Part shown: one piece after another, positions 1-64,000 of the stretch
Layout: the number at the start of each line of letters is the position of its first letter
Position numbering within the stretch: position 1 is the first letter of the stretch
Assembly: GCF_018860915.1 (NCBI RefSeq)
Contig: NZ_JAHKQD010000047.1
Span: 186,001 to 250,000, forward strand
DNA from: Colwellia sp. C2M11
GTDB lineage: Bacteria > Pseudomonadota > Gammaproteobacteria > Enterobacterales > Alteromonadaceae
DNA: 64,000 nt
Direction of reading: 5' to 3'
Program-made: the position numbers and the translations under genes
The notes under the pieces: generated by a model
Told to the model about the DNA's origin: nothing
The model's input: only the letters and a program-made list of their open reading frames with translations
The model's database searches: none

Positions 1-48
1 CATTACGGCCAAACGAACAGCTTTCGCTATTTTAGTATTGTTATACAT
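1..48 (-). CDS. N-terminal fragment of a leftward gene, cut by the window edge
   Basis: An ATG at 48-46 on the minus strand opens a frame that stays open to the window edge, giving 16 residues (MYNNTKIAKAVRLAVM). A purine-rich ribosome site (AGGGAGA, 53-59 region) lies about five bases upstream. The basic start followed by hydrophobic residues looks like the beginning of a signal peptide. TonB-dependent receptors of Alteromonadales often begin in a similar way, but that identity is only a guess from a few residues. Confidence 0.4.
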   Translation of the reverse strand, partial: MYNNTKIAKAVRLAVM

Positions 49-759
49 ATTTTCTCCCTGAACCACTAACGTGGTTACTTGCAGTGTTTAAGTAAAGTGT
101 TAATCCTAATATTATTTTGCTCTAACGGCAGGAACTAACCTTTAAAATACTAGTACTTAGCGCTTAATAAGGCAACACTAATTGTAACATTTAAATTCAA
201 CAAAAGGATAAGCGGAGAAGGGCGGGTAATTTTATTTTAAATCAACTGGTTACAAGTTAACTTTACTTTAATATAGTATCATTTACTTAAATAAAAAAAC
301 TTAGAAAAAGTAAAATTAGCATGTTAAATTATGATAAATATATAAAAATCAATATGTTACTTTGTTTTGGAGGTAGTAAAGTTTTCGTTACTAGTTGTTT
401 AAATATTAAACTTAGTGAAAAATAAATAAAAATCAATTAGTTATATTTGTTTTGCGTGTTTTTATCTATTTAAATTTAATTTACTAGTACAAAAAAAGAA
501 CAATTGAATTTTTTTAACTTATTAGATGTAACAAGTTATTACGTCCTAAGAGCGGTAATTATTAATTTTAAAAACTTTAAATAACGTGCCTATCGAGTTA
601 GAAGCAAGAGCTGTTTGTATTGCCATTATCGATAAAGATGCTGATAAGTAGGTGATAAAATGATAATTCTCTGAGGCTAATCATTTCAGAAAATTATCAT
701 GAGTTTAATAGTGTAAATTAACGAGTACTTTATATTCTTGATAACGTTAATTTGTTTCG
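49..759. other. AT-rich intergenic region
   Basis: This is the upstream region of the leftward gene at the left edge and the downstream region of the leftward mfd-csiV-DUF1244 set. It is very AT-rich, with one GC-richer patch near 586-650. The only clear structure is the hairpin at 660-700, listed separately. I see no gene that can be supported. Confidence 0.5.
655..701 (-). terminator. Hairpin terminator after the mfd-csiV-DUF1244 set
   Basis: Positions 660-674 and 686-700 are inverted repeats pairing over 15 bases with one mismatch, with an 11-base loop. Read on the minus strand the stem is followed by TTTTATC, as for a rho-independent terminator. It lies about 60 bases beyond the stop of the DUF1244 gene. 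Confidence 0.55.
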
Positions 760-1038
760 TTAACCTTTATTAAATTTAGCAAGTTGCTCTTCGGTAGCTG
801 GCAGCTGATATTTTTCTTTCCATTCACTGTAAGGCATACCGTATACTTGTTCTCGTGCGCTATCGATATCGACTGAAACACCAAGTTTTTCTGCTTCAGC
901 TACTGTCCATTTACTAAAACAATTACGACAAAAACCCGCTAAATTCATCAGTTCAATGTTTTGTACATCTTTTCTACTATCTAAATGAGCTAATAAACGA
1001 CGAAAGACAGCAGCTTGAATTTCAGTTTCTTTGTTCAT
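760..1038 (-). CDS. DUF1244 family protein
   Basis: This 92-residue protein matches the DUF1244 family by length and by its core: DVQNIELMNLAGFCRNCFSKW (about residues 24-44) and the C-terminal YGMPYSEWKEKYQ segment. It has two nearby cysteines (FCRNC). The family is small, cytoplasmic, conserved in proteobacteria and without an established biochemical role. There is no signal peptide or membrane segment. It lies 58 bases downstream of csiV on the same strand and is probably the last gene of the mfd-csiV unit, since a hairpin follows. Confidence 0.85.
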   Translation of the reverse strand: MNKETEIQAAVFRRLLAHLDSRKDVQNIELMNLAGFCRNCFSKWTVAEAEKLGVSVDIDSAREQVYGMPYSEWKEKYQLPATEEQLAKFNKG

Positions 1039-1096
1039 GATATTCCTATTAAAGCTAATTGTTATATGATTTTTATGAAGAAGTTGCTTGCTAAGG

Positions 1097-2500
1097 CTAT
1101 TTTATCGCTTGGCTTACTTGTTCACCTTCTGGTTTTGTTGGATCGAAACGTCTTATTTGTACTATCATGCCAATGTAAGGGTGATCAAAGTAGTGTATTT
1201 CACCTGTTATTACTCGACGGTTTTGGCTAAAGTTAATAAGTTTTGCTGTACTATCATTACTACTAGTTGGCACATTTTTAATTATTTTTTCAAGATCACT
1301 TTCATTAAATACATTGAAATCAGCAGTTATATAAAGATAATGATCTAGGTGTATTTTAAGAAAACCATCTAAGAACCAAGGTTGAATTGGTGCCTTGAGT
1401 GGGGTACCTAGTTCTGAGTGTTGTTTGTTGACAATAGTCTCTACAGAATTGGTGGCTATAATAGTTTCCAAATCCATTTCGTTAACTTGGTTAACTGTCT
1501 TATTAATTGTATCTATATCAATAGGCTCTCGACTAAACGCATTAAAACGTGTAAATATTTGGTTTAAGACTTGCTGATTATTACGAGATCTTTCAATGTT
1601 AGTCGACTCTGTTGTCAGTGTTGAGTTTTGTGTTTTAGTTAGTTGATTAATTAAGTTTTCTTCTAATAGTTTTTCTTTCTCAACCTCAAGTTGATATTCT
1701 TCTAATGCTTTTTGGTATTCATGCGCTAAATTTTGACCCGCAAATAACTTAAGTGGAATAGCATCTTTTTGCGTTACGCCAACTTGTCTCCAGCCAAAAT
1801 GTAGTAGCGGTTTAAATGTTTTGCTCCAGCGTAGTCGCTGACTAATATCAGTTAATAGTAAAGATTCATCAGCAATTAAGTAAGGGTTGTATTCATTGTG
1901 TATACCTAAAGCATTCAACTTATTTGGCAGCGCATTTATCTCGACTGAATTTATATTCATATTAGCGAGCTGCTCTTTATCAAATAATCTTTCCATTTCT
2001 TGCTGAGAAATAGCACATATAGTGTCAGTAGATAAAAGTTTATGGGTTAAGTTGTCGAATAGTAAATTTTGAGAAGAGATATCCGCTCTTTCTCTTAACT
2101 CAAATGTATTAATCGCGGTGATTTGTGTAAGTTGATTAACTTTTTTATCAAAAGTAGCATTAGTACGTTTAAGAGGGTGTAACAATACTGGCTGAATATT
2201 ATTTTCACTTTCTTTAGAGCAAAGTGGCAAGAACTGTTTTATGTTTGTTAAATCGGGCTGGATGTGAGGCCCTAATAAATCAAAAGATTTTTGGTAATTA
2301 GGCAAACTGGATACGTCAATATCCTCAGGAAATTGTTCTTTTAATTCGTTTTTGTTGCCTAATTGTTGGAAAAGTATCACTTCAACTTCAAACCAACGTT
2401 CATCTGCTGCTTTATTTTTAGCGTACACGTCTGAACTCATGGTTACTGTTGAGATGCCAAGAGCAAATAGTGAATAGAAAAAAGCTGGATTTACTTTCAT
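1097..2500 (-). CDS. csiV: CsiV-type peptidoglycan-binding protein
   Basis: A 467-residue exported protein with an N-terminal signal peptide (about residues 1-27, ending near VYA). After it comes the hallmark 'RWFEVEVILFQQ' strand and a long middle region rich in charged residues. The C-terminal half returns to strands such as 'GFLKIHLDHYLYI' and 'HYFDHPYIGMIVQIRRF'. Vibrio CsiV binds peptidoglycan and activates lytic transglycosylase/D-alanine handling enzymes. The gene sits 27 bases downstream of mfd on the same strand, an arrangement known in Vibrio and Shewanella. The middle (about 220-350) is low-complexity and probably linker. Identification rests on signal peptide, length, core strand and neighbourhood. 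Confidence 0.75.
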   Translation of the reverse strand: MKVNPAFFYSLFALGISTVTMSSDVYAKNKAADERWFEVEVILFQQLGNKNELKEQFPEDIDVSSLPNYQKSFDLLGPHIQPDLTNIKQFLPLCSKESENNIQPVLLHPLKRTNATFDKKVNQLTQITAINTFELRERADISSQNLLFDNLTHKLLSTDTICAISQQEMERLFDKEQLANMNINSVEINALPNKLNALGIHNEYNPYLIADESLLLTDISQRLRWSKTFKPLLHFGWRQVGVTQKDAIPLKLFAGQNLAHEYQKALEEYQLEVEKEKLLEENLINQLTKTQNSTLTTESTNIERSRNNQQVLNQIFTRFNAFSREPIDIDTINKTVNQVNEMDLETIIATNSVETIVNKQHSELGTPLKAPIQPWFLDGFLKIHLDHYLYITADFNVFNESDLEKIIKNVPTSSNDSTAKLINFSQNRRVITGEIHYFDHPYIGMIVQIRRFDPTKPEGEQVSQAIK

Positions 2501-2527
2501 TAATAGTCCAATTATTTTAAGTTATCT

Positions 2528-5500
2528 TTATTTAGCTGTGGTTAGATCATTTAATAAAGTGGTGATTAAGCTAAACCTGGCTTGTTCACCTTCACTTGCT
2601 CGACTAAACTTAAGCTTATTAGGAGGCACCATTTTATACGTTGTTGGTTGCTTTTGCACTAAGGCAATGATCAACATATGATCCACGCTGGTATCGTCAT
2701 TGAATTCAACTGATCCACCTTTTTCGTTGACTTCAATACGTGAAATACCAATAGTTTGAGCTTTCAAGCGTATTTTAGCTATTTGAATTAAGTTCTTCGT
2801 TGCTTGTGGTAACAATCCAAAGCGATCGATTAACTCAACTTGAATATCATCCAGTTGATTTTTATTTTTACAACTAGCGATACGTTTATATAAGCTTAAT
2901 CGTATACTTACATCAAAAATATAACTTTCAGGAATAAGGGCAGGTAAACGTAGCTCTATTTCAGTTTGTTTTGCGGTGACTTGTGTTAATGATAATTGCT
3001 TACCATCTTTTAGGGCTTCTACCGCATGGTCAAGCATTTCCATATATAAACTGAAGCCAACTTGGCTCATGGATCCTGATTGATCTTCACCAAGTAATTC
3101 CCCTGCGCCACGTATTTCTAAATCATGTGTTGCCAATGTAAATCCAGCACCTAAATCTTCTAATGACGCGATAGCTTCAAGACGTTTTTTCGCATCTTTA
3201 GTCATGCGTTTTTCGTGAGGTGTTAACAGGTAAGCATAGGCTTGATGGTGCGAACGACCAACACGGCCACGTAGTTGATGTAATTGAGCTAACCCTAAAT
3301 TATCAGCTCGATCCATTATAATGGTATTTGCACTAGGTACATCAATACCTGTTTCTATAATGGTCGTACAAACGATAACATTGAACCGTTGGTGATAAAA
3401 ATCACTCATGATACGTTCAAGTTCTCGTTCTTGCATTTGTCCATGAGCAGTAATAACCCTAGCTTCTGGTACTAGTGCTTGAATATCTGCGGCGGTTTTT
3501 TCTATGCTATCGACATGATTATGTAAATAGTAAACCTGACCACCACGTAATGTTTCTCGTAAAATCGCTTCTCTAATTAAGGCATCATCATGCTGGCGAA
3601 CAAAAGTTTTAACAGCTAGTCGTTTTGCTGGTGGTGTCGCAATAATTGATAAATCACGCATGCCACCCATTGCCATATTAAGTGTTCTAGGAATAGGGGT
3701 TGCAGTTAAGGTAAGAATATCAACATTGCTACGTAGTTGTTTAATTTTTTCTTTTTGTTTTACGCCAAATCTATGCTCTTCGTCTACTACCAACAATCCT
3801 AAGTCTTTATATTTAATACTGTTTTGCAGTAGTTTATGAGTGCCTATTAAGATATCTATCTGCCCAGATTCAACTTGTTTTATAATTTCAGTTTGTTGTT
3901 TTGCTGTTTTAAAGCGAGATAATACTTCGATTGAAACTGGCCAGTTCGCAAAACGATCGCGAAAACTTTCATAATGTTGCTGGGCAAGCAGCGTAGTGGG
4001 TACTAGTATGGCAACTTGTTTACCATCATTTACCGCCACAAAAGCGGCGCGCATTGCGACCTCGGTTTTACCAAAGCCGACATCACCACATACTAACCTG
4101 TCCATTGTTTTTGCAGACAGCATATCGCTAATAACGGCATTTATCGCTTGTTGCTGATCAAATGTTTCTTCAAAACCAAAACTATCACTAAAGGCTAAAT
4201 AATCATCTTTATCTCGCTTAAAAGCATAGCCGGTATTGTTTGCGCGGTTGGCATAAATATCAAGTAATTCAGCTGCTACATCACGTACTTTTTCAGCTGC
4301 TTTTTGTTTCGCTTTGCTCCAAGTATCTGTACCCAATTTATGTAAAGGAGCATGCTCAGCGTCGGTACCTGAATAGCGGCTAATTAAATGTAAAGAGGCA
4401 ACAGGTACATAGAGTTTTGCGTCGTTAGCATAACTAAGCATTAAAAATTCAGTGGTTATGCCACCGGTTTCTAGTGTTTGTAAACCTAAATATCGACCGA
4501 TACCATGTTCTATATGTACAACAGCTTGACCGATAGAAAGTTCCGCTAAATTTTTGAAAATAGCGTCAGTTTCAATTTCTTGTGATTTGTTACGTCGTCT
4601 TGATTGGCGAACATGATCGCCTAATAACTCAGCTTCAGTAATTAAAGCAATCGCATTTTTCTTTGCACTGCTTTTTGATTGAAAACTAAAACCTTGGTTA
4701 AGTGCATTAACACTGATACCTAATAATTCATCTGACTCAATAAAGTCTTCAATAGTATTAAAAATGCTGGGTTTGACATTATCACGTGCGAGTAACTCTA
4801 AAACACTTTCACGTCGACCTTGACTCTCAGCGATAAATAAAATTTTATTGGGTGTCTCTTTTGACTGAATGAAGTTATTTATTAATTCAAAAGGTTGTTT
4901 TAACTTATGATCAATAGTCAGATCGGGCAGGGCATTAACATCGAAATAAATAGCACTCGATTTTTGTTTTTTGTTCTCAATACTACCACTGATATTGTCA
5001 TTTTCATCAGTGCTTAGTTGAGCTTCTTCTTCACAGCATTTTATAGTAATACGTGCAAATGGCTTTAATGCGCTATATAACTCATCTTTGCTTAAGAATA
5101 GTTGCTCTGGTGGTAATAAAGGTCGAGTAGGATTGTAGCGTCTATTTTCATAGCGATATTCAATGTCTTGCCAGTGTTTTTTTAATGATTTTTCTAAATC
5201 ACCTGAAATAGCAATTAGCGTATCAGGCATTAAATAATCACACAGTGTATTGGTATTTTTAAGCGTATCGGTGCAATCTTCAGTACTTTCATTTTTGAAA
5301 AAAAGCGGTAAATAATATTCTATCCCAGGAGGAAGAATTCCATTACTTACTTGATGATAGATAGACTCCTTATCAATCGAGCTTTTAAACAGTTCACGAT
5401 ATTGGCTACGAAATAAGTTAATGGCCTCTTTGTCTGTTGGAAATTCATGAGCGGGCAATAAATCAATATTGTCTACTTTTTCATTTGACCGTTGATTTTC

Positions 5501-6133
5501 AGGATCAAACAAACGGATTTCATCAATTTCGTCATCAAAAAAGTCTAAACGAAATGGGGTATTACTGCCCATAGGAAATAGATCTAAAATAGCACCACGA
5601 GCAGAAAACTCACCATGCTCCATAACTTGATCAACACAGCGGTAACCACTTGCTTCTAGATCTTGTCGAAGTTGATGTAAGTCTTTCTTATCACCTTTTT
5701 TAATGACTAAACTATTTGCTTCTATATATTTCTTAGGTGCTAGCCTTTGCGCCAATGTTGTTACAGGCACAATAACAATGCCTTTTTTCATGCGGGACAA
5801 TTGGTAAAGAGTCGCTAGCCTTTGAGAAATAATATCTTGATGAGGAGAAAAAGTATCGTAGGGTAGTGTTTCCCAATCAGGAAATAAGCAAATCGATAAT
5901 GCATTTTCGTCTTGCGATAAACTTTGTAGCTCCTGCTCTAGTTTGAGTGCAGAAGGCGTGTCATGAGTGAGTAATAATATTGGAACATCACTTGTTAACG
6001 CTCCTCGATACAAAGCAATACTCGCACTTGAGCCTTGCAAATTGTGCCAAGTTTTTCTGTCAACTGTGGTACTTGTATTAGTTGTTTTATTTTTAGCTAG
6101 AGTTGGCGCCAGTAAATAGCTTTTTTTGCTCAT
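2528..6133 (-). CDS. mfd: Transcription-repair coupling factor Mfd
   Basis: A superfamily 2 DNA translocase that removes RNA polymerase stalled at lesions and recruits UvrA. The N-terminal UvrB-like part includes FPDWETLPYD and GEFSARGAILDLFP. The middle part contains the RNA-polymerase-interacting segment around 'IGQAVVHIEHGIGRY'. The motor has Walker A CGDVGFGKTE, the box VVDEEHRFG, ATPIPRTLNMA and QLRGRVGRS. The C-terminal domain binds or shields UvrA. A TTG 24 bases further upstream is in frame, but the ATG at 6133 (MSKKSYLL) is the more natural start, giving 1201 residues against 1148 in E. coli. No strong ribosome site is seen at either. csiV follows 27 bases downstream. Confidence 0.97.
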   Translation of the reverse strand: MSKKSYLLAPTLAKNKTTNTSTTVDRKTWHNLQGSSASIALYRGALTSDVPILLLTHDTPSALKLEQELQSLSQDENALSICLFPDWETLPYDTFSPHQDIISQRLATLYQLSRMKKGIVIVPVTTLAQRLAPKKYIEANSLVIKKGDKKDLHQLRQDLEASGYRCVDQVMEHGEFSARGAILDLFPMGSNTPFRLDFFDDEIDEIRLFDPENQRSNEKVDNIDLLPAHEFPTDKEAINLFRSQYRELFKSSIDKESIYHQVSNGILPPGIEYYLPLFFKNESTEDCTDTLKNTNTLCDYLMPDTLIAISGDLEKSLKKHWQDIEYRYENRRYNPTRPLLPPEQLFLSKDELYSALKPFARITIKCCEEEAQLSTDENDNISGSIENKKQKSSAIYFDVNALPDLTIDHKLKQPFELINNFIQSKETPNKILFIAESQGRRESVLELLARDNVKPSIFNTIEDFIESDELLGISVNALNQGFSFQSKSSAKKNAIALITEAELLGDHVRQSRRRNKSQEIETDAIFKNLAELSIGQAVVHIEHGIGRYLGLQTLETGGITTEFLMLSYANDAKLYVPVASLHLISRYSGTDAEHAPLHKLGTDTWSKAKQKAAEKVRDVAAELLDIYANRANNTGYAFKRDKDDYLAFSDSFGFEETFDQQQAINAVISDMLSAKTMDRLVCGDVGFGKTEVAMRAAFVAVNDGKQVAILVPTTLLAQQHYESFRDRFANWPVSIEVLSRFKTAKQQTEIIKQVESGQIDILIGTHKLLQNSIKYKDLGLLVVDEEHRFGVKQKEKIKQLRSNVDILTLTATPIPRTLNMAMGGMRDLSIIATPPAKRLAVKTFVRQHDDALIREAILRETLRGGQVYYLHNHVDSIEKTAADIQALVPEARVITAHGQMQERELERIMSDFYHQRFNVIVCTTIIETGIDVPSANTIIMDRADNLGLAQLHQLRGRVGRSHHQAYAYLLTPHEKRMTKDAKKRLEAIASLEDLGAGFTLATHDLEIRGAGELLGEDQSGSMSQVGFSLYMEMLDHAVEALKDGKQLSLTQVTAKQTEIELRLPALIPESYIFDVSIRLSLYKRIASCKNKNQLDDIQVELIDRFGLLPQATKNLIQIAKIRLKAQTIGISRIEVNEKGGSVEFNDDTSVDHMLIIALVQKQPTTYKMVPPNKLKFSRASEGEQARFSLITTLLNDLTTAK

Positions 6134-6303
6134 GGAATGCTTTAAATGATAGTTCAAAAATTATAACTGTATAGTTTAACTATTTCTGTACAATTTTAAA
6201 TGCATTTGACAAAAATATATTTCACATCTAAACATAATAATGAACATCTAACCAGTTGCATCGATGTTTGAACTTTTAATGGGACTATTTATAAGGAATT
6301 AAT
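6134..6303. promoter_or_regulatory. Divergent promoter region between mfd and the comEA-like gene
   Basis: A 170-base AT-rich gap separates the starts of two divergent genes and must carry promoters for both. No clear operator was recognised. The ribosome site AAGGAA at about 6293 serves the rightward gene. Confidence 0.45.
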
Positions 6304-6612
6304 ATGAAAGTTTTAATTATGAGAGCACTGCTCTGTGCGTTATTCACTACTACGTTATTGTTCAATTCAAATTTAGCTATTGCTGCACCAACGGTCACGA
6401 AGGAAGTTAAAGCAATACAACAAGTTGTTCATTTGAACAAATCTACCCTCGAAGAGTTAATGACTTTAAAAGGAATTGGTCAGAAAAAAGCACAAGCGAT
6501 CTTAGCATATCGCAAAAAAATGGGAGATTTTAAGTCTATTAACGATTTAATGAATGTTAAAGGTATAGGCGAAAAAGTATTAAAGGATAATATGGATCGC
6601 CTGAAAATATAG
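6304..6612 (+). CDS. ComEA-like exported helix-hairpin-helix protein
   Basis: A 102-residue protein with a signal peptide (about residues 1-27, ending AIAAP) and one helix-hairpin-helix region: LNKSTLEELMTLKGIGQKKA followed by FKSINDLMNVKGIGEKVL. Two GIG hairpins are visible. This fold binds DNA without sequence preference. Related short ComEA proteins bind double-stranded DNA in the periplasm and help DNA uptake by natural transformation, but many short members have no proven role. An AAGGAA ribosome site lies seven bases before the ATG, and an intrinsic terminator follows, so it is probably monocistronic. Confidence 0.85.
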   Translation: MKVLIMRALLCALFTTTLLFNSNLAIAAPTVTKEVKAIQQVVHLNKSTLEELMTLKGIGQKKAQAILAYRKKMGDFKSINDLMNVKGIGEKVLKDNMDRLKI

Positions 6613-6638
6613 CACGGATATCATTAATGTGTGTTTCT

Positions 6639-6666
6639 AAAAGTCAGCATTTCGCTGACTTTTTTA
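6639..6666 (+). terminator. Rho-independent terminator of the comEA-like gene
   Basis: The stem GTCAGC (6643-6648) pairs with GCTGAC (6654-6659) around a five-base loop. It is extended by an A-run before it and followed by TTTTTT, a classic terminator and nearly bidirectional. Confidence 0.85.
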
Positions 6667-6834
6667 TAAGTTGAGCTACTAAATTAACACTACTGTCTAA
6701 CTATCGTTATGAAAGTTAGACAGATCACCTTGTTATTCCTTTTGGTTATAATAAAGCTGTTTCTTATTATAGAAAAATCAAGGTAGGTGTGGCATTCTTA
6801 CCTTATTAATTTTATCAACAGTTGTGTATTGGCA

Positions 6835-7734
6835 ATGAATTTAACTCATTTAAAAAAATTAGAATCGGAATCTATTCATATTTTTCGTGAAGTGGCTGCA
6901 GAGTTTGATAACCCTGTAATGCTTTATTCTGTCGGTAAAGACTCTGCAGTTTTGTTACATCTTGCTCGCAAAGCTTTTGCTCCAGGTAAAATCCCTTTTC
7001 CATTATTGCACGTTGATACGAATTGGAAATTTAAAGAAATGATCGCTTTTCGTGATCAAATGGCAAAAGACTATGGTTTTGAGCTACTTGTTCATCAAAA
7101 CCCGGAAGGTATTGCCATGGGAATGGGACCATTTACTCATGGTAGTGCAACCCATACGGACGTGATGAAAACACAAGGCTTAAAGCAAGCGCTAAATAAA
7201 TACGGATTTGATGCTGCTTTTGGCGGCGCACGCCGTGATGAAGAAAAGTCTCGTGCCAAAGAGCGTGTTTACTCATTCCGTGATGATAAACATCGTTGGG
7301 ATCCTAAAAGCCAACGTCCTGAATTATGGAATATCTATAACGGTAAAGTTCATAAAGGCGAAAGTATTCGTGTTTTCCCTTTATCTAATTGGACTGAGCT
7401 TGATATTTGGCAGTATATCTATCTAGAAAGCATTCCAATTGTGCCACTTTATTTAGCTGAAAAACGTCCAGTTGTTGAACGTGATGGTACATTAATCATG
7501 GTTGATGACGATCGTATGCCAATTGAAGAAGATGAAGAAATACAAATGAAAAGTGTTCGTTTTAGAACGCTTGGTTGTTACCCATTAACAGGTGCAGTTG
7601 AGTCAACAGCGACTACGTTACCTGAAATTATTCAAGAAATGTTATTAACAAAAACCTCTGAACGCCAAGGTCGTGTAATAGATCATGATAGTGCTGGCTC
7701 GATGGAAAAGAAAAAGATGGAAGGTTACTTCTAA
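6835..7734 (+). CDS. cysD: Sulfate adenylyltransferase subunit 2 (CysD)
   Basis: The small catalytic subunit of ATP sulfurylase, which with CysN makes APS from sulfate and ATP. The PP-loop SVGKDS is at residues 32-37. [20 protein letters not shown] and the C-terminal [12 protein letters not shown] segment are family hallmarks. The ATG at 6835 gives 299 residues, close to the usual 302. An in-frame GTG at 6787 would add 16 residues with no family support. Possible promoter elements are TTGGTT (6742) and TATTAT (6765) with 17 bases between. It is the first gene of the sulfate activation cluster, and control by CysB is expected from other gammaproteobacteria but not shown here. Confidence 0.96.
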
Positions 7735-7828
7735 GCCTTAAATATAAACCTTATATGTATAACTAAGGTGAGGCTTCTATTTTCAACATAACATTTTATT
7801 TGATTAAAAATTTTCGAAGGAAAACATT

Positions 7829-9229
7829 ATGAGTAACCAGCAAGACTTAATTGCAGATGATATTCAAGCTTATTTAAAGCAGCATGAAAACAAAGAATTA
7901 GTACGTTTTTTAACGTGTGGTAGCGTAGATGATGGTAAAAGTACCTTAATTGGTCGCTTGTTACATGACTCTAAAATGATTTTTGAAGATCAATTAGCCG
8001 CTATTGAAAAAGATTCAAAAAAATCAGGGACCACTGGTGAAGCTATCGATTTAGCATTATTAGTTGATGGTTTACAATCTGAACGTGAGCAAGGTATCAC
8101 CATTGATGTGGCATACCGTTATTTTGCTACCGATAAACGTAAATTTATTATTGCAGATACTCCTGGCCACGAACAATATACGCGTAATATGGCAACAGGT
8201 GCGTCTACTTGTGATATCGCAATTATCTTAATTGATGCACGCTACGGGGTGCAAACACAAACACGTCGTCATTCATTTATTTGTTCGTTATTAGGTATTA
8301 AGCATATTGTCGTTGCCGTGAACAAAATGGACTTGGTTGATTACTCGCAAGAAAAATATCAAGCAATCAAAAAAGATTACCGTGAATTTGCTGAATCACT
8401 TAACTTTGAAGATGTACGTTTTGTACCTATGTCGGCGCTTAATGGTGACAACGTAGTAGAAGAAAGTGCAAACATGGATTGGTACCCAGGCGCAACATTA
8501 ATGAAGTTGCTAAATACCATTGATGTAAAAGAACAAAATGCATTCACAGAATTACGTTTTCAAGTGCAGTATGTCAACCGCCCTAACTTAGATTTTCGTG
8601 GTTTTGCCGGCACTATTTCTTCAGGTCATGTACTTGTCGGCGATACCATTGTTGCCTTACCTTCAGGTAAAGAAAGTGTTGTGAAAGAAATTGTTACCTT
8701 TGACGGTAACATAGACCGTGCCGATAAAGGTATGGCAGTAACACTAACATTAGAAGACGAAATTGATATTAGCCGTGGTGAAATCATTGTTAAAAAAGGT
8801 TGTTTACCAACATCGGCTAAAGAATTAAATGCAACAGTAGTATGGATGCATGAAAATGAATTAGAAGCGGGACGTGAATACTTTATTAAGCATGGCAGTA
8901 AAATGACTACTGGTCACGCAAGTAAAATTGTGAATAAGTTTGACGTTAATACCATGGAAAAATCGGCTTCAGCGCAACTGGCTGTTAACGAAATTGGTAA
9001 TGTTGATTTTGTCATGGGTGAAACATTGCATTTTGACGATTACCAAGTTAACCGTGGTAGTGGTGCTTTTATTATTATTGATAGACTAAGTAACCTAACG
9101 GTTGGTGCAGGTATGATTAATCATGCTATCGCTGAAGAAGTAAAAGAATACTCAGCATTTGAGTTAGAGTTAAATGCATTAGTTCGTAAGCAGTTCCCTC
9201 ACTGGGGTGCTAGAGATATAACTAAATAG
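7829..9229 (+). CDS. cysN: Sulfate adenylyltransferase subunit 1 GTPase (CysN)
   Basis: The regulatory GTPase subunit of ATP sulfurylase, whose GTP hydrolysis drives APS formation on CysD. It is an EF-Tu-like protein with G1 GSVDDGKS (residues 31-38), G3 DTPGHEQ (110-116) and G4 NKMD (165-168). Two beta-barrel domains follow. At 466 residues it is the stand-alone form, without a fused CysC kinase, which agrees with a separate cysC downstream. The ribosome site is GAAGGA before the ATG. It lies 94 bases after cysD. Confidence 0.96.
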
Positions 9230-9337
9230 ATTAGCTATAGCTCAGTTTGTTGTGACGCCTTCTTGAATTAGTTAGGCGTACATATTTTCTTTGTCATCAA
9301 CAACGCTAAGTATGAATATCTAACACCTAGGATAAAA

Positions 9338-11065
9338 ATGACAATACAACAGTGGTTGATTATAGCGGTTTTTATCGCCACTTTTGTCGGCCTTCTTAAA
9401 TATCAACAAGCACCCGAACGGGTTTTCTCTATTACAGTACTTGTTTGTTTAGCACTTTCTTTTGTAAGTGTTGACGATATTCTTAGTAATGCAGTAAACC
9501 CAGGTTTAGTCACCTTAATTTTATTAGTGCTTTGCTCATTTTCATTTGAGCGAACCAGTATATTACGCCGTTTAAGTAATAGCGTTTTTAGTGGTTCAAA
9601 AATAAAGTCGATGTTACGACTTGTGATAGGTACTGCTTTTGCTTCTGCACTTATGAGTAATACTGCAGTAGTTGCGACGCTGATTAACAGTGTTAAAAGT
9701 AATAAGCTAATTAATGCGGGTAAATTACTACTTCCCTTATCTTATGCCGCTATATTAGGTGGTACTCTCACCTTAGTGGGCACCTCTACTAACCTTATTG
9801 TCAATAGTTTGTTAATTGAACAAGGTGGCCAAGGCTTAGCTTTTTTTGATTTTACCGGTATTGGTATTGTTGCACTTGCTTTTTGTTTATTAATTGTTGT
9901 TTTACGTGCTAAAACCTTGCCTAATATGGCGCAGGGTGAATTGTCGACTCAAGATTATTTGCTTGAAGCTGAAGTCTCTATAGATTCTAAGCTCATTGGT
10001 AAAAGCATTGAAGAAAATGGTTTAAGAAATTTAGATGCTTTATTTTTAGTTGAAATCGTCCGTTATGGTCGATTGATCTCGCCTGTTACGCCTGAAGAAA
10101 CATTACAAGTAGGCGATAAGCTTATTTTCAGTGGTGATATTTCTAAAGTATTAACCTTACAGCAATTTGATGGATTAACATTATTTGCAGAGCGTAATGA
10201 TCTGTTACGCGATAATTTAACAGAAGTACTTATTAAAAGTGAGTCAGCTATTGCCGGTAAAACCTTGAAAAAAGCAGGGTTTAGAGCTCGGTTTGACGCT
10301 GCAGTTGTTGCTGTTCGCCGTGAAGGTTGTGCTTTATCAGGAAAATTAGGCGATATTGTTTTACAGTCAGGTGATTTTTTAGTGCTAGCAGTAGGGCAAG
10401 ACTTTGCAAGTAGAACTAATTTATCGAAGAATTTTTTTATTCTTTCAGGTCATCAGGCTGTCAACATGCTGAGTGGCTGGCGTGATCATGGTACTATTTG
10501 GGGTTTTGTACTTGCTATTTTAGTCTCAGTTTTAACGCCGGTTTCTTTATTGAGTTGTTTATTTATTTATGTGGCAGCGCTTATTTTTAGCGGAGCATTA
10601 ACGGTAAATGAAATTAAACGTCGATTTCCATTAGAAATTTGGATGATAGTACTTGGCGCATTAACGTTAGCTAGTGCTGTTGAAAATACTGGCGCTGCAG
10701 CAGTTATTGCGAGTAGTATCGAACAGCTACTCAATGGTAGTAGCCCTTATATTGCTTTTGTGGCTATTTTTGTTTTAACGTTATTATTAACCGAGCTAAT
10801 CACTAATAGTGCCGCCGCAGCATTAATTTTTCCTATTGCTTATAATATCGCACTAGGTTTAGGTGTTGATCCCATTCCTTTTGTGATGGCGGTTGCTTTT
10901 GCTGCCAGTGGAAGCTTTATTAGTCCTTATGGCTATCAAACCAATATTATGGTTTATAACGCAGGTAACTATCAATTGGGTGATTTTGTTAAGTTTGGTT
11001 TACCTGTGTCAATCACATACAGCGCTACGGTATTATTGATGATCCCTTTAGTGTTTCCTTTTTGA
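9338..11065 (+). CDS. SLC13-family permease with two RCK_C domains, probable sulfate transporter
   Basis: A 575-residue membrane protein. An N-terminal set of transmembrane helices includes MSNTAVVATLI and GTSTNLIVNSLL, the paired signature of the ArsB/SLC13 ion transporter superfamily. Two cytoplasmic TrkA-C (RCK_C) domains lie at about residues 205-275 and 290-365 (each with a 'G..L....FRAR/LRNLDA..V.V.R' pattern and 'GD.L...G'). A second helix set follows with ELITNSAAAALIFPIA. Proteins of this layout carry sulfate in algae and bacteria. Its place between cysN and cysC makes sulfate import the best reading. Inorganic anion specificity is inferred from context only. Confidence 0.85.
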   Translation: MTIQQWLIIAVFIATFVGLLKYQQAPERVFSITVLVCLALSFVSVDDILSNAVNPGLVTLILLVLCSFSFERTSILRRLSNSVFSGSKIKSMLRLVIGTAFASALMSNTAVVATLINSVKSNKLINAGKLLLPLSYAAILGGTLTLVGTSTNLIVNSLLIEQGGQGLAFFDFTGIGIVALAFCLLIVVLRAKTLPNMAQGELSTQDYLLEAEVSIDSKLIGKSIEENGLRNLDALFLVEIVRYGRLISPVTPEETLQVGDKLIFSGDISKVLTLQQFDGLTLFAERNDLLRDNLTEVLIKSESAIAGKTLKKAGFRARFDAAVVAVRREGCALSGKLGDIVLQSGDFLVLAVGQDFASRTNLSKNFFILSGHQAVNMLSGWRDHGTIWGFVLAILVSVLTPVSLLSCLFIYVAALIFSGALTVNEIKRRFPLEIWMIVLGALTLASAVENTGAAAVIASSIEQLLNGSSPYIAFVAIFVLTLLLTELITNSAAAALIFPIAYNIALGLGVDPIPFVMAVAFAASGSFISPYGYQTNIMVYNAGNYQLGDFVKFGLPVSITYSATVLLMIPLVFPF

Positions 11066-11089
11066 TCTTAATTTTTTAAAGAGTACATA

Positions 11090-11734
11090 ATGAAAACAGA
11101 AAATACTGTTTGGCATGAACAACATATTTCTAAAGAGCAACGTGCTAGCCTTAAAAGCCAAAAGCCTTGTTTGCTTTGGTATACTGGCTTAAGTGGCTCG
11201 GGTAAGTCGACAGTAGCGAATGCTGTTGATGCTTTATTATTTAAGTTGGGTTGTCACAGCTATCTACTTGATGGTGATAATGTTCGCCATGGTTTGAATG
11301 GTGACTTAGGTTTTACCGATGAAGATAGAGTAGAAAATATCCGCCGTATTAGTGAAGTGTCAAAATTATTTTTAGATGCAGGTCTAATTGTCTCAACAGC
11401 TTTTATTTCACCGTTTACAGAAGATAGAGCGAGAGCAAGAGCGAAATTAGAAAATGGTGAGTTTATCGAAGTTTATATCGATACGCCAATCAGTGTTTGT
11501 GAGCAGCGAGATCCTAAAGGGCTTTATAAAAAAGCACGCGCAGGTGAAATTAAAGATTTCACTGGCATAGATTCTACTTATGATGTTCCTCAGAGTCCGG
11601 AGATTCATGTTAAAACCGCTGAGTTATCAATACAAGAGTGTGCTGAGCAAATTGTTCATTATTTAATTGAGCAAGGTTTTATTACTATGAATAAAAATGA
11701 TAGTGACAATATTGGTCGTTTAGGGCAAGGATAA
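11090..11734 (+). CDS. cysC: Adenylylsulfate kinase (CysC)
   Basis: Phosphorylates APS to PAPS, the substrate of CysH and sulfotransferases. The P-loop GLSGSGKS is at residues 33-40. It is followed by the APS-binding segment [16 protein letters not shown] and the lid region [16 protein letters not shown]. At 214 residues it is about 12 residues longer than usual, due to a C-terminal tail. It starts 24 bases after the permease stop and the next gene begins three bases after its own stop, so it is clearly in an operon. Confidence 0.96.
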
Positions 11735-11737
11735 GTT

Positions 11738-12721
11738 ATGCATTATGATGTTTTTAATGGTGATGCCGATGGCATTATCGCGTTGTTGCAACTTCGACTG
11801 TCTAAAAATAAACTGCATCCAAAAGAATCGGTTTTAGTGACAGGTGTAAAACGTGACATTAGTTTGCTTAAAAATGTTAATGCAGAATCCGCAACATCAG
11901 TGACTGTTTTAGATATATCACTAGAAAAAAACATTGAAGCTTTATCTAATTTGCTGGAAAAGGAAGTTGACGTTTTTTACGTCGATCACCACAGAACAGG
12001 CGAAGTTCCACAATCAAAATATCTAACAAATTTAATCGACACCGATGCCAACACTTGTACTAGCCTAATAGTAAATAAGTATCTACAGAATGAATTTGTT
12101 CACTGGGCTATCGCAGCTGCGTTCGGTGATAATATGCAATTATCAGCGCAAACGCTCGCCAAAGAGCATAATATATCAAGTGAGCAGCAGGCATTGTTAA
12201 AAGAGCTTGGTATTTATATTAACTATAATGGCTACGGTCGTAGTGTTGATGATTTACATTTTCATCCCGCACAACTATTAGAAAAGCTATCTGATTACGC
12301 TGATCCATTTGATTTAATTAATGAAACTAATTCAATATTTTATCAACTTAAAACAGCCTATTTAGTTGACATGGAAAAAGCGCATAAGTCTCCTGTTTTA
12401 GTGAATAATGAGCAAATCTGTGCTGTACAATTAGCTGATCAACCTTGGGCAAGAAGAGTTAGCGGTGTTTTTGGTAATGCACTTGCTAATGGAGCACCTA
12501 ACAAAGCTCATGTTGTTGTCACCTTAAATGAAAGTCTTGCTGATGAAGAGCCTACTTATACTATTAGCCTTAGAGCTCCATTAAACAATAAACAAGGAGC
12601 AGGGGAACTCTGTGCAAATTTTCCTACTGGGGGAGGGCGAGCTGCTGCTGCGGGAATTAATGCCTTGCCAGCAGAAATGCTTGGCGATTTTTTTGCTAGC
12701 GTGGCAAAATATTACCAATAA
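11738..12721 (+). CDS. DHH-family phosphoesterase, candidate PAP phosphatase
   Basis: A 327-residue DHH/DHHA1 protein. Metal-site motifs are visible: FNGDADG (residues 6-12), VDHHRTG (82-88) and IDTDANTCTS (100-109). The C-terminal glycine-rich motif is GGGRAAAAG (298-306), where many relatives have GGGH. NrnA-type members hydrolyse nanoRNA and also 3'-phosphoadenosine 5'-phosphate (PAP), the by-product of PAPS reduction. This gene sits three bases after cysC in the sulfate activation operon, so a PAP-recycling role in place of or beside CysQ is an attractive inference. The substrate cannot be read from sequence. Confidence 0.8.
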   Translation: MHYDVFNGDADGIIALLQLRLSKNKLHPKESVLVTGVKRDISLLKNVNAESATSVTVLDISLEKNIEALSNLLEKEVDVFYVDHHRTGEVPQSKYLTNLIDTDANTCTSLIVNKYLQNEFVHWAIAAAFGDNMQLSAQTLAKEHNISSEQQALLKELGIYINYNGYGRSVDDLHFHPAQLLEKLSDYADPFDLINETNSIFYQLKTAYLVDMEKAHKSPVLVNNEQICAVQLADQPWARRVSGVFGNALANGAPNKAHVVVTLNESLADEEPTYTISLRAPLNNKQGAGELCANFPTGGGRAAAAGINALPAEMLGDFFASVAKYYQ

Positions 12722-12749
12722 AGTTAAATACTAGAAGCAAGGGAATATA

Positions 12750-13772
12750 ATGAGCTTATTAATAACAGGTGGTACAGGTTATATAGGTAGCCATACAGTT
12801 GTTGAATTGCAAACGTTAGCATTAGAAGAAGCATCGAACCAAGATATCATTATTGTTGATGATTTATCTAATTCTTCCACGCTAGTTCTTGATAGAATTA
12901 AACAGATCACCAATAAAACAGTCACTTTTATTAAAGCGGATGTTTGTGATTATAACGCGATAAATGCTATTTTTGACCAGTATGATATTGATGCGGTAAT
13001 TCATTTTGCAGGTCATAAAGCTGTGGGGGAATCGAATGAAAAGCCCCTTAGTTATTATCATAATAATGTTTCAGGTACCGTTACTTTATTACAAGTGATG
13101 GCTGAGCATAATGTTAAGAAATTAGTATTTAGCTCTTCGGCTACTGTTTATGGTGATAATGTTTCGCCATTAAATGAAAGCATGCCAACGTCGGCGACTA
13201 ACCCTTATGGTCAAACTAAGCTGATGGTCGAGCATATTTTGTTTGATCTCGCAAAAAGTGATAGTGAGTGGTCGATTGCTTGCTTGCGTTACTTCAATCC
13301 TATTGGTGCGCATAGTTCTGGTTTAATAGGTGAAAACCCTAATGGTATCCCAAATAACTTATTACCCTATGTAGCACAAGTTGCAATTGGCCGATTAGCA
13401 CAATTACAGGTGTTTGGTGATGACTATGATACTGTTGATGGTACAGGTGTTCGTGATTATATTCATGTGGTTGACTTAGCTCAAGGCCATGTGAAAGCGT
13501 TACAAAACTTAGATAAAATATCTGGTTGTAAGGCTATTAATTTAGGTACAGGTAATGGTACCTCAGTGCTTGAAATTGTTAACACGTTCAAAGAAATTAG
13601 TGGTCAAGATATTCCATACAAAATAGCCCCTAGAAGAGCTGGTGATTTAGCAACGGTATACGCTAATGCAGATTTGGCTAATGAATTACTTGGTTGGCAA
13701 GCAACTCGCAATTTATATACTATGATTGAAGATACTTGGCGTTGGCAGTCTGAAAACCCAGAAGGTTTTTAA
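12750..13772 (+). CDS. galE: UDP-glucose 4-epimerase (GalE)
   Basis: Interconverts UDP-glucose and UDP-galactose using bound NAD. It has the Rossmann motif GGTGYIGSH (residues 7-15), the catalytic SSSATVYGD segment and the YxxxK pair in NPYGQTKL. RYFNPIGAH and GTGVRDYIHVVDLA are also typical. The length of 340 residues is normal. It starts 28 bases after the DHH gene with a GGGA ribosome site, so it is probably co-transcribed with the cys cluster, though the metabolic link is not obvious. A hairpin follows. Confidence 0.95.
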   Translation: MSLLITGGTGYIGSHTVVELQTLALEEASNQDIIIVDDLSNSSTLVLDRIKQITNKTVTFIKADVCDYNAINAIFDQYDIDAVIHFAGHKAVGESNEKPLSYYHNNVSGTVTLLQVMAEHNVKKLVFSSSATVYGDNVSPLNESMPTSATNPYGQTKLMVEHILFDLAKSDSEWSIACLRYFNPIGAHSSGLIGENPNGIPNNLLPYVAQVAIGRLAQLQVFGDDYDTVDGTGVRDYIHVVDLAQGHVKALQNLDKISGCKAINLGTGNGTSVLEIVNTFKEISGQDIPYKIAPRRAGDLATVYANADLANELLGWQATRNLYTMIEDTWRWQSENPEGF

Positions 13773-13830
13773 TTAATAATTAAGGCCAATAACTTGTTAA
13801 ATATTATTTGTCTATAATTGAGATTGCTAA

Positions 13831-13873
13831 ACAGGAAATGAGTGTATTATTGAAAATAATACCCGTTTCCTGT
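13831..13873. terminator. Bidirectional hairpin between galE and the EAL-HDOD gene
   Basis: ACAGGAAA (13831-13838) pairs with TTTCCTGT (13866-13873). An inner stem of TATTATT/AATAATA surrounds a three-base loop, with a few mismatches between the two stems. It lies in the 107-base gap between convergent genes. There is no long T-run, so efficiency is uncertain. Confidence 0.55.
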
Positions 13874-13879
13874 CATGGT

Positions 13880-15100
13880 TTATTCAGACATCTGACTTTG
13901 TTCATCAGCCCATGCTAATGCTTCATTATAATGTTTTAGGGTTTGAGTCTTCTCTATTATAAGTTTTTCCATAATAATATTTGTTTTATCCCATTCGGCA
14001 TGCTCAATTAGTTCAGCTAATCTTATTATGGCTGCCATCAAGCCTTTTCGCGTTAATAGAGGATCTTTAATTTCACTCGTTAGTGGAAGTTTATCTAAGA
14101 TAACCTCTATTTTTTCATCTAAAATTGCATCTATCATGGATAATAACCCCGTAAGAAAAGCAATTGAAACATCAGATCTATAGCTCATATCACGCGCAAT
14201 AAGCTCACAAAATTTAGCACGAGCAAGTGCGGCTTTTATTAATTCATTGGGCTTTTCAGGGTTTACTGTTACAGCAAACATTAAGGCAAGAAAACGTTTA
14301 AGTTCGCTCGAACCGAGTAATATTAATGCTTGTTTTATCGTTGAAACTTCACTACGTCGTTTAAATGCGGCAGAATTTGCATAACGAAGTAATTTATAAG
14401 ATAGAGAAACGTCCCGCTCAAAAACGTGGGTAATACCTGCAAGATCTAACTCTGGTTTAGACGTTTCATATAGTAGGTCTGCCATTGTAAGTTGAGAAGG
14501 TGATAAGTTTTTAGTTTTCACCATTTCCGGTCTAGCAAAAAAGAAGCCTTGAAAATAGGTAAAGCCTAACTGCTTAGCTTGTTCATATTCTTCATAAGTT
14601 TCTACTTTTTCTGCGAGTAATTCTATGTGAGGGTAATCTCTAGTTGCTTCAATTATTTGATTTACTTCACTTAAAGCTGTTTTTTGAATATCTACCTTAA
14701 TAATTTTTATATAAGGATAAAAATGTATCCATACATTTTGGTGTACATAGTCATCTAAAGCAATGATGTAATTTTTACTATGCAAATTTTTACATAGGCC
14801 GAGTAATTTTTTGCCAGGTTTTACTGTTTCTAAAACTTCAACTACTACTTCTTCATTTGTCAGCATCTCGGGATAACCTTGAACTAAGGTTTCTAATGTG
14901 AAGTTTATGAAGGCGAGTTTATTATTTGTAAATTCACTTATACCCATATTGAATTTACTTGCTTCAATCATTTTACTTGTTGCTTCATCACCATCTATAT
15001 CAGGAAAAACATTGTCTATACTATCGCGAAAAAGTAACTCATAACCAAAGAGTTTTTTGTTTACATCTAAAATAGGCTGTCTAGCGGCATAAAAGTACAT
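13880..15100 (-). CDS. EAL-HDOD signalling protein (YuxH type)
   Basis: A 406-residue cytoplasmic protein with an N-terminal EAL domain (about 1-200) and a C-terminal HDOD domain (about 205-400). EAL enzymes split cyclic di-GMP. Here the EAL signature is ELLFR, followed by FINF, VEVLET, ALDDYV, KVDIQK, AEKVE and YFQGFFFARP, so most metal- and base-binding positions appear present although the motifs are divergent. HDOD domains lack the HD catalytic pair and act in signalling. The gene is divergent from putP and is monocistronic. Whether it is an active phosphodiesterase or only a receptor cannot be decided here. Confidence 0.88.
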   Translation of the reverse strand: MYFYAARQPILDVNKKLFGYELLFRDSIDNVFPDIDGDEATSKMIEASKFNMGISEFTNNKLAFINFTLETLVQGYPEMLTNEEVVVEVLETVKPGKKLLGLCKNLHSKNYIIALDDYVHQNVWIHFYPYIKIIKVDIQKTALSEVNQIIEATRDYPHIELLAEKVETYEEYEQAKQLGFTYFQGFFFARPEMVKTKNLSPSQLTMADLLYETSKPELDLAGITHVFERDVSLSYKLLRYANSAAFKRRSEVSTIKQALILLGSSELKRFLALMFAVTVNPEKPNELIKAALARAKFCELIARDMSYRSDVSIAFLTGLLSMIDAILDEKIEVILDKLPLTSEIKDPLLTRKGLMAAIIRLAELIEHAEWDKTNIIMEKLIIEKTQTLKHYNEALAWADEQSQMSE

Positions 15101-15233
15101 AGTTTGAGCAATATCTTTTTTAATAAAAGCAGTTACTAATCAATATACCTGTTCTGTTTGAAGATGCAAGATAGCTGAGCTTTATTGTTTGTCGTAAAAT
15201 CTATTTAATAAGTACTTTTTATAGGAAGATTAT

Positions 15234-15264
15234 GCCACTAAGGTTTATTTTTAGTGGCTTTCTT
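15234..15264 (+). terminator. Terminator-like hairpin in the putP leader
   Basis: GCCACTAA (15234-15241) pairs perfectly with TTAGTGGC (15251-15258) around a nine-base loop, followed by TTTCTT. It lies in the gap between divergent genes, about 60 bases before the putP start. It could end a short transcript or act as an attenuator for putP. No gene is seen for it to terminate. Confidence 0.4.
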
Positions 15265-15315
15265 GATAGCGTAGGTAGGTATTTCACAAAATAAAAACAA
15301 TTTAAGGGGTAACAC

Positions 15316-16803
15316 TTGGAATTTGGAACAATGGTTTCGTTAGCGCTATATTTTATCATTATGTTAGGTATCGGAATTTACGCCTTCAAAACATCAACAG
15401 ATGATGTGTCAGGATTTATGTTAGGAGGGCGAAACTTAAGCCCTGGAGTTGCAGCTTTATCTGCAGGTGCATCTGATATGAGTGGCTGGATGTTAATGGG
15501 GTTACCAGGAGCAATGTATGTTTCAGGTATGAGTAGCTTGTGGATTGCATTTGGTTTGGTTATTGGTGCTTTTTTAAATTATATAATTGTCGCGCCACGC
15601 CTGAGAACTTATACCGAAGTAGCGAATGACTCTATAACTTTACCTGACTTCTTTGAAAACCGTTTTAATGATAAATCTCGTTTATTAAGAGTGGTGTCTT
15701 CTGTTGTTATTGTCGTCTTTTTCACTCTGTATACCTCAAGTGGTATTGTTGCTGGCGGTAAACTGTTCGAAAGCTCTTTTGGTTTGAATTATGAAGTTGG
15801 CCTGTATGTAACAGCGGGTGTTGTCGTCGCTTATACTTTTTTTGGTGGTTTTTTAGCTGTTAGCTTAACTGATTTTGTTCAGGGCTGCATTATGTTCATA
15901 GCACTTGTTTTAGTGCCTGTGGTAGCGATTAACGAAGTAGGTGGTATCAATGAGGTACAACATACTGTAAGTAATATTAACCCTGAACTATTAGATATTT
16001 TTAATGGTGTTGGCGCAATCAGTATTATTTCGGCAATGGCATGGGGCTTGGGGTACTTTGGCCAACCTCATATTATTGTAAGGTTTATGGCGATACGAAG
16101 TGTAAAGGATATGCCCGCAGCACGACGCATTGGTATGAGTTGGATGATAGTGGCTATCATTGGTGCAATGGGGACAGGCTTTGCGGGGATAGCTTATGTT
16201 GCTAAAACAGGTATGTCTCTTAAAGATCCGGAAACGATTTTCATTTTATTATCGCAAATTCTATTTAGTCCACTTATTGCAGGCTTTTTATTAGCTGCAA
16301 TTTTAGCTGCTATTATGAGTACAATCTCGTCTCAATTATTAGTGACATCAAGCTCTTTAACAGAAGATTTTTATAAAACATTTTTACATAAAGAAGCGTC
16401 TGATAAGCAACAAGTCATGGTGGGGCGAATTTCTGTTATCTTAGTTGCATTAGTCTCAATTTCTTTAGCTTATGATCGCAATAGCACTATTTTAACTTTA
16501 GTGAGTAATGCTTGGGCTGGTTTTGGTGCCGCGTTTGGACCGGTTATTATCGGTAGCTTGTATTGGAAAAAAATGACCAGAAATGGAGCCCTAGCAGGGA
16601 TGATTACTGGCGCAGTCACAGTATTGCTGTGGATTTATTTACCGGTCACTATTAATGGGCAATCATTAAGCTCAATAATGTATGAAATAGTGCCAGGCTT
16701 TATTTTATGTTCTTTGGTTATTTATATTGTTAGTAATATGGCGCCTCAAAATGATAGTGCTATTTTAGCCAAGCATGACGAAATGTTGACCCACCATCCT
16801 TAA
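15316..16803 (+). CDS. putP: Sodium/proline symporter (PutP)
   Basis: Imports proline with sodium; an SSS-family carrier with about 13 transmembrane helices. GGRNLSPGVAALSAGASDMSGWMLMGLPG and LGYFGQPHIIVRFMA are strongly conserved PutP segments. The C-terminal STISSQLLVTSSSLTEDFY carries the second sodium site. The start is TTG at 15316: the ribosome site AAGGGG (15304-15309) is six bases before it, while the next ATG (15331) is too far away. At 495 residues the length is normal. No putA is next to it. Confidence 0.93.
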   Translation: MEFGTMVSLALYFIIMLGIGIYAFKTSTDDVSGFMLGGRNLSPGVAALSAGASDMSGWMLMGLPGAMYVSGMSSLWIAFGLVIGAFLNYIIVAPRLRTYTEVANDSITLPDFFENRFNDKSRLLRVVSSVVIVVFFTLYTSSGIVAGGKLFESSFGLNYEVGLYVTAGVVVAYTFFGGFLAVSLTDFVQGCIMFIALVLVPVVAINEVGGINEVQHTVSNINPELLDIFNGVGAISIISAMAWGLGYFGQPHIIVRFMAIRSVKDMPAARRIGMSWMIVAIIGAMGTGFAGIAYVAKTGMSLKDPETIFILLSQILFSPLIAGFLLAAILAAIMSTISSQLLVTSSSLTEDFYKTFLHKEASDKQQVMVGRISVILVALVSISLAYDRNSTILTLVSNAWAGFGAAFGPVIIGSLYWKKMTRNGALAGMITGAVTVLLWIYLPVTINGQSLSSIMYEIVPGFILCSLVIYIVSNMAPQNDSAILAKHDEMLTHHP

Positions 16804-16845
16804 TACATAAAAGAAGGATAATATAAATGAACAGGCATTAGTTTA

Positions 16846-18504
16846 ATGTCTGTTCAGTGTAAATTAATCACTGTTAACAGACGTTGTTTATACAGTTATA
16901 ACTTGGACAACCCATTGAAATTTTATAATAGTTATTTTGAACTAGGTGCACAATTTTATCAGCGCGTATCACCAGATACAGTGCCAGATCCAAAGCTTTT
17001 GTTGTGGAACAAGGCATTAGCCGATGATTTATCGATTACTGAAACATTGCAAGCAGATCACAAACTATTAGCTAAGTACGGCTCAGGTAATGAATTACCT
17101 AAAGGGGTCAACTCAATTGCCTTGGCTTATTCAGGACATCAATTTGGTCATTTCAATCCTAATTTAGGGGATGGTCGAGCGCATTTACTTGGTGAGATGC
17201 TAGATAAAAAAGGTATTCGTCGTGATATCCAGTTAAAAGGCTCAGGGCAAACTGTTTTTTCAAGACGCGGCGATGGGAAGTGTGCATTAGCGCCAGCTTT
17301 ACGTGAGTACATGATGAGTGAAGCTCTCTATGCGCTTGGTGTGCCCACCTCTAGGTGTTTAGCTGTAGTAGGTACTGGTGAGTTGATTAACCGAGGCTTG
17401 GCTAAACCTGGCGCTGTGGTAACCCGTGTTGCCGCTAGTCACATTCGTGTTGGTAGCTTTCAATACTTTGCCGCTCGCGGCGATATAGATTCATTAACTG
17501 CCTTGCTTGATTATACTATTGAGCGTCATTTCCCTGAAATTGATGATCCTAGTCTTAACAATGCAGATGCTGATAGTACAAAGGTTAGTAATCAAAAGCC
17601 TTCGCAAGAACAACGTATTTTACAGTTTTTAGAAAAAGCAATTGATAAGCAAATAACCTTAATTACACAATGGTTACGTATCGGTTTTATTCATGGTGTG
17701 ATGAACACAGATAATACTGCTATAAGTGGCGAAACCATTGATTTTGGTCCTTGTGCAATGATGGGAATCTATGACAATAAAGCTTCTTTTAGCTCTATTG
17801 ATGAATATGGTCGTTATGCTTTTGGTAATCAAGGAAAAATTGGTCAGTGGAATATGGCTAGATTAGCCGATTGTCTATTAGTGTTATTGAATGACACAGC
17901 TGAAAAAGATGCGGATAATAATATTGAAGACGAAGTTAACCAAGAAAAAACGTTAGAAAGCATTGAAGCGATCATTCAGCAATATACAAGTAAATTTGAT
18001 CAAGCTTATTATGCAATGTATGCGAAAAAGCTGGGTATTAGTGACATAGGTGAAAATCATATGACTTTAATTAATGATCTTTTAGCCATGATGCAAGCTC
18101 AAAAACTGGATTACACGCAAACTTTTTATGCACTAACACAATCATTATCAAATAGTGCCCAAGAAAAAGCGTTAATCTCTGAATTTGGTCAATGGTACCA
18201 AACATGGATGGAAACCCTAACTCAGCTTAACATCTCAAAAGTAGAAGCAGAAAGCTTGATGTCTAAAAACAATCCATTAGTAATTCCTCGAAATCATCAT
18301 ATCGAGGAGTTACTTGATCGTTGTGAGTTAGTAGTAACAGATAACATGAATTCTAATACATCAGATAACCCAAAAGTTAGCGATATTGTAAATGACTTTC
18401 TTCAAGTTATCTGTTCACCATATAAAGAACTTACGAATACTAAATATTACCAAGACGCACCGCAAGATAAAGACCAATATTATCAAACCTTTTGTGGTAC
18501 TTAG
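16846..18504 (+). CDS. selO: SelO/YdiU protein adenylyltransferase
   Basis: A pseudokinase-fold enzyme that transfers AMP from ATP to hydroxyl groups of target proteins, linked to redox stress in E. coli. The conserved core is clear: YSGHQFGHFNPNLGDGRAHLLGE, RRGDGKCALAPALREYMMSEAL, and the metal site MNTDNTAISGETIDFGPCA. The chosen ATG at 16846 has no good ribosome site. The best one (AGAAGGA, 16811-16817) instead fits an ATG at 16827 that opens a four-codon frame (MNRH, stop). The family-like part begins near LKFYNSYFELG, so TTG at 16903 or 16915 is possible. At 552 residues it is longer than the 478 of E. coli, partly through an acidic insert near 365-385. Confidence 0.92.
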   Translation: MSVQCKLITVNRRCLYSYNLDNPLKFYNSYFELGAQFYQRVSPDTVPDPKLLLWNKALADDLSITETLQADHKLLAKYGSGNELPKGVNSIALAYSGHQFGHFNPNLGDGRAHLLGEMLDKKGIRRDIQLKGSGQTVFSRRGDGKCALAPALREYMMSEALYALGVPTSRCLAVVGTGELINRGLAKPGAVVTRVAASHIRVGSFQYFAARGDIDSLTALLDYTIERHFPEIDDPSLNNADADSTKVSNQKPSQEQRILQFLEKAIDKQITLITQWLRIGFIHGVMNTDNTAISGETIDFGPCAMMGIYDNKASFSSIDEYGRYAFGNQGKIGQWNMARLADCLLVLLNDTAEKDADNNIEDEVNQEKTLESIEAIIQQYTSKFDQAYYAMYAKKLGISDIGENHMTLINDLLAMMQAQKLDYTQTFYALTQSLSNSAQEKALISEFGQWYQTWMETLTQLNISKVEAESLMSKNNPLVIPRNHHIEELLDRCELVVTDNMNSNTSDNPKVSDIVNDFLQVICSPYKELTNTKYYQDAPQDKDQYYQTFCGT

Positions 18505-18525
18505 TTTTTCTAATTAGTGTCCTAA

Positions 18526-19290
18526 TTAAATAGACCAGTTAATATTGTTGCTAATAGCACGTTGCCATTGGCTTAATGATTCGTTTTTATTAGCAACAAC
18601 AATAATATCATTTTCTTGATAACTAAGAGATTCACCTTGTAAATTATCATCATGAAACTTATCAACAAATTCAAGATGTTCTTTCTTAGGCACAACAAAT
18701 ACCGCCACAGTATCGGTTACCCCTTTAAATACTAAGTGTAGGCTTTTCATACCATCAAATCGGCAGTAATCTGCAGCAATCAATTCACCCATTGAATCAC
18801 TAAAGCTGCCATTAAAAGTAACCATTTTTTGATTTAATGAGTCTAAGCTGACTTTAGCATTTGTACTATTAGAAAATGAACCTTGTTCATAGTAGACGTG
18901 GGCAAGAGCATAATCACCTAAATTGTCATAATTATAGCTATTAGAAAATTGTAAGTAATTGACTACTATTCCCGCAATTATTGCGACAGATGCGGCTAAA
19001 GCTAAATGGATACGTGATTTACGTTTATTTTGTTGGTGGCTTTTGAGTGTTTGACGTAAAAGTAATTTATCACATAAATCGTCAGGCACAGGAATACTCA
19101 TTGCTTGTTTGATTCTTTCATCAAGCATGCAAAGCTCTTGGGCTAATTGCTTTTTCGCAGGATCATCATTTTGAGCCGCGATTATATCTTCATCTAAGCT
19201 GCTAGGGTCAGCATAGATGCTGCGCCTAAATTGTAAGTCATCCATTTTCGTTTCAGATGTCATATCTTTACTCGTTGTACTATTTTTCAT
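18526..19290 (-). CDS. DUF3379-type anti-sigma factor
   Basis: A 254-residue protein with a cytoplasmic N-terminus, one transmembrane helix near residues 92-111 (ALAASVAIIAGIVVNYL) and a periplasmic C-terminus. DUF3379 proteins are found paired with ECF sigma factors in Shewanella and relatives, and this gene overlaps the sigma gene by 11 bases, so an anti-sigma role is likely. The N-terminal part (LDERIKQAMSIPVPDDLCDKLLLRQ) is typical. The C-terminal VFVVPKKEHLEF region is probably the sensing domain. The signal is unknown. It converges on selO with only 21 bases between; a short TAATTAG/CTAATTA hairpin spans 18511-18528. Confidence 0.8.
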   Translation of the reverse strand: MKNSTTSKDMTSETKMDDLQFRRSIYADPSSLDEDIIAAQNDDPAKKQLAQELCMLDERIKQAMSIPVPDDLCDKLLLRQTLKSHQQNKRKSRIHLALAASVAIIAGIVVNYLQFSNSYNYDNLGDYALAHVYYEQGSFSNSTNAKVSLDSLNQKMVTFNGSFSDSMGELIAADYCRFDGMKSLHLVFKGVTDTVAVFVVPKKEHLEFVDKFHDDNLQGESLSYQENDIIVVANKNESLSQWQRAISNNINWSI

Positions 19291-19798
19291 GGAGAAATCT
19301 CGCCTTTTCAGGCTCTTTTTCTAAAGCTTCTTTTAACTGGTTTCGAGCTCTAAATAATCGAGTCATTACCGTATTTTTGTTTAAGTCTAATAATTTAGCT
19401 ATATCTTCGCCACTGTAGCCACCTAGTATTTGTAGTACTAATGGCTCGGAGTATTCCGGCGGTAATTGAGCTATTTTATCTCTTAACCATTCGTTTTCTA
19501 TCTCTTGTTCAGTACTAGTGGATTGCGTATCCATTATACTGTCCTCTTCATATTCACTCATATCAAAGCGTTTTCGTTCAAATCGCCTTGCATTTTCGCG
19601 CCTTAAAATGGTTATTAACCATGATTTAGCGGCTTTTTCATCTTTTAATGAGTCAAGTGCACGCCATGCTCTTAAAAAGGTTTCTTGTACTAAATCTTCA
19701 GAAACCTGTTTGTCGTGAGTTAACCAATATGCGTATCGGTATAAATCACTATGCAGCCCTTTTACCAGAGCTTCATACCTAACTTGTTTTGTCGCCAT
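19280..19798 (-). CDS. ECF-type RNA polymerase sigma factor
   Basis: A 172-residue sigma-70 family factor of the extracytoplasmic function class. Region 2 spans about residues 8-75 (LHSDLYRYAYWLTHDKQVSEDLVQETFLRAW, which binds core and melts the -10). Region 4 spans about 112-165 (LPPEYSEPLVLQILGGYSGEDIAKLLDLNKNTVMTRLFRARNQL, a helix-turn-helix that reads the -35). The ribosome site is AAGG before the ATG. It overlaps its DUF3379 partner. An exact palindrome sits upstream at 19822-19837. It is 97 bases downstream of batD on the same strand. Confidence 0.93.
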   Translation of the reverse strand: MATKQVRYEALVKGLHSDLYRYAYWLTHDKQVSEDLVQETFLRAWRALDSLKDEKAAKSWLITILRRENARRFERKRFDMSEYEEDSIMDTQSTSTEQEIENEWLRDKIAQLPPEYSEPLVLQILGGYSGEDIAKLLDLNKNTVMTRLFRARNQLKEALEKEPEKARFLHEK

Positions 19799-19821
19799 GC
19801 AAATGCCTTAATGGACTCAAT

Positions 19822-19837
19822 ATATCAGACCTGATAT
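19822..19837. promoter_or_regulatory. Perfect palindrome upstream of the ECF sigma gene
   Basis: ATATCAG-AC-CTGATAT is a perfect two-base-spaced inverted repeat, 24 bases before the sigma start. On the minus strand a possible promoter (TTTAAA, 16 bases, TATAAT) lies just upstream of it, so the palindrome would sit near the transcript start like an operator. No regulator can be named. Confidence 0.4.
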
Positions 19838-19895
19838 TTATTATATTAATTTCAACTTTTATTTAAATTCTTTATTAAATGTGTTTATTTTAGTA

Positions 19896-21629
19896 TTAAG
19901 ACGGATTTAATGTGAATTTAGGTTGTTGTTTATTTTTATTACCTGAAGCATTAATTTGTTGAATTGCCTTTAATAGTTTATCTCCAACCCATGTTTGTTC
20001 AGTTACGTCTTTACCATATAGGTATAGCTGAATTTCATCAATAGCTGAAGTAAATTCTTCATTATCTATTTTTATTAAAGCCTCAGATAAGGTCGATATT
20101 GCACTTCCTCCCTGATTTAAAGGTAAGGTATTTAACCAAGGTAGAACTAAATTAAGAGTTTGTTCGGCATCATTTTTTTTACAAGCAGCCATCAAGGCAA
20201 GATAATGATTATTTACTGCCTTTATCTTGTTAGGCTCTACTTGTTTAGTGGTAGTGCGTTTTAAATACCAAACATGGCACGCCCAAGCAAAAGTGGTTAA
20301 AATCCATAAGCCTAAAAATAACCACTGTAACGAGCTCGTTTTTTCAACAATGTTAGGTGGCGATAGGGGTACAGGTGAAACTGCTGTTTGTCCTTGCGAT
20401 ACTATAGGTGTATTTACCATATTGCTTGTTACAGAAGTCGGGGCATCAGGATTCGGCTTAATGCTAATTGTCTGCTCTGGTAAGATTGCTTCTTGATATT
20501 TATTCGTTATGGTATTCCACCAAGCAATGGTTATTTTAGGTAGAGTATAGTCACCAGGTTGGCTGGCAACTAAAGCAAAGTTTTGTCTTTTTTGACTAAT
20601 TAAGCGTTCTTTTGTTAAGTTTGAATGTAATTCAGGTTGATCTGGATATATTTTCAAACCGCTTGGTGCTTCCATCATTATTTGAGGAAGCTGTGCTTTA
20701 GCTAAACCGGCTGCGGTTAATGTAATTGTACGTGTAATCGGCTCACCTACTTTAAATTCTTGAGGCTCTGGTTGCCATTCTTGATGCAAGGTAAGTAATT
20801 CACTAGGTAACCAGCTAGTATTCTTATCTAAAGAAAAGCTGTCAGGAATTGGGCGTACATTAAGCGCTATTTTTTCACCTATAATATTAATAGGTTTAGT
20901 GTCACCAAAGCTTAAAAACCCAGAGCGACGTTGTGATTGAACCATAATATCACCAGAGAACATTGGTGTTTCTAGTATTAAATTACCACTTTGCTCGGGC
21001 GTAATAGCATAGGTACGTTCAATTATTCTATAACGCTTACCGTTAACAATATTATCACTTTCTTGATCTTTACCTACTTGCTCTATGGTTGCTCCTTGTA
21101 AACTTGGTTCAGTTAAGCTACCACGTTGAAGTTGAACACCAACATGTAATTTAACGGTAAGTGTAAGTAGCTGCTGAACATAGATATCTTTTGAGGACAG
21201 CTCTGTTGATATAAACACATCTTTTTGTTGAGTCGACGTTGCGTTACTTTGCTCGACTACTTGTACATTAATTGGTTGAGAGCTATGCCCATCTATAGTT
21301 AGAGGTGGTATTGTTAAACTGCCAATTGTTTTTGGAATTAATATAATTTTCCAGCGCGTGGTTCTGCTTGTTTCAAAATTGATCATACTCGTTTGTGAGC
21401 TGACTTCTGTGCGCGCAACAACAAAATCTTTTAATAGCATTGAGGTATCAAGTGCATCTCGCTCAACATTGTCATCCGCGATAACGGTTAAAATGATTGA
21501 GTCATTTTTCATTACAGGATTAGCATCTATGCTTGCCGTAACGCTACTAAGAGCAAAAGCTGTTTGGCTTATTGCTATGGCGGTAATGACGGTTAGTAAG
21601 GCTAATACGTTCAAAATAATTTTTACCAC
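19896..21629 (-). CDS. batD: BatD-family protein
   Basis: A 577-residue exported membrane protein with a signal peptide (about 1-26), tandem immunoglobulin-like beta domains ('ASIDANPVMKNDSIILTV', 'EFKVGEPITRTITLTAAGL'), and a transmembrane helix near residues 430-450 (LQWLFLGLWILTTFAW), then a cytoplasmic tail. BatD belongs to the Bat (Bacteroides aerotolerance) system, whose molecular job in proteobacteria is unsettled but is linked to envelope stress. Its start overlaps the batB stop by seven bases, so translation is coupled. Confidence 0.85.
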   Translation of the reverse strand: MVKIILNVLALLTVITAIAISQTAFALSSVTASIDANPVMKNDSIILTVIADDNVERDALDTSMLLKDFVVARTEVSSQTSMINFETSRTTRWKIILIPKTIGSLTIPPLTIDGHSSQPINVQVVEQSNATSTQQKDVFISTELSSKDIYVQQLLTLTVKLHVGVQLQRGSLTEPSLQGATIEQVGKDQESDNIVNGKRYRIIERTYAITPEQSGNLILETPMFSGDIMVQSQRRSGFLSFGDTKPINIIGEKIALNVRPIPDSFSLDKNTSWLPSELLTLHQEWQPEPQEFKVGEPITRTITLTAAGLAKAQLPQIMMEAPSGLKIYPDQPELHSNLTKERLISQKRQNFALVASQPGDYTLPKITIAWWNTITNKYQEAILPEQTISIKPNPDAPTSVTSNMVNTPIVSQGQTAVSPVPLSPPNIVEKTSSLQWLFLGLWILTTFAWACHVWYLKRTTTKQVEPNKIKAVNNHYLALMAACKKNDAEQTLNLVLPWLNTLPLNQGGSAISTLSEALIKIDNEEFTSAIDEIQLYLYGKDVTEQTWVGDKLLKAIQQINASGNKNKQQPKFTLNPS

Positions 21630-23638
21630 TGTTTTTTGACTCCTGGACTAGTGCTATCTTGTTTGCGTTTTTGATATTCTAATTGCATTTTGTTGCGCAG
21701 TAATAAATAGGGATCATCTGTTACTTTATTCAATAACTGTTGATGTTTTTGGTCTGTTTCTTTAGCTTGTTGTTCGGCAGCAATTTGTGCGGCTGTTTTT
21801 GCTTCATTTTCATTACCTTGTTCTTCAGTTGGCTCTGTACTTTCTGACTGCTGTTCTTTTTCTTCAGACTCTTGCTCTTGTTGTTCTTGGTTAGATTCTT
21901 CAGGCTTACTATCTTGTTCTTTGTCATTATTTTCATCTCCTTCAGAGCCTTGTTGACCTTCTTTATTGTCTTGCTCTTGAGACTGATCTCCTGGAGATTG
22001 ATCATTTTCTGATTGCGAGTCTTGTTGTTCTTGATTTTTATTCTCGTCAGAATCTTGTTCTTGTGAATCCTCGTTTTCTGATTGGTCACCCTGTTGCTCT
22101 TGCTGCTCTTGCTCTTTTTGTAGCTGCTTTATTTTTTCTATATTATCTTTAGCATCTTGGAGCTCAGGATTTTTACTTAATGCTTCCTCATAACTTTCAA
22201 TAGCTTGCTCGTATTGTTGCATTTTAGCTAACGCATTACCTTGATTGTACAAAGAGTCAGCACTATTAGCTTCATCGCCTTTTCTAAAAGCATCTAAAGC
22301 TGCTTGGTAGTTACCCGCTTTATAATGAGAGCTACCTTGCCACTGTGAATTTTTAAATTGTTCAGCAGCTCCTTGAAAATTTTCTTGGTTATATTTTTTT
22401 TGTGCTTGTTGATCGCTTGTTTCCCATAAGTTTTGCCATAATTTTTTGGAGGTACTTGCGAAAGATGATGTAGCCATTTGCGAATTTTCTACAGTGTTAT
22501 TTTTTTCAATTTCAGCCGGTTCAGTTGCTGCAAAACTAGAAGAACTAGCGAGTGAAAAAGAAAGTAAAAATAACATAGGCATACAAGTTAAAGGTAATAG
22601 TAGAAGTGTACTGCCACGACGAAAATAGCTCAGCATCAAGGGCAGTACTAGTAATAATAACCATGCCCCTTGTTCTTGCCATTGATCACCAGTTTGTTGG
22701 CTTTGTTGTTTTTCGCTTTTATTTCTTTCAGACATCGTGTCTTTTACAATTAAATTATTAATATCACTATCATCATTTTTTATGGTTTGATAGTTTCCTT
22801 GTCCACGCGATGCTAGCGATTGTAATTTATGGCTTGGCAGTTGTGGCACAACGATAGCACCAGAAGAATCTTTTAATAATTCACCGCTAGGTAAGGTTAT
22901 AGGAGCACCACTTTCAGTACCTACACCTAAAATATTTAATTGATGACCAAATTCATTTGACCAGTCATAAATATCGTTTATTTCTTCATTATCGATATCG
23001 TCAGTGAACCAATAAATATCGCCATTAAGGTGTCCAGCATTGATCAGCATTTCATGGGCAAGTGTTAATGCGGCCAAAGGATTAGAGCCAGATACTGGCA
23101 TAATGCCTGGTGTTAATGAAGGTAGTAATAGGGTTATGTTTTTTACATCTTGGGTTAATGGGCTAATGATAAAGGCATCACCAGCATAAGCAATTAACCC
23201 AGTATCACCTTCATTGATTTTATTAAGTAAATCAATAGCCTTAAAGCGTGATCTTGTCAGTCTATTAGGCTTTACATCAGTGGCATACATGGAATAAGAC
23301 ATATCCATAATAAGAACGGAGCCGCGTTCGGTTTGGTAAACCGGTTGTGGTAGTTTTTTCCACACAGGCCCAGCTAAGGCAATGATACCCAATAAACCGA
23401 TAATAAAGGGTTTTAACAAAAAAGTTTTACTGCTAAATGAGTTTTTGTTGGTGCTTGAATTAGCACTTCCTTCTACGAGCACTTGGCTTAAATGGCTAGG
23501 GAGAAATTTTTGCCAAGGTGATTGATGAAAACGGTGTTTTTTTAATAACCAAAGTACCAGAAATAAAGCAAAGAGTGCCAATAGCCAATAAGGTCTGACA
23601 AAATGAAAGTTGCTTAGAAATAAATTAAAAGAGGTCAT
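21623..23638 (-). CDS. batB: BatB/BatC fusion: VWA domain with TPR repeats
   Basis: A 671-residue protein with two N-terminal membrane helices, a von Willebrand A domain with the metal motif DMSYS (about residues 110-114), another helix (about 320-365), then TPR repeats ('SLYNQGNALAKMQQYEQAIESYEEALSKNP', about 455-490). The long tail, about 500-640, is built almost only of Q, E, D, S, N and K. The VWA part corresponds to BatB and the TPR part to BatC. The tail is low-complexity and probably disordered. It sits 19 bases after batA and overlaps batD. Confidence 0.88.
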   Translation of the reverse strand: MTSFNLFLSNFHFVRPYWLLALFALFLVLWLLKKHRFHQSPWQKFLPSHLSQVLVEGSANSSTNKNSFSSKTFLLKPFIIGLLGIIALAGPVWKKLPQPVYQTERGSVLIMDMSYSMYATDVKPNRLTRSRFKAIDLLNKINEGDTGLIAYAGDAFIISPLTQDVKNITLLLPSLTPGIMPVSGSNPLAALTLAHEMLINAGHLNGDIYWFTDDIDNEEINDIYDWSNEFGHQLNILGVGTESGAPITLPSGELLKDSSGAIVVPQLPSHKLQSLASRGQGNYQTIKNDDSDINNLIVKDTMSERNKSEKQQSQQTGDQWQEQGAWLLLLVLPLMLSYFRRGSTLLLLPLTCMPMLFLLSFSLASSSSFAATEPAEIEKNNTVENSQMATSSFASTSKKLWQNLWETSDQQAQKKYNQENFQGAAEQFKNSQWQGSSHYKAGNYQAALDAFRKGDEANSADSLYNQGNALAKMQQYEQAIESYEEALSKNPELQDAKDNIEKIKQLQKEQEQQEQQGDQSENEDSQEQDSDENKNQEQQDSQSENDQSPGDQSQEQDNKEGQQGSEGDENNDKEQDSKPEESNQEQQEQESEEKEQQSESTEPTEEQGNENEAKTAAQIAAEQQAKETDQKHQQLLNKVTDDPYLLLRNKMQLEYQKRKQDSTSPGVKKQW

Positions 23639-23657
23639 TGTGATATTTAAACCTAGG

Positions 23658-24647
23658 TTATTTACGATTGAAGCGAGTAAAATTGATGGCTAAAAAATAG
23701 AACATACTAATCAGCAAAGCTAAGGCCAACGGAAAATAAAATAACGCAGTAAGTGGCCTCATTTGTTGTTGCTCTTGTTCTAATGGCTCAAGTTGATCGA
23801 GCAATTGATAAATTTCGCTCATATCTTGTCCATCTCGGGCACGAAAATATTTACCGCCCGTTTCTTCAGCTAATTTTGTTAAGGTTTGTTCATCTAATTC
23901 GCTCGAAGGGTTAACTCGGCGTGTGCCAAATAATGATTTTTGTAACATTACGTCAGCACCAATACCAATAGAATAAATAGTGATATCTTTGGCAATGGCA
24001 AGCTCAAGCGCTTGTTCAGGTGATATTTTTCCTGCGGTATTTTGTCCATCAGTTAATAATAATAAAACTTTGTTAGACTTTTGCTTGGCATCAAAACGTT
24101 TTACAGCAAGCCCGATAGCATCACCGATTGCGGTTTTTTGTCCAACTAAACCTAATACACTTTCATCAAGCATTTGTTTAACGGTTTTTCTATCAAAGGT
24201 CATTGGTGTTTGCATATAAGCATCATCAGCAAAGAGTATTAAACCAAGCCTGTCTCCTACACGACGTTGTATAAAATCACCTAACACTACTTTTAGCATG
24301 TTAAGGCGGTTTACGGTGTTACCATTTAGCTGCATATCTTCTATTTGCATACTGCCTGATAGATCAACGGCAATCATCATTTCTCTGCCTTCGGTAGGAA
24401 TATCAATAGCATCACCAAGCCATTGTGGTTGACTTAATGCTAATACTGTTAATAGCCAGCATAAGGTCAAAACAATTAATGGCGCTTTCTTATTTTGTTG
24501 ATGAGTAACATCGACAGAATGACTATCAATTAATTGCGGCATAATTAATGCTGCACTTACTTGAGTACTGTCCTTCTTAGGTAACCAATAAACTAATAGC
24601 GGAAGTGGTAAAAGAAGTAATAACCAAGGCCAAGCAAACGTTATCAT
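23658..24647 (-). CDS. batA: BatA-type VWA membrane protein
   Basis: A 329-residue protein with N-terminal helices (about 1-20 and 58-78), a von Willebrand A domain with the metal motif DLSGS (about residues 93-97) and the threonine/aspartate positions in LLTDGQNT, and a C-terminal helix (about 303-322). VWA domains of Bat proteins face the periplasm and bind protein partners through a metal ion. It overlaps the DUF4381 gene by four bases and precedes batB, the usual Bat order. Confidence 0.9.
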   Translation of the reverse strand: MITFAWPWLLLLLPLPLLVYWLPKKDSTQVSAALIMPQLIDSHSVDVTHQQNKKAPLIVLTLCWLLTVLALSQPQWLGDAIDIPTEGREMMIAVDLSGSMQIEDMQLNGNTVNRLNMLKVVLGDFIQRRVGDRLGLILFADDAYMQTPMTFDRKTVKQMLDESVLGLVGQKTAIGDAIGLAVKRFDAKQKSNKVLLLLTDGQNTAGKISPEQALELAIAKDITIYSIGIGADVMLQKSLFGTRRVNPSSELDEQTLTKLAEETGGKYFRARDGQDMSEIYQLLDQLEPLEQEQQQMRPLTALFYFPLALALLISMFYFLAINFTRFNRK

Positions 24648-25225
24648 GCGCTAACTCCTTGACTTTTCTTTAAAGGTGAACTCATATTTTCGTCGGTATT
24701 AGTCTCAATTTTTTTTGATGGTTTAGGTGGCAGTGCGTGCGTTAGCCAAAGAATAGCGGCGTGATAAAAGTCGCTATCTGATGACGGAACATTATGTTCA
24801 TCTTTTTGAGACTGATATTGGTTGATAAAGGCTTCTTTACTTAAACTAGTGAACGTTTCTTGATATTTTATTGGTAATTGAGCTGTTAAAAATGACTGTA
24901 ATGAATCACCAAAAAGCTTAGCCAATTCTGTCCGAGAAAAATAATGCATAGCCGCCCATTTTAATAGGGCTACCGTGTCATTTATTGAAAGGTTAGGCGT
25001 ATTTTTTAATTGTATTAATGCTTGTTTTTTTACTTGGTTACGTTGCGCATTTTTTCTCATTTTAATGATAGTGATAATCGCGATAAAAACAATCATTGCG
25101 GCTAATAACCACCAACCATAGGCAATAGGGAAGTTAGATATTTGCTCTGGTACATGAATATCTTTTAATTCTATTGTGTTCGCTTGCATTGGGGATTGAG
25201 TTGGTAGAGCGTTTATCGACTGCAA
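24644..25225 (-). CDS. DUF4381 membrane protein of the Bat operon
   Basis: A 193-residue protein with one transmembrane helix near residues 35-56 (YGWWLLAAMIVFIAIITII) and a cytoplasmic tail that carries a WAAMHYFSRTELAKLFGDSL segment typical of DUF4381. Its role is not known; the family is found almost only between DUF58 and batA genes. It overlaps the DUF58 gene by 13 bases and batA by four. Confidence 0.85.
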   Translation of the reverse strand: MQSINALPTQSPMQANTIELKDIHVPEQISNFPIAYGWWLLAAMIVFIAIITIIKMRKNAQRNQVKKQALIQLKNTPNLSINDTVALLKWAAMHYFSRTELAKLFGDSLQSFLTAQLPIKYQETFTSLSKEAFINQYQSQKDEHNVPSSDSDFYHAAILWLTHALPPKPSKKIETNTDENMSSPLKKSQGVSA

Positions 25226-26292
25226 AATTTTGCTCCCTCTTTCAGTTGTTGCTCTAGTGTTCGACCAGCGCTCAAATTAAATACTCTAGCACCAGCTTTA
25301 GTAAGTAGTTCAGAACATTGTTCATTGATAGTTTGTGCTTGTTTGTGATAATTCTCTTCAGCTTTTCTATCACCTAAGGTTAATTGTTGGCGATTTTCAC
25401 CATCCGTTAATACAACGTTAAGTTTTAAAGAACTGCTTGGTAGCGCTTGCTCTAATGGATCGTCAATTAAACAAACGACTAACTCACAATGTTTACTTAT
25501 TTGTGTTAAATGTCGTAAAGCATCTTGTTGTGCACGATTAGGGGCTTGTTTTAACTGTTGGCCATCGGTAATTAAATATACTAAAGAACCTGGTTTAGCT
25601 ACTTGTCTAATACGAGCACAGTTATCACTAAAGTAATTTTTATTAGCAGTGCTACTATCTGGTTTTTTATTGATCTCAGCTTGGTTTTCTTGAGGAGAAT
25701 TGTCATATTGCGCTTTATGTTGAGCAAGATGAATAGCAGTTAGTGAGTGTAAATAATGTAACACGCCTTCCTTGCGACTTCTCGGTTTTAGCTCTAGATG
25801 ATCATGTTGGTTAAAAACAATGCCACCTAAACGATCACCACGGTTTTTAGCATGCCAAGCAACTAAAGCGGCTAAATGAGCAGCTTGAACAGATTTAAAA
25901 AGTAATTGGCTACCAAAATGCATACTGGCACTTAAATCTGTGGCGATAAGAACAGGGCGTTCTAATTCTTCACGAAATAATTTTGTGTGAGTTTTACCTG
26001 TTCTTGCCGTAACACGCCAGTCAATTGCTCTAATATCGTCACCCGTTTGGTAATGACGAACTTCGTCAAACTCCATACCTCGACCTTTAATGCGTGATAA
26101 GTAATTCCCAGACATTTGTCCTTGAATATTCTTACGTGCAGCTAAGTCAATAAGTGCCGTTTTATTTTGATAATTTAATAGCTCTGTCATGGCAAGTTCA
26201 ACACCATTGCTATCAATGCTTGCTAGCTGACTTTGACAGTCATTTATCGCTAAATTCTGTTTATTGCGGGTTGTTTTTTGTTTAAACCACAT
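25213..26292 (-). CDS. DUF58 domain protein
   Basis: A 359-residue soluble protein with the DUF58 signature GRGMEFDEVRHYQTGDDIRAIDWRVTAR (about residues 70-97). A VWA-like fold follows, with a degenerate metal motif DLSAS. DUF58 proteins accompany MoxR ATPases and are thought to be their partners or substrates. There is no transmembrane helix. It is 27 bases downstream of moxR and overlaps the DUF4381 gene. Confidence 0.9.
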   Translation of the reverse strand: MWFKQKTTRNKQNLAINDCQSQLASIDSNGVELAMTELLNYQNKTALIDLAARKNIQGQMSGNYLSRIKGRGMEFDEVRHYQTGDDIRAIDWRVTARTGKTHTKLFREELERPVLIATDLSASMHFGSQLLFKSVQAAHLAALVAWHAKNRGDRLGGIVFNQHDHLELKPRSRKEGVLHYLHSLTAIHLAQHKAQYDNSPQENQAEINKKPDSSTANKNYFSDNCARIRQVAKPGSLVYLITDGQQLKQAPNRAQQDALRHLTQISKHCELVVCLIDDPLEQALPSSSLKLNVVLTDGENRQQLTLGDRKAEENYHKQAQTINEQCSELLTKAGARVFNLSAGRTLEQQLKEGAKFCSR

Positions 26293-26319
26293 AGTTATTG
26301 CCGACCGTATTACTCAATG

Positions 26320-27285
26320 CTAAGCCACTGCAACTAAGCTTAAAAGATGATCAAGTAATTGATTAGACGAGATACCTTCAGCTTCTGCTTGATAACTAAG
26401 TATTATTCTATGTCTTAACACATTATGTAAAACTGCTTGAATATCTTCAGGGCTAACAAAATCACGGTTGTGTAACCAAGCACGAGCACGAGCACATCTG
26501 TCTAAGGCAATTGTTGCACGTGGGCTAGCACCAAAAGCTAACCATGATTTAAGTTTCTCATCATATTTTTCGGGTTGACGCGTCGCCATGATCAAATCAA
26601 CCATATAGGTCTCTAGGGAAGGTGCCATATGGATATTAAGCACTTCATCACGAGCATTAAATATTTCAGCTTGACTTAACACTCTTAATTTTGGCTTTTC
26701 TTCATTAGTATTCGTACGCGCTTCGCCACGATTGAGTTTTAAAATCTCTAACTCACTAGCCGCATCAGGATAATCAATTTCTAAATGCATTAAAAAGCGA
26801 TCAAGTTGCGCTTCAGGTAGAGGATAAGTACCTTCCTGTTCAATCGGGTTTTGTGTTGCCATAACTAAAAATAGATCAGGCAATTGATATGTTTTTCTAC
26901 CTACAGTTACTTGCCCTTCAGCCATTGCTTCTAATAAGGCTGATTGGACTTTTGCTGGTGCACGGTTAATTTCATCTGCCAATACTAAGTTTTGAAACAA
27001 AGGGCCAGCCTGAAAAACAAAAGTGCCATCTTCTGGTCTATAGATGTCAGTACCTGTTAAATCGGCAGGTAATAAATCAGGCGTAAATTGAATACGATGA
27101 AAATCAGCTTCAAGCCCATCAGCTAAGGCATTTATAGCACGTGTTTTCGCTAACCCAGGAGGACCTTCAACAATTAAATGACCATTTGCTAATAAAGCGA
27201 TAAGTAAATTTTCTACAAAAGCAGGTTGACCAATGATTTGTTGTGATAAATGCTGTTTTAATGCTGAAAAATGTTCAATTGCCAT
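26320..27285 (-). CDS. MoxR-family AAA+ ATPase
   Basis: A 321-residue AAA+ chaperone-like ATPase with Walker A GPPGLAKT (about residues 40-47), Walker B LADEINRAPAK, sensor 1 ATQNP and the arginine-rich LDRFLMHLEID. The C-terminal lid has FGASPRATIALDRCARA. MoxR proteins act on VWA proteins, often to insert metal or mature complexes. Here it heads a six-gene Bat operon with two or three VWA partners. Its promoter should lie in the 27286-27500 gap. Confidence 0.93.
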   Translation of the reverse strand: MAIEHFSALKQHLSQQIIGQPAFVENLLIALLANGHLIVEGPPGLAKTRAINALADGLEADFHRIQFTPDLLPADLTGTDIYRPEDGTFVFQAGPLFQNLVLADEINRAPAKVQSALLEAMAEGQVTVGRKTYQLPDLFLVMATQNPIEQEGTYPLPEAQLDRFLMHLEIDYPDAASELEILKLNRGEARTNTNEEKPKLRVLSQAEIFNARDEVLNIHMAPSLETYMVDLIMATRQPEKYDEKLKSWLAFGASPRATIALDRCARARAWLHNRDFVSPEDIQAVLHNVLRHRIILSYQAEAEGISSNQLLDHLLSLVAVA

Positions 27286-27500
27286 AATTATTTTATCTTT
27301 ATTAATTGTTTAAGAATGCATTGAAATACATTCTGGTATTTAAATAGTTCGACGTACTAAGCCCGAATATTGAAGTGACATGAGTATATATAAGGGTATT
27401 GTTAAAGAAAACAAGCATTCTTTGACTTAGTTGTAACAATTTTTTTCTTTTGGTGGTGGTTTAATAAACTATGCTTTTATACTAAGAAAAAAATCAGGCA

Positions 27501-27528
27501 TTGATATTTTCGTATAGTGAGTTAAAAT
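27501..27528 (+). promoter_or_regulatory. Predicted fadIJ promoter
   Basis: TTGATA (27501-27506) and TAAAAT (27523-27528) are separated by 16 bases, a fair sigma-70 promoter. The predicted start near 27535 lies just before the FadR-like palindrome. Confidence 0.45.
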
Positions 27529-27542
27529 CAGGGTAACAATTG

Positions 27543-27557
27543 AGAGGTCAGACCTCT
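27543..27557. promoter_or_regulatory. FadR-like operator upstream of fadI
   Basis: AGAGGTCAGACCTCT is a perfect 15-base palindrome with the GGTCNGACC core of the gammaproteobacterial FadR site. It sits about 55 bases before the fadI ATG and right after the predicted promoter, a position that suits repression relieved by long-chain acyl-CoA. Confidence 0.6.
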
Positions 27558-27610
27558 TCGTGCTTCGCCTTTTTATTAAAAGAAGCGCTACTAATTAGGA
27601 GAAAAAATAC

Positions 27611-28915
27611 ATGACAATAAAAATGACCACATCAGCAGGTGAGCGAATTGCTGTTGTAGCAGGGCTTAGAACCCCGTTTGCTAAACAAGCAACTGCTTTT
27701 CATGGTGTACCAGCCGTTGATTTAGGTAAGTTAGTAGTCAACGAGTTATTACAAAAGCATGATATTGACCCAAAAATTATTGATCAGTGTGTATTTGGTC
27801 AAGTAGTACAGATGCCTGAAGCCCCAAACATTGCACGTGAAATTGTTTTAGGCACAGGTATGAATGTGCATACCGATGCTTATAGCGTATCAAGAGCCTG
27901 TGCGACAAGTTTTCAGTCAACAGTAAATGTTGCTGAGTCTATAATGGCTGGTTTTGTTGATGTTGGTATTGCTGGTGGTGCAGATTCCTCGTCAGTAGCA
28001 CCTATTGGTGTATCGAAAAAATTTGCCCGTACCTTATTAGATTTAAGTAAAACAAAAACACTTGGACAAAAAATAGCCTTAATTCGTAAATTAGGCTTTA
28101 AAGATATTTTACCGGTAGCCCCCGCTGTTGCTGAATATTCAACGGGAATTTCTATGGGACAAACGGCTGAGCAAATGGCCAAAACATATAATATTTCGCG
28201 TGAAGACCAAGATGCACTTGCTCATAGATCACATACGTTAGCGACTCAAAGCTGGGCGGAAGGTAAATTAGCCGGTGAAGTGATGAGTACACACAGTGAA
28301 CCTTATAATCGCTTTATTGATAAAGATAACTGTATTCGAGAAAATTCAGTATTAGAAGGTTATGCAAAATTACGTCCTTGTTTTGATAGAAAACACGGCA
28401 CTGTAACAGCTGCGACTAGTACTGCGTTAACTGATGGTGGTGCGGCTATTTTATTAATGCGCGAAGGACGAGCCAAAGAGCTAGGTTATACGCCATTGGG
28501 TTATATTCGTAGTTATGGTTTTGCTGCAATCGATGTTTGGCAAGATATGTTGATGGGGCCAAGCTACGCAACGCCTATTGCTTTAAAACGTGCTGGATTA
28601 GAATTGGCAGATTTAGATTTAATAGAAATGCATGAAGCCTTTGCAGCTCAAGCACTTGCGAATATGAAAATGTTTGCTAGTGACAAATTTGCACAAGAGC
28701 ATTTAGGACGTGATAAAGCTATTGGCGAAATAGATATGAGTAAATTTAATGTTATGGGTGGTTCATTAGCTTACGGTCATCCGTTTGCGGCAACGGGCGC
28801 TCGTTTAATTACACAAACGCTAAATGAATTAAATCGACGTGGCGGTGGTATTGGATTAACAACTGCTTGTGCGGCGGGTGGTTTGGGTGCAGCTATGGTA
28901 GTGGAGACAGCCTAA
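27611..28915 (+). CDS. fadI: Acetyl-CoA C-acyltransferase FadI (beta-oxidation thiolase)
   Basis: Cleaves 3-ketoacyl-CoA to acetyl-CoA and a shortened acyl-CoA. The catalytic residues are visible: nucleophile C97 in SRACATSF, H390 in YGHPFAATG and C420 in [13 protein letters not shown]. At 434 residues it matches FadI (436 in E. coli) rather than the shorter FadA. An AGGAG ribosome site lies nine bases before the ATG. It overlaps fadJ by one base (TAATG), and the pair forms the trifunctional complex. Confidence 0.95.
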
Positions 28916-31110
28916 TGAGTGATAACAAAGAAGTAGTAACGAGTAAAACTTCATCAGTTTCAACTGATGATAATGTAATCAATAGCAATAGCGCTTTCAC
29001 CTTAGTCCGTCAGGAAAATGGTATTGCTCATTTGGTTATGGATGTTGTTGGCGATACGATGAACACGCTAAAAGCTGAATTTACAGAGCAGGTTGCTGAT
29101 GTCTTAGCTGAAATCAAAGCGGATGCAGCTATTACGGGCATTGTGCTATGTAGCGGTAAACAAGACTCTTTTGTTGCTGGTGCTGATATTAATATGATCA
29201 ATAATTGCCAAACAAAAGAAGAAGTAGTGTCGCTTTCTCGTCAAGGGCAAATGATTTTTTCACAGCTTGAACAATTGAATATACCCGTTGTAGCCGCGAT
29301 TAATGGTGCTTGTTTAGGCGGCGGTTTAGAGCTTGCGATGGCATGTCATGCACGTGTGTGTAGTGACAATGTTAAAACAGCGTTAGGTGTGCCAGAAGTT
29401 CAATTAGGCTTATTACCAGGAAGCGGTGGAACACAACGATTACCTAAACTTGTTGGTATTCAAAAAGCGTTAGATATGATGTTAACCGGCAAACAACTTC
29501 GCGCAAAACAAGCGTTGAAATTAGGTTTGGTTGACGATGTGGTTCCAAATAGCATCTTAATTGAAACAGCTGAAAAAATGGCGCTTTCGGGTAAATTTAA
29601 ACGAACAGTGAAGTTTAAATCTTCATTGATTAATAAGTTTTTAGAAGGCACATCTATTGGTCGTGGTATTGTTTATAAACAGGCTGAGAAATCAGTTTTG
29701 TCTAAAACAAAAGGTAACTATCCATCACCAATGAAAATTATTCATTGTGTGAAAACTGGTGTAGAAGAATCAGCGGCAAAAGGTTATCAAGTTGAGGCTG
29801 AGCATTTTGGCGAGCTAGCGATGAGCCCAGAATCGGCACAACTTCGTAATATTTTCTTTGCGACAACAGAGATGAAGAAAGAGCAAGGTGTTGAAAATGT
29901 TATGCCGAGCAAAGTCCTCAAAGCCGGTGTACTTGGTGGTGGCTTAATGGGTGGCGGTATTGCTTTTGTTACCGCAACTAAAGCCAATATTCCAGCGCGT
30001 ATTAAAGACATTGGTCACGAAGGCATAAGCCATGCGCTAAAATATAGCTACGACTTACTGAATAAAAAAGTTAAGCGTCGCTTTATGCGAAAAAGTGAAA
30101 TGCAAAAACAAATGTCCATGATCACTGGCTGCACTGATTATTCTGGTTTTAAAAATGTAGATATTGTTGTTGAAGCCGTATTTGAAAACTTAGAATTAAA
30201 ACAAAATATGGTTGTTGAAATAGAAAGTAAAACTAAAGATTCAACCATTTTTGCTAGTAACACTTCTAGTTTACCGATTGGCAAAATAGCGGAAAAAGCA
30301 GCACGACCTGAGAACGTTATTGGTTTACATTATTTTTCACCGGTAGATAAAATGCCATTGGTAGAAATAATCCCTCATGCGACAACTTCAGATCAAACTA
30401 TTTCGACCACAGTAGCTTTTGCTAAAAAACAAGGCAAAACACCTATTGTTGTTAAAGATAAAGCGGGTTTTTATGTTAACCGTATTTTAGCGCCTTATAT
30501 GAACGAAGCCGCTATATTATTATTGGCAGGTGAGCCAATTGATAAGCTTGATAAAGCATTAGTTGATTTTGGTTTCCCGGTCGGGCCAATGCAATTACTT
30601 GATGAAGTAGGTATTGATGTTGGCGCTAAAATAGGACCTATTTTAGAAGCTGATTTAGGTGAACGATTTGCTGCTCCACCTGCTTTTTCAAAGTTATTAG
30701 ATGATGGCCGTTTAGGTAAAAAAGCAAATAAAGGTTTTTATTTATACGGCAAGCAAGCTAAAAAAGGTAAGAAGCAAGTTGATGAAGGAATTTATACTTT
30801 ATTAAACTTAAATCCAGCCGGTAGCTTATCAAGTAATGAAATAGTAAAACGTTGTACTTACTTGATGCTTAATGAAGCGGCACGTTGTCTTGATGAAGGT
30901 ATTGTTCGTAATGCTCGTGACGGTGATATTGGCGCCATCTTTGGTATAGGTTTCCCACCATTTTTAGGCGGCCCTTTACGTTATATTGACAATATTGGTG
31001 CGCAATCTTTAGTTGCACAATTAACGCAATGGTCACAACAGCATGGAGAACGTTACGCACCATGTGAAGCTTTAATTACAATGGCTGAAAATGGTACTAG
31101 CTATTATTAA
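28915..31110 (+). CDS. fadJ: Fatty acid oxidation complex subunit alpha FadJ
   Basis: A two-part enzyme: an N-terminal enoyl-CoA hydratase (about residues 20-210, with FVAGADINMI, the oxyanion loop GGGLELAMACH and PEVQLGLLPGSGGTQRL). Next is a 3-hydroxyacyl-CoA dehydrogenase with the NAD motif GGGLMGGG (from about 341) and GLHYFSPVDKMPLVE. The ATG at 28915 gives 731 residues, near the 714 of E. coli FadJ. A longer frame from 28867 would overlap fadI and has no ribosome site. A hairpin follows about 80 bases after the stop. Confidence 0.95.
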   Translation: MSDNKEVVTSKTSSVSTDDNVINSNSAFTLVRQENGIAHLVMDVVGDTMNTLKAEFTEQVADVLAEIKADAAITGIVLCSGKQDSFVAGADINMINNCQTKEEVVSLSRQGQMIFSQLEQLNIPVVAAINGACLGGGLELAMACHARVCSDNVKTALGVPEVQLGLLPGSGGTQRLPKLVGIQKALDMMLTGKQLRAKQALKLGLVDDVVPNSILIETAEKMALSGKFKRTVKFKSSLINKFLEGTSIGRGIVYKQAEKSVLSKTKGNYPSPMKIIHCVKTGVEESAAKGYQVEAEHFGELAMSPESAQLRNIFFATTEMKKEQGVENVMPSKVLKAGVLGGGLMGGGIAFVTATKANIPARIKDIGHEGISHALKYSYDLLNKKVKRRFMRKSEMQKQMSMITGCTDYSGFKNVDIVVEAVFENLELKQNMVVEIESKTKDSTIFASNTSSLPIGKIAEKAARPENVIGLHYFSPVDKMPLVEIIPHATTSDQTISTTVAFAKKQGKTPIVVKDKAGFYVNRILAPYMNEAAILLLAGEPIDKLDKALVDFGFPVGPMQLLDEVGIDVGAKIGPILEADLGERFAAPPAFSKLLDDGRLGKKANKGFYLYGKQAKKGKKQVDEGIYTLLNLNPAGSLSSNEIVKRCTYLMLNEAARCLDEGIVRNARDGDIGAIFGIGFPPFLGGPLRYIDNIGAQSLVAQLTQWSQQHGERYAPCEALITMAENGTSYY

Positions 31111-31786
31111 GCTTATACAAAGCTGTAAATGAAATTAAGAGTGTTAAAAAAGTGTCACTTTATTAACCCTATAACTAGGCGGCATAGTTAAGCGGTATAG
31201 TTAAGTGACATGACTATACCGCTTTACTCTATTCATTGAGCAAAATGCTCACCTACCAAATTAGCTCAGCATATTGAATTACCTTAGTATGCTGAGTGCT
31301 TCTCAAAAAAATTAATATTACTTTTTATTCTGTCAGTTAAAATGCTACTCCTTTTATTAAAGGTTATAATACTAACTTTTTGGATTAATGCTGTTGGCTT
31401 AATCTCTGTTTATTAATACCAGTTTCATTAATTAAGTGAACAAATTTATACGTAGAAAAAATTGCCAAATACAAGGCATTTATTTCAATAACTAGTTGTT
31501 CTAATTATTAAATAAATAACGATGTAGTTGGTGATTTTAGCAAGTAGAAATGATCACATAGTTAGTGAGATTGGTATAAGACTATTTAGGGTTATATTTG
31601 GCCGTTATGTGGTAATAATTAGCCACGAAGGCGGATAAAATATGCCGCTTTATTTCTGGTATGAATAATAACTATAGGTATTTTAACTTGAATAAAAGTG
31701 GGCAGTTAACTATATTATTGTCGATTTTTTGACGTCTTTAAGTGTAGATAAATATCTGTTGAATATAGGTATTTAGGCGAGGAACT
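31111..31786. other. Intergenic region after fadJ
   Basis: A 676-base gap without a supportable gene. It holds the fadIJ terminator candidate (31192-31222) and a second inverted repeat (31265-31273 CTCAGCATA with 31288-31296 TATGCTGAG, followed at a distance by an A-run). The rest is AT-rich. A weak GAGGAA ribosome site at its right end serves the next gene. Confidence 0.5.
31192..31228 (+). terminator. Probable fadIJ terminator
   Basis: GCGGTATAGT (31192-31201) pairs perfectly with ACTATACCGC (31213-31222) around an 11-base loop, followed by TTTACT. The tail is imperfect but the stem is strong and lies downstream of fadJ. Confidence 0.6.
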
Positions 31787-31999
31787 ATGTCGTTATTTTT
31801 AGTGTTTTTAGGCACATTATTAAGCGTTGTTTGCGGTGCCTTTTTCTATTGTCAGGCATTAGTTGCAGGTTTTGATCGTAAACGATGGACTGTTGCTGGA
31901 ATAATATTTGGCCCGCTTATATGGCCGATGTTTGTTATGAAAAAGCGTATGCGGTTAAATAGCTTGTTTGGTTTTGAACAGCTTATTTTTAGGGCTTAG
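31787..31999 (+). CDS. Small two-helix membrane protein
   Basis: A 70-residue protein starting with ATG after a GAGGAA site. It has two hydrophobic segments (about 2-25, and 34-49 'WTVAGIIFGPLIWPMFV') separated by FDRKRW, and a basic MKKRMR patch after the second helix. It resembles small membrane proteins found beside other genes in Alteromonadales, but no family can be named. A perfect 13-base stem follows at 32045-32078, supporting it as a real gene. Confidence 0.6.
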   Translation: MSLFLVFLGTLLSVVCGAFFYCQALVAGFDRKRWTVAGIIFGPLIWPMFVMKKRMRLNSLFGFEQLIFRA

Positions 32000-32044
32000 T
32001 TTCTATTGTATACGGTCTTATGCTAAGTGAACGTGTCACTATTG

Positions 32045-32085
32045 AATAAATATCTAACATCCATATTAGATATTTATTTATCATT
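32045..32085 (+). terminator. Hairpin after the small membrane protein gene
   Basis: Positions 32045-32057 and 32066-32078 form a perfect 13-base stem with an eight-base loop, followed by a T-containing stretch (TATCATTTCT). It lies 45 bases after the stop at 31999. Confidence 0.6.
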
Positions 32086-32119
32086 TCTGACAATTGATTT
32101 ACCAGATAATTACGCTTTT

Positions 32120-32150
32120 CAAATAAAAGATAAGTTATTAATAACTTATC
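32120..32150 (-). terminator. Terminator of the repeat-peptide unit
   Basis: Positions 32129-32138 and 32141-32150 are a perfect 10-base inverted repeat with a two-base centre. Read on the minus strand it is followed by TTTTATTT, as for an intrinsic terminator. It overlaps the stop codon of the 36-residue ORF, so it would end the leftward transcript that begins at the repeat gene. Confidence 0.65.
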
Positions 32151-32256
32151 TCCACCAAGTATTGGCAGAGGTTTCTTTTATTTCGATACGAGCAGCAATA
32201 GGGTTACCTTTTTTAGCTTTGCTAGTATTGAAAAACGATTTTAATAAGTTGAACAT
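32146..32256 (-). CDS. 36-residue peptide ORF downstream of the repeat gene
   Basis: Too short for a standard ORF list, but well framed. The ATG at 32256 has an AGAGGT ribosome site about seven bases before it, and the frame ends in TAA at 32146-32148, inside a terminator hairpin. The peptide begins MFNLLKSFFNTSKAKK, an amphipathic basic start, continues GNPIAARIEIKE and ends ETSANTWWR. It has no signal peptide and no cysteine. It lies 34 bases after the repeat-protein gene on the same strand and would share its transcript. It may be a leader-plus-core peptide, a membrane-active peptide or a small regulator. No modifying enzyme is adjacent. Confidence 0.5.
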   Translation of the reverse strand: MFNLLKSFFNTSKAKKGNPIAARIEIKETSANTWWR

Positions 32257-32290
32257 GGTTGACCTCTGAAATTAAACTTATTTTTAAATA

Positions 32291-32707
32291 TTAAAGTCTA
32301 CGAGAGCCACGTTTAGCACTAGCTTCTTGCACATCTAGGTTAAATTCATCACTTAAACGACGAGAGCCACGTTTAGCACTAGCTTCCTGAACATCTAGGT
32401 TAAATTCATCACTTAAACGACGAGAACCACGTTTAGCACTAGCTTCTTGCACATCTAGGTTGAATTCATCACTCAAACGACGAGAACCACGTTTAGCACT
32501 CACTTCTTGAACATCTAAATTAAATACATCGCTTAATCGGCGAGAGCCACGTTTAGCACTAACCTCTTGAACATCTAAATTGAATTCATCACTTAATCTA
32601 CGAGAGCCACGTTTAGCGCTAACTTCTTGAATATCTAGAATATTAGCATCTGCTGCTGGAACAGGTGAAACTGACATCGCCATTGAAAGTACAATTGAAC
32701 TTAACAT
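32291..32707 (-). CDS. Secreted six-repeat polypeptide, possible multi-copy peptide precursor
   Basis: A 138-residue protein with a good AAGGAA ribosome site. Residues 1-21 look like a signal peptide (MLSSIVLSMAMSVSPVPAADA), although the usual basic start is missing. All the rest is a tandem repeat: six copies of D[V/I]QE[V/A]SAKRGSRRL joined by five SD[E/V]FNL linkers, a 20-residue period. Each copy has KR and RR basic pairs. The first three copies have V and the last three A at the variable position. The protein ends exactly at the end of the sixth copy. No known family is recognised. A role as precursor of repeated small peptides, or as a repetitive surface or nucleic-acid-binding polymer, is inference. 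Confidence 0.75.
   Translation of the reverse strand: MLSSIVLSMAMSVSPVPAADANILDIQEVSAKRGSRRLSDEFNLDVQEVSAKRGSRRLSDVFNLDVQEVSAKRGSRRLSDEFNLDVQEASAKRGSRRLSDEFNLDVQEASAKRGSRRLSDEFNLDVQEASAKRGSRRL
32294..32635 (-). repeat. Tandem 60-base repeat, six copies
   Basis: The 42-base core recurs at exact 60-base intervals: 32294-32335, 32354-32395, 32414-32455, 32474-32515, 32534-32575 and 32594-32635. Copies at the left (C-terminal) end are nearly identical even at silent positions, while those at the right differ more. This suggests growth by unequal exchange or slippage from the 3' end of the gene. Confidence 0.95.
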
Positions 32708-32955
32708 GTATTTTTCCTTTTATAGTTATTAGTTGGTTTAAGATTCATTTCCAATAGGAGTTATGCTTAAACTATGCCAATGAACTATTTATTTAGGACA
32801 TGTTATCTCTTTAATTACTGTTAATGGGTTACGTTTAATGATTTTAAAGGGCTATACCTCCCTTAATATAACATCAATAACTTTATTTTAAGTTGTTGAT
32901 ATTTAATCTTTAGTTGCGATTTTAAATATTTTTATTAATGGTAGTTAAGTCTAAA

Positions 32956-33909
32956 TTACATTGTAGTTAGGTTATTTTTAACAAAGCGCCAAGCAATAAA
33001 ACGACTGACTTTTTGTCCTTGAGCCATGTTAAAAACTTTAATTTCTGACGCTTTCGCTTTTTTTAGCGATAACTTTATTTTAGATAAATGATCTTTATTT
33101 GACACTAAACAGGTAAACCAGAGCACTTGGTTTTGAAAAACGATACTTTCTTTGATCATTTGACGAATAAAGGCCAATTCTCCGCCTTGACACCATAACT
33201 CAGCTTTTTGACCGCCAAAATTTAATGTATCTACTTTATGCTCTTTTTTACCCGCTGTTTTGCCTTTATTTAGGTTTTTCCATTTACGGTTAGTGCCTGT
33301 TGCAGCATCAGTTAATGATTTATGAAATGGAGGATTACATAAAGTGACATGATAAAATTCATTTGGTTTAATAATACCTTCAAAAATCTTAGTGCTGTTA
33401 TTTTGCAAGCGACAGTTTATTTGCTGCTTAATTTTGGGATTGGCATTAACATTTGCATTTGCCGCTTTTATAGAGACGGGATCTATATCTGAAGCGACAA
33501 AAGACCAATTATATTCACTAGCACCTAACATAGGATAAATACAGGTAGCACCAGTACCAATATCTAATACAGAGATTTTACTGCTAATGGCTTTATTCTT
33601 TTCCGCTATCAATGCCTTACTTTCTTTCAATAAGTCAGCAAGGTAATGTATATAATCAACACGCCCAGGAATAGGAGGGCACAAGTAGCCTTGAGGAAAG
33701 TCCCAATGATCTATTTGATAATGTTTTTTTAATAAAGCAAGGTTTAAGGCTTTTACTGCATCAGTATTGCTAAAATCAATGGTATCTTGTTGATTATACG
33801 GGTTTTTTATAATAAACGCTGATAAGGGAGTATGGACCTTTTTTAAGGTCGCAAAGTCGTAGCCATGACGATGTTTATTACGTGGATGTAATATGGTTTT
33901 TATAGTCAT
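32956..33909 (-). CDS. rlmF: 23S rRNA (adenine-N6)-methyltransferase RlmF
   Basis: Methylates A1618 of 23S rRNA using S-adenosylmethionine. The SAM-binding region is VLDIGTGATCIYPMLGA and the catalytic motif NPPFH is at residues 192-196. The basic N-terminus (LHPRNKHRHGYDF) and the C-terminal RFIAWRF are typical. Length 317 matches the 308 of E. coli (YbiN). Its ATG overlaps the stop of the upstream gene by one base (TAATG). Confidence 0.93.
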   Translation of the reverse strand: MTIKTILHPRNKHRHGYDFATLKKVHTPLSAFIIKNPYNQQDTIDFSNTDAVKALNLALLKKHYQIDHWDFPQGYLCPPIPGRVDYIHYLADLLKESKALIAEKNKAISSKISVLDIGTGATCIYPMLGASEYNWSFVASDIDPVSIKAANANVNANPKIKQQINCRLQNNSTKIFEGIIKPNEFYHVTLCNPPFHKSLTDAATGTNRKWKNLNKGKTAGKKEHKVDTLNFGGQKAELWCQGGELAFIRQMIKESIVFQNQVLWFTCLVSNKDHLSKIKLSLKKAKASEIKVFNMAQGQKVSRFIAWRFVKNNLTTM

Positions 33910-34385
33910 TACTTTGGTTTGTCGCCAATTTTAAAATAACCATTACTAGTAAACTGTACTACTTGTTGACGTTTTTTTCCTATTAAAATAGGACCATCAT
34001 CCATAAATAAGAAGTTTTTCCAACAACGTTTAAACACCGCCCATGTTGTTTCAATAACATTTTCCCTATTTGAGCAATAATAAACCACAGTGTTATTATC
34101 CCAAGCAATATGAGTATTGATTAATTCAGGTAATTCTTCATCGTTGCTGTCCCAAATACTTTCCCATTTTCCCTGCTCTTTCCAATTACTTTTGTCGAAA
34201 GGCCAGTCGCCTTTTTTAAAAAAGTCAGGATGATCTACTTGGCGACTAATAAAAGTATCCCACAATACATTCGCGCGATCTTTGGCCATAGGTTTAATTT
34301 TGGTTAAATCGTTTTCACTAATAGGAAGACTTTTATGTTTAAAGATCCAAGCATTCTTTAATTGTTCTAGTGGGATGTAGCTCAT
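33909..34385 (-). CDS. DUF2947 family protein
   Basis: A 158-residue soluble protein recognised as DUF2947 by MSYIPLEQLKNAWIFKHKSLPI at the start, and by the tryptophan-rich core 'ETTWAVFKRCWKNFLFMDDGPIL'. The family is limited to marine gammaproteobacteria and has no known role. It is translationally coupled to rlmF. No membrane segment or signal is present. Confidence 0.75.
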   Translation of the reverse strand: MSYIPLEQLKNAWIFKHKSLPISENDLTKIKPMAKDRANVLWDTFISRQVDHPDFFKKGDWPFDKSNWKEQGKWESIWDSNDEELPELINTHIAWDNNTVVYYCSNRENVIETTWAVFKRCWKNFLFMDDGPILIGKKRQQVVQFTSNGYFKIGDKPK

Positions 34386-34786
34386 TAATTAGGCTCTATG
34401 ATTATACTAAGGCTTATTGGTAGATTATACGGGAGTCGATATTATTTTATATAGGAAATCAGTGACTTTTTTTAAGGAAGTAAAGTAAAGGATGAAAATA
34501 GCGTCAATTAAGCAAAAAAATAGCGGTTTATCTCATAGCGGATGATTTAGTTTTGTTAATCGAAATCATTTTTTCTGAAGAATTATTCAATCTTATCTTT
34601 CAAGTTATTTATTAGTGTTATTTTCAATCAACAATAGTACAACTATAAAGCTAAAATAGAATAATATTTACTATTCATTGCAATGCCTCAATAAATCCGT
34701 ATTATGCGCGACTTTCGTTATTATTTTTAGCCTATATTAGCTTGTATAGCTAGAAATAAATCATCAATAAGAGTGTGTAAAATTTA
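34386..34786. other. Divergent intergenic region
   Basis: A 401-base AT-rich gap between the leftward DUF2947-rlmF pair and a rightward unknown gene. It must hold both promoters; I see no clear operator, hairpin or small ORF. Confidence 0.4.
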
Positions 34787-36091
34787 ATGAGAAAATTGTT
34801 ATCTTCACCCGTAAAAATGCCATTGTCTGCCGCTGAAAACCAGATTTATCAAAATGTACTTAAATATTTTACGCCGTTAAGTTTAAATTTAATGGCAGTG
34901 AAAGTAGTAAATAGACCTGATGAATTTACAGGGTGGTGTCGAGAGTTCATTAGGCTATGCCGTGAAGATCTTAATATGGAACTTTTAGATGAAGAACAAT
35001 TTTTACCATTAAAAAAATTACAAGATACATTGGAAGCCGGTTTTACTATTAGTCAATGTAAAATGGCACGTATTGCACCTTGGCCGATCTTTGTTGGTTT
35101 TATTGAACAGCAACATGAATTACATGCGTTAGATGAGCGTTTACGTTTATTGAATTATGTTAAGAACAATTGTCAACTTCCGCTAGCTGAGCTAAGTATG
35201 GAAGACCGATTAGTATTTGCTGGTAAGCATACGGCCAGTCACGTATATCATACCTATGACTTTGATACAGAATGGTTTGCCAGTACGAAAGGGGCTAAGC
35301 TTTTTCATCTGTTACTTGAGCAATGCCCTGAAAAGTTTGATGCGGCGTTAGCACATATTCCGTTAACGGGTGATGTAAACTATGACGAATATCAAAAGTT
35401 TGTTACGGATTTTCAGAAAATATTTTCAGACTATGCTCAAGAGCAATCGCAAGACAGCTCTGTTAAAAGCAAAGCGCCATTACCTGCTGCAACGCGATTA
35501 CTCGCGATGCGTCGTCCGGATCAATTTATTGCTTTAAACAATAATAAAATTGATATGTTCTGCAAAGGGCTATCTATTGTGAAGTTTTCAAACACTGACT
35601 TTTCATCATATTGGCACGATATGATTGGTACTTTACGTACGTTGCCATGGTGGAATCAAGCAGAGCCTGAGCAAAGTATTACAGAGAGTAGTACGACAAC
35701 AAGTCTTGATGATAGCTCTGATGTTGACTCTGACCTGATTACTGAACAAGAGGAAGCGATTGACGAAAAAGAAAACCCTGGTCTTGAGCTTATTATTTGG
35801 CAAAATCGTGCCATATTAATTGATTTATTTTTATTTGCCGATGCTGACTTATCACAAAACTCGAACTATATTCGTGCTCGTGATAAAGCGCTAAACAAAG
35901 CACCCAAAAAATCAAACTCTACCTTTAGAAAAAATAGTAAAGAGACGGTAGAGGAAATGGTAGATAAAGCATTAATGTCTGAAGATCTACCAGAATATAT
36001 GTTAAGCAAGCGTGACTCGATTATTGCCCAAGTAAAAAAAGGTAAAAGTGTTGAGAAAGTTATCGAGCTTATGCGCGCTATTTTTGGCTAA
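34787..36091 (+). CDS. Conserved-looking protein of unknown function
   Basis: A 434-residue soluble protein that I do not recognise. It has no signal peptide or membrane helix. The first 270 residues appear globular, with aromatic-rich segments such as ASHVYHTYDFDTEWFASTKG and LLAMRRPDQFIALNNNK, the second resembling segments in proteins that bind nucleic acids, but this is weak. An acidic linker at about 305-335 (SDVDSDLITEQEEAIDEKEN) follows, then a basic tail (about 365-400). It stands alone, divergent from DUF2947, with a weak ribosome site. Codon use fits the neighbours. Confidence 0.6.
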   Translation: MRKLLSSPVKMPLSAAENQIYQNVLKYFTPLSLNLMAVKVVNRPDEFTGWCREFIRLCREDLNMELLDEEQFLPLKKLQDTLEAGFTISQCKMARIAPWPIFVGFIEQQHELHALDERLRLLNYVKNNCQLPLAELSMEDRLVFAGKHTASHVYHTYDFDTEWFASTKGAKLFHLLLEQCPEKFDAALAHIPLTGDVNYDEYQKFVTDFQKIFSDYAQEQSQDSSVKSKAPLPAATRLLAMRRPDQFIALNNNKIDMFCKGLSIVKFSNTDFSSYWHDMIGTLRTLPWWNQAEPEQSITESSTTTSLDDSSDVDSDLITEQEEAIDEKENPGLELIIWQNRAILIDLFLFADADLSQNSNYIRARDKALNKAPKKSNSTFRKNSKETVEEMVDKALMSEDLPEYMLSKRDSIIAQVKKGKSVEKVIELMRAIFG

Positions 36092-36305
36092 ATAACACAA
36101 ATGTTTTTAAGCCATTAAGTTGAGTTATCGTTATTTGTATGTAAATAGCGATAACTCATTTATTTTACATAAACCACTTCAGTCTCTCATCAACTGCCTT
36201 TCTACTTTTTATTTTCATCGTCAAACAGTCATACTACGTGTGCATCTACTCAATTGTTGTCTGTTTAAGTTATCACTTACTTACAGTGTCACCGCTTAAA
36301 TTATG

Positions 36306-36386
36306 GTCCGCTTACAGTAATGTCCGCTTGAATAAATCGGACACTCACATCGTCCGAACGGACACTTATTATTAAAAAACCGGACA
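36306..36386. promoter_or_regulatory. Upstream activator sites (TGTCCG/CGGACA)
   Basis: Half-sites GTCCG occur at 36306 and 36321 (TGTCCG), 36351 (CGTCCG); CGGACA occurs at 36338, 36359 and 36381. The best palindrome is CGTCCG-AA-CGGACA (36351-36364), and a wider one is TGTCCG-N11-CGGACA (36321-36343). They lie 85-165 bases upstream of the sigma-54 promoter, the usual place for enhancer sites of NtrC-type regulators, such as the one encoded at 41264. Confidence 0.65.
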
Positions 36387-36450
36387 CTTTAGTTGTAACG
36401 TTTTTCATTTAAACCCTTTAAAAACAGTTGGTTATTTTTTTATTTTACTG

Positions 36451-36467
36451 TTGGCATGTTACTCGCT
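36451..36467 (+). promoter_or_regulatory. Sigma-54 promoter of the exporter operon
   Basis: TTGGCATGTTACTCGCT has the GG-N10-GC spacing of sigma-54 promoters (GG at 36453, GC at 36465) and a near-consensus TTGGCA box. The start would be near 36478, 27 bases before the ATG. A sigma-54 activator is encoded in the same cluster. Confidence 0.7.
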
Positions 36468-36504
36468 ATATCCTGTATATATATGACAATACAGTGAAAT
36501 TGAT

Positions 36505-37773
36505 ATGATTAGCTCTACCGACGGACAAGACGAAATAATAAGTAACCCTACTAATAAAAAACCTTGGATTAAGTTAATCATAGGTGCTGTTGTAGTGATT
36601 GGGATTATTTGGTTTATTTTACCAACTTTAAGCCAATGGTCTGGCGGCATTCCAAGTGTTAACCCACAAACTATTACCCGTGCTACCGTTGTTAACGGTA
36701 CCTTAATTCGTGACATTGCTGTTAATGGTAAATTGGTTGCTGCGAATGCCCCTACCATTTATAGCTCAGAGCCGGGGCAAGTTACTTTATTAGCGAAACC
36801 AGGTGATATTGTTAAAAAAGATGCCATTGTGGCAACTATATTAAGCCCCGAATTACAATCAACAGTTAAACAAGCAACAGCCAAGTTAGAAAGTTTAAAA
36901 ATTGATGCTAGAAGAAGTGAATTACGTGATCGTGAAGCTCAGCTTGATCTCGAACAGGTGCTTGATACTGCGCGTGTTCGTGCTAATGCGAGTACCCGAG
37001 AATTAACCCGTGCAGAGCTGTCATATGAAAAACAAGTGGTTAGTCAGCTTTACTTAGTTAGTAAACGTGATGCAAAGCTTGAGGATGACTTACTATTCGA
37101 ACATGCCAAAAAACGTGTCGAACTAGCAATACAACGTCTTGAATTTGAAAACCAAACACGTGATCTTTTAGTTAAAAGTCAGCAATTAGTGGTTGATGAA
37201 CTACAGCGACGTGTTGAGCTACTGAATATTCGAGCACCCGTTGATGGCATTGTTGGTAACTGGTTAGTACAGAAAAAAGAACGAGTTAGCGATACCCAAG
37301 CCATTATGACTATTGTTGATTTAAGCCAGTATGAAGCGGAGCTTAATGTACCTGAATTTTACGCGGATGATTTAGGACTTGGTCTTGATGTGAAAATGCA
37401 AATATCAGGAAAATCACTTATTGGTAAAGTTATTTCAGTTTCTCCTGAAGTTAAAAACAGTCAAGTTATGGTTAGAGTGTCAATCGATAACTTAGCCGAA
37501 ATTCAACTACGCCAAAATCAACGTTTGAATGCACGTATCGAATTTGAAAATAAAGAAAACGTATTAATGGTTAAACGTGGTGGCTTCCAAGCTAGCCACG
37601 GTGGCCAAGCTGCTTATGTTATTAAAGGAGACGAAGCCAAGTTAACCCCTATAACAACAGGTTCGCAAAGCATTGAATTTATTGAAATAACATCGGGATT
37701 AAAGTCAGGAGACACTATTATTATTTCATCTACAGAAACGTTTGATATGCACTCAACGATTTCGCTAAATTAA
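36505..37773 (+). CDS. HlyD/MacA-type periplasmic adaptor
   Basis: A 422-residue membrane-fusion protein that links an inner-membrane ABC exporter to an outer-membrane channel. It has one N-terminal helix (about residues 23-42), a barrel-sandwich split in two (about 75-110 and 240-265, with VTLLAKPGDIVKKDAIVATI and LNIRAPVDGIVGNW). A long coiled coil spans about 110-235, and a beta barrel (YEAELNVPEFYADDLGLGLDVKM) follows. It is the first gene of the sigma-54-controlled cluster and precedes the ATPase by 86 bases. The substrate is unknown. Confidence 0.88.
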   Translation: MISSTDGQDEIISNPTNKKPWIKLIIGAVVVIGIIWFILPTLSQWSGGIPSVNPQTITRATVVNGTLIRDIAVNGKLVAANAPTIYSSEPGQVTLLAKPGDIVKKDAIVATILSPELQSTVKQATAKLESLKIDARRSELRDREAQLDLEQVLDTARVRANASTRELTRAELSYEKQVVSQLYLVSKRDAKLEDDLLFEHAKKRVELAIQRLEFENQTRDLLVKSQQLVVDELQRRVELLNIRAPVDGIVGNWLVQKKERVSDTQAIMTIVDLSQYEAELNVPEFYADDLGLGLDVKMQISGKSLIGKVISVSPEVKNSQVMVRVSIDNLAEIQLRQNQRLNARIEFENKENVLMVKRGGFQASHGGQAAYVIKGDEAKLTPITTGSQSIEFIEITSGLKSGDTIIISSTETFDMHSTISLN

Positions 37774-37859
37774 GAAATAAATATCGTACAAGTAAGTAAC
37801 AAACCAATTATAAAAGTAACAATCAACAGGTCTACAAAAGACTATTTAGGAAGATAATT

Positions 37860-38573
37860 ATGCTTAACATGAAAAACATTAGTCGAATTTATCGTAGTGA
37901 TACTATTCAAACCCACGCATTGCGTGATTTCAACTTGCAAGTTAATGCAGGTGAGTTTGTCGCAGTGACAGGGCCTTCGGGATCAGGTAAGTCTACATTT
38001 TTAAATGTGGCGGGGCTATTAGATAGCTTTGACCAAGGTGCTTATGAACTCGACGGTGTAAATATTCAAGGACTTAATGATGATGAATTATCGCGCTTAC
38101 GTAACGAAAAAATTGGCTTTATTTTTCAAAACTATAACTTAATCCCTGACTTTAACCTGTTTGACAATATTGACATGCCATTACGATATCGTGGTTTTAA
38201 TGCTGCCGAGAGAAAGCGCCGCATTACTAACGCGCTAGAGCAAGTCGGTTTAGCTAGTCGCGCTAACTATTTACCAAGTCAACTATCAGGTGGACAACAA
38301 CAACGTGTGGCTATTGCTCGAGCGTTAGCGGGAGAGCCCAAAATATTATTAGCCGATGAGCCAACAGGTAATCTAGATTCTCTAATGGCACGCCAAGTAA
38401 TGGAATTACTACATACATTAAATACTGAAGGCAGCACCATTATTATGGTAACGCATGATCCTGACCAAGCGCGTGCAGTAGGTCGAAATGTACAAGTGAT
38501 TGATGGCCAAATTACCGATCATAGTGTCTATGCACCAACGCATGATAACGCATCGATCGCTGTTAAGGTTTAA
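37860..38573 (+). CDS. MacB/LolD-type ABC transporter ATPase
   Basis: A 237-residue ATP-binding subunit with Walker A GPSGSGKST (residues 38-46), the Q-loop in FIFQNYNLIPDF, signature LSGGQQQR (142-149) and Walker B ILLADEPTGNLDS. The GNLDS and NLIPDFNLFDN elements are typical of the MacB/LolD/FtsE subclass, which powers mechanotransmission rather than transport across the inner membrane. It starts with AGGAAG before the ATG, and the permease follows nine bases after the stop. Confidence 0.93.
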   Translation: MLNMKNISRIYRSDTIQTHALRDFNLQVNAGEFVAVTGPSGSGKSTFLNVAGLLDSFDQGAYELDGVNIQGLNDDELSRLRNEKIGFIFQNYNLIPDFNLFDNIDMPLRYRGFNAAERKRRITNALEQVGLASRANYLPSQLSGGQQQRVAIARALAGEPKILLADEPTGNLDSLMARQVMELLHTLNTEGSTIIMVTHDPDQARAVGRNVQVIDGQITDHSVYAPTHDNASIAVKV

Positions 38574-38582
38574 GGACTTCTT

Positions 38583-39872
38583 ATGGAAATGTTTAATTAT
38601 TACCTCAAATTGAGTTTTAGAAACTTAATCCGTAATCGACTGTTTTTTATTTTAATGATCTCAACCTTAGCTGTAGGCGTTGGCGTGTTCTTAGCTAACA
38701 TCGCCATTATTAAATCGATGTCATCAGACCCAATTCCTTATAAAAGCGATCGTATTTTTAATGTATCACTGAATATTTGGTCACTGGACAACCCTGATGC
38801 AGAATTAATTGAAGTTATGCGATATAACGATGCTATGCATATTTTGAAAAATGACATAGCAACTCACACTATGGTGCATTACCAATCAAAAGTTTACACC
38901 CGAGATATTAATGCTAAAAGCCTAACGCGTCATCAGGCAATAGTTCGAGCCACTACGCAAGGCTTTTTTCCGCTAACTGATGCGCCTTTTGCCTTTGGCG
39001 GTGTTTGGCAGCAAGACTATGCCAAGCAGATTGTTATTGGTGACACCTTTAATCAACAAGTTTTTGGTGGTGGTAATAGTGTCGGTAAAACCCTTGAAAT
39101 TGGTGGTAAACCTTTTGAAATTGTTGGTGTGCTGAAACCATGGAATTTAAAACCTGTTTTTTATAATGCCGCATTTGATCAAGCGTTTAATTCGACTGAT
39201 GATATCTATGCCCCCATAGAAACGGCAATGGATAATGAATGGGCTATTGATTTGCGAAACATGTCAACTGACCGAATTCATTCAGTGTCTGATAATCGTG
39301 GAAAAAATGGATTCTTTTTACAAGCTTTTGTACAACTTGATACGCTTGAGCAGAAGCAGTTAATGCAACAATATCTTGATAACTATTCACAACACCGTAA
39401 AGCACAAGGTGAATACTTGCGCGCTAATGACAACCGTTTGTTAGACGTTAATGAATGGCTGACACACCAAAAGGTAGTTGATGAACGGATGTTGGCCTTC
39501 GCTTTAGCTAGTTCACTCTTTTTAGCTGTTTGTATTTTTAATGCCAGTAGTTTATTACTTGCTCGTTATCATAGTGCAAGATTCGAAACTGGACTCAGAC
39601 GTGCGGTAGGTGCTCGAATGAAAGATGTTTTCTATCAAGGTGTTGTTGAAAGCATGTTGATTGGATCATGTTGTGCAGTTTTAACGCTGTTATTTGGCTG
39701 GTTGTTTTTGCAAATATCAATGACATTATTTCCAGCACTAAAACAAACCAGTGATATAGACATAACATTAATATTGATGGGGATTGGCATTGCGCTAGTT
39801 ACTTCATTTATTAGCATGTTATATCCGTTAATTCGTTCTTGTAGAACGTCTTTATCAACGACGTTGAAATAA
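38583..39872 (+). CDS. FtsX/MacB-type ABC permease (first)
   Basis: A 429-residue permease with one N-terminal helix (about 20-42), a large periplasmic MacB-core domain (about 50-290) and three C-terminal helices (about 308-330, 358-382, 397-420). The segment RRAVGARMKDVFYQGVVES is the family's coupling region. Sequence is specific to this cluster. It works with the adjacent ATPase, and with the second permease probably forms a heterodimer. Confidence 0.88.
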   Translation: MEMFNYYLKLSFRNLIRNRLFFILMISTLAVGVGVFLANIAIIKSMSSDPIPYKSDRIFNVSLNIWSLDNPDAELIEVMRYNDAMHILKNDIATHTMVHYQSKVYTRDINAKSLTRHQAIVRATTQGFFPLTDAPFAFGGVWQQDYAKQIVIGDTFNQQVFGGGNSVGKTLEIGGKPFEIVGVLKPWNLKPVFYNAAFDQAFNSTDDIYAPIETAMDNEWAIDLRNMSTDRIHSVSDNRGKNGFFLQAFVQLDTLEQKQLMQQYLDNYSQHRKAQGEYLRANDNRLLDVNEWLTHQKVVDERMLAFALASSLFLAVCIFNASSLLLARYHSARFETGLRRAVGARMKDVFYQGVVESMLIGSCCAVLTLLFGWLFLQISMTLFPALKQTSDIDITLILMGIGIALVTSFISMLYPLIRSCRTSLSTTLK

Positions 39873-39881
39873 GGTATTATT

Positions 39882-41120
39882 ATGAATATTAAAGCATTAT
39901 TTAAGGCGTTACGTCTTCGTAAATTCGCCACTACACTATTAATATTACAACTGAGTTTAACCATAGGTTTAATGGTTAATACGGTTATATTAACGGCGAG
40001 TACGATTGAAAAACTCAATAAGCCATTAGGCTTTGATGTTGAACAGCTTATTACCGTTGACTTAATGCCAACCTCTGGTGCCTATCGTGATACTGATTAT
40101 TATCAATCGATTACCCAACAAGATATTGCAAAAATATCAGCGATAGACGGTGTTATTAGCGCTGCTCATTATAACCAATTGCCAATTCAACGAGGAGGTT
40201 GGAATGGTAATATGCAAGCTGCTGACTTCCCTGAAGATGCTGTTTTACCCGTGGAATTACGTTATGTACCGCAGTTTTATAGTAGTAAAATTGGGTTAGA
40301 AAATTTAGGCGTGGAAATTATTGAAGGGAGAACACTAACTGATGCTGATGATATAACGAAGGATTTCTATACCTTGCAAGATAGAGGGAAAATAGAACAA
40401 AATATTATTATTACGCAATCATTAGCTAAAGCAATATTCCCGAATAGGCCAGCCTTAGGTGAGTTAACTAATAATGGACGAGTAGTGGGTATAGCACGAG
40501 ATTTTACTATTAGCCCTACACGTAAAGGCATAGATAAGACTTTTGGTTTATTTGGTAACTTCATGTATTCACAAGCAGACTATCAGCAACATTATGTGGT
40601 ACGTGTTGAGCCAGGAAAATTAGCGCAAGTGCAAGCACAGCTCAGTGACACTATTTTATCTGTACAAGCAGAACGTGACATTATACGCGTGCAAAGTATG
40701 GCAGAGCGATTGAAAAATTTTTACAGTCAAGATGCAGGTCTAGCGAGTTTGTTTGGCATGTTGTCGTTATTAATGATTGTAGTTACGGTTGTTAGTAGCT
40801 TTGCACATGCCCACTTTCATGTAACACAACAACGTAAGTTTATTGGTATTCGTCGTGCGCTTGGTGCGCGTAAAAAAGATATTATGTTGTATGTGTTTAG
40901 TGAAAATTGGTTACTTAATTTGGGCGCTAGCATTGTCGGCATAGCAACTATGATAGGATTAAATATTGCGCTATCACAAGTGATCACTATCGAAAAGCCA
41001 ACAGCATTGTTGTATGCTTTAGCAGTATTTGTTGTCTTCGTTTCTGGTTCATTAGCGACTTGGTTGCCTGCATATAAAACAACAAAAATATCGCCTGTTA
41101 TTGCAACTAAAACGCTGTAG
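39882..41120 (+). CDS. FtsX/MacB-type ABC permease (second)
   Basis: A 412-residue permease of the same four-helix design: N-terminal helix (about 15-38), periplasmic domain (about 45-275), three C-terminal helices (about 285-310, 340-362, 370-395). FIGIRRALGARKKDIMLYVF is the coupling segment. It lies nine bases after the first permease. Two different half-permeases with one ATPase suggest a MacB-like heterodimer. Confidence 0.88.
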   Translation: MNIKALFKALRLRKFATTLLILQLSLTIGLMVNTVILTASTIEKLNKPLGFDVEQLITVDLMPTSGAYRDTDYYQSITQQDIAKISAIDGVISAAHYNQLPIQRGGWNGNMQAADFPEDAVLPVELRYVPQFYSSKIGLENLGVEIIEGRTLTDADDITKDFYTLQDRGKIEQNIIITQSLAKAIFPNRPALGELTNNGRVVGIARDFTISPTRKGIDKTFGLFGNFMYSQADYQQHYVVRVEPGKLAQVQAQLSDTILSVQAERDIIRVQSMAERLKNFYSQDAGLASLFGMLSLLMIVVTVVSSFAHAHFHVTQQRKFIGIRRALGARKKDIMLYVFSENWLLNLGASIVGIATMIGLNIALSQVITIEKPTALLYALAVFVVFVSGSLATWLPAYKTTKISPVIATKTL

Positions 41121-41178
41121 TACAGAGTGATAATAGAATTGTAATACAAATTTTTTACTTCCATTTTTAAATACAAGG

Positions 41179-41205
41179 TTGACCGTCACTACCTGTGATG
41201 GTCAA
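41179..41205 (+). terminator. Hairpin between the exporter and its two-component genes
   Basis: TTGACCGTCAC (41179-41189) pairs with GTGATGGTCAA (41195-41205), allowing one G-U pair, around a five-base loop. No T-run follows, so it may only reduce read-through or protect the upstream message. Confidence 0.4.
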
Positions 41206-41263
41206 TAACTCTAATGAATAATCAACAATTAATAAAAATAAAGCATAGCCAAGGATTGATAGA

Positions 41264-42643
41264 ATGAAGCGAGTGTTAGTAGTAGACGACAATCCTGATA
41301 TTTTAGATGCATTAGACTTATTACTGAGCTTACATAACTATAAAGTAAGTATCGCGAGTACCATAAAAGACGCTGTATTTGCAGCTAACAATCAATGTAT
41401 TGATTTAATTATTCAAGATATGAATTTTAGTCAAGGAACCACATCGGGCGAAGAAGGGCGCTCTCTGTTTTATCAACTTAAAGAAATATCGCCAGCCACA
41501 CCTATTATAATTATTACCGCTTGGAGTCAGCTTGAAATTGCGGTTGAATTAGTTAAAGCAGGTGCAGCCGATTATTTGCCTAAGCCGTGGGATGATATGA
41601 AACTACTCGATATTATCGCGGAAAACATTGTTGATTCAGCTAACATTGTTGATTCAGCTAATAATAGCAACGAAAAATCACCTCAGAGAACAAATAACGC
41701 CAGCCAGATCAAGTCATCGTCAAACTTTATTGTCGAAAGCCAACCGATGAAACAGCTTGTTGCTATGGCCGATAAAGTCGCTAACAGTGATATTAGTGTC
41801 TTAATCACAGGCGCAAATGGCAGCGGTAAAGAGCGTATTGCTGACTATATTCATCAAAACTCCCCGCGTAATGCTAATCCTTTTATTAAAGTTAATATGG
41901 GGGCGCTGGCGAGTGAATTAATGGAAGCGGAATTATTTGGTGCCGAAAAAGGTGCCTACACAGGTGCAACAGCAATGCGAAAAGGGCGTTTTGAAGCAGC
42001 AAATGGCGGGACATTATTTTTAGATGAAATTGGTAACTTGTCGTTAGCAGGGCAAATGAAACTACTACGGGTATTACAAACAGGGCAATTTGAACGGGTT
42101 GGCTCGAGCGAAACAATTACTGTAGACGTGCGTGTTATTAGTGCTACCAATAGTCATTTACCGCAAGCAATAGAAGAGAATACCTTTCGTGAAGATTTAT
42201 ATTATCGTCTTAACGTTGTTGAACTTAATTTACCGCCACTTGCCCAGCGACAAGATGACATTATCCCTTTAGCACGTCATTTTATTTCAGGTAGTCATCA
42301 ATTAAGCGAGCAAGCGGCATCGCTTCTAAAACAACAGCCGTGGCCAGGTAATGTGCGAGAATTAGAAAACCATTGTCAACGTGCAATGGTGTTATGTGCC
42401 GATGAAATTTTATTACCTGAGCATTTTATGCTTGGAGTAAATTCAAGTAATGTAGAGAGCTCTTTAGCATTAAATAAAGCAGAAAGTGCAGCGCAAAAAG
42501 CGAGTAGTGATAAAGATAATTTGAAAGCCGTGTTAAACAAACATGAATGGGTAATTTCAAGAGCGGCTAATGAATTGGGATTAAGCCGACAAGCGTTATA
42601 TCGACGTATTGAAAAATATCAACTTAGCCAAGAAGAGCAATAA
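41264..42643 (+). CDS. Sigma-54-dependent response regulator (NtrC type)
   Basis: A 459-residue activator: receiver domain (about 1-125, phosphorylation site D52, K104 region LPKPW), AAA+ domain (about 155-385) with Walker A GANGSGKE (183-190), the sigma-54 contact loop GAYTGA (230-235) and Walker B GGTLFLDEIG, and a C-terminal Fis-type helix-turn-helix (NELGLSRQALYRRIEKY). The GAYTGA loop has Y in place of the usual F, a common variant. An 18-base tandem duplication lengthens the linker. It likely acts at the sites at 36306-36386. The kinase follows with no gap. Confidence 0.93.
   Translation: MKRVLVVDDNPDILDALDLLLSLHNYKVSIASTIKDAVFAANNQCIDLIIQDMNFSQGTTSGEEGRSLFYQLKEISPATPIIIITAWSQLEIAVELVKAGAADYLPKPWDDMKLLDIIAENIVDSANIVDSANNSNEKSPQRTNNASQIKSSSNFIVESQPMKQLVAMADKVANSDISVLITGANGSGKERIADYIHQNSPRNANPFIKVNMGALASELMEAELFGAEKGAYTGATAMRKGRFEAANGGTLFLDEIGNLSLAGQMKLLRVLQTGQFERVGSSETITVDVRVISATNSHLPQAIEENTFREDLYYRLNVVELNLPPLAQRQDDIIPLARHFISGSHQLSEQAASLLKQQPWPGNVRELENHCQRAMVLCADEILLPEHFMLGVNSSNVESSLALNKAESAAQKASSDKDNLKAVLNKHEWVISRAANELGLSRQALYRRIEKYQLSQEEQ
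41624..41659 (+). repeat. 18-base tandem duplication in the regulator linker
   Basis: Two exact copies (41624-41641 and 41642-41659) encode a doubled NIVDSA segment between the receiver and AAA+ domains. It keeps the frame and is probably a recent slippage product. Confidence 0.9.
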
Positions 42644-43918
42644 ATGCGATTGATTATTCTTTTAGGAATATTACACAGTACATTAATGGTAATGGTGTAT
42701 TATTTTGCCGTAGACTACCCTATTTATATTAGTGTGTTGTTAATGTTTTCATTATTGACAACATTTTTATTATTAACAAAGCAATATAAACGTCATCAAA
42801 CAGTTTTACAAAGTTTAGAACATGGTCTACAAAGCCTACGAGATAACGATTTTTCGGTTAGTTTAAATCAGCAAAAAGAAGCAAGTTATAATGCGCTTAT
42901 TAATGCTTTTAACCAAACCAGTAATAAATTACGTGAAGAGCGTCAACGACTTTATCAACGTGAAATGATGTTAGATAAGGTGTTGAATGCTTCGCCCATG
43001 GTAACTATTTTAGTTGATCATCGCGATACCATCACCTTTACCAACAATAGTGCACAACAAGCTTTTGAATTAAGTGGCTCTATTGTTGGGCTTAGGTGGA
43101 GTAAATTACTTAAATCGTTAGCACCAGAATTTCAACATGCGTTAAGTCATCAAGGTGAGTCCATTTTTACTTTAACTGATAATCAAGGTGCGCAACAAGC
43201 TTGGCATGTAACTCATTCAAGTGTGGTTATTCACCAAGCTAAACATCAGTTATTTCTATTAAAAACCATTACCCAAGAACTCTCAAAGCAAGAAGTCGCT
43301 ACTTGGAAGAAAGTGATTAGCGTGATTAGTCATGAACTAAACAATTCTATCGCACCCATCAGCTCTATGTGTCATAGCGGTGAATTGTTGGCTAAAAACT
43401 TAGAAGAGCCAAGGTTAAACCGCGTTTTTAATACGATTAGCGGTAGAATTAATCATCTTAATGACTTCATTAAAGGTTATGCGACACTGACAAAAGTTAA
43501 ACTCCCAAATAAGCAACCCGTTAATTGGTTGGCACTCATTGAACAGTTACAAATACTTTATCCGTTCTCACTTACTACGCCATTGCCCACTTCAAGCATT
43601 CATGTTGATATAGCACAGTTCGAACAAGTATTAATAAACATTCTTAAAAATGCACATGAAGCTGATGAAACAGGCAGTATTACCTGCTCTTTTAAAGAGA
43701 CTAGCGATGTTATTGAAATTAGCATTAATGACAACGGCAGTGGCATGTCGGCTGAAGTTATTCAAAATGCCTTATTGCCTTTTTATTCCACCAAGCATTC
43801 AGGCACAGGTTTAGGGTTAGCATTATGTCGAGAAATTATTGAAGCGCATAAAGGACAGTTAGTCTTTAAAAATCGAGAGCAAGGTGGTCTTAGTGTGTTA
43901 ATAATTTTACCTTTATAA
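42644..43918 (+). CDS. Membrane sensor histidine kinase
   Basis: A 424-residue kinase with two N-terminal helices (about 1-21 and 25-45) and only a few residues between them, so it probably senses within the membrane or through a partner. A PAS-like domain (about 105-205) follows, then the H-box VISHELNNS with H230, and the catalytic domain with N box INILKNAHEA, DNGSGM and GTGLGLAL. It begins right after the regulator stop codon. The lack of a periplasmic domain resembles BceS-like kinases that take their signal from a neighbouring transporter, an inference. Confidence 0.9.
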   Translation: MRLIILLGILHSTLMVMVYYFAVDYPIYISVLLMFSLLTTFLLLTKQYKRHQTVLQSLEHGLQSLRDNDFSVSLNQQKEASYNALINAFNQTSNKLREERQRLYQREMMLDKVLNASPMVTILVDHRDTITFTNNSAQQAFELSGSIVGLRWSKLLKSLAPEFQHALSHQGESIFTLTDNQGAQQAWHVTHSSVVIHQAKHQLFLLKTITQELSKQEVATWKKVISVISHELNNSIAPISSMCHSGELLAKNLEEPRLNRVFNTISGRINHLNDFIKGYATLTKVKLPNKQPVNWLALIEQLQILYPFSLTTPLPTSSIHVDIAQFEQVLINILKNAHEADETGSITCSFKETSDVIEISINDNGSGMSAEVIQNALLPFYSTKHSGTGLGLALCREIIEAHKGQLVFKNREQGGLSVLIILPL

Positions 43919-43995
43919 CGCTAAAAATATAGTGTGTATACTAAGTCATTACTAATACCTTTATCATCCATCAAAATATTATTGAGTACTAAATT

Positions 43996-44301
43996 ATGAA
44001 AATGGTTTATTCCAACGAAAGTATCTTTCTTGTTAGTAATGTAAAAAACCTTATTGAAGCACAAGGGATAAGTGTCTTTATAAAAAATGAATTTGCACAA
44101 GGCGCAATAGGTGGTATTTCAGCCTTTGATTCTTGGCCAGAAGTTTGGGTTACAAATGATGCCGACTTTGAACAAGCAACACAAATAGCTAACTTGTCAC
44201 AAAGTAACGCTAAAACTGAAGATTGGATCTGTCAACAATGCTCCGAGCAAAATGCACCATCATTTGAAGTATGTTGGAGCTGCGGCTTTGAAAATTCATA
44301 A
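43996..44301 (+). CDS. DUF2007 protein with C-terminal zinc ribbon
   Basis: A 101-residue protein. The N-terminal part (about 1-68) is a DUF2007 ferredoxin-like fold ('MVYSNESIFLVSNVKNLIEAQGI...VWVTNDADFEQA'), a putative signal-transducing domain. The C-terminal WICQQCSEQNAPSFEVCWSCG is a zinc ribbon of the RanBP2 type with four cysteines. The start has little ribosome site. Its partner is unknown. Confidence 0.8.
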   Translation: MKMVYSNESIFLVSNVKNLIEAQGISVFIKNEFAQGAIGGISAFDSWPEVWVTNDADFEQATQIANLSQSNAKTEDWICQQCSEQNAPSFEVCWSCGFENS

Positions 44302-44386
44302 CCGCAATTCATATAATAGCTTACACGTAATTACTCAAATAATTAAATAGCTCGGCTGAATCAAATGGTTAAAAAATAGCTAAATT

Positions 44387-44638
44387 ATGTCAAAACCTAA
44401 TAGCAAAGCGCCAACTCGAACCGTTAATATTTATTGTAATAAATGTCAGTACTTACTATTTAAATACAAAAAGGGCGGGAAAGGCGCGTTGGTGAAATGC
44501 TTTAAAGAACGTATATTTAAAGATTATACAACTGAGCCTTGCACTTGCCCTAAATGTGAAACGGTTTTTGCTAGAGAAATGCTAATAAGAGGCACACCCG
44601 CCTATAAAATGATTGGTGGAAAGGTTTGGTTTAAATAG
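44387..44638 (+). CDS. Small zinc-ribbon protein
   Basis: An 83-residue basic protein with a CNKC pair (about residues 17-20) and a CTCPKC cluster (about 54-59), consistent with one bound zinc. It is lysine-rich and might bind nucleic acid. Function unknown; an uncharacterised family in marine gammaproteobacteria is the likely home. Confidence 0.6.
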   Translation: MSKPNSKAPTRTVNIYCNKCQYLLFKYKKGGKGALVKCFKERIFKDYTTEPCTCPKCETVFAREMLIRGTPAYKMIGGKVWFK

Positions 44639-44850
44639 AATGTTTATTATTCTACTCACATTATTTTACTTTATAAATTAGCGCATCTTTTATATATCAT
44701 TCCCCTATTAATTCTTTTAACTTTCTGTTTTAAAAGAATTGTTTTATTATGCATTTAGATGTGGAAATTCAAAGATATCAATATTTTTTATCTTTTTTCC
44801 TACGAATAATATCAAAATTTATAGATAACCAACGGAAGGTGCCCAAAAAA

Positions 44851-46026
44851 ATGACCAACATTAAAACGCTTAATTTATTACTCGTTATAATATTCTTATA
44901 TGGCTGTGGAGGCTCTGCTGACAAAGCGTCATCAACAGCGCCAGATACTTCAATTCCTGCTAATACACCACCTACCGCTATCGCTGGCGATGACATTGAA
45001 ACTTATGTATCTACAACAGTGTTCTTAGACGGAAGTGATAGTTTTGACTCAGAGAGCGCTGAGCTTACATATAGTTGGTCAATTATTACGTCGCCAGAAA
45101 ACAGTAACGCTGATATATATTATGCAGAGACTACTAAACCCCAGTTTATCTCTAGTATGGATGGTGATTATATTATACAGCTTACGGTAACCGATGAAGA
45201 AGGTGCTTCAAGCCAAAGAGATATTGTGATCACCCTTAATGCTATAGGACAAAAGGATGTCACATTATTAACGCAAGAGTTAATTGATAATAAGGCTAAA
45301 TGGGAATCACAAAATATTAAGCATTATCAAATTGACCAACGTGTTTCTTGCTTTTGTTTTACTCCTCCGGTAATTCTGCAAGTTAAAGACGAAGATAAAA
45401 GTTTGGTTTATTATACAAATAGAAGCATTTGGTATGAGGAAGAATCATTAATTGATCGTGATATGATGGTTTCAGAGGAGAATAAGCAATCATTTAGAAC
45501 CATCAATGAAGCGTTTTCTCTTATCGAGTCAGGGCTCAAAGACGCTGACAGTGTAATAGTTAGTTATCATCCTGAATTAGGATATCCTCAAAAAGTATAC
45601 ATTGACTGGTCTTTGTCATCTGCAGATGAAGAATCTAGCTTTAGTATCGCTAACCTCATTAATTTGAGCGATACGAGCTGTGATGATATTGATAATAACT
45701 ACCCTAATTTACAACTTAATATTGTTAATGAAGATACGGCTGAGCCTATAAGTTGTAATGTTATTGTTGATTTGAAAAATTCAGATGGTGAAGACCAACA
45801 AGTTGTGAATGATGAGTATGTCAGCGTTGGTGAGTTTAACATTGTAGGTCTAATAAATTGCTCGGACAACCTCCCTGTGATTCTCGAAACAGAAACAGGT
45901 GGAACCTCTTTAAAAATAGCAAAAGAGGGTTATATAACAAAAACTGTTGAGCTAAATATTCCAGAAGGTGAAAGTTGTGGCTTAATCCCAACAACGATTG
46001 AGGTAATGTTAGATCCAGTGAATTAA
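44851..46026 (+). CDS. PKD-domain lipoprotein with DUF6174-like region
   Basis: The ATG at 44851 gives 392 residues beginning with a lipoprotein signal peptide, lipobox LYGC (residues 16-19), so the mature protein is anchored through C19. A PKD-like beta domain follows (about 40-130: 'PTAIAGDDIETYVSTTVFLDGSDSFD...YSWSI'). Next is a region with KWESQNIKHYQIDQRVSCFCFTPP that resembles DUF6174. The C-terminal 100 residues have four cysteines and a carboxypeptidase-regulatory-like look. An in-frame upstream start (44749) would place residues before the signal peptide and is rejected. It is probably outer-membrane bound. Confidence 0.75.
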   Translation: MTNIKTLNLLLVIIFLYGCGGSADKASSTAPDTSIPANTPPTAIAGDDIETYVSTTVFLDGSDSFDSESAELTYSWSIITSPENSNADIYYAETTKPQFISSMDGDYIIQLTVTDEEGASSQRDIVITLNAIGQKDVTLLTQELIDNKAKWESQNIKHYQIDQRVSCFCFTPPVILQVKDEDKSLVYYTNRSIWYEEESLIDRDMMVSEENKQSFRTINEAFSLIESGLKDADSVIVSYHPELGYPQKVYIDWSLSSADEESSFSIANLINLSDTSCDDIDNNYPNLQLNIVNEDTAEPISCNVIVDLKNSDGEDQQVVNDEYVSVGEFNIVGLINCSDNLPVILETETGGTSLKIAKEGYITKTVELNIPEGESCGLIPTTIEVMLDPVN

Positions 46027-46088
46027 AGTTTTTTATTGTTCATTTATCCTTTTATCACCATCATTACAGCACAGTGCTAGTTAAATAA

Positions 46089-46110
46089 TAGCCGTTACAA
46101 TTAACGGCTA
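46089..46110. terminator. Bidirectional terminator between convergent genes
   Basis: TAGCCGTT (46089-46096) pairs perfectly with AACGGCTA (46103-46110) around a six-base loop. AT-rich flanks on both sides, within the 121-base gap between the lipoprotein gene and the leftward permease-like gene. Confidence 0.65.
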
Positions 46111-46147
46111 AAATGAACAACTAACAATGAAGAATAAAGCTTAACTG

Positions 46148-47230
46148 CTATTTTGTTTGATAAGGCAGGGCGTTTTCATATTTACCCCAATTTGCCACTA
46201 TTTCTTGAACAACTTTATTCCCAACTACATACGCTGCATTGAGTGCTGGAAAACCATCATCAGGGTAAGGAGCGGTGATACTCCAGCTTGTTTCTTTATC
46301 TGCTGGCGCCATCGTGTAATTACTTACCGTTCTTAGCACCATAACTCGACTAGGATCAACTTTATCAATACGAGCAAGGCGCATTAAAGACGTTAATGTA
46401 CCTGAATCTTCCATGTTACTAGTCATGAAATTTGCAGACTCACCACCGTAGAGTTTTAACCAATCATTTGCCCATTGATTCAAATGTTTACCATGCCAGT
46501 ATTTACTCGCACTTAAGGTATCACCCATAGTAACAAACGGAGGTTTTTGTGCATTTGGGTAAGTTTTGTATAATTCTCTAAATTCTTTAATGGCTGCTGA
46601 ATCATCAATTTTTACATCTTTTGTTTGTGCATAAGCCCAATCAGCTAATTCACTATTTAACGCGAAAGAAACGGTGTCTAAAGACCAGCCTGTTGAGATA
46701 TCTTCGGGTTTTTCAGCTGGCGCTTTTGCACCAAGTGGGATAATACCATAAGGCCATGACGCTGGTATTTCTCGAGCATCGACTTGATAAATAAGATCAC
46801 CATCAACAATATGTTTAGCCCAAGCCGCACTCGCTAAAGATATATCTTGCGGATCGCCACCAGCGATACCCGTAATTAACCAATACGATTTACTAAGATC
46901 AAAGCGAGTATCAAGACCAAGCGCCATAATTGAAGCTGTTGCATTAGGAATACCACCACCAACACAAATAACTAATACGCCGTCTTTATTAAGGTATAAA
47001 TCATACATACCTAAAGGAAAATCTAATTTAGTAGAGAAATTTCCTCGCTCTAACCATAGTTGTAATTCACCAGGATCATCGCCCATTGCTTCACCATCTT
47101 CAAACATGGTGACAACCACTGTTTTAATAGGAATAATCTCCGTAGAAGCAGCATTAGCAATTTGATTACCAAAGACACTTAGAGACAACAACACCAACAA
47201 TGCCTTTTTGGCATATTTTAAACACGACAT
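46148..47230 (-). CDS. 'Purine nucleoside permease' (NUP family), secreted
   Basis: About 360 residues from the ATG at 47230 (a GTG at 47245 would add five). It starts with a clear signal peptide (LKYAKKALLVLLSLSVFG to about residue 28, ANA). The body matches the NUP family: VVVTMFEDGEAMGDDPGELQLWLERG, GGIPNATASIMALGLD, YWLITGIAGGDP, and SNMEDSGTL. Despite the name, the family has the fold of nucleoside phosphorylases and no membrane helices, so it is more likely a periplasmic nucleoside-binding or cleaving protein. AGGTGGG precedes the ATG by ten bases. Confidence 0.85.
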   Translation of the reverse strand: MSCLKYAKKALLVLLSLSVFGNQIANAASTEIIPIKTVVVTMFEDGEAMGDDPGELQLWLERGNFSTKLDFPLGMYDLYLNKDGVLVICVGGGIPNATASIMALGLDTRFDLSKSYWLITGIAGGDPQDISLASAAWAKHIVDGDLIYQVDAREIPASWPYGIIPLGAKAPAEKPEDISTGWSLDTVSFALNSELADWAYAQTKDVKIDDSAAIKEFRELYKTYPNAQKPPFVTMGDTLSASKYWHGKHLNQWANDWLKLYGGESANFMTSNMEDSGTLTSLMRLARIDKVDPSRVMVLRTVSNYTMAPADKETSWSITAPYPDDGFPALNAAYVVGNKVVQEIVANWGKYENALPYQTK

Positions 47231-47745
47231 ACGTAACTTACCCACCTAATCATTAAAAAGTTGAACATAGTGTCAGCAAATATCATGCCTACCAATTTAT
47301 GGTAATACTGATTGCAAAATTTGTAGCTAATAACTCCTTGCAAGTCTATGTAATATGGCATTTGCGTTTCAATAGTAAAGATTTAAGTAACTTGCCCTTA
47401 TTTTTATTTTGTACCAATAAGTAGCAAATGTTAGCACTAGTTTAGGGCGATTCTACTTTTTAGCCCAAGTAATAAGAGGTAATAACCAATAATTATAGGT
47501 TTGAATAGAGTTGTAAAATTATTAACTAGGCTTTATGTAAGACGAGCTGTTTTTATTGATTTTTAATTAAAAAAGCTGTGACAGAGTGAGTTAAACCGGG
47601 TGTTGATAGCGAACTTAATTTGTTGGTTATCTTATTTAGTCGTATTTCAACTTAGACATTTACTATTTAGATAGTAAGTTTGAGAATATTGCTTTAACTT
47701 ATTATAATTATAATCAATTCAAATAAGTGGAAGTTGCTTTTAGCT
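47231..47745. other. Divergent intergenic region
   Basis: A 515-base AT-rich gap between the NUP-family gene and the second exporter set. Apart from a good sigma-70 promoter for the exporter (47680-47708), nothing definite is seen. Confidence 0.45.
47680..47708 (+). promoter_or_regulatory. Sigma-70 promoter of the second exporter set
   Basis: TTGAGA (47680-47685) and TATAAT (47703-47708) are separated by exactly 17 bases. The ATG of the first gene lies 38 bases after the -10 box. Confidence 0.65.
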
Positions 47746-48903
47746 ATGAGTAAATATCAAAAACCATTTTTGATCATGTGTTTTTTACTCGTTATCGTGT
47801 TTATTGCTAACTATGTATATAAACAAAGTAGCGCGCCATTAAATGTTGACGTTTTACAGGTGAATGCTGGTAAAGCAGAATTAGTATTAGCCGTAGTGGG
47901 ACGTGTTCGTACTAAAGATGTGGTGAATGTTAGAGTTGAATTTCCTGGTAAAATTATCCGCTTGTTAGCTGATGAAGGCGATAAAGTAAAAAATGGAGAA
48001 ATCATTGCGGAATTACGCTCTGCCTCTCAACAAGCGGTACTTGCCGAAGCAGAAGCTAACTTGCACATGCTTGAAGCGCAATTGGAATTTGCCCAACAAG
48101 ACTTTGACCGTATTACTGAATTATCAAAAAAAGGCTTAGTTGCTAATTTATTACTTGATCAATCTCGCACTAACCTAGCCACCGCTAAATCAAAATTAAT
48201 TGGCGCAAAAGAAGCGCGTAATCAAGCCTTTATTCGTGTTAATGATTACCTGATAAAAAGTCCGCTTGACGGTATTGTGTTGTCTCGCTCAATAGATCAA
48301 GGACAAGTGGTTAGCCTCAGTGATACGCTTTTTCAAATAGGGTCGCTTGGTCCTGTTGAAATTGAAGCTGAAATTGATGAAGTTTATGCTTCAGAGCTCT
48401 CATTACAAATGAAAGCATTACTTGCCCCTACAGGTAAACAACACATTGAGCATGGTTTTATTTCTGAAATATCACCAAGGGTAAATTCGTTAAATGGCTC
48501 AAGACTTACCCGCATAATGTTAGACAAAGCGAATGCTGACTTTGTACCTGGGCGTTCAATTGATGTAAATATTTTAGTAAAATCTTTTGATAAAGCGTTA
48601 AGTGTGCCAAGAAGTGCACTGAAAAAAGAGGGAGAAACTTGGCTTGTTTACACTGTTGTTGAGCAGAAGATAAAACCTACAGTTGTCACTTTTATTGACT
48701 GGCCAGGAAGCTCAGTGGTATTAAAAACAGGGCTGAATTCTAAAGCGCTCGTTGTGCTTGATGCCACTATTGCCGCTCAAGCGTTAGCTGAAAATAAGCG
48801 TGTTAATCCTCGTAAAACTAATCTTCCTGATGCTCATGCGTCTAATACTGCTACACCCGATATTAATACCGCTGAAATGAACCCTAGCAAAGATAATCAC
48901 TAA
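47746..48903 (+). CDS. HlyD-type periplasmic adaptor (second set)
   Basis: The ATG at 47746 has GGAAG 12 bases before it and gives 385 residues; the upstream TTG at 47734 lies on the ribosome site itself. One N-terminal helix (about 7-24), a barrel-sandwich hybrid (VEFPGKIIRLLADEGDKVKNGEIIAEL), a coiled coil (about 95-165), IKSPLDGIVLSRSIDQGQVV and a beta-barrel follow. The last 30 residues are a low-complexity, Ala/Asn/Thr-rich tail. It overlaps the permease by one base (TAATG). Confidence 0.88.
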   Translation: MSKYQKPFLIMCFLLVIVFIANYVYKQSSAPLNVDVLQVNAGKAELVLAVVGRVRTKDVVNVRVEFPGKIIRLLADEGDKVKNGEIIAELRSASQQAVLAEAEANLHMLEAQLEFAQQDFDRITELSKKGLVANLLLDQSRTNLATAKSKLIGAKEARNQAFIRVNDYLIKSPLDGIVLSRSIDQGQVVSLSDTLFQIGSLGPVEIEAEIDEVYASELSLQMKALLAPTGKQHIEHGFISEISPRVNSLNGSRLTRIMLDKANADFVPGRSIDVNILVKSFDKALSVPRSALKKEGETWLVYTVVEQKIKPTVVTFIDWPGSSVVLKTGLNSKALVVLDATIAAQALAENKRVNPRKTNLPDAHASNTATPDINTAEMNPSKDNH

Positions 48904-50105
48904 TGCCATTTTCACTGATAGTCGCGTGGCGTTATATCACAGCCAACAGCCTACAAACACTGTTATTAGTGCTTGGTGTATCGCTTAGCGTTGTGGTGTT
49001 TGTATTTATCACCGCGTTAATTAACGGCCTAAGTATCTTTTTAACACAAGAAACTACCAGTAAAATTGCCCACATAGAACTAGAGCCAGCAAATAAAATA
49101 GCAAGTGTATTAACCAACGACAACCGCTTTGTAGCGCAACCAGTCTCTACTTTACAACGAAAACAAATACGAAATTGGCAGCAAGTTATCGATATTGCAC
49201 AATCAACGCCGGGCGTGAGTGTCATCAGCCCAATTGTTGATGGCAATGCGTTCTTAGTTCGCGGTGAAGCAACTCAACCAATCGCTATTCAAGGCGTTGA
49301 GCCGAGCAAGGTTGATGCTATTACTAACATTAGCCGTTACATCATAAAAGGGACTGCTGAGTTAACTACGGGCGGTTTAATTATTGGTGCTGATTTAGCT
49401 GATGAATTAGGGCTACTTGTTGGTACACCGGTATTGTTGAAGTCGGAACGTGGTCCAGAACGTTTGTTGCCTATTACGGGAATTTTTAGAGTGAATTTAG
49501 CCAGTTTAGACAAACGAGTTGGTTTCTTATCAATTAATGTCGCAAGGCCATTATTCGAGTTGCCAGATGGCATCACGTCATTAGGACTAAAAGTGGATAA
49601 TCCCGCTGACGCACCAGCGATTGCCATGGTATTACAAAATTCGACTCAGTTAAAATCGACCCCTTGGCAAGAAAAAAACAAAAGCTTGCAAGACGCTACC
49701 GATGCACAAGGGCGCACAGGTAATTTTATACAAGGCTTTGCACTGTTAGCCATTGTTATTTCTATTGCTAGCGCGCTTTTATTATCGACTTATCGCCGCC
49801 GTGCTGAAATAGGCATTATGCGAGCAACAGGAATATCTCGACAATTTGTTGCTACTGTCTTTATTTTACAAGGTGTTTTTATTGGCGCGTTAGGTGCTTT
49901 TTTAGGCGCAGCGGCAGGTTATCAATTATGCGTTCAATTAGCCTCTATTACCAAGGCTGATGGCAGTGCAATGTTACCAATAGCGCCAAGTGAGGGCAGT
50001 TATATGTTAGTTATAATATTGACCATTGTTGGCTCTGCTTTGGCGGCTGTATTACCTGCAAGATCGGCGTCTTCGGTAGATCCTGTTGAGGCTATTCAAC
50101 AATGA
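48903..50105 (+). CDS. FtsX/MacB-type ABC permease (second set)
   Basis: A 400-residue permease with one N-terminal helix (about 17-40), a periplasmic domain (about 45-270) and three C-terminal helices (about 278-298, 318-345, 365-388). RRAEIGIMRATGISRQFVATVF is the coupling segment. It overlaps both neighbours (TAATG before, ATGA after), so all three genes are translationally coupled. Confidence 0.9.
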   Translation: MPFSLIVAWRYITANSLQTLLLVLGVSLSVVVFVFITALINGLSIFLTQETTSKIAHIELEPANKIASVLTNDNRFVAQPVSTLQRKQIRNWQQVIDIAQSTPGVSVISPIVDGNAFLVRGEATQPIAIQGVEPSKVDAITNISRYIIKGTAELTTGGLIIGADLADELGLLVGTPVLLKSERGPERLLPITGIFRVNLASLDKRVGFLSINVARPLFELPDGITSLGLKVDNPADAPAIAMVLQNSTQLKSTPWQEKNKSLQDATDAQGRTGNFIQGFALLAIVISIASALLLSTYRRRAEIGIMRATGISRQFVATVFILQGVFIGALGAFLGAAAGYQLCVQLASITKADGSAMLPIAPSEGSYMLVIILTIVGSALAAVLPARSASSVDPVEAIQQ

Positions 50106-50785
50106 CAAACACACTGCTGTTCGCAAACAATATTATAAAAACTTTCCGTAATGGTGAGCACGAAACTTGTGTGCTTAAGGGCATTAATTTATCTATCCCG
50201 CACGGAAAAATGATGGCATTGCAGGGTGCTTCAGGCTCAGGTAAGTCAACATTACTTAATATTCTTGGTTTGTTAATGCGGCCAACATCAGGCGAGCTAA
50301 GGCTGTTAGATCATTCATTAATCAATTTATCTGATGCGCAGTTGTCTACTTATCGTAATCAACATCTTGGCTTTGTTTTCCAATATCACAACTTATTACC
50401 TGATTTTACCGCGTTAGAAAATGTCGCTTTTCCTGCAGCAGCGCCAACAGGGCGGTTAACCAGTGAGATTAAAAAACGTGCTTTATTATTACTTGATAAA
50501 GTTGGCCTAAGCCACCGTAGTCATTTTTTGGCAAGTCAATTATCGGGAGGACAAAAACAACGTGTTGCTATTGCCCGATCGCTGATAAATAACCCCAAAC
50601 TTGTTTTTGCCGATGAACCCACGGGCAATTTAGATCAAGACTCAGCAAAGCAAGTAATGAATTTACTTCGTGATATAAACCAAACAGATAACACCACGTT
50701 TTTAATTTCTACTCATGACAACAGCGTTGCCGCAAACTGTGATGACATTGTACGAATAGTAGATGGAAAAATAGCAGGCGTGTAA
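50102..50785 (+). CDS. MacB/LolD-type ABC transporter ATPase (second set)
   Basis: A 227-residue ATP-binding subunit with Walker A GASGSGKST (residues 42-50), Q-loop VFQYHNLLPDF, signature LSGGQKQR and Walker B LVFADEPTGNLDQD. It closes a three-gene adaptor-permease-ATPase operon, a gene order opposite to the first set. It belongs to the MacB/LolD subclass. The substrate is unknown. Confidence 0.93.
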   Translation: MTNTLLFANNIIKTFRNGEHETCVLKGINLSIPHGKMMALQGASGSGKSTLLNILGLLMRPTSGELRLLDHSLINLSDAQLSTYRNQHLGFVFQYHNLLPDFTALENVAFPAAAPTGRLTSEIKKRALLLLDKVGLSHRSHFLASQLSGGQKQRVAIARSLINNPKLVFADEPTGNLDQDSAKQVMNLLRDINQTDNTTFLISTHDNSVAANCDDIVRIVDGKIAGV

Positions 50786-50856
50786 TTGACGGGTTGTTTT
50801 TATAACTGCGTTATAGATTAGCGTTAGGTAAAAAATAGTTGATGGAGACATAGTAA

Positions 50857-51366
50857 GTGTTTATTCGAAAATTTGAACAAAGCGATTACCCTTTTGTAAA
50901 AGACATATATCAGCAAGGTATTGATACTGGCAATGCAACATTTCAGCTGAAAGCGAAAACGTGGGACGAATGGAATAACTCCATGCACAGTCACTCGCGT
51001 ATTGTTGCAGTAGAAAATAATACAATTCTAGGGTGGGCTGCGCTTTCACCCATATCAAATCGAGAAGTTTATGCCGGTGTGGCTGAAGTTAGTGTTTATG
51101 TTGCCATGAACGCCCAAGGTAAAGGTGTTGGCCAGAAGCTACTGTCTGCATTAATTGTAGCGTCAGAAGCCAATAATATTTGGATGTTGCAATCGGCTAT
51201 TTTTCCAGAAAATAAAGGGAGTATTAAGCTGCATAAAAATACTGGTTTTCGTCAAGTAGGACTGCGTGAAAAACTTGGTAAAATGCATGGTGTTTGGCGC
51301 GATGTGGTTTTAATGGAAAGACGAAGTAAAACGGTGGGCACCTCTGATACTCCTGAACTAAACTAA
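50857..51366 (+). CDS. GNAT acetyltransferase, phosphinothricin-acetyltransferase-like
   Basis: A 169-residue GNAT enzyme with the acetyl-CoA loop NAQGKGVGQKLL (R/QxxGxG/A) and the C-terminal NTGFRQVGLREKLGKMHGVWRDVVLMER typical of the Pat family. Its natural substrate may be an amino-acid-like toxin or methionine derivative; not determined. The start is GTG at 50857, ten bases after a GGAG site; no ATG is suitably placed. It stands 71 bases downstream of the exporter set. Confidence 0.88.
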   Translation: MFIRKFEQSDYPFVKDIYQQGIDTGNATFQLKAKTWDEWNNSMHSHSRIVAVENNTILGWAALSPISNREVYAGVAEVSVYVAMNAQGKGVGQKLLSALIVASEANNIWMLQSAIFPENKGSIKLHKNTGFRQVGLREKLGKMHGVWRDVVLMERRSKTVGTSDTPELN

Positions 51367-51580
51367 TAAAGCATTTGAAAGAGGCATTGATACATGAAAA
51401 TAGCGAATATTTCAAAATGCTTCAGGTCGTATTACGTATTTAATTTGAAGTATGGTTTAACGCATAGACTGTTGTAAAGTAACGAAAGACTAACAAATAC
51501 TACGATATTTAAGCCGTTTAATAGCTTGTAACGAATAATTATTAGCCTGCCTAGTTACAATCATGATTTGTGTTTTATGC

Positions 51581-51946
51581 TCAATTAAATAATTGATTTT
51601 TACGAGCATAAAACCACGTTAATATAAATAATAACAAGGTAGTAATAACGGCTACTGGTTCGAATGCACTACCTAATATTTCTCGGTATTTTTTTGCCCA
51701 AAACAAAGCGAAAAAACAATGGCTAGTTAAAATAAATCCACACCAAAAAGTGATATATTGCGCCCATTTAACCTGCTTAAAACCATACCAAGCCAAGTTG
51801 CCAATAAATATAGTGATAACCAATAATATAGTAGGAATAATAAAGTGTCGTCCAATAATAAAGGTTTGTAATACGGCAACAGATGCTAATAGTGTAAAAA
51901 TGGCCATTAACCAATTAAGACCATGAGTAAGATTGAAGTTTTTCAT
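51581..51946 (-). CDS. Four-helix membrane protein of unknown function
   Basis: A 121-residue protein with four predicted helices (about 10-30, 34-55, 64-86, 94-113) and short charged loops. The ribosome site GTGGA precedes the ATG. It has no recognisable motif. It is alone on this strand between the GNAT gene and the defence region. Confidence 0.6.
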   Translation of the reverse strand: MKNFNLTHGLNWLMAIFTLLASVAVLQTFIIGRHFIIPTILLVITIFIGNLAWYGFKQVKWAQYITFWCGFILTSHCFFALFWAKKYREILGSAFEPVAVITTLLLFILTWFYARKNQLFN

Positions 51947-52489
51947 TGTTTATCCACTTGTTTAAATTTAATTGTTTTGTAAATGAAATACGCTGAAAAA
52001 TATATTACATGTATTTTGTTAGTAAATCCGTAAGAAAAAATTAATAGTTAAGTTCGATGTACTCTCAATATTCTTATTTATTCTGTTCTTACTTTTAGAA
52101 CATTTGTACACCTATAAAATTTGATTAAATCACAGCTCCTTATTAGGGTTGAATAATAATCAGTAAAGAGGTGCTCAACATGGCTTAAAACACACCGTAA
52201 ACAAGTTTCTTCCTTCAATATAACAGTTATTATCATTTGATTACTTGTTGTATTCGCCGCGACTATCTTTACCGCAATGATACCAACATCAAACAAAGGT
52301 ATGAATACCGCAGACAATGGGGGGGACCGTATTCGCTTTTACTATTTTTTTCTTATTTTTTTAGCTGTTATTTGTTGTGAGTTATTTGATGAGATAAAGA
52401 TTAAACCGCCTTACTAAATATTTAATTTATTTATATTTTTTAAATTTGAAGTTCCCAATTAAATAAAATTGAAATATGATAGTTATTTA
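51947..52489. other. Upstream region of the dpt operon
   Basis: A 543-base AT-rich gap with a G-run at 52319-52325. A leftward frame covers 52078-52317 but has no family resemblance and no good ribosome site, so I do not call it. The dptF promoter should lie here. No integrase, tRNA or direct repeat marking an island edge was seen. Confidence 0.4.
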
Positions 52490-54106
52490 ATGTGCCACAA
52501 AAATATAACTCAGGATGAGAAAGTGATACTTAAAGAAGTCTTAAGCGTTTTATCAAAATCATCGCCATATGCAGTGTCTACTGAGCGTAATGACTCAATT
52601 TCAGTGCATTTGGATGAAGTCAAAGACTATCTATATATTACAACTGATATAGAGAGTGATTTCAAACAAGCACTTACATCATTATCCCAAACAGATAAAA
52701 AAATAATATTTTTATGTGGTAGTAGTGGTGATGGAAAATCTGAAATCTTAACTAAATATTGTAATAAGTTTAGTACCAGAGCCAATTTTCATCTCGATGC
52801 AACTCACAGTTTTAAGCCTAATGACTCCGCAATAGAGACGCTTGATAAACTATTTCAAGACTTTACTGAAGGCAGCAAGCCACTTGTTGTTGGTATTAAT
52901 ATAGGTATGTTAGGTAACTATGTTGAAGAAGGGAAGCATGAGCAAGTTAAGCAATCGATCAAGTATTTCTTAAATGACGATATGATGGAAGATGAGCATA
53001 TTTTCCTCAACTTTGAAAAATATCCTAAATTTGAGCTTCAGCAAAGTGGTCATTCATCTAAGTTTGCTAAACAGTTATTACAACGAATCTGCGCAGTTGA
53101 TAATAATATAATTCGCCAGTATTACGATAAAGAACTTATTTCTCCAAATAAGGATAAAAAGCTTTGTGCAAATTACGAATTACTTAGTATAGATGAAGTA
53201 CAAGATGTCATTGTTGATTTATTATTTAAAGCAAGACTTATAAAAGATCAGTTTTTAACGACAAGAGCATTACTTGACTTTATTTTTCATCTGTTAGCAG
53301 GGCCTGGTTATTTACAAGATAATTTGTTTATTGATTGTGACAATGAACTGGTAAGTAAAATTGCAGAATTTGACCCTGCTAATACGCGCTCTAAAGCTAT
53401 AGATAAGTTTATCCTTTCATACAGCTTAAAATTATCTGATCCAAACTTCGAACAGTACCTTACAGATTTAACGGCAAAAGGAATACGTAAGGGCCAAAAG
53501 CCTGAAACCTATTTACGCTTATTTTATATTTTACGTAACGCCGACTTCTCGAACAATTATCATCTTGACTTTAAAGCTGACTTTCACGAGCAGCTTATTG
53601 ATAAATATTCAACTGTGTGGCATTTACATACTGCTTATGAAGGTTTACCTGAGCAACGCGCTGCGATAAAAACTTTTTATAAAGAAACCGTTATTGCAGC
53701 GATTCATAAATACAACAATCGAAATGCGCCGCAGTTAAATAAAGGCGAGTTTTTCATTTGTGAACGAAATGGTTACCAATTGGCAGCACATATCGAACTG
53801 AAAGCTGATATTAAAAGTATTGCTGGTTTTATGGAAGATCATGTTTCTCAATTTCATATGTTCTTTAAAATTGGAGAGGAAACGTTAAAAATGCCAGCCA
53901 ATATTAATTTATTAAACTTAATGCAACGGATAGTGGATGGTTACCGACCAAACAAACACGACAAAAATACAGTTGTTATACTTGATGAAATTGTTGATAA
54001 AATTGCAGATGTAGCTAATAGCTCTAATACCCTATATATCTTGAAAAAAGATCAGCGGATTAAAATTACCAGTGATGGTGAAGATTTTGAAGTAAGTGGA
54101 TTATAA
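52490..54106 (+). CDS. dptF: DNA phosphorothioation-dependent restriction protein DptF
   Basis: A P-loop ATPase component of the restriction arm of the Dnd system. From the ATG at 52490 it has 538 residues; an in-frame TTG at 52469 would add seven, and neither has a clear ribosome site. The Walker A LCGSSGDGKSE is at residues 75-85, and FHLDATHSFKPNDSAIETLD and PLVVGINIGMLGNY are family hallmarks. DptF, G and H together attack DNA lacking sulfur at Dnd sites. It is followed by dptG with two bases between. Confidence 0.9.
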   Translation: MCHKNITQDEKVILKEVLSVLSKSSPYAVSTERNDSISVHLDEVKDYLYITTDIESDFKQALTSLSQTDKKIIFLCGSSGDGKSEILTKYCNKFSTRANFHLDATHSFKPNDSAIETLDKLFQDFTEGSKPLVVGINIGMLGNYVEEGKHEQVKQSIKYFLNDDMMEDEHIFLNFEKYPKFELQQSGHSSKFAKQLLQRICAVDNNIIRQYYDKELISPNKDKKLCANYELLSIDEVQDVIVDLLFKARLIKDQFLTTRALLDFIFHLLAGPGYLQDNLFIDCDNELVSKIAEFDPANTRSKAIDKFILSYSLKLSDPNFEQYLTDLTAKGIRKGQKPETYLRLFYILRNADFSNNYHLDFKADFHEQLIDKYSTVWHLHTAYEGLPEQRAAIKTFYKETVIAAIHKYNNRNAPQLNKGEFFICERNGYQLAAHIELKADIKSIAGFMEDHVSQFHMFFKIGEETLKMPANINLLNLMQRIVDGYRPNKHDKNTVVILDEIVDKIADVANSSNTLYILKKDQRIKITSDGEDFEVSGL

Positions 54107-54108
54107 TT

Positions 54109-55437
54109 ATGACGCTTTTAAGACCAGATTTACCTAAAATTTCTGATGAAGTTAACAGTAAAAATACATTGAATAGCTTCTTTCCTATCCGTACAAAAGA
54201 TAGGCCTGGTGTATTTGATTGGGATAGTGTTTTAGGGCATGTAGTTAAAACATCTTATCGTAAAGACCTTGGAAAAGGAGGCATCGATGAATTCAAACAA
54301 CGTTGTCAAAATACTTTCGTAGCAAAGCTTGATGAAGATGACTTTTGGCCGATTGTCGAGAAAATGTATTTTGAAGGCGAAGACTTATTCAAAATTGCAC
54401 CCGAGCTTTTATTGTTTAAAGCACAAAAAACTACGGGTAGTACTCCAAATGCAAGACTTGGAAGTATGTTTTCAAGTCTACTTCAAAATTTTTTCTTTAC
54501 TGATAAACCTGAGATAAAGCTAAATTTCATTGAAAACGAAATATATCAAGAGTTTGATAAGTACTTAATATCAGCCAAAAATAAAAATACTATTGTTAAA
54601 ACGGCTAATGAATCACCTTATTTACCTTTTATGGCTGAACATTTTCAACAAGACTTATCTTTCTTAGGTAAGCGCCCTAAATACCTTCTAAGTGTATTTA
54701 AAGACTTTCTTCGGTTATATGGCTTTCTTTTTACCTCACAACTTGCCATTAATATTAAAGATTGGCGATCTGGTGAGCCCAAAGCTAAGCCTATGTACTT
54801 CATTTTAGATAATGAAAAAGCAAGTGACGAAAGAGCTATGGTGCATGAGTTTGGCTACAAGCCAATGAAAAATGCACTGTGGAATATATTTCCTTACCTT
54901 TCAATGAATGAAGGGTTACAAGATCCCAAAGCCATTACTCAACCGATTTGGGCTGTTGCTCAATCGGTACTTAATTATCCTGAAACTAGTGAATGGCTTA
55001 ATACTTATGCCCAAGCATTTAAAGATCAACGCGAGCTTAAGCTTGAAATACCAGAATCTAGTGACCCTTTATCTGGGTTAGGCGCTTTACTAACATTATC
55101 AAAAAAACAATTCTCGCGAGGTGAATCACGACATGAAATTAATGGTCACTATGTTCGTACCATTGAAGCTGAACTCTGTGAGCATTTTATTCAAAGCCGA
55201 GGCAGGTCCGGACGTGTACTTGTTTTTAATCAAGATTATTTGGTGTTGTTAACAAACTTGGCTATAGGGGAATTGGATCGCTTGAGATTTAATGAATTAA
55301 TAAAAGCATTTGAATCTAGGGGGGTATTTTTTGATAAACAGAGTCAACAAGTGTTAATTGAATTTTACGAACGTATCGGAAATGTTGAACGTATGAGTGA
55401 TAGTGGAGATGCAGTTTATGTTAACAAAACCATTTGA
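54109..55437 (+). CDS. dptG: DNA phosphorothioation-dependent restriction protein DptG
   Basis: A 442-residue soluble protein recognised mainly by its place between dptF and dptH and its length. It has no obvious catalytic motif. Segments FFPIRTKDRPGVFDWDSVLGHVV and LLTNLAIGELDRLRFNELIKAFESRG look conserved. DptG is required for Dnd restriction but its role is not defined. It overlaps the dptH start by 20 bases. Confidence 0.85.
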   Translation: MTLLRPDLPKISDEVNSKNTLNSFFPIRTKDRPGVFDWDSVLGHVVKTSYRKDLGKGGIDEFKQRCQNTFVAKLDEDDFWPIVEKMYFEGEDLFKIAPELLLFKAQKTTGSTPNARLGSMFSSLLQNFFFTDKPEIKLNFIENEIYQEFDKYLISAKNKNTIVKTANESPYLPFMAEHFQQDLSFLGKRPKYLLSVFKDFLRLYGFLFTSQLAINIKDWRSGEPKAKPMYFILDNEKASDERAMVHEFGYKPMKNALWNIFPYLSMNEGLQDPKAITQPIWAVAQSVLNYPETSEWLNTYAQAFKDQRELKLEIPESSDPLSGLGALLTLSKKQFSRGESRHEINGHYVRTIEAELCEHFIQSRGRSGRVLVFNQDYLVLLTNLAIGELDRLRFNELIKAFESRGVFFDKQSQQVLIEFYERIGNVERMSDSGDAVYVNKTI

Positions 55438-58400
55438 GACATTTTTAACTGAGCATTTCCTTAAAGAAAGTGCTGACACTATCAAAGCAGGTTATAGATA
55501 CCAATTTCAGTCACCAGATAATGAAAATAGTAAAAAGCTCTATGATGCATTTATCAAACTATCTCAATCTAGCGTAAGTGTTAAAGATATAGAACTACGA
55601 GTATTAACCTGTGGTGACGTAATATTACTTCCCGTTTTACACAATGAAAATGGTGAAGGTTTTTCAGAAAACTTTATTTCTCATTTGCGTGACGAGGTAG
55701 CGGGGCAACAGGGTAGCTTAAAGGGTTCCGCTTTACTTGTCATACATAATAGTATGTTAGACACTCTTATTAATTCTGCAGAAGATGTAGCACAGCCTGG
55801 TTGTGTTTGGCATGCTGAAGTTATAAAAGAGTCAATGAAGTCATTAATTAATTATCACGATGATTCACACCAAGTGTCTGAATGTTTACTTGAGCACCGC
55901 TTTAAACAAATTCAAGAAGATGGCGCAACCATGTTCGGTTTTGTTGAATTATATAAAGCATTACTTGATGGTGACTTGCAGTTTGGTGAATTAGGTTTAC
56001 TTGAAGATAAAGCGATCCTTAATTGGAGCGGCAAACAAGAACAAATAAATGAACGACTAGATAAGAACAAAAAGCTTTATGAAAAATTAGACTTCATTAC
56101 CCATCATTTCCCTAATGAGCTTGATGAAAAGCTAGCTGAAATCAACTTCAGTGAAAAGTTCATTAATAAAAACTTCGGCGGAGAACATCCTGACAGCTGG
56201 AGAACAGAGTTAGAATTGAGTGAGTGTTTTCAAGAGCAAGCTAAAAACCTTAATAACTCCCTTGAACTTGAAACCGAAACTCTGGCCCAAGGTGAGTTAA
56301 TTACTCGCAATAAATCTGACTCTAAAACAGGTATGCGCGATAGACAGCTGATTTTAGTATTAGAGCCTGAGCAAACATCTTTCACCCTGGAGTTCAGTTT
56401 TTTAGGCGGAAAAATAGAGAAGAAAGAATGTGCAATTCAACATAATAATGTTGATGAGATTAACATTGCTAACCCAGATAATACTGGTGGTAAAAGAAGT
56501 CGAGTTAAAGTTTCTGGCAGTTTTTCACAACAACCAATTTATTTTACTTTGTCGCTAAAGCGTGAAAAAACCGCAGAGCGTTATAAATTTAGAGTGTTAG
56601 TACTACCTGCCAATGAATATTATCTTGACGCATTTAGGCATAGCTTCTTAATTGAACCTAATAAAAATCGCATTACACTTCAAACCGAAGATAATAATTT
56701 TATTATTGCCGAGCAAGGCAGTAAAGCAACACTTGAAGAAGTAGGGCAGGTATTTGACGCTACAGAAATTAGTGAAATAGATTTTGAACAAGTAGCTAAT
56801 GAGTCTGACCGATTACATTTTATTGTAAAAGGTAGTAACTCAAGTTTAATGTTTAATGTTGAAGGAGCTATTGCAACTGACTCATTAACCTTGCCATTGA
56901 TGTTAGACCAAGATCGCTTTGTACGTTTATATCAAAATGATTATTTCGGCACTTTTAAACGCTCAGAAAATAAGCTATCTAAAATAGTATTAGATAATAA
57001 AGAAGTGGCACCCAAAGGTCGAAGACTAACCTTGTTACAATGGGAAGTTGAATTAATAGATAACCAATTACTGACAAGAAAGACAGAAGAAGATGCTTGC
57101 GTTTACCTAGATGATATTAAAGATGAATACACAGAGTTGTACTCAGCGTATCGTGAGTTTTTTGATTATTGTGTGGAAAACAAAACACTACCAAGTATTT
57201 CAGGTTGGGGAAGTGACTTCAGATCTTTAGTTGGTAATGTTGTAAATGCATATCTACAAGCCATTGAATCCATAGGTATAGATATTATGTTAAGTAAATC
57301 GCAAAAGCGTTTAGTTAACATTGGCTTTGCAACTTTCGAAGACGAAGAGCTCTTAACACCATTTCATCCTTTAAACTTAGCGTATTTCCTCAATTTAGCT
57401 AACAAAGTTGTTGATGATGAAGAGGGAAGCTTTAAAGGTTTACCCAAAGTCACAATTAACCGATTAAATGCGCAAGGTTTACTGCCGTTTGTTTATCATC
57501 CGGTTCATGGCTTTTCATATAACCAGTTAGAAAAAGATAATTGCTTCTGGTTGAAACTGGTACCACAGCAAGAAACAAGTTACACCTATGTTCGTAAACT
57601 TGTTAAAGAAAAAGTAGGCGAGTTTAAAGATGCTTTCTCTGCTTTATTTAATGCAGGTTCACGTTCAACTCTGATTATTAATTCTGTGAATAATCAGCAG
57701 AATCATGAAGTATTCTTAGGTTTAATTGATTACGTTAAAGTGCAAAAAGATAAAGTTTGTCAAATACACGTAAATTTATACGATGATCAATTAACATTTA
57801 CCGAATTTGATAAATTCGCTGAAACCGCCAGTTATGATGAAATTAAATCTTTATATAACTTAGACAAAGGCGCTATTCGTGAACAAGCAGACGCAATAAT
57901 TGATTTACTAAGAACACGACTAACTTATAGCAAGTTTGAAAACCGAAAAACGACTGAACAAGCTTATGCTCATTTAAGCTTTTTTAGAAACAATAACAAA
58001 GTAGAGCCTACAGATGTCAACGTTGCTGAGGAATTAAGCGGTGTGGTTTGTCATGGCTTATTAGCTGGTGAAGCTGCAGCAAATAAAGAAGACAGTTACT
58101 TTACTGGCTTTGGTCTTAAAGATGTTGATATAACAGAATTACCGCATTTACGTGTTGCTAAAAGCTTAGCAAGTTTAATTAAGCCTTCTAGAAAAACCAA
58201 CGAACAGCACAGTTTGTCTAAATCAATGGCATTGGCGGTTAGCGATAGCTTTAAAACATTATTAGATCGCTCGTACCAAAGTTCCATTTGGACAACCATC
58301 ATTGACCCCAAAGTAACCTTAGACTTTTTTGATAATGCGAAAGATTTAGTGCTTATTCATTATTCAGATAATTACACCAACTCTGTTAATTACGACGCAA

Positions 58401-60541
58401 TTACCGTAAGTAAACAAACAGATCTATACAAAAAAGTTTTAGAGCAAGATGAAGGTGGAATTACCGAAGAATTTAATGCGTTTAATGGTGAATGGTTATT
58501 AAAAATGATCAAAGCTGACGGCGATGCGCGTAAAAATGCAAACGACCGTAAAGAGAAAAAAGGCATTATAGGTGCGTATAAGTTTGTAAGCTGTTTACTC
58601 GCTAAATCAGATATTACTTGGGTGCCTTTATCGGTAGCTGAAATGATAAGAGTCGCGGGTAATATCGGCTTAAAAATGAGTGACAGCGATTTCTCTAGGC
58701 ATGTACAAGGCTATAAGTCAGGTTTGATTTCTGACGATGTATTGTTTGTAGGTTTTAAAAATCAACAAATGTATTTATTACCGCTAGAAGTAAAAACAGG
58801 TGTTAAACAAACTCACAATAAAGGCGTACAGCAAGCTAAAGAGCTTAAACGTTACCTAACTGAAGATATACTGGGCAGACAAGATTTTGCAGGTGGATTA
58901 TATAGAGGTTTATTTATTCGCCAAGTACTTATGCAAGTTGATAAATATAAACTTTATAATTTATACCATGACGATTATTTTACCGACTTTATTAATCAAC
59001 GTGAGTGGTGGCTACAAGGTGATTACAGCATAGCTGAAATTAATAACTACCCTGAAGGGTTTCTAGTATCACATGTAGAAAACGATACCTTCTTTGAAGC
59101 TGATTTTTTAGAAGTAGAAAACATCTTAAAAATTCAATTACCGATTAGTTATTTAAAAGGATTTGTAAGTACGCCACTACAAACATTAATGACCGAAGTT
59201 TGCCCTGAAAAGCTGTGTTATATCCCTGAAAAGTATCTGTTAAGTGAAACTACAAATAAAATTAAGTTAGTTGATACCAGTGAACAATCAACATCAAGCA
59301 CTCTTAGTGAAAAATTGGTTGATAAGGACACTGAGTACAGCATAGAAAAGCCTAAACATGTAGAAGTAGCTGATGGTAATTTAGGCTCAACTTCAACTCT
59401 TGAGGGGCAAGCGGCCACTGATACGTTAAAAGTATTAATTGGTCATAACGTACAAAATGAACAGCCCATTTTATGGGAGCCAACCAATACCGCTAAGTTC
59501 ATGAATACCAACTCAGGTATTATTGGCACTATGGGTACAGGTAAAACCCAATGTACTAAATCTGTAGTTACTCAGTTATATCGTAATCAACATAATAATG
59601 TTGATGGAAAACCCATCGGTATTTTAATTTTCGATTACAAGTCAGACTATGTTGACGATAAGTTTATTGATGCAACACAAGGTAAAAAGTTTAACTTACA
59701 TAAGTTACCATACAACCCATTAAGTCTGTTTGGTGACACACCTATGTTACCAGTACACACAGCACGTGGTTTTTCTGAAACCATGGGTAAAGCTTTTGGC
59801 TTAGGACAAAAACAAACACTGAAATTACGAAAGCTAATTGGCGAAGCTTACGACCTAGCGGGTATTAAAAAAGCCGATCCAAGCACTTGGCATAAACCAG
59901 CACCAACTATTGCCGATGTTTGGGCATTGTTTGAAGAAAGCGAACCTACTGAAGACTCGCTATACGCAGCATTAGAAAGCTTGCATGAGCTTGAAATCTT
60001 TGAAACTGATATAACCAAGTGCACATCACTTTACGAGCTTGTTGACGGTATTACCGTGATAGAGCTAGCGGGTTACCCAAGCGAAATACAAAACCTAGTA
60101 GTCGCACTTACCCTTGATTTGTTTTACTCGCAAATGCAAAAACAAGGTAAGCCAGAAGTACAAGGTGATTTCAGACAGGTTACTAAATTACTATTAGTTG
60201 ATGAAGCCGATAACTTCATGTCACAAAACTTCCCAAGCCTTCGTAAAGTCCTAAAAGAAGGCCGAGAATATGGCGTTGGCGTTATTCTTTCTACACAAGA
60301 TATTACCCATTTCAAAACCAACGAGAATGACTATTCAGCCTATATTTTAAGCTGGATCGTTCATCGCGTAGGCCAGATAAAAAATCAAGATATTAAATCT
60401 ATTTTCAATAAAGATGATAAAACAGATCAAGAGCAGTTAATGAAAACAATACGTGAGCTTGATAAGCATTTCAGTCTTTATGTGGATGGCGATAAAAAAG
60501 TACAAAAAATTAAAGATAAAGCGTTTTGGGAACTTACCTGA
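55418..60541 (+). CDS. dptH: DNA phosphorothioation-dependent restriction protein DptH
   Basis: A very large protein of 1707 residues from the ATG at 55418 (GGAG site about ten bases before; the frame opens 21 bases earlier at GTG). The last third is a HerA/FtsK-type ATPase: Walker A GTMGTGKTQ (residues 1370-1378), ILIFDYKSDY, Walker B LLVDEADNF (about 1591-1599) and an ILSTQDI sensor. Before it lies a region with EVKTGVKQTHNKGVQQAKELKRYL (about residue 1125), suggestive of a PD-(D/E)XK nuclease (E-V-K with Q), which would supply DNA cleavage. The N-terminal 1000 residues are of unknown fold. It is followed after 29 bases by a ParB-like gene. Confidence 0.92.
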   Translation: MLTKPFETFLTEHFLKESADTIKAGYRYQFQSPDNENSKKLYDAFIKLSQSSVSVKDIELRVLTCGDVILLPVLHNENGEGFSENFISHLRDEVAGQQGSLKGSALLVIHNSMLDTLINSAEDVAQPGCVWHAEVIKESMKSLINYHDDSHQVSECLLEHRFKQIQEDGATMFGFVELYKALLDGDLQFGELGLLEDKAILNWSGKQEQINERLDKNKKLYEKLDFITHHFPNELDEKLAEINFSEKFINKNFGGEHPDSWRTELELSECFQEQAKNLNNSLELETETLAQGELITRNKSDSKTGMRDRQLILVLEPEQTSFTLEFSFLGGKIEKKECAIQHNNVDEINIANPDNTGGKRSRVKVSGSFSQQPIYFTLSLKREKTAERYKFRVLVLPANEYYLDAFRHSFLIEPNKNRITLQTEDNNFIIAEQGSKATLEEVGQVFDATEISEIDFEQVANESDRLHFIVKGSNSSLMFNVEGAIATDSLTLPLMLDQDRFVRLYQNDYFGTFKRSENKLSKIVLDNKEVAPKGRRLTLLQWEVELIDNQLLTRKTEEDACVYLDDIKDEYTELYSAYREFFDYCVENKTLPSISGWGSDFRSLVGNVVNAYLQAIESIGIDIMLSKSQKRLVNIGFATFEDEELLTPFHPLNLAYFLNLANKVVDDEEGSFKGLPKVTINRLNAQGLLPFVYHPVHGFSYNQLEKDNCFWLKLVPQQETSYTYVRKLVKEKVGEFKDAFSALFNAGSRSTLIINSVNNQQNHEVFLGLIDYVKVQKDKVCQIHVNLYDDQLTFTEFDKFAETASYDEIKSLYNLDKGAIREQADAIIDLLRTRLTYSKFENRKTTEQAYAHLSFFRNNNKVEPTDVNVAEELSGVVCHGLLAGEAAANKEDSYFTGFGLKDVDITELPHLRVAKSLASLIKPSRKTNEQHSLSKSMALAVSDSFKTLLDRSYQSSIWTTIIDPKVTLDFFDNAKDLVLIHYSDNYTNSVNYDAITVSKQTDLYKKVLEQDEGGITEEFNAFNGEWLLKMIKADGDARKNANDRKEKKGIIGAYKFVSCLLAKSDITWVPLSVAEMIRVAGNIGLKMSDSDFSRHVQGYKSGLISDDVLFVGFKNQQMYLLPLEVKTGVKQTHNKGVQQAKELKRYLTEDILGRQDFAGGLYRGLFIRQVLMQVDKYKLYNLYHDDYFTDFINQREWWLQGDYSIAEINNYPEGFLVSHVENDTFFEADFLEVENILKIQLPISYLKGFVSTPLQTLMTEVCPEKLCYIPEKYLLSETTNKIKLVDTSEQSTSSTLSEKLVDKDTEYSIEKPKHVEVADGNLGSTSTLEGQAATDTLKVLIGHNVQNEQPILWEPTNTAKFMNTNSGIIGTMGTGKTQCTKSVVTQLYRNQHNNVDGKPIGILIFDYKSDYVDDKFIDATQGKKFNLHKLPYNPLSLFGDTPMLPVHTARGFSETMGKAFGLGQKQTLKLRKLIGEAYDLAGIKKADPSTWHKPAPTIADVWALFEESEPTEDSLYAALESLHELEIFETDITKCTSLYELVDGITVIELAGYPSEIQNLVVALTLDLFYSQMQKQGKPEVQGDFRQVTKLLLVDEADNFMSQNFPSLRKVLKEGREYGVGVILSTQDITHFKTNENDYSAYILSWIVHRVGQIKNQDIKSIFNKDDKTDQEQLMKTIRELDKHFSLYVDGDKKVQKIKDKAFWELT

Positions 60542-60570
60542 ATTTATAAAGTTTTAAGAGAGAAATATAT

Positions 60571-61659
60571 ATGTATTCCAATTTTTTAAATGAAAAAGAA
60601 GTATTGATTGATGACATTTTTCTAGATCCCAATAACCCAAGATTCTTTGAGGAAGGTAAACGTGTTGCTCTTAGTAAATATACTAACGATAAAATACAGA
60701 AAGAGTCACTAAAATCGATACAACAATACAATATTGAAGAACTTGTTAATAGTATTTTAATTAATGGCTTTCTTCCTATGGATAGGGTTGTAGTAAAAAA
60801 AATTGAGGGACAAGATAATAAGTATTTTGTATTGGAAGGGAATAGAAGAATATCAGCTATTAAAACTTGTATTAGTCGACATGAGAATGGAGAAATTGAT
60901 GAGACAGAGTTCGATGATGATTATCTAGATACATTGATTGGTACTTTAAAGAAATTAAAGGTTTTAGAATATTCAGGTTCAGAAGAAGATATTTCTTGGA
61001 TGTTGCAAGGAATTAGACATATTTCGGGCATTAAAGACTGGTCACCAACTCAAAGAGCAAAATTAATTCTTGATCAAATAGAGTCTAAAGGTAAAAACTT
61101 TACTGGTGTTGGTAAACAATTTGGGTTATCAGCAAAAGCAGTGGGTAGCTTATACCGTGGTTATAAAGGATTACAGCAAATGGAGCGACACCCTGAGTTA
61201 GGCTATAAAGCAAAAAATGACTATTTCTCCCTATTTGAACAAGCATATAAAAATAAAGATGTAAGGGTTTGGATGCAATGGAATGACAGTACTTATGCAT
61301 ACGAAAACGAAGATAATTTTCGTCAATTCTGCGAATGGATTAGCCCTGATGAAGATAATGTTGAATCAGGAAGTAATGGCCGAAGAGTTCACGATCCTAA
61401 ACACGTACGTTATGTAGGTAACTTGGTAAACAGAAAGCGTGATGATTTAATCTCTGAAGTTGATAATTTTGAAGTTTCAATAGAACAAGCATGGGGGCGA
61501 GCAGAGGAAACGAAAGAATATGATTGGAAAACAGAAGTTCTTAGGGCGGAGAAGGCGATTACAAATATTCCTTACGCAACTATTTTGAAATCTAAAGAAG
61601 ATGTGTTTTCAAGTTTGAAAAAGCTTAGGGATGTAATTGAAAGCATGATAAGTATTTAA
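60571..61659 (+). CDS. ParB N-terminal-domain protein in the dpt operon
   Basis: A 362-residue soluble protein. The N-terminal ParB/sulfiredoxin fold is visible: DIFLDPNNPRFFEEG (about 15-29), 'LVNSILINGFLPMDRVVVKK' and FVLEGNRRISAIK with the GNRR motif at residues 90-93. A helical part with WSPTQRAKLIL and FGLSAKAVGSLYRGYKGL (a helix-turn-helix-like segment) follows. ParB-fold domains bind or hydrolyse nucleotides and occur in other phosphorothioate systems (DndB, SspE have related folds). Gene order and spacing place it in the dpt transcript, and the next gene starts five bases after it. Confidence 0.8.
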   Translation: MYSNFLNEKEVLIDDIFLDPNNPRFFEEGKRVALSKYTNDKIQKESLKSIQQYNIEELVNSILINGFLPMDRVVVKKIEGQDNKYFVLEGNRRISAIKTCISRHENGEIDETEFDDDYLDTLIGTLKKLKVLEYSGSEEDISWMLQGIRHISGIKDWSPTQRAKLILDQIESKGKNFTGVGKQFGLSAKAVGSLYRGYKGLQQMERHPELGYKAKNDYFSLFEQAYKNKDVRVWMQWNDSTYAYENEDNFRQFCEWISPDEDNVESGSNGRRVHDPKHVRYVGNLVNRKRDDLISEVDNFEVSIEQAWGRAEETKEYDWKTEVLRAEKAITNIPYATILKSKEDVFSSLKKLRDVIESMISI

Positions 61660-61664
61660 CTGGT

Positions 61665-62513
61665 ATGTTGTTAAAAGACGTTATCACCCATATTGATAAA
61701 AAAACTGATGGTTTTGAAGTTTGGAGCTTAAAATCGTTTTCACCCCAAAGTCTTGTTAGAAAAATATTAAAAGATGATTTCTCTATTAATGCACTAGAAG
61801 CTGAGAAAATAGCAGTCAAATGTGAAAGATATATCGTAGATATAATCAATAAGAAGATAATTGAGTATGATTTGTTAGGAGTACATCCCCCTGTATTTTG
61901 GCTTCAAGATGGGGCATTGATAGGCACATATAATCATAAACAAAGTGATATTAAATTCGATTGGGTTGAATCTAAGGACTTATATCAATATATTAGGTTA
62001 GCATGCCCTAATAAAATGTTATTAATATCTGTGCTGTATTTAATATCTCGAGGCTTCTGTATGCAACATATAGTTGATGGAGGAAATGATGGTGGTATTG
62101 ATATTATTGCTAAGTCGAAAGATAGGACTAAAGGGATCTATCTTGAAGAAAGAGTTTTATTCGTTCAATCGAAAAAATGTTCTAAAACACTTGATAAAAA
62201 AATTCTTATTTACGAAGATGCTTTCTTCAAAGATAATTTGAAAAAAGGAAGTGATTTTAGAAATGAATATCTAGAAAAATTAGGCATGAATACAAAGTCA
62301 CCAACTTTAGACATCTCATACATATTTATTACAAACGGATTGATAACCTCGACTATAAGAGATTACTCTATTAGAAATAATATTCAATTACTAAACCCCC
62401 ATGTACTGTCCCATACATTAATGTCTGTTTATAGTAAAGGTACTGTCATTGATAAAATAGAAAGATGGTTCAATCAAGAAAAATATAAAAGAGGGACATC
62501 TTTGTTTACGTAA
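61665..62513 (+). CDS. Mrr-like restriction endonuclease-fold protein
   Basis: A 282-residue protein. Residues 138-172 hold a PD-(D/E)XK-type site: GGNDGGIDIIA with D146 as the first acidic residue, then VLFVQSKKC with Q168 and K170 (Q-x-K, as in Mrr endonucleases). After it, LDISYIFITNGLITSTI and NIQLLNPHVL match the rest of an Mrr-type core. The N-terminal 110 residues lack known motifs and may recognise the target. Five bases after the ParB-like gene, so co-translated. I infer a nuclease effector in the same defence unit. Confidence 0.75.
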   Translation: MLLKDVITHIDKKTDGFEVWSLKSFSPQSLVRKILKDDFSINALEAEKIAVKCERYIVDIINKKIIEYDLLGVHPPVFWLQDGALIGTYNHKQSDIKFDWVESKDLYQYIRLACPNKMLLISVLYLISRGFCMQHIVDGGNDGGIDIIAKSKDRTKGIYLEERVLFVQSKKCSKTLDKKILIYEDAFFKDNLKKGSDFRNEYLEKLGMNTKSPTLDISYIFITNGLITSTIRDYSIRNNIQLLNPHVLSHTLMSVYSKGTVIDKIERWFNQEKYKRGTSLFT

Positions 62514-62523
62514 TATATTTACA

Positions 62524-62546
62524 AGAGAGTATTAAATTTACTCTCT
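62524..62546. terminator. Hairpin between convergent genes
   Basis: AGAGAGTA (62524-62531) pairs perfectly with TACTCTCT (62539-62546) around a seven-base loop. It lies between the nuclease and methyltransferase genes. There is no T-run, so it is a weak terminator candidate. Confidence 0.45.
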
Positions 62547-62618
62547 ATCAAAGGCCACATACTAATTTTTAATTGATTTAATATGTTTAGTTTAATAACT
62601 AAAGAAGCCTATAATTGC

Positions 62619-64000
62619 TTATTTTCTATAAATATAATTTTCGAATCTTTCTGAAGATGAAATTGTACTAATACTCGACCAGGATTTTAAGTGTTGCATA
62701 TTATATTCTGATTCAAGAATAGCTCTAACGTCTTCGAATTGGTATTTGTAAAAATTTCTATTTGTATTCTTTGATTCATCAATGAATGATTTTAGTGAAA
62801 AGTAAATTACACCATTAGGCTTTAGGGCTCTGTGGAGCTTGTATAATGCATCCTTAAAATCAGGCTCATCTAAGTGTAAGAGAGATGCACACGCCCATAC
62901 TAAATCAAAAGTTGGAGGGTATTTGATAGTGCTAAAGCTTTCGTGCTCACAAAATGAAAATGGGTATTCATTGCACATCTCAACCATTTTTGTAGATGCA
63001 TCAAATGACACGACTTTAAATCCGTGCTGAATAAAATATTTCGTATCTCTACCAACACCACAGCCAGCGTCTAAAATAGAAGAACCATTAACTACAAACT
63101 CTCTCACAAGATCATAAGTAAACTTCATTGTATTAGAAGCACTGGTTTGATTGTAATAGTCCAGATAGTTTTCTTCATAAAACCGTATAGTTTTGTTTAT
63201 TATTATTGATGATTCTTTTTTTCTATTAATAATGTTTATTAATTTTGATATTTCGCTGTTGATAGCACCATTTATTTCAAGAGGAAAAACTATATCTTCT
63301 AAAAAGTTAGCTTGGTCTGTTAATTTTCCTTCACTAGCTGATTTGATAACTCGGTAATGTGCCGCTAACTTCCCTAACAACGTATGCAATGAAGGATTGT
63401 CTACATGGCCACTATTCTCTTCAATTAACTTGATTATCTGATCTGAGATATTCAAAATATGGTTGAGTAACTCTTGATCGTGAGGCTTAAACCTTTCAAT
63501 TCCTTTAATTGAATTGTCAGGTTCATTAGTCAAAAAACGGAGAGTTCTAAAGTAGTTACCTTTATTTTTTAGGCTTTTCTTTTCTTCTTTTGCAAAGAGT
63601 TCGTAGATTAACCTCGACTCTTCTAAATAAGCATTTAAAGGACCGTAAAATTTTTCAATTTTTAATTTAGCTTTTTCTATATCTTGGCCTTCTTTCAAAT
63701 CCTTCCTTTGTTTTAATTGTAATTTATAATCTTTAGAGTATTTTTTTACCGTTGAAATAGCAACTATTACAGATAAAAGAGCTGTTAAAACTGAGCCAGC
63801 TGCAGTGACTTCCGAAGAGGTTATCCCAAGTAAAGTTGAATTCGAATTAACTTTTTCTCTAGATTTATTATCTATATAAATAAAAGTATTATTATTTTCA
63901 TTTTTATTTGAAGTGGCCGAATTGAGTGTATTTGCAATTTTATCAGGTGTTTTTTTACCTTCGGGTAATTTCTCAATATAGCTGATAGTATTTCTATCCG
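62619..64000 (-). CDS. Membrane-anchored SAM-dependent methyltransferase (N-terminus beyond window)
   Basis: The frame is open from its stop at 62619 to the window edge, giving at least 459 residues without a stop. I checked the codons from 63698 to 63998, so a TTG at 63698 is not the real start. N-terminal to the methyltransferase is a hydrophobic helix (63747-63809, AAGSVLTALLSVIVAISTV), preceded by a polar Asn/Thr/Lys-rich part. A helical region (about 270 residues) follows, then a class I SAM methyltransferase with ILDAGCGVGRDTKYF, VVSFDAS and LVWACASLLHL. Convergent to the nuclease gene. Substrate unknown. Confidence 0.75.
   Translation of the reverse strand, partial: DRNTISYIEKLPEGKKTPDKIANTLNSATSNKNENNNTFIYIDNKSREKVNSNSTLLGITSSEVTAAGSVLTALLSVIVAISTVKKYSKDYKLQLKQRKDLKEGQDIEKAKLKIEKFYGPLNAYLEESRLIYELFAKEEKKSLKNKGNYFRTLRFLTNEPDNSIKGIERFKPHDQELLNHILNISDQIIKLIEENSGHVDNPSLHTLLGKLAAHYRVIKSASEGKLTDQANFLEDIVFPLEINGAINSEISKLINIINRKKESSIIINKTIRFYEENYLDYYNQTSASNTMKFTYDLVREFVVNGSSILDAGCGVGRDTKYFIQHGFKVVSFDASTKMVEMCNEYPFSFCEHESFSTIKYPPTFDLVWACASLLHLDEPDFKDALYKLHRALKPNGVIYFSLKSFIDESKNTNRNFYKYQFEDVRAILESEYNMQHLKSWSSISTISSSERFENYIYRK

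Follow-up and report, generated by a model that had tools for sequence, protein, structure and literature searches.

A putative multi-copy peptide precursor that accompanies a Reg_prop/Y_Y_Y c-di-GMP receptor in Colwellia and related bacteria

Peptide pheromone systems of Gram-positive bacteria have a small precursor gene beside a receptor gene, with a conserved leader and a peptide that varies between species. The precursors of yeast alpha-factor and of animal neuropeptides carry near-identical peptide units and spacers behind a leader. Gram-negative bacteria, to our knowledge, are usually thought to signal by small molecules and not by plain peptides, and we know of no ligand for most c-di-GMP receptors. 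Among receptors of related design, the Reg_prop/Y_Y_Y sensors of Bacteroides bind oligosaccharides and signal via a histidine kinase and receiver, according to one paper (PMC3243724). A Reg_prop/Y_Y_Y outer domain is joined to a c-di-GMP enzyme domain in the Xanthomonas proteins GdpX2 and GdpX3; the table that covers these proteins lists the function of the outer domain as unknown, and no peptide gene is mentioned in the passages that treat them (PMC6637768). A further candidate for a close precedent was set aside, as its sensor is a PAS-MCP protein (PMC7930318).

The window, i.e. the whole stretch of 64,000 nucleotides of Colwellia sp. C2M11 DNA that was analysed, contains a repeat-protein gene (A) and a small partner gene (B) that in relatives usually adjoin a receptor gene (Table 1). 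With the Gram-positive pheromones this arrangement shares a putative precursor gene linked to a dedicated receptor, and a conserved leader followed by a variable peptide; it differs from them in the propeller GGDEF-EAL receptor, the multi-copy precursor, gene B, the sigma-54 promoter and the Gram-negative hosts. Gene A resembles the alpha-factor and neuropeptide precursors in its design of units, spacers and leader but has no conserved dibasic sites, and a sequence relation is not claimed. The receptor has the Reg_prop plus Y_Y_Y ectodomain architecture of the Bacteroides hybrid two-component sensors (4a2l, 3v9f); unlike these it carries only PAS, GGDEF and EAL domains, without histidine kinase or receiver, and a putative peptide gene accompanies it. 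In joining this outer domain to c-di-GMP enzyme domains it is similar to GdpX2 and GdpX3.

Table 1. Features of the A-B locus in the window, and the receptor gene of the same genome
Feature	Position	Strand	Remarks
Gene A, putative precursor	32291..32707	-	138 aa, leader plus six units
Leader of A	32636..32707	-	Residues 1-24; first 12 residues conserved between species; candidate export signal
Tandem array of A	32300..32638	-	60-base unit; proposed peptide core SAKRGSRRL after D[IV]QE[VA] spacer
Gene B	32146..32256	-	36 aa, ends WWR; conserved partner of A
Hairpin, then T-rich stretch	32126..32153	-	Possible terminator, weak; contains B stop
Sigma-54 (-24/-12) promoter of A-B	32763..32780	-	TTGGCATAGTTTAAGCAT; 73 bases before A start
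Gene C	31787..31999	+	70-aa putative membrane protein, convergent; usual far-side neighbour of B
rlmF, 23S rRNA m6A1618 methyltransferase	32956..33909	-	Occupies receptor-gene position of relatives; outside the system
Receptor gene of the window genome	G000:C54:143241-147737		Other contig, outside the window

The ATG start codon of A is preceded by AAAGGAAAAATAC, and the leader reads MLSSIVLSMAMSVSPVPAADANIL. The rest of the protein repeats D[IV]QE[VA]SAKRGSRRL six times, with five SD[EV]FNL links in between, which makes six near-identical units of 20 residues; it ends exactly at a unit boundary, as first noted. TRF reports a single array at the position given in Table 1, with a period of 60, 5.7 copies and 89% matches. 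The proposed core was set by comparison with relatives. Uncorrected pN/pS is 0.10 for A between the window genome and the nearest relative found; five array units compared with one another give 0.075. The corresponding value for B against its nearest relative found is 0.097, from only 7 changed sites; the last 20 codons of B give 0.116 over nine relatives. Because these ratios are low and relatives are many, A and B are taken as more than chance. Both reading frames of the initial annotation look like real genes.

A signal peptide had also been assigned to A. The leader is indeed hydrophobic, and an export role may be inferred for it, but a classical n-region is lacking: K or R occurs at residues 2-5 in none of 50 class I relatives. 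Classical-looking signal peptides are found on A relatives in two other families, f6 and f16.

The ATG of B is preceded by GAGGTCAACC, and the gap between A and B is 34 bases. Its TAA sits in the 5′ arm of the hairpin, whose stem is A+T-rich. The earlier description of this stop as lying inside an intrinsic terminator holds for the hairpin; the terminator itself is plausible rather than secure, in that the fold is unremarkable (-11.2 kcal/mol for a 71-base stretch, z -1.31, with 26 of 200 shuffles folding equally well). Rfam gave three matches, all under the gathering score, and no riboswitch. Upstream of rlmF is a gene for a DUF2947 protein (PF11163; 33909-34385, minus strand).

A and B are not a local oddity. 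They recur in the family, and A is found in four further families of the order and B in three of those. A search for A in 39 genomes of the window's genus found it in 15. The relatives have a similar leader, followed by units that resemble one another inside a genome and vary from one genome to the next; examples from the genus are GAKRGTRRL, GSKRGTLRI, GHGRGTRRL, GHRRGDVRI and DRKRRDVRI. The class I set comprises 50 distinct A proteins gathered by leader pattern, which at least L003, L004 and L069 missed; these are in no count except the later promoter check. Mean pairwise identity in class I is 0.62 over the first 12 residues vs 0.30 over the last nine, and in class II 0.73 over the leader vs 0.19 over the last nine. 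Class I endings are distinct between species in 47 of 50 cases, and the best second copy of the ending inside one class I protein has an average identity of 0.89. The last three class I residues are mostly [VI]-R-[IL], and a unit end that often reads [VIL]-[RK]-hydrophobic is a recurring feature of A relatives. Class II A reads MLKAYAVALALTTAAPVA... and has mostly one unit, with endings SVRI, SVRF, GVRL, GKHW and others. The number of units ranges from 1 to about 30.

The repeats had been read either as a multi-copy peptide precursor comparable to eukaryotic prohormones or as a repetitive secreted polymer. Variable copy number, the existence of single-unit forms, uniformity within a genome and divergence between species argue for a precursor over a structural polymer. 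Prohormone-like processing at KR and RR finds no such backing, as dibasic sites are not conserved: past the leader a dibasic pair is absent in 16 of the 50 class I and 30 of 47 class II relatives; GIPNVKF and GFPNIKV are examples of repeat units that contain none. The search for relatives that the initial annotation had proposed shows both conserved A-B pairing and changing unit number, and its overall interpretation is partly supported.

That annotation overlooked the sigma-54 promoter and, more importantly, the receptor gene; in G000, the window genome, the latter lies outside the window. An element of the -24/-12 type (GG-N10-GC) is present upstream of A in all 50 class I relatives, 54 to 91 bases before the start, and three more A genes outside the 50-protein set also have it. 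Among 200 mononucleotide shuffles the average is 0.9 of 50 (maximum 4), and the reverse strand gives 3 of 50. A and B form an old conserved pair behind one promoter, in agreement with the suggestion that both are on one transcript. Further upstream a palindrome, GTGTCA-N6-TGACAC, is common. The form GTCA-N6-TGAC with at most one mismatch occurs in 32 of 50 upstream regions, with an average of 1.6 over five shuffle rounds; its words were picked after viewing the sequences, which makes this a descriptive count. The window itself has no recognisable copy of the palindrome. As a wider regulon in ten genomes it gave 18 matches vs 24 for the reversed control, with 4 matches each in G000 and G022 vs 0 for the control. 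Across seven genomes 79 sigma-54 activator domains were listed, and among the 50 that were clustered none is specific to A-bearing genomes; two groups present in all seven genomes are presumably NtrC-like and PrsR-like.

The large gene that precedes A-B in the same orientation codes for one orthologous receptor in 29 of 31 larger loci, and the two exceptions (L073 and L074) sit at contig ends. Beyond C, these loci have fadJ and fadI. The receptor has the Pfam domains Reg_prop, Y_Y_Y, PAS_3, PAS, GGDEF and EAL, arranged as a periplasmic Reg_prop/Y_Y_Y propeller and a cytoplasmic PAS-PAS-GGDEF-EAL part. Its ectodomain matches the solved sensors 4a2l (phmmer E 2.3e-63) and 3v9f (6.4e-59), and its output part resembles the ‘Motility regulator’ 4rnh and others. 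The AlphaFold2 ectodomain model is mainly beta (mean pLDDT 86.5, pTM 0.81), and the construct has a helix at residues 782-801, the expected position of the membrane segment. The receptor of the window genome has intact GGDEF, EAL and DDFGTG motifs. Both genes are retained in G000 and G022, where the receptor is not linked to A. Over 91 pairs of 14 receptors, mean identity is 0.55 for the ectodomain vs 0.78 for the cytoplasmic part. Faster divergence of the ectodomain is expected if the receptor tracks a changing ligand; rapid change of outer domains is generally common in receptors. The charge of the units and that of the ectodomain show no correlation among 24 receptors (rho -0.25, p 0.25).

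Within the genus, the receptor ectodomain is present in 17 of the 39 genomes, and these are exactly the genomes with A, i.e. the 15 from the A search and two more, G005 and G021, in which other searches revealed A and B. Eighteen of the 22 genomes that lack the ectodomain were searched with the B profile and all are without B; G012, G024, G029 and G038 were covered by the A and receptor queries only. Many of these 22 absences may share one loss.

In the family, the cytoplasmic part of the receptor as query finds matches in 317 of 395 genomes. Class I receptors (bits 969 or more, 65-100% identity) occur in 83 genomes, of which 75 have B; B without a class I receptor is seen in 3, of which G338 looks spurious. 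Class II receptors (60% identity or less) include full-length forms and forms of about 680-900 residues that have no ectodomain. The 3′ flanks of 105 loci were examined, nearly all of class II, in a non-random sample of rows with printed coordinates and genera of interest. Full-length receptors are followed by a sigma-54 site and a leader ORF in 51 of 58 loci; the A of G328, detected with the class II A profile, lies 3.8 kb further on, which brings the full-length loci with A to 52 of 58. Receptors without the ectodomain keep GGDEF-EAL, and A is found in 0 of 47 such loci. Weak promoter-like matches occur at six of the 47, and at one of the six an unrelated ORF is present. True A genes were confirmed in G102 and G178; the ORF at the truncated receptor of G096 is not A-like, and in the truncated genomes G055 and G119 the class II A profile gives matches only at E 0.18 or worse. 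Full-length receptors without A are found at 3 of 3 g3 loci, with no A genome-wide in four g3 genomes, and at three g29 loci, whose receptors at 47-51% identity are perhaps not orthologues.

In a tree of 97 receptor cytoplasmic parts, truncation corresponds to six changes. Five independent pairs can be drawn on supported branches; A is concordant in 4.7 of them on average and never opposite. The sign test on five pairs gives p 0.0625 and cannot pass 0.05 at that number, and the raw Fisher p of 1.7e-22 for A vs ectodomain ignores kinship. It should be pointed out that a single deletion does not explain the joint loss, since the ectodomain-coding end is farthest from A and the intervening GGDEF-EAL part stays. 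At L151 (G307) and L150 (G060) the ectodomain-less receptor directly adjoins C, with no room for A-B. The g52 relatives of G307 still have A and B.

In other families of the order the receptor is present at cut-off in 57 of 197 genomes (20 of 79 genera). Every one of the 12 loci of f6 genus g57, which judging by gene content may be Shewanella, shows a leader ORF and a sigma-54 site; units stand in tandem at 11 of them, and G516 has a single unit. Examples of the units are TAGIPNVKFKPLQ, repeated about 30 times, AGFPNIKVLDTQT and AGSPHIRYT, and two of these loci (L256, L259) are cut by contig ends. Family f20 has A at 4 of 4 full-length loci, with units such as RVIIRYAQQDEQ, RIPVRFEP and RIQIRISPE, and no A at two truncated-receptor loci. 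In f16 the gene is at another chromosomal site; 6 of 6 proteins start with a classical-looking signal peptide and end in WRKIKF-like sequences, two of the loci are at contig ends, and the truncated-receptor genome G477 has no A. Family f15 has a leader ORF at 5 of 5 loci, three with a strict sigma-54 site, and mostly acidic endings. A receptor-like gene without A is seen at all 5 f7 loci examined (of 12), in G405 of f4 and in G431 of f6 genus g79.

The B profile matches 78 of the 395 family genomes (19 of 52 genera), and A precedes B at the loci of other genera. Of 11 named records matching B, nine are titled Colwellia, one Litorilituus and one Oligoflexia. The last, L050, is titled uncultured Oligoflexia but has B, C, receptor and fadJ/fadI in a locus like that of Colwellia; it is likely misbinned. 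B follows A on the same strand, usually with the convergent C next. Beyond class I, relatives of B come after A in f6 (9 of 10 examined), f20 (4 of 4) and f15 (5 of 5), so the pairing is old. B is absent from f16 (0 of 5) and from class II (0 of 10), where A is mostly single-unit. Common endings of B are LEVIxAxxWW or IEIKExxAxxWW. Genus g52 often has two tandem, diverged copies of B (L057, L058, L059, L062). C, with the motif FFYCQA..KRW..AG..FGP..WPMF and no match to a known family, has matches in 300 of the 395 genomes of the family, from 43 of 52 genera. As this distribution is far wider than that of A-B, the system probably does not require C.

Those A and B proteins that were searched gave nothing over the curated cut-offs of NCBIfam and only weak matches in PHROGs. 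PF18333 (ssDNA_DBD) scores 28.6 bits on A against a cut-off of 25, but no single stretch passes; the best one covers only 19 repeat residues, and the match is therefore regarded as a repeat artefact. Six unit strings are in no paper of the full-text literature searched, and searches of that literature, which lacks most subscription journals and preprints, found no description of the system. The earlier remark that no described bacterial family with this unit is known is borne out by the curated libraries and this literature. The A-B-receptor system is real, widespread and, as far as full-text searches show, undescribed.

We think it probable that A is a multi-copy precursor of a short peptide ligand for the Reg_prop/Y_Y_Y receptor, which would feed into c-di-GMP. 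A comes and goes with the outer sensing half of the receptor, and so is probably the receptor's own signal. The proposal starts from what can be read in the genomes: the layout, the promoter, the units, the linkage, the joint loss with the ectodomain, the joint retention without linkage, and the intact GGDEF, EAL and DDFGTG motifs. A and B would be transcribed by sigma-54 RNA polymerase. The hydrophobic leader would carry A across the inner membrane, and there or outside A would be cut into short peptides whose free C-terminus is often [VIL]-[RK]-hydrophobic, in this genome about SAKRGSRRL. Such a peptide would bind the periplasmic propeller of the orthologous receptor, here the one on contig C54, and the PAS-PAS-GGDEF-EAL part would then alter the c-di-GMP level, in whichever direction. 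B may be an accessory, mostly where A is many-unit, that acts in processing, export or modulation. The signal could serve the producing cell or the population. Several points count against a ligand: some full-length receptors occur without A, the sign test on five pairs falls short of 0.05, the charges of units and ectodomain do not correlate, no A-specific protease, exporter or sigma-54 activator was found, and class I leaders are without a positive n-region.

Joint presence could also arise if A were an output of the receptor's c-di-GMP signal and did not act on the receptor, i.e. a secreted effector such as a matrix component, an adhesive or an antimicrobial. c-di-GMP commonly controls matrix and adhesins, and a secreted, repetitive, basic protein that adjoins a GGDEF-EAL gene and has its own regulated promoter would suit such a role. 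An output gene should not need the outer domain, however, and the truncated receptors keep their GGDEF-EAL output yet are never accompanied by A; as single-unit and acidic versions of A are also ill-suited to a polymer or a cationic antimicrobial, we regard an effector as unlikely. Joint loss and linkage would be accounted for equally well if A remained uncut in the envelope as a repetitive partner subunit of the ectodomain, a tethered regulator and not a diffusible signal, and class I leaders without K/R might anchor the protein rather than be cleaved. A unit number from 1 to about 30, with unit sequence little changed within a protein, and the classical-looking cleavable signal peptides of the f6 and f16 relatives make a tethered subunit improbable in our judgement.

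We give little credence to hitch-hiking, whereby A-B would be a mere old neighbour of the receptor, kept or lost with the locus and without a functional link. Most loci do go back to a single ancestral site with receptor, A, B, C, fadJ and fadI, and genus genomes without A mostly also lack the receptor and C; yet the receptor part that is lost is the one farthest from A while the part between stays, the pair persists at the other site of f16 and unlinked in G000 and G022, and in G060 and G307 C remains beside the truncated receptor after A is gone. That A is a RiPP with several cores, e.g. lanthipeptide-like through its FNLD stretch, appears very improbable. The design of a leader and a variable core would fit, as would a weak NCBIfam match to gallidermin/nisin leaders (26.7 bits vs a cut-off of 29.3), but FNLD (in the spacer, region 32455-32480 and other units) is not kept in relatives, other A relatives have no lanthipeptide match, and the neighbours are fadJ/fadI and the receptor, with no maturation enzyme among them.

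If A is the precursor of a peptide ligand, Reg_prop-GGDEF-EAL receptors would have their first class of ligands, and since units differ from species to species, cells could recognise members of their own species. More tentatively, the genes may represent a so far undescribed peptide language among marine Gram-negatives: multi-copy precursors under sigma-54 control would release species-specific peptides, a propeller receptor dedicated to them would make or degrade c-di-GMP in response, and B would be a dedicated helper in maturation or export. Such a conserved pairing of peptide and receptor, spread over at least five families of the order, would define a class of ligands and would predict, for each genome, a peptide open to synthesis and addition to cultures. 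It would also connect the sensing of self with the change, controlled by c-di-GMP, between attachment and swimming.
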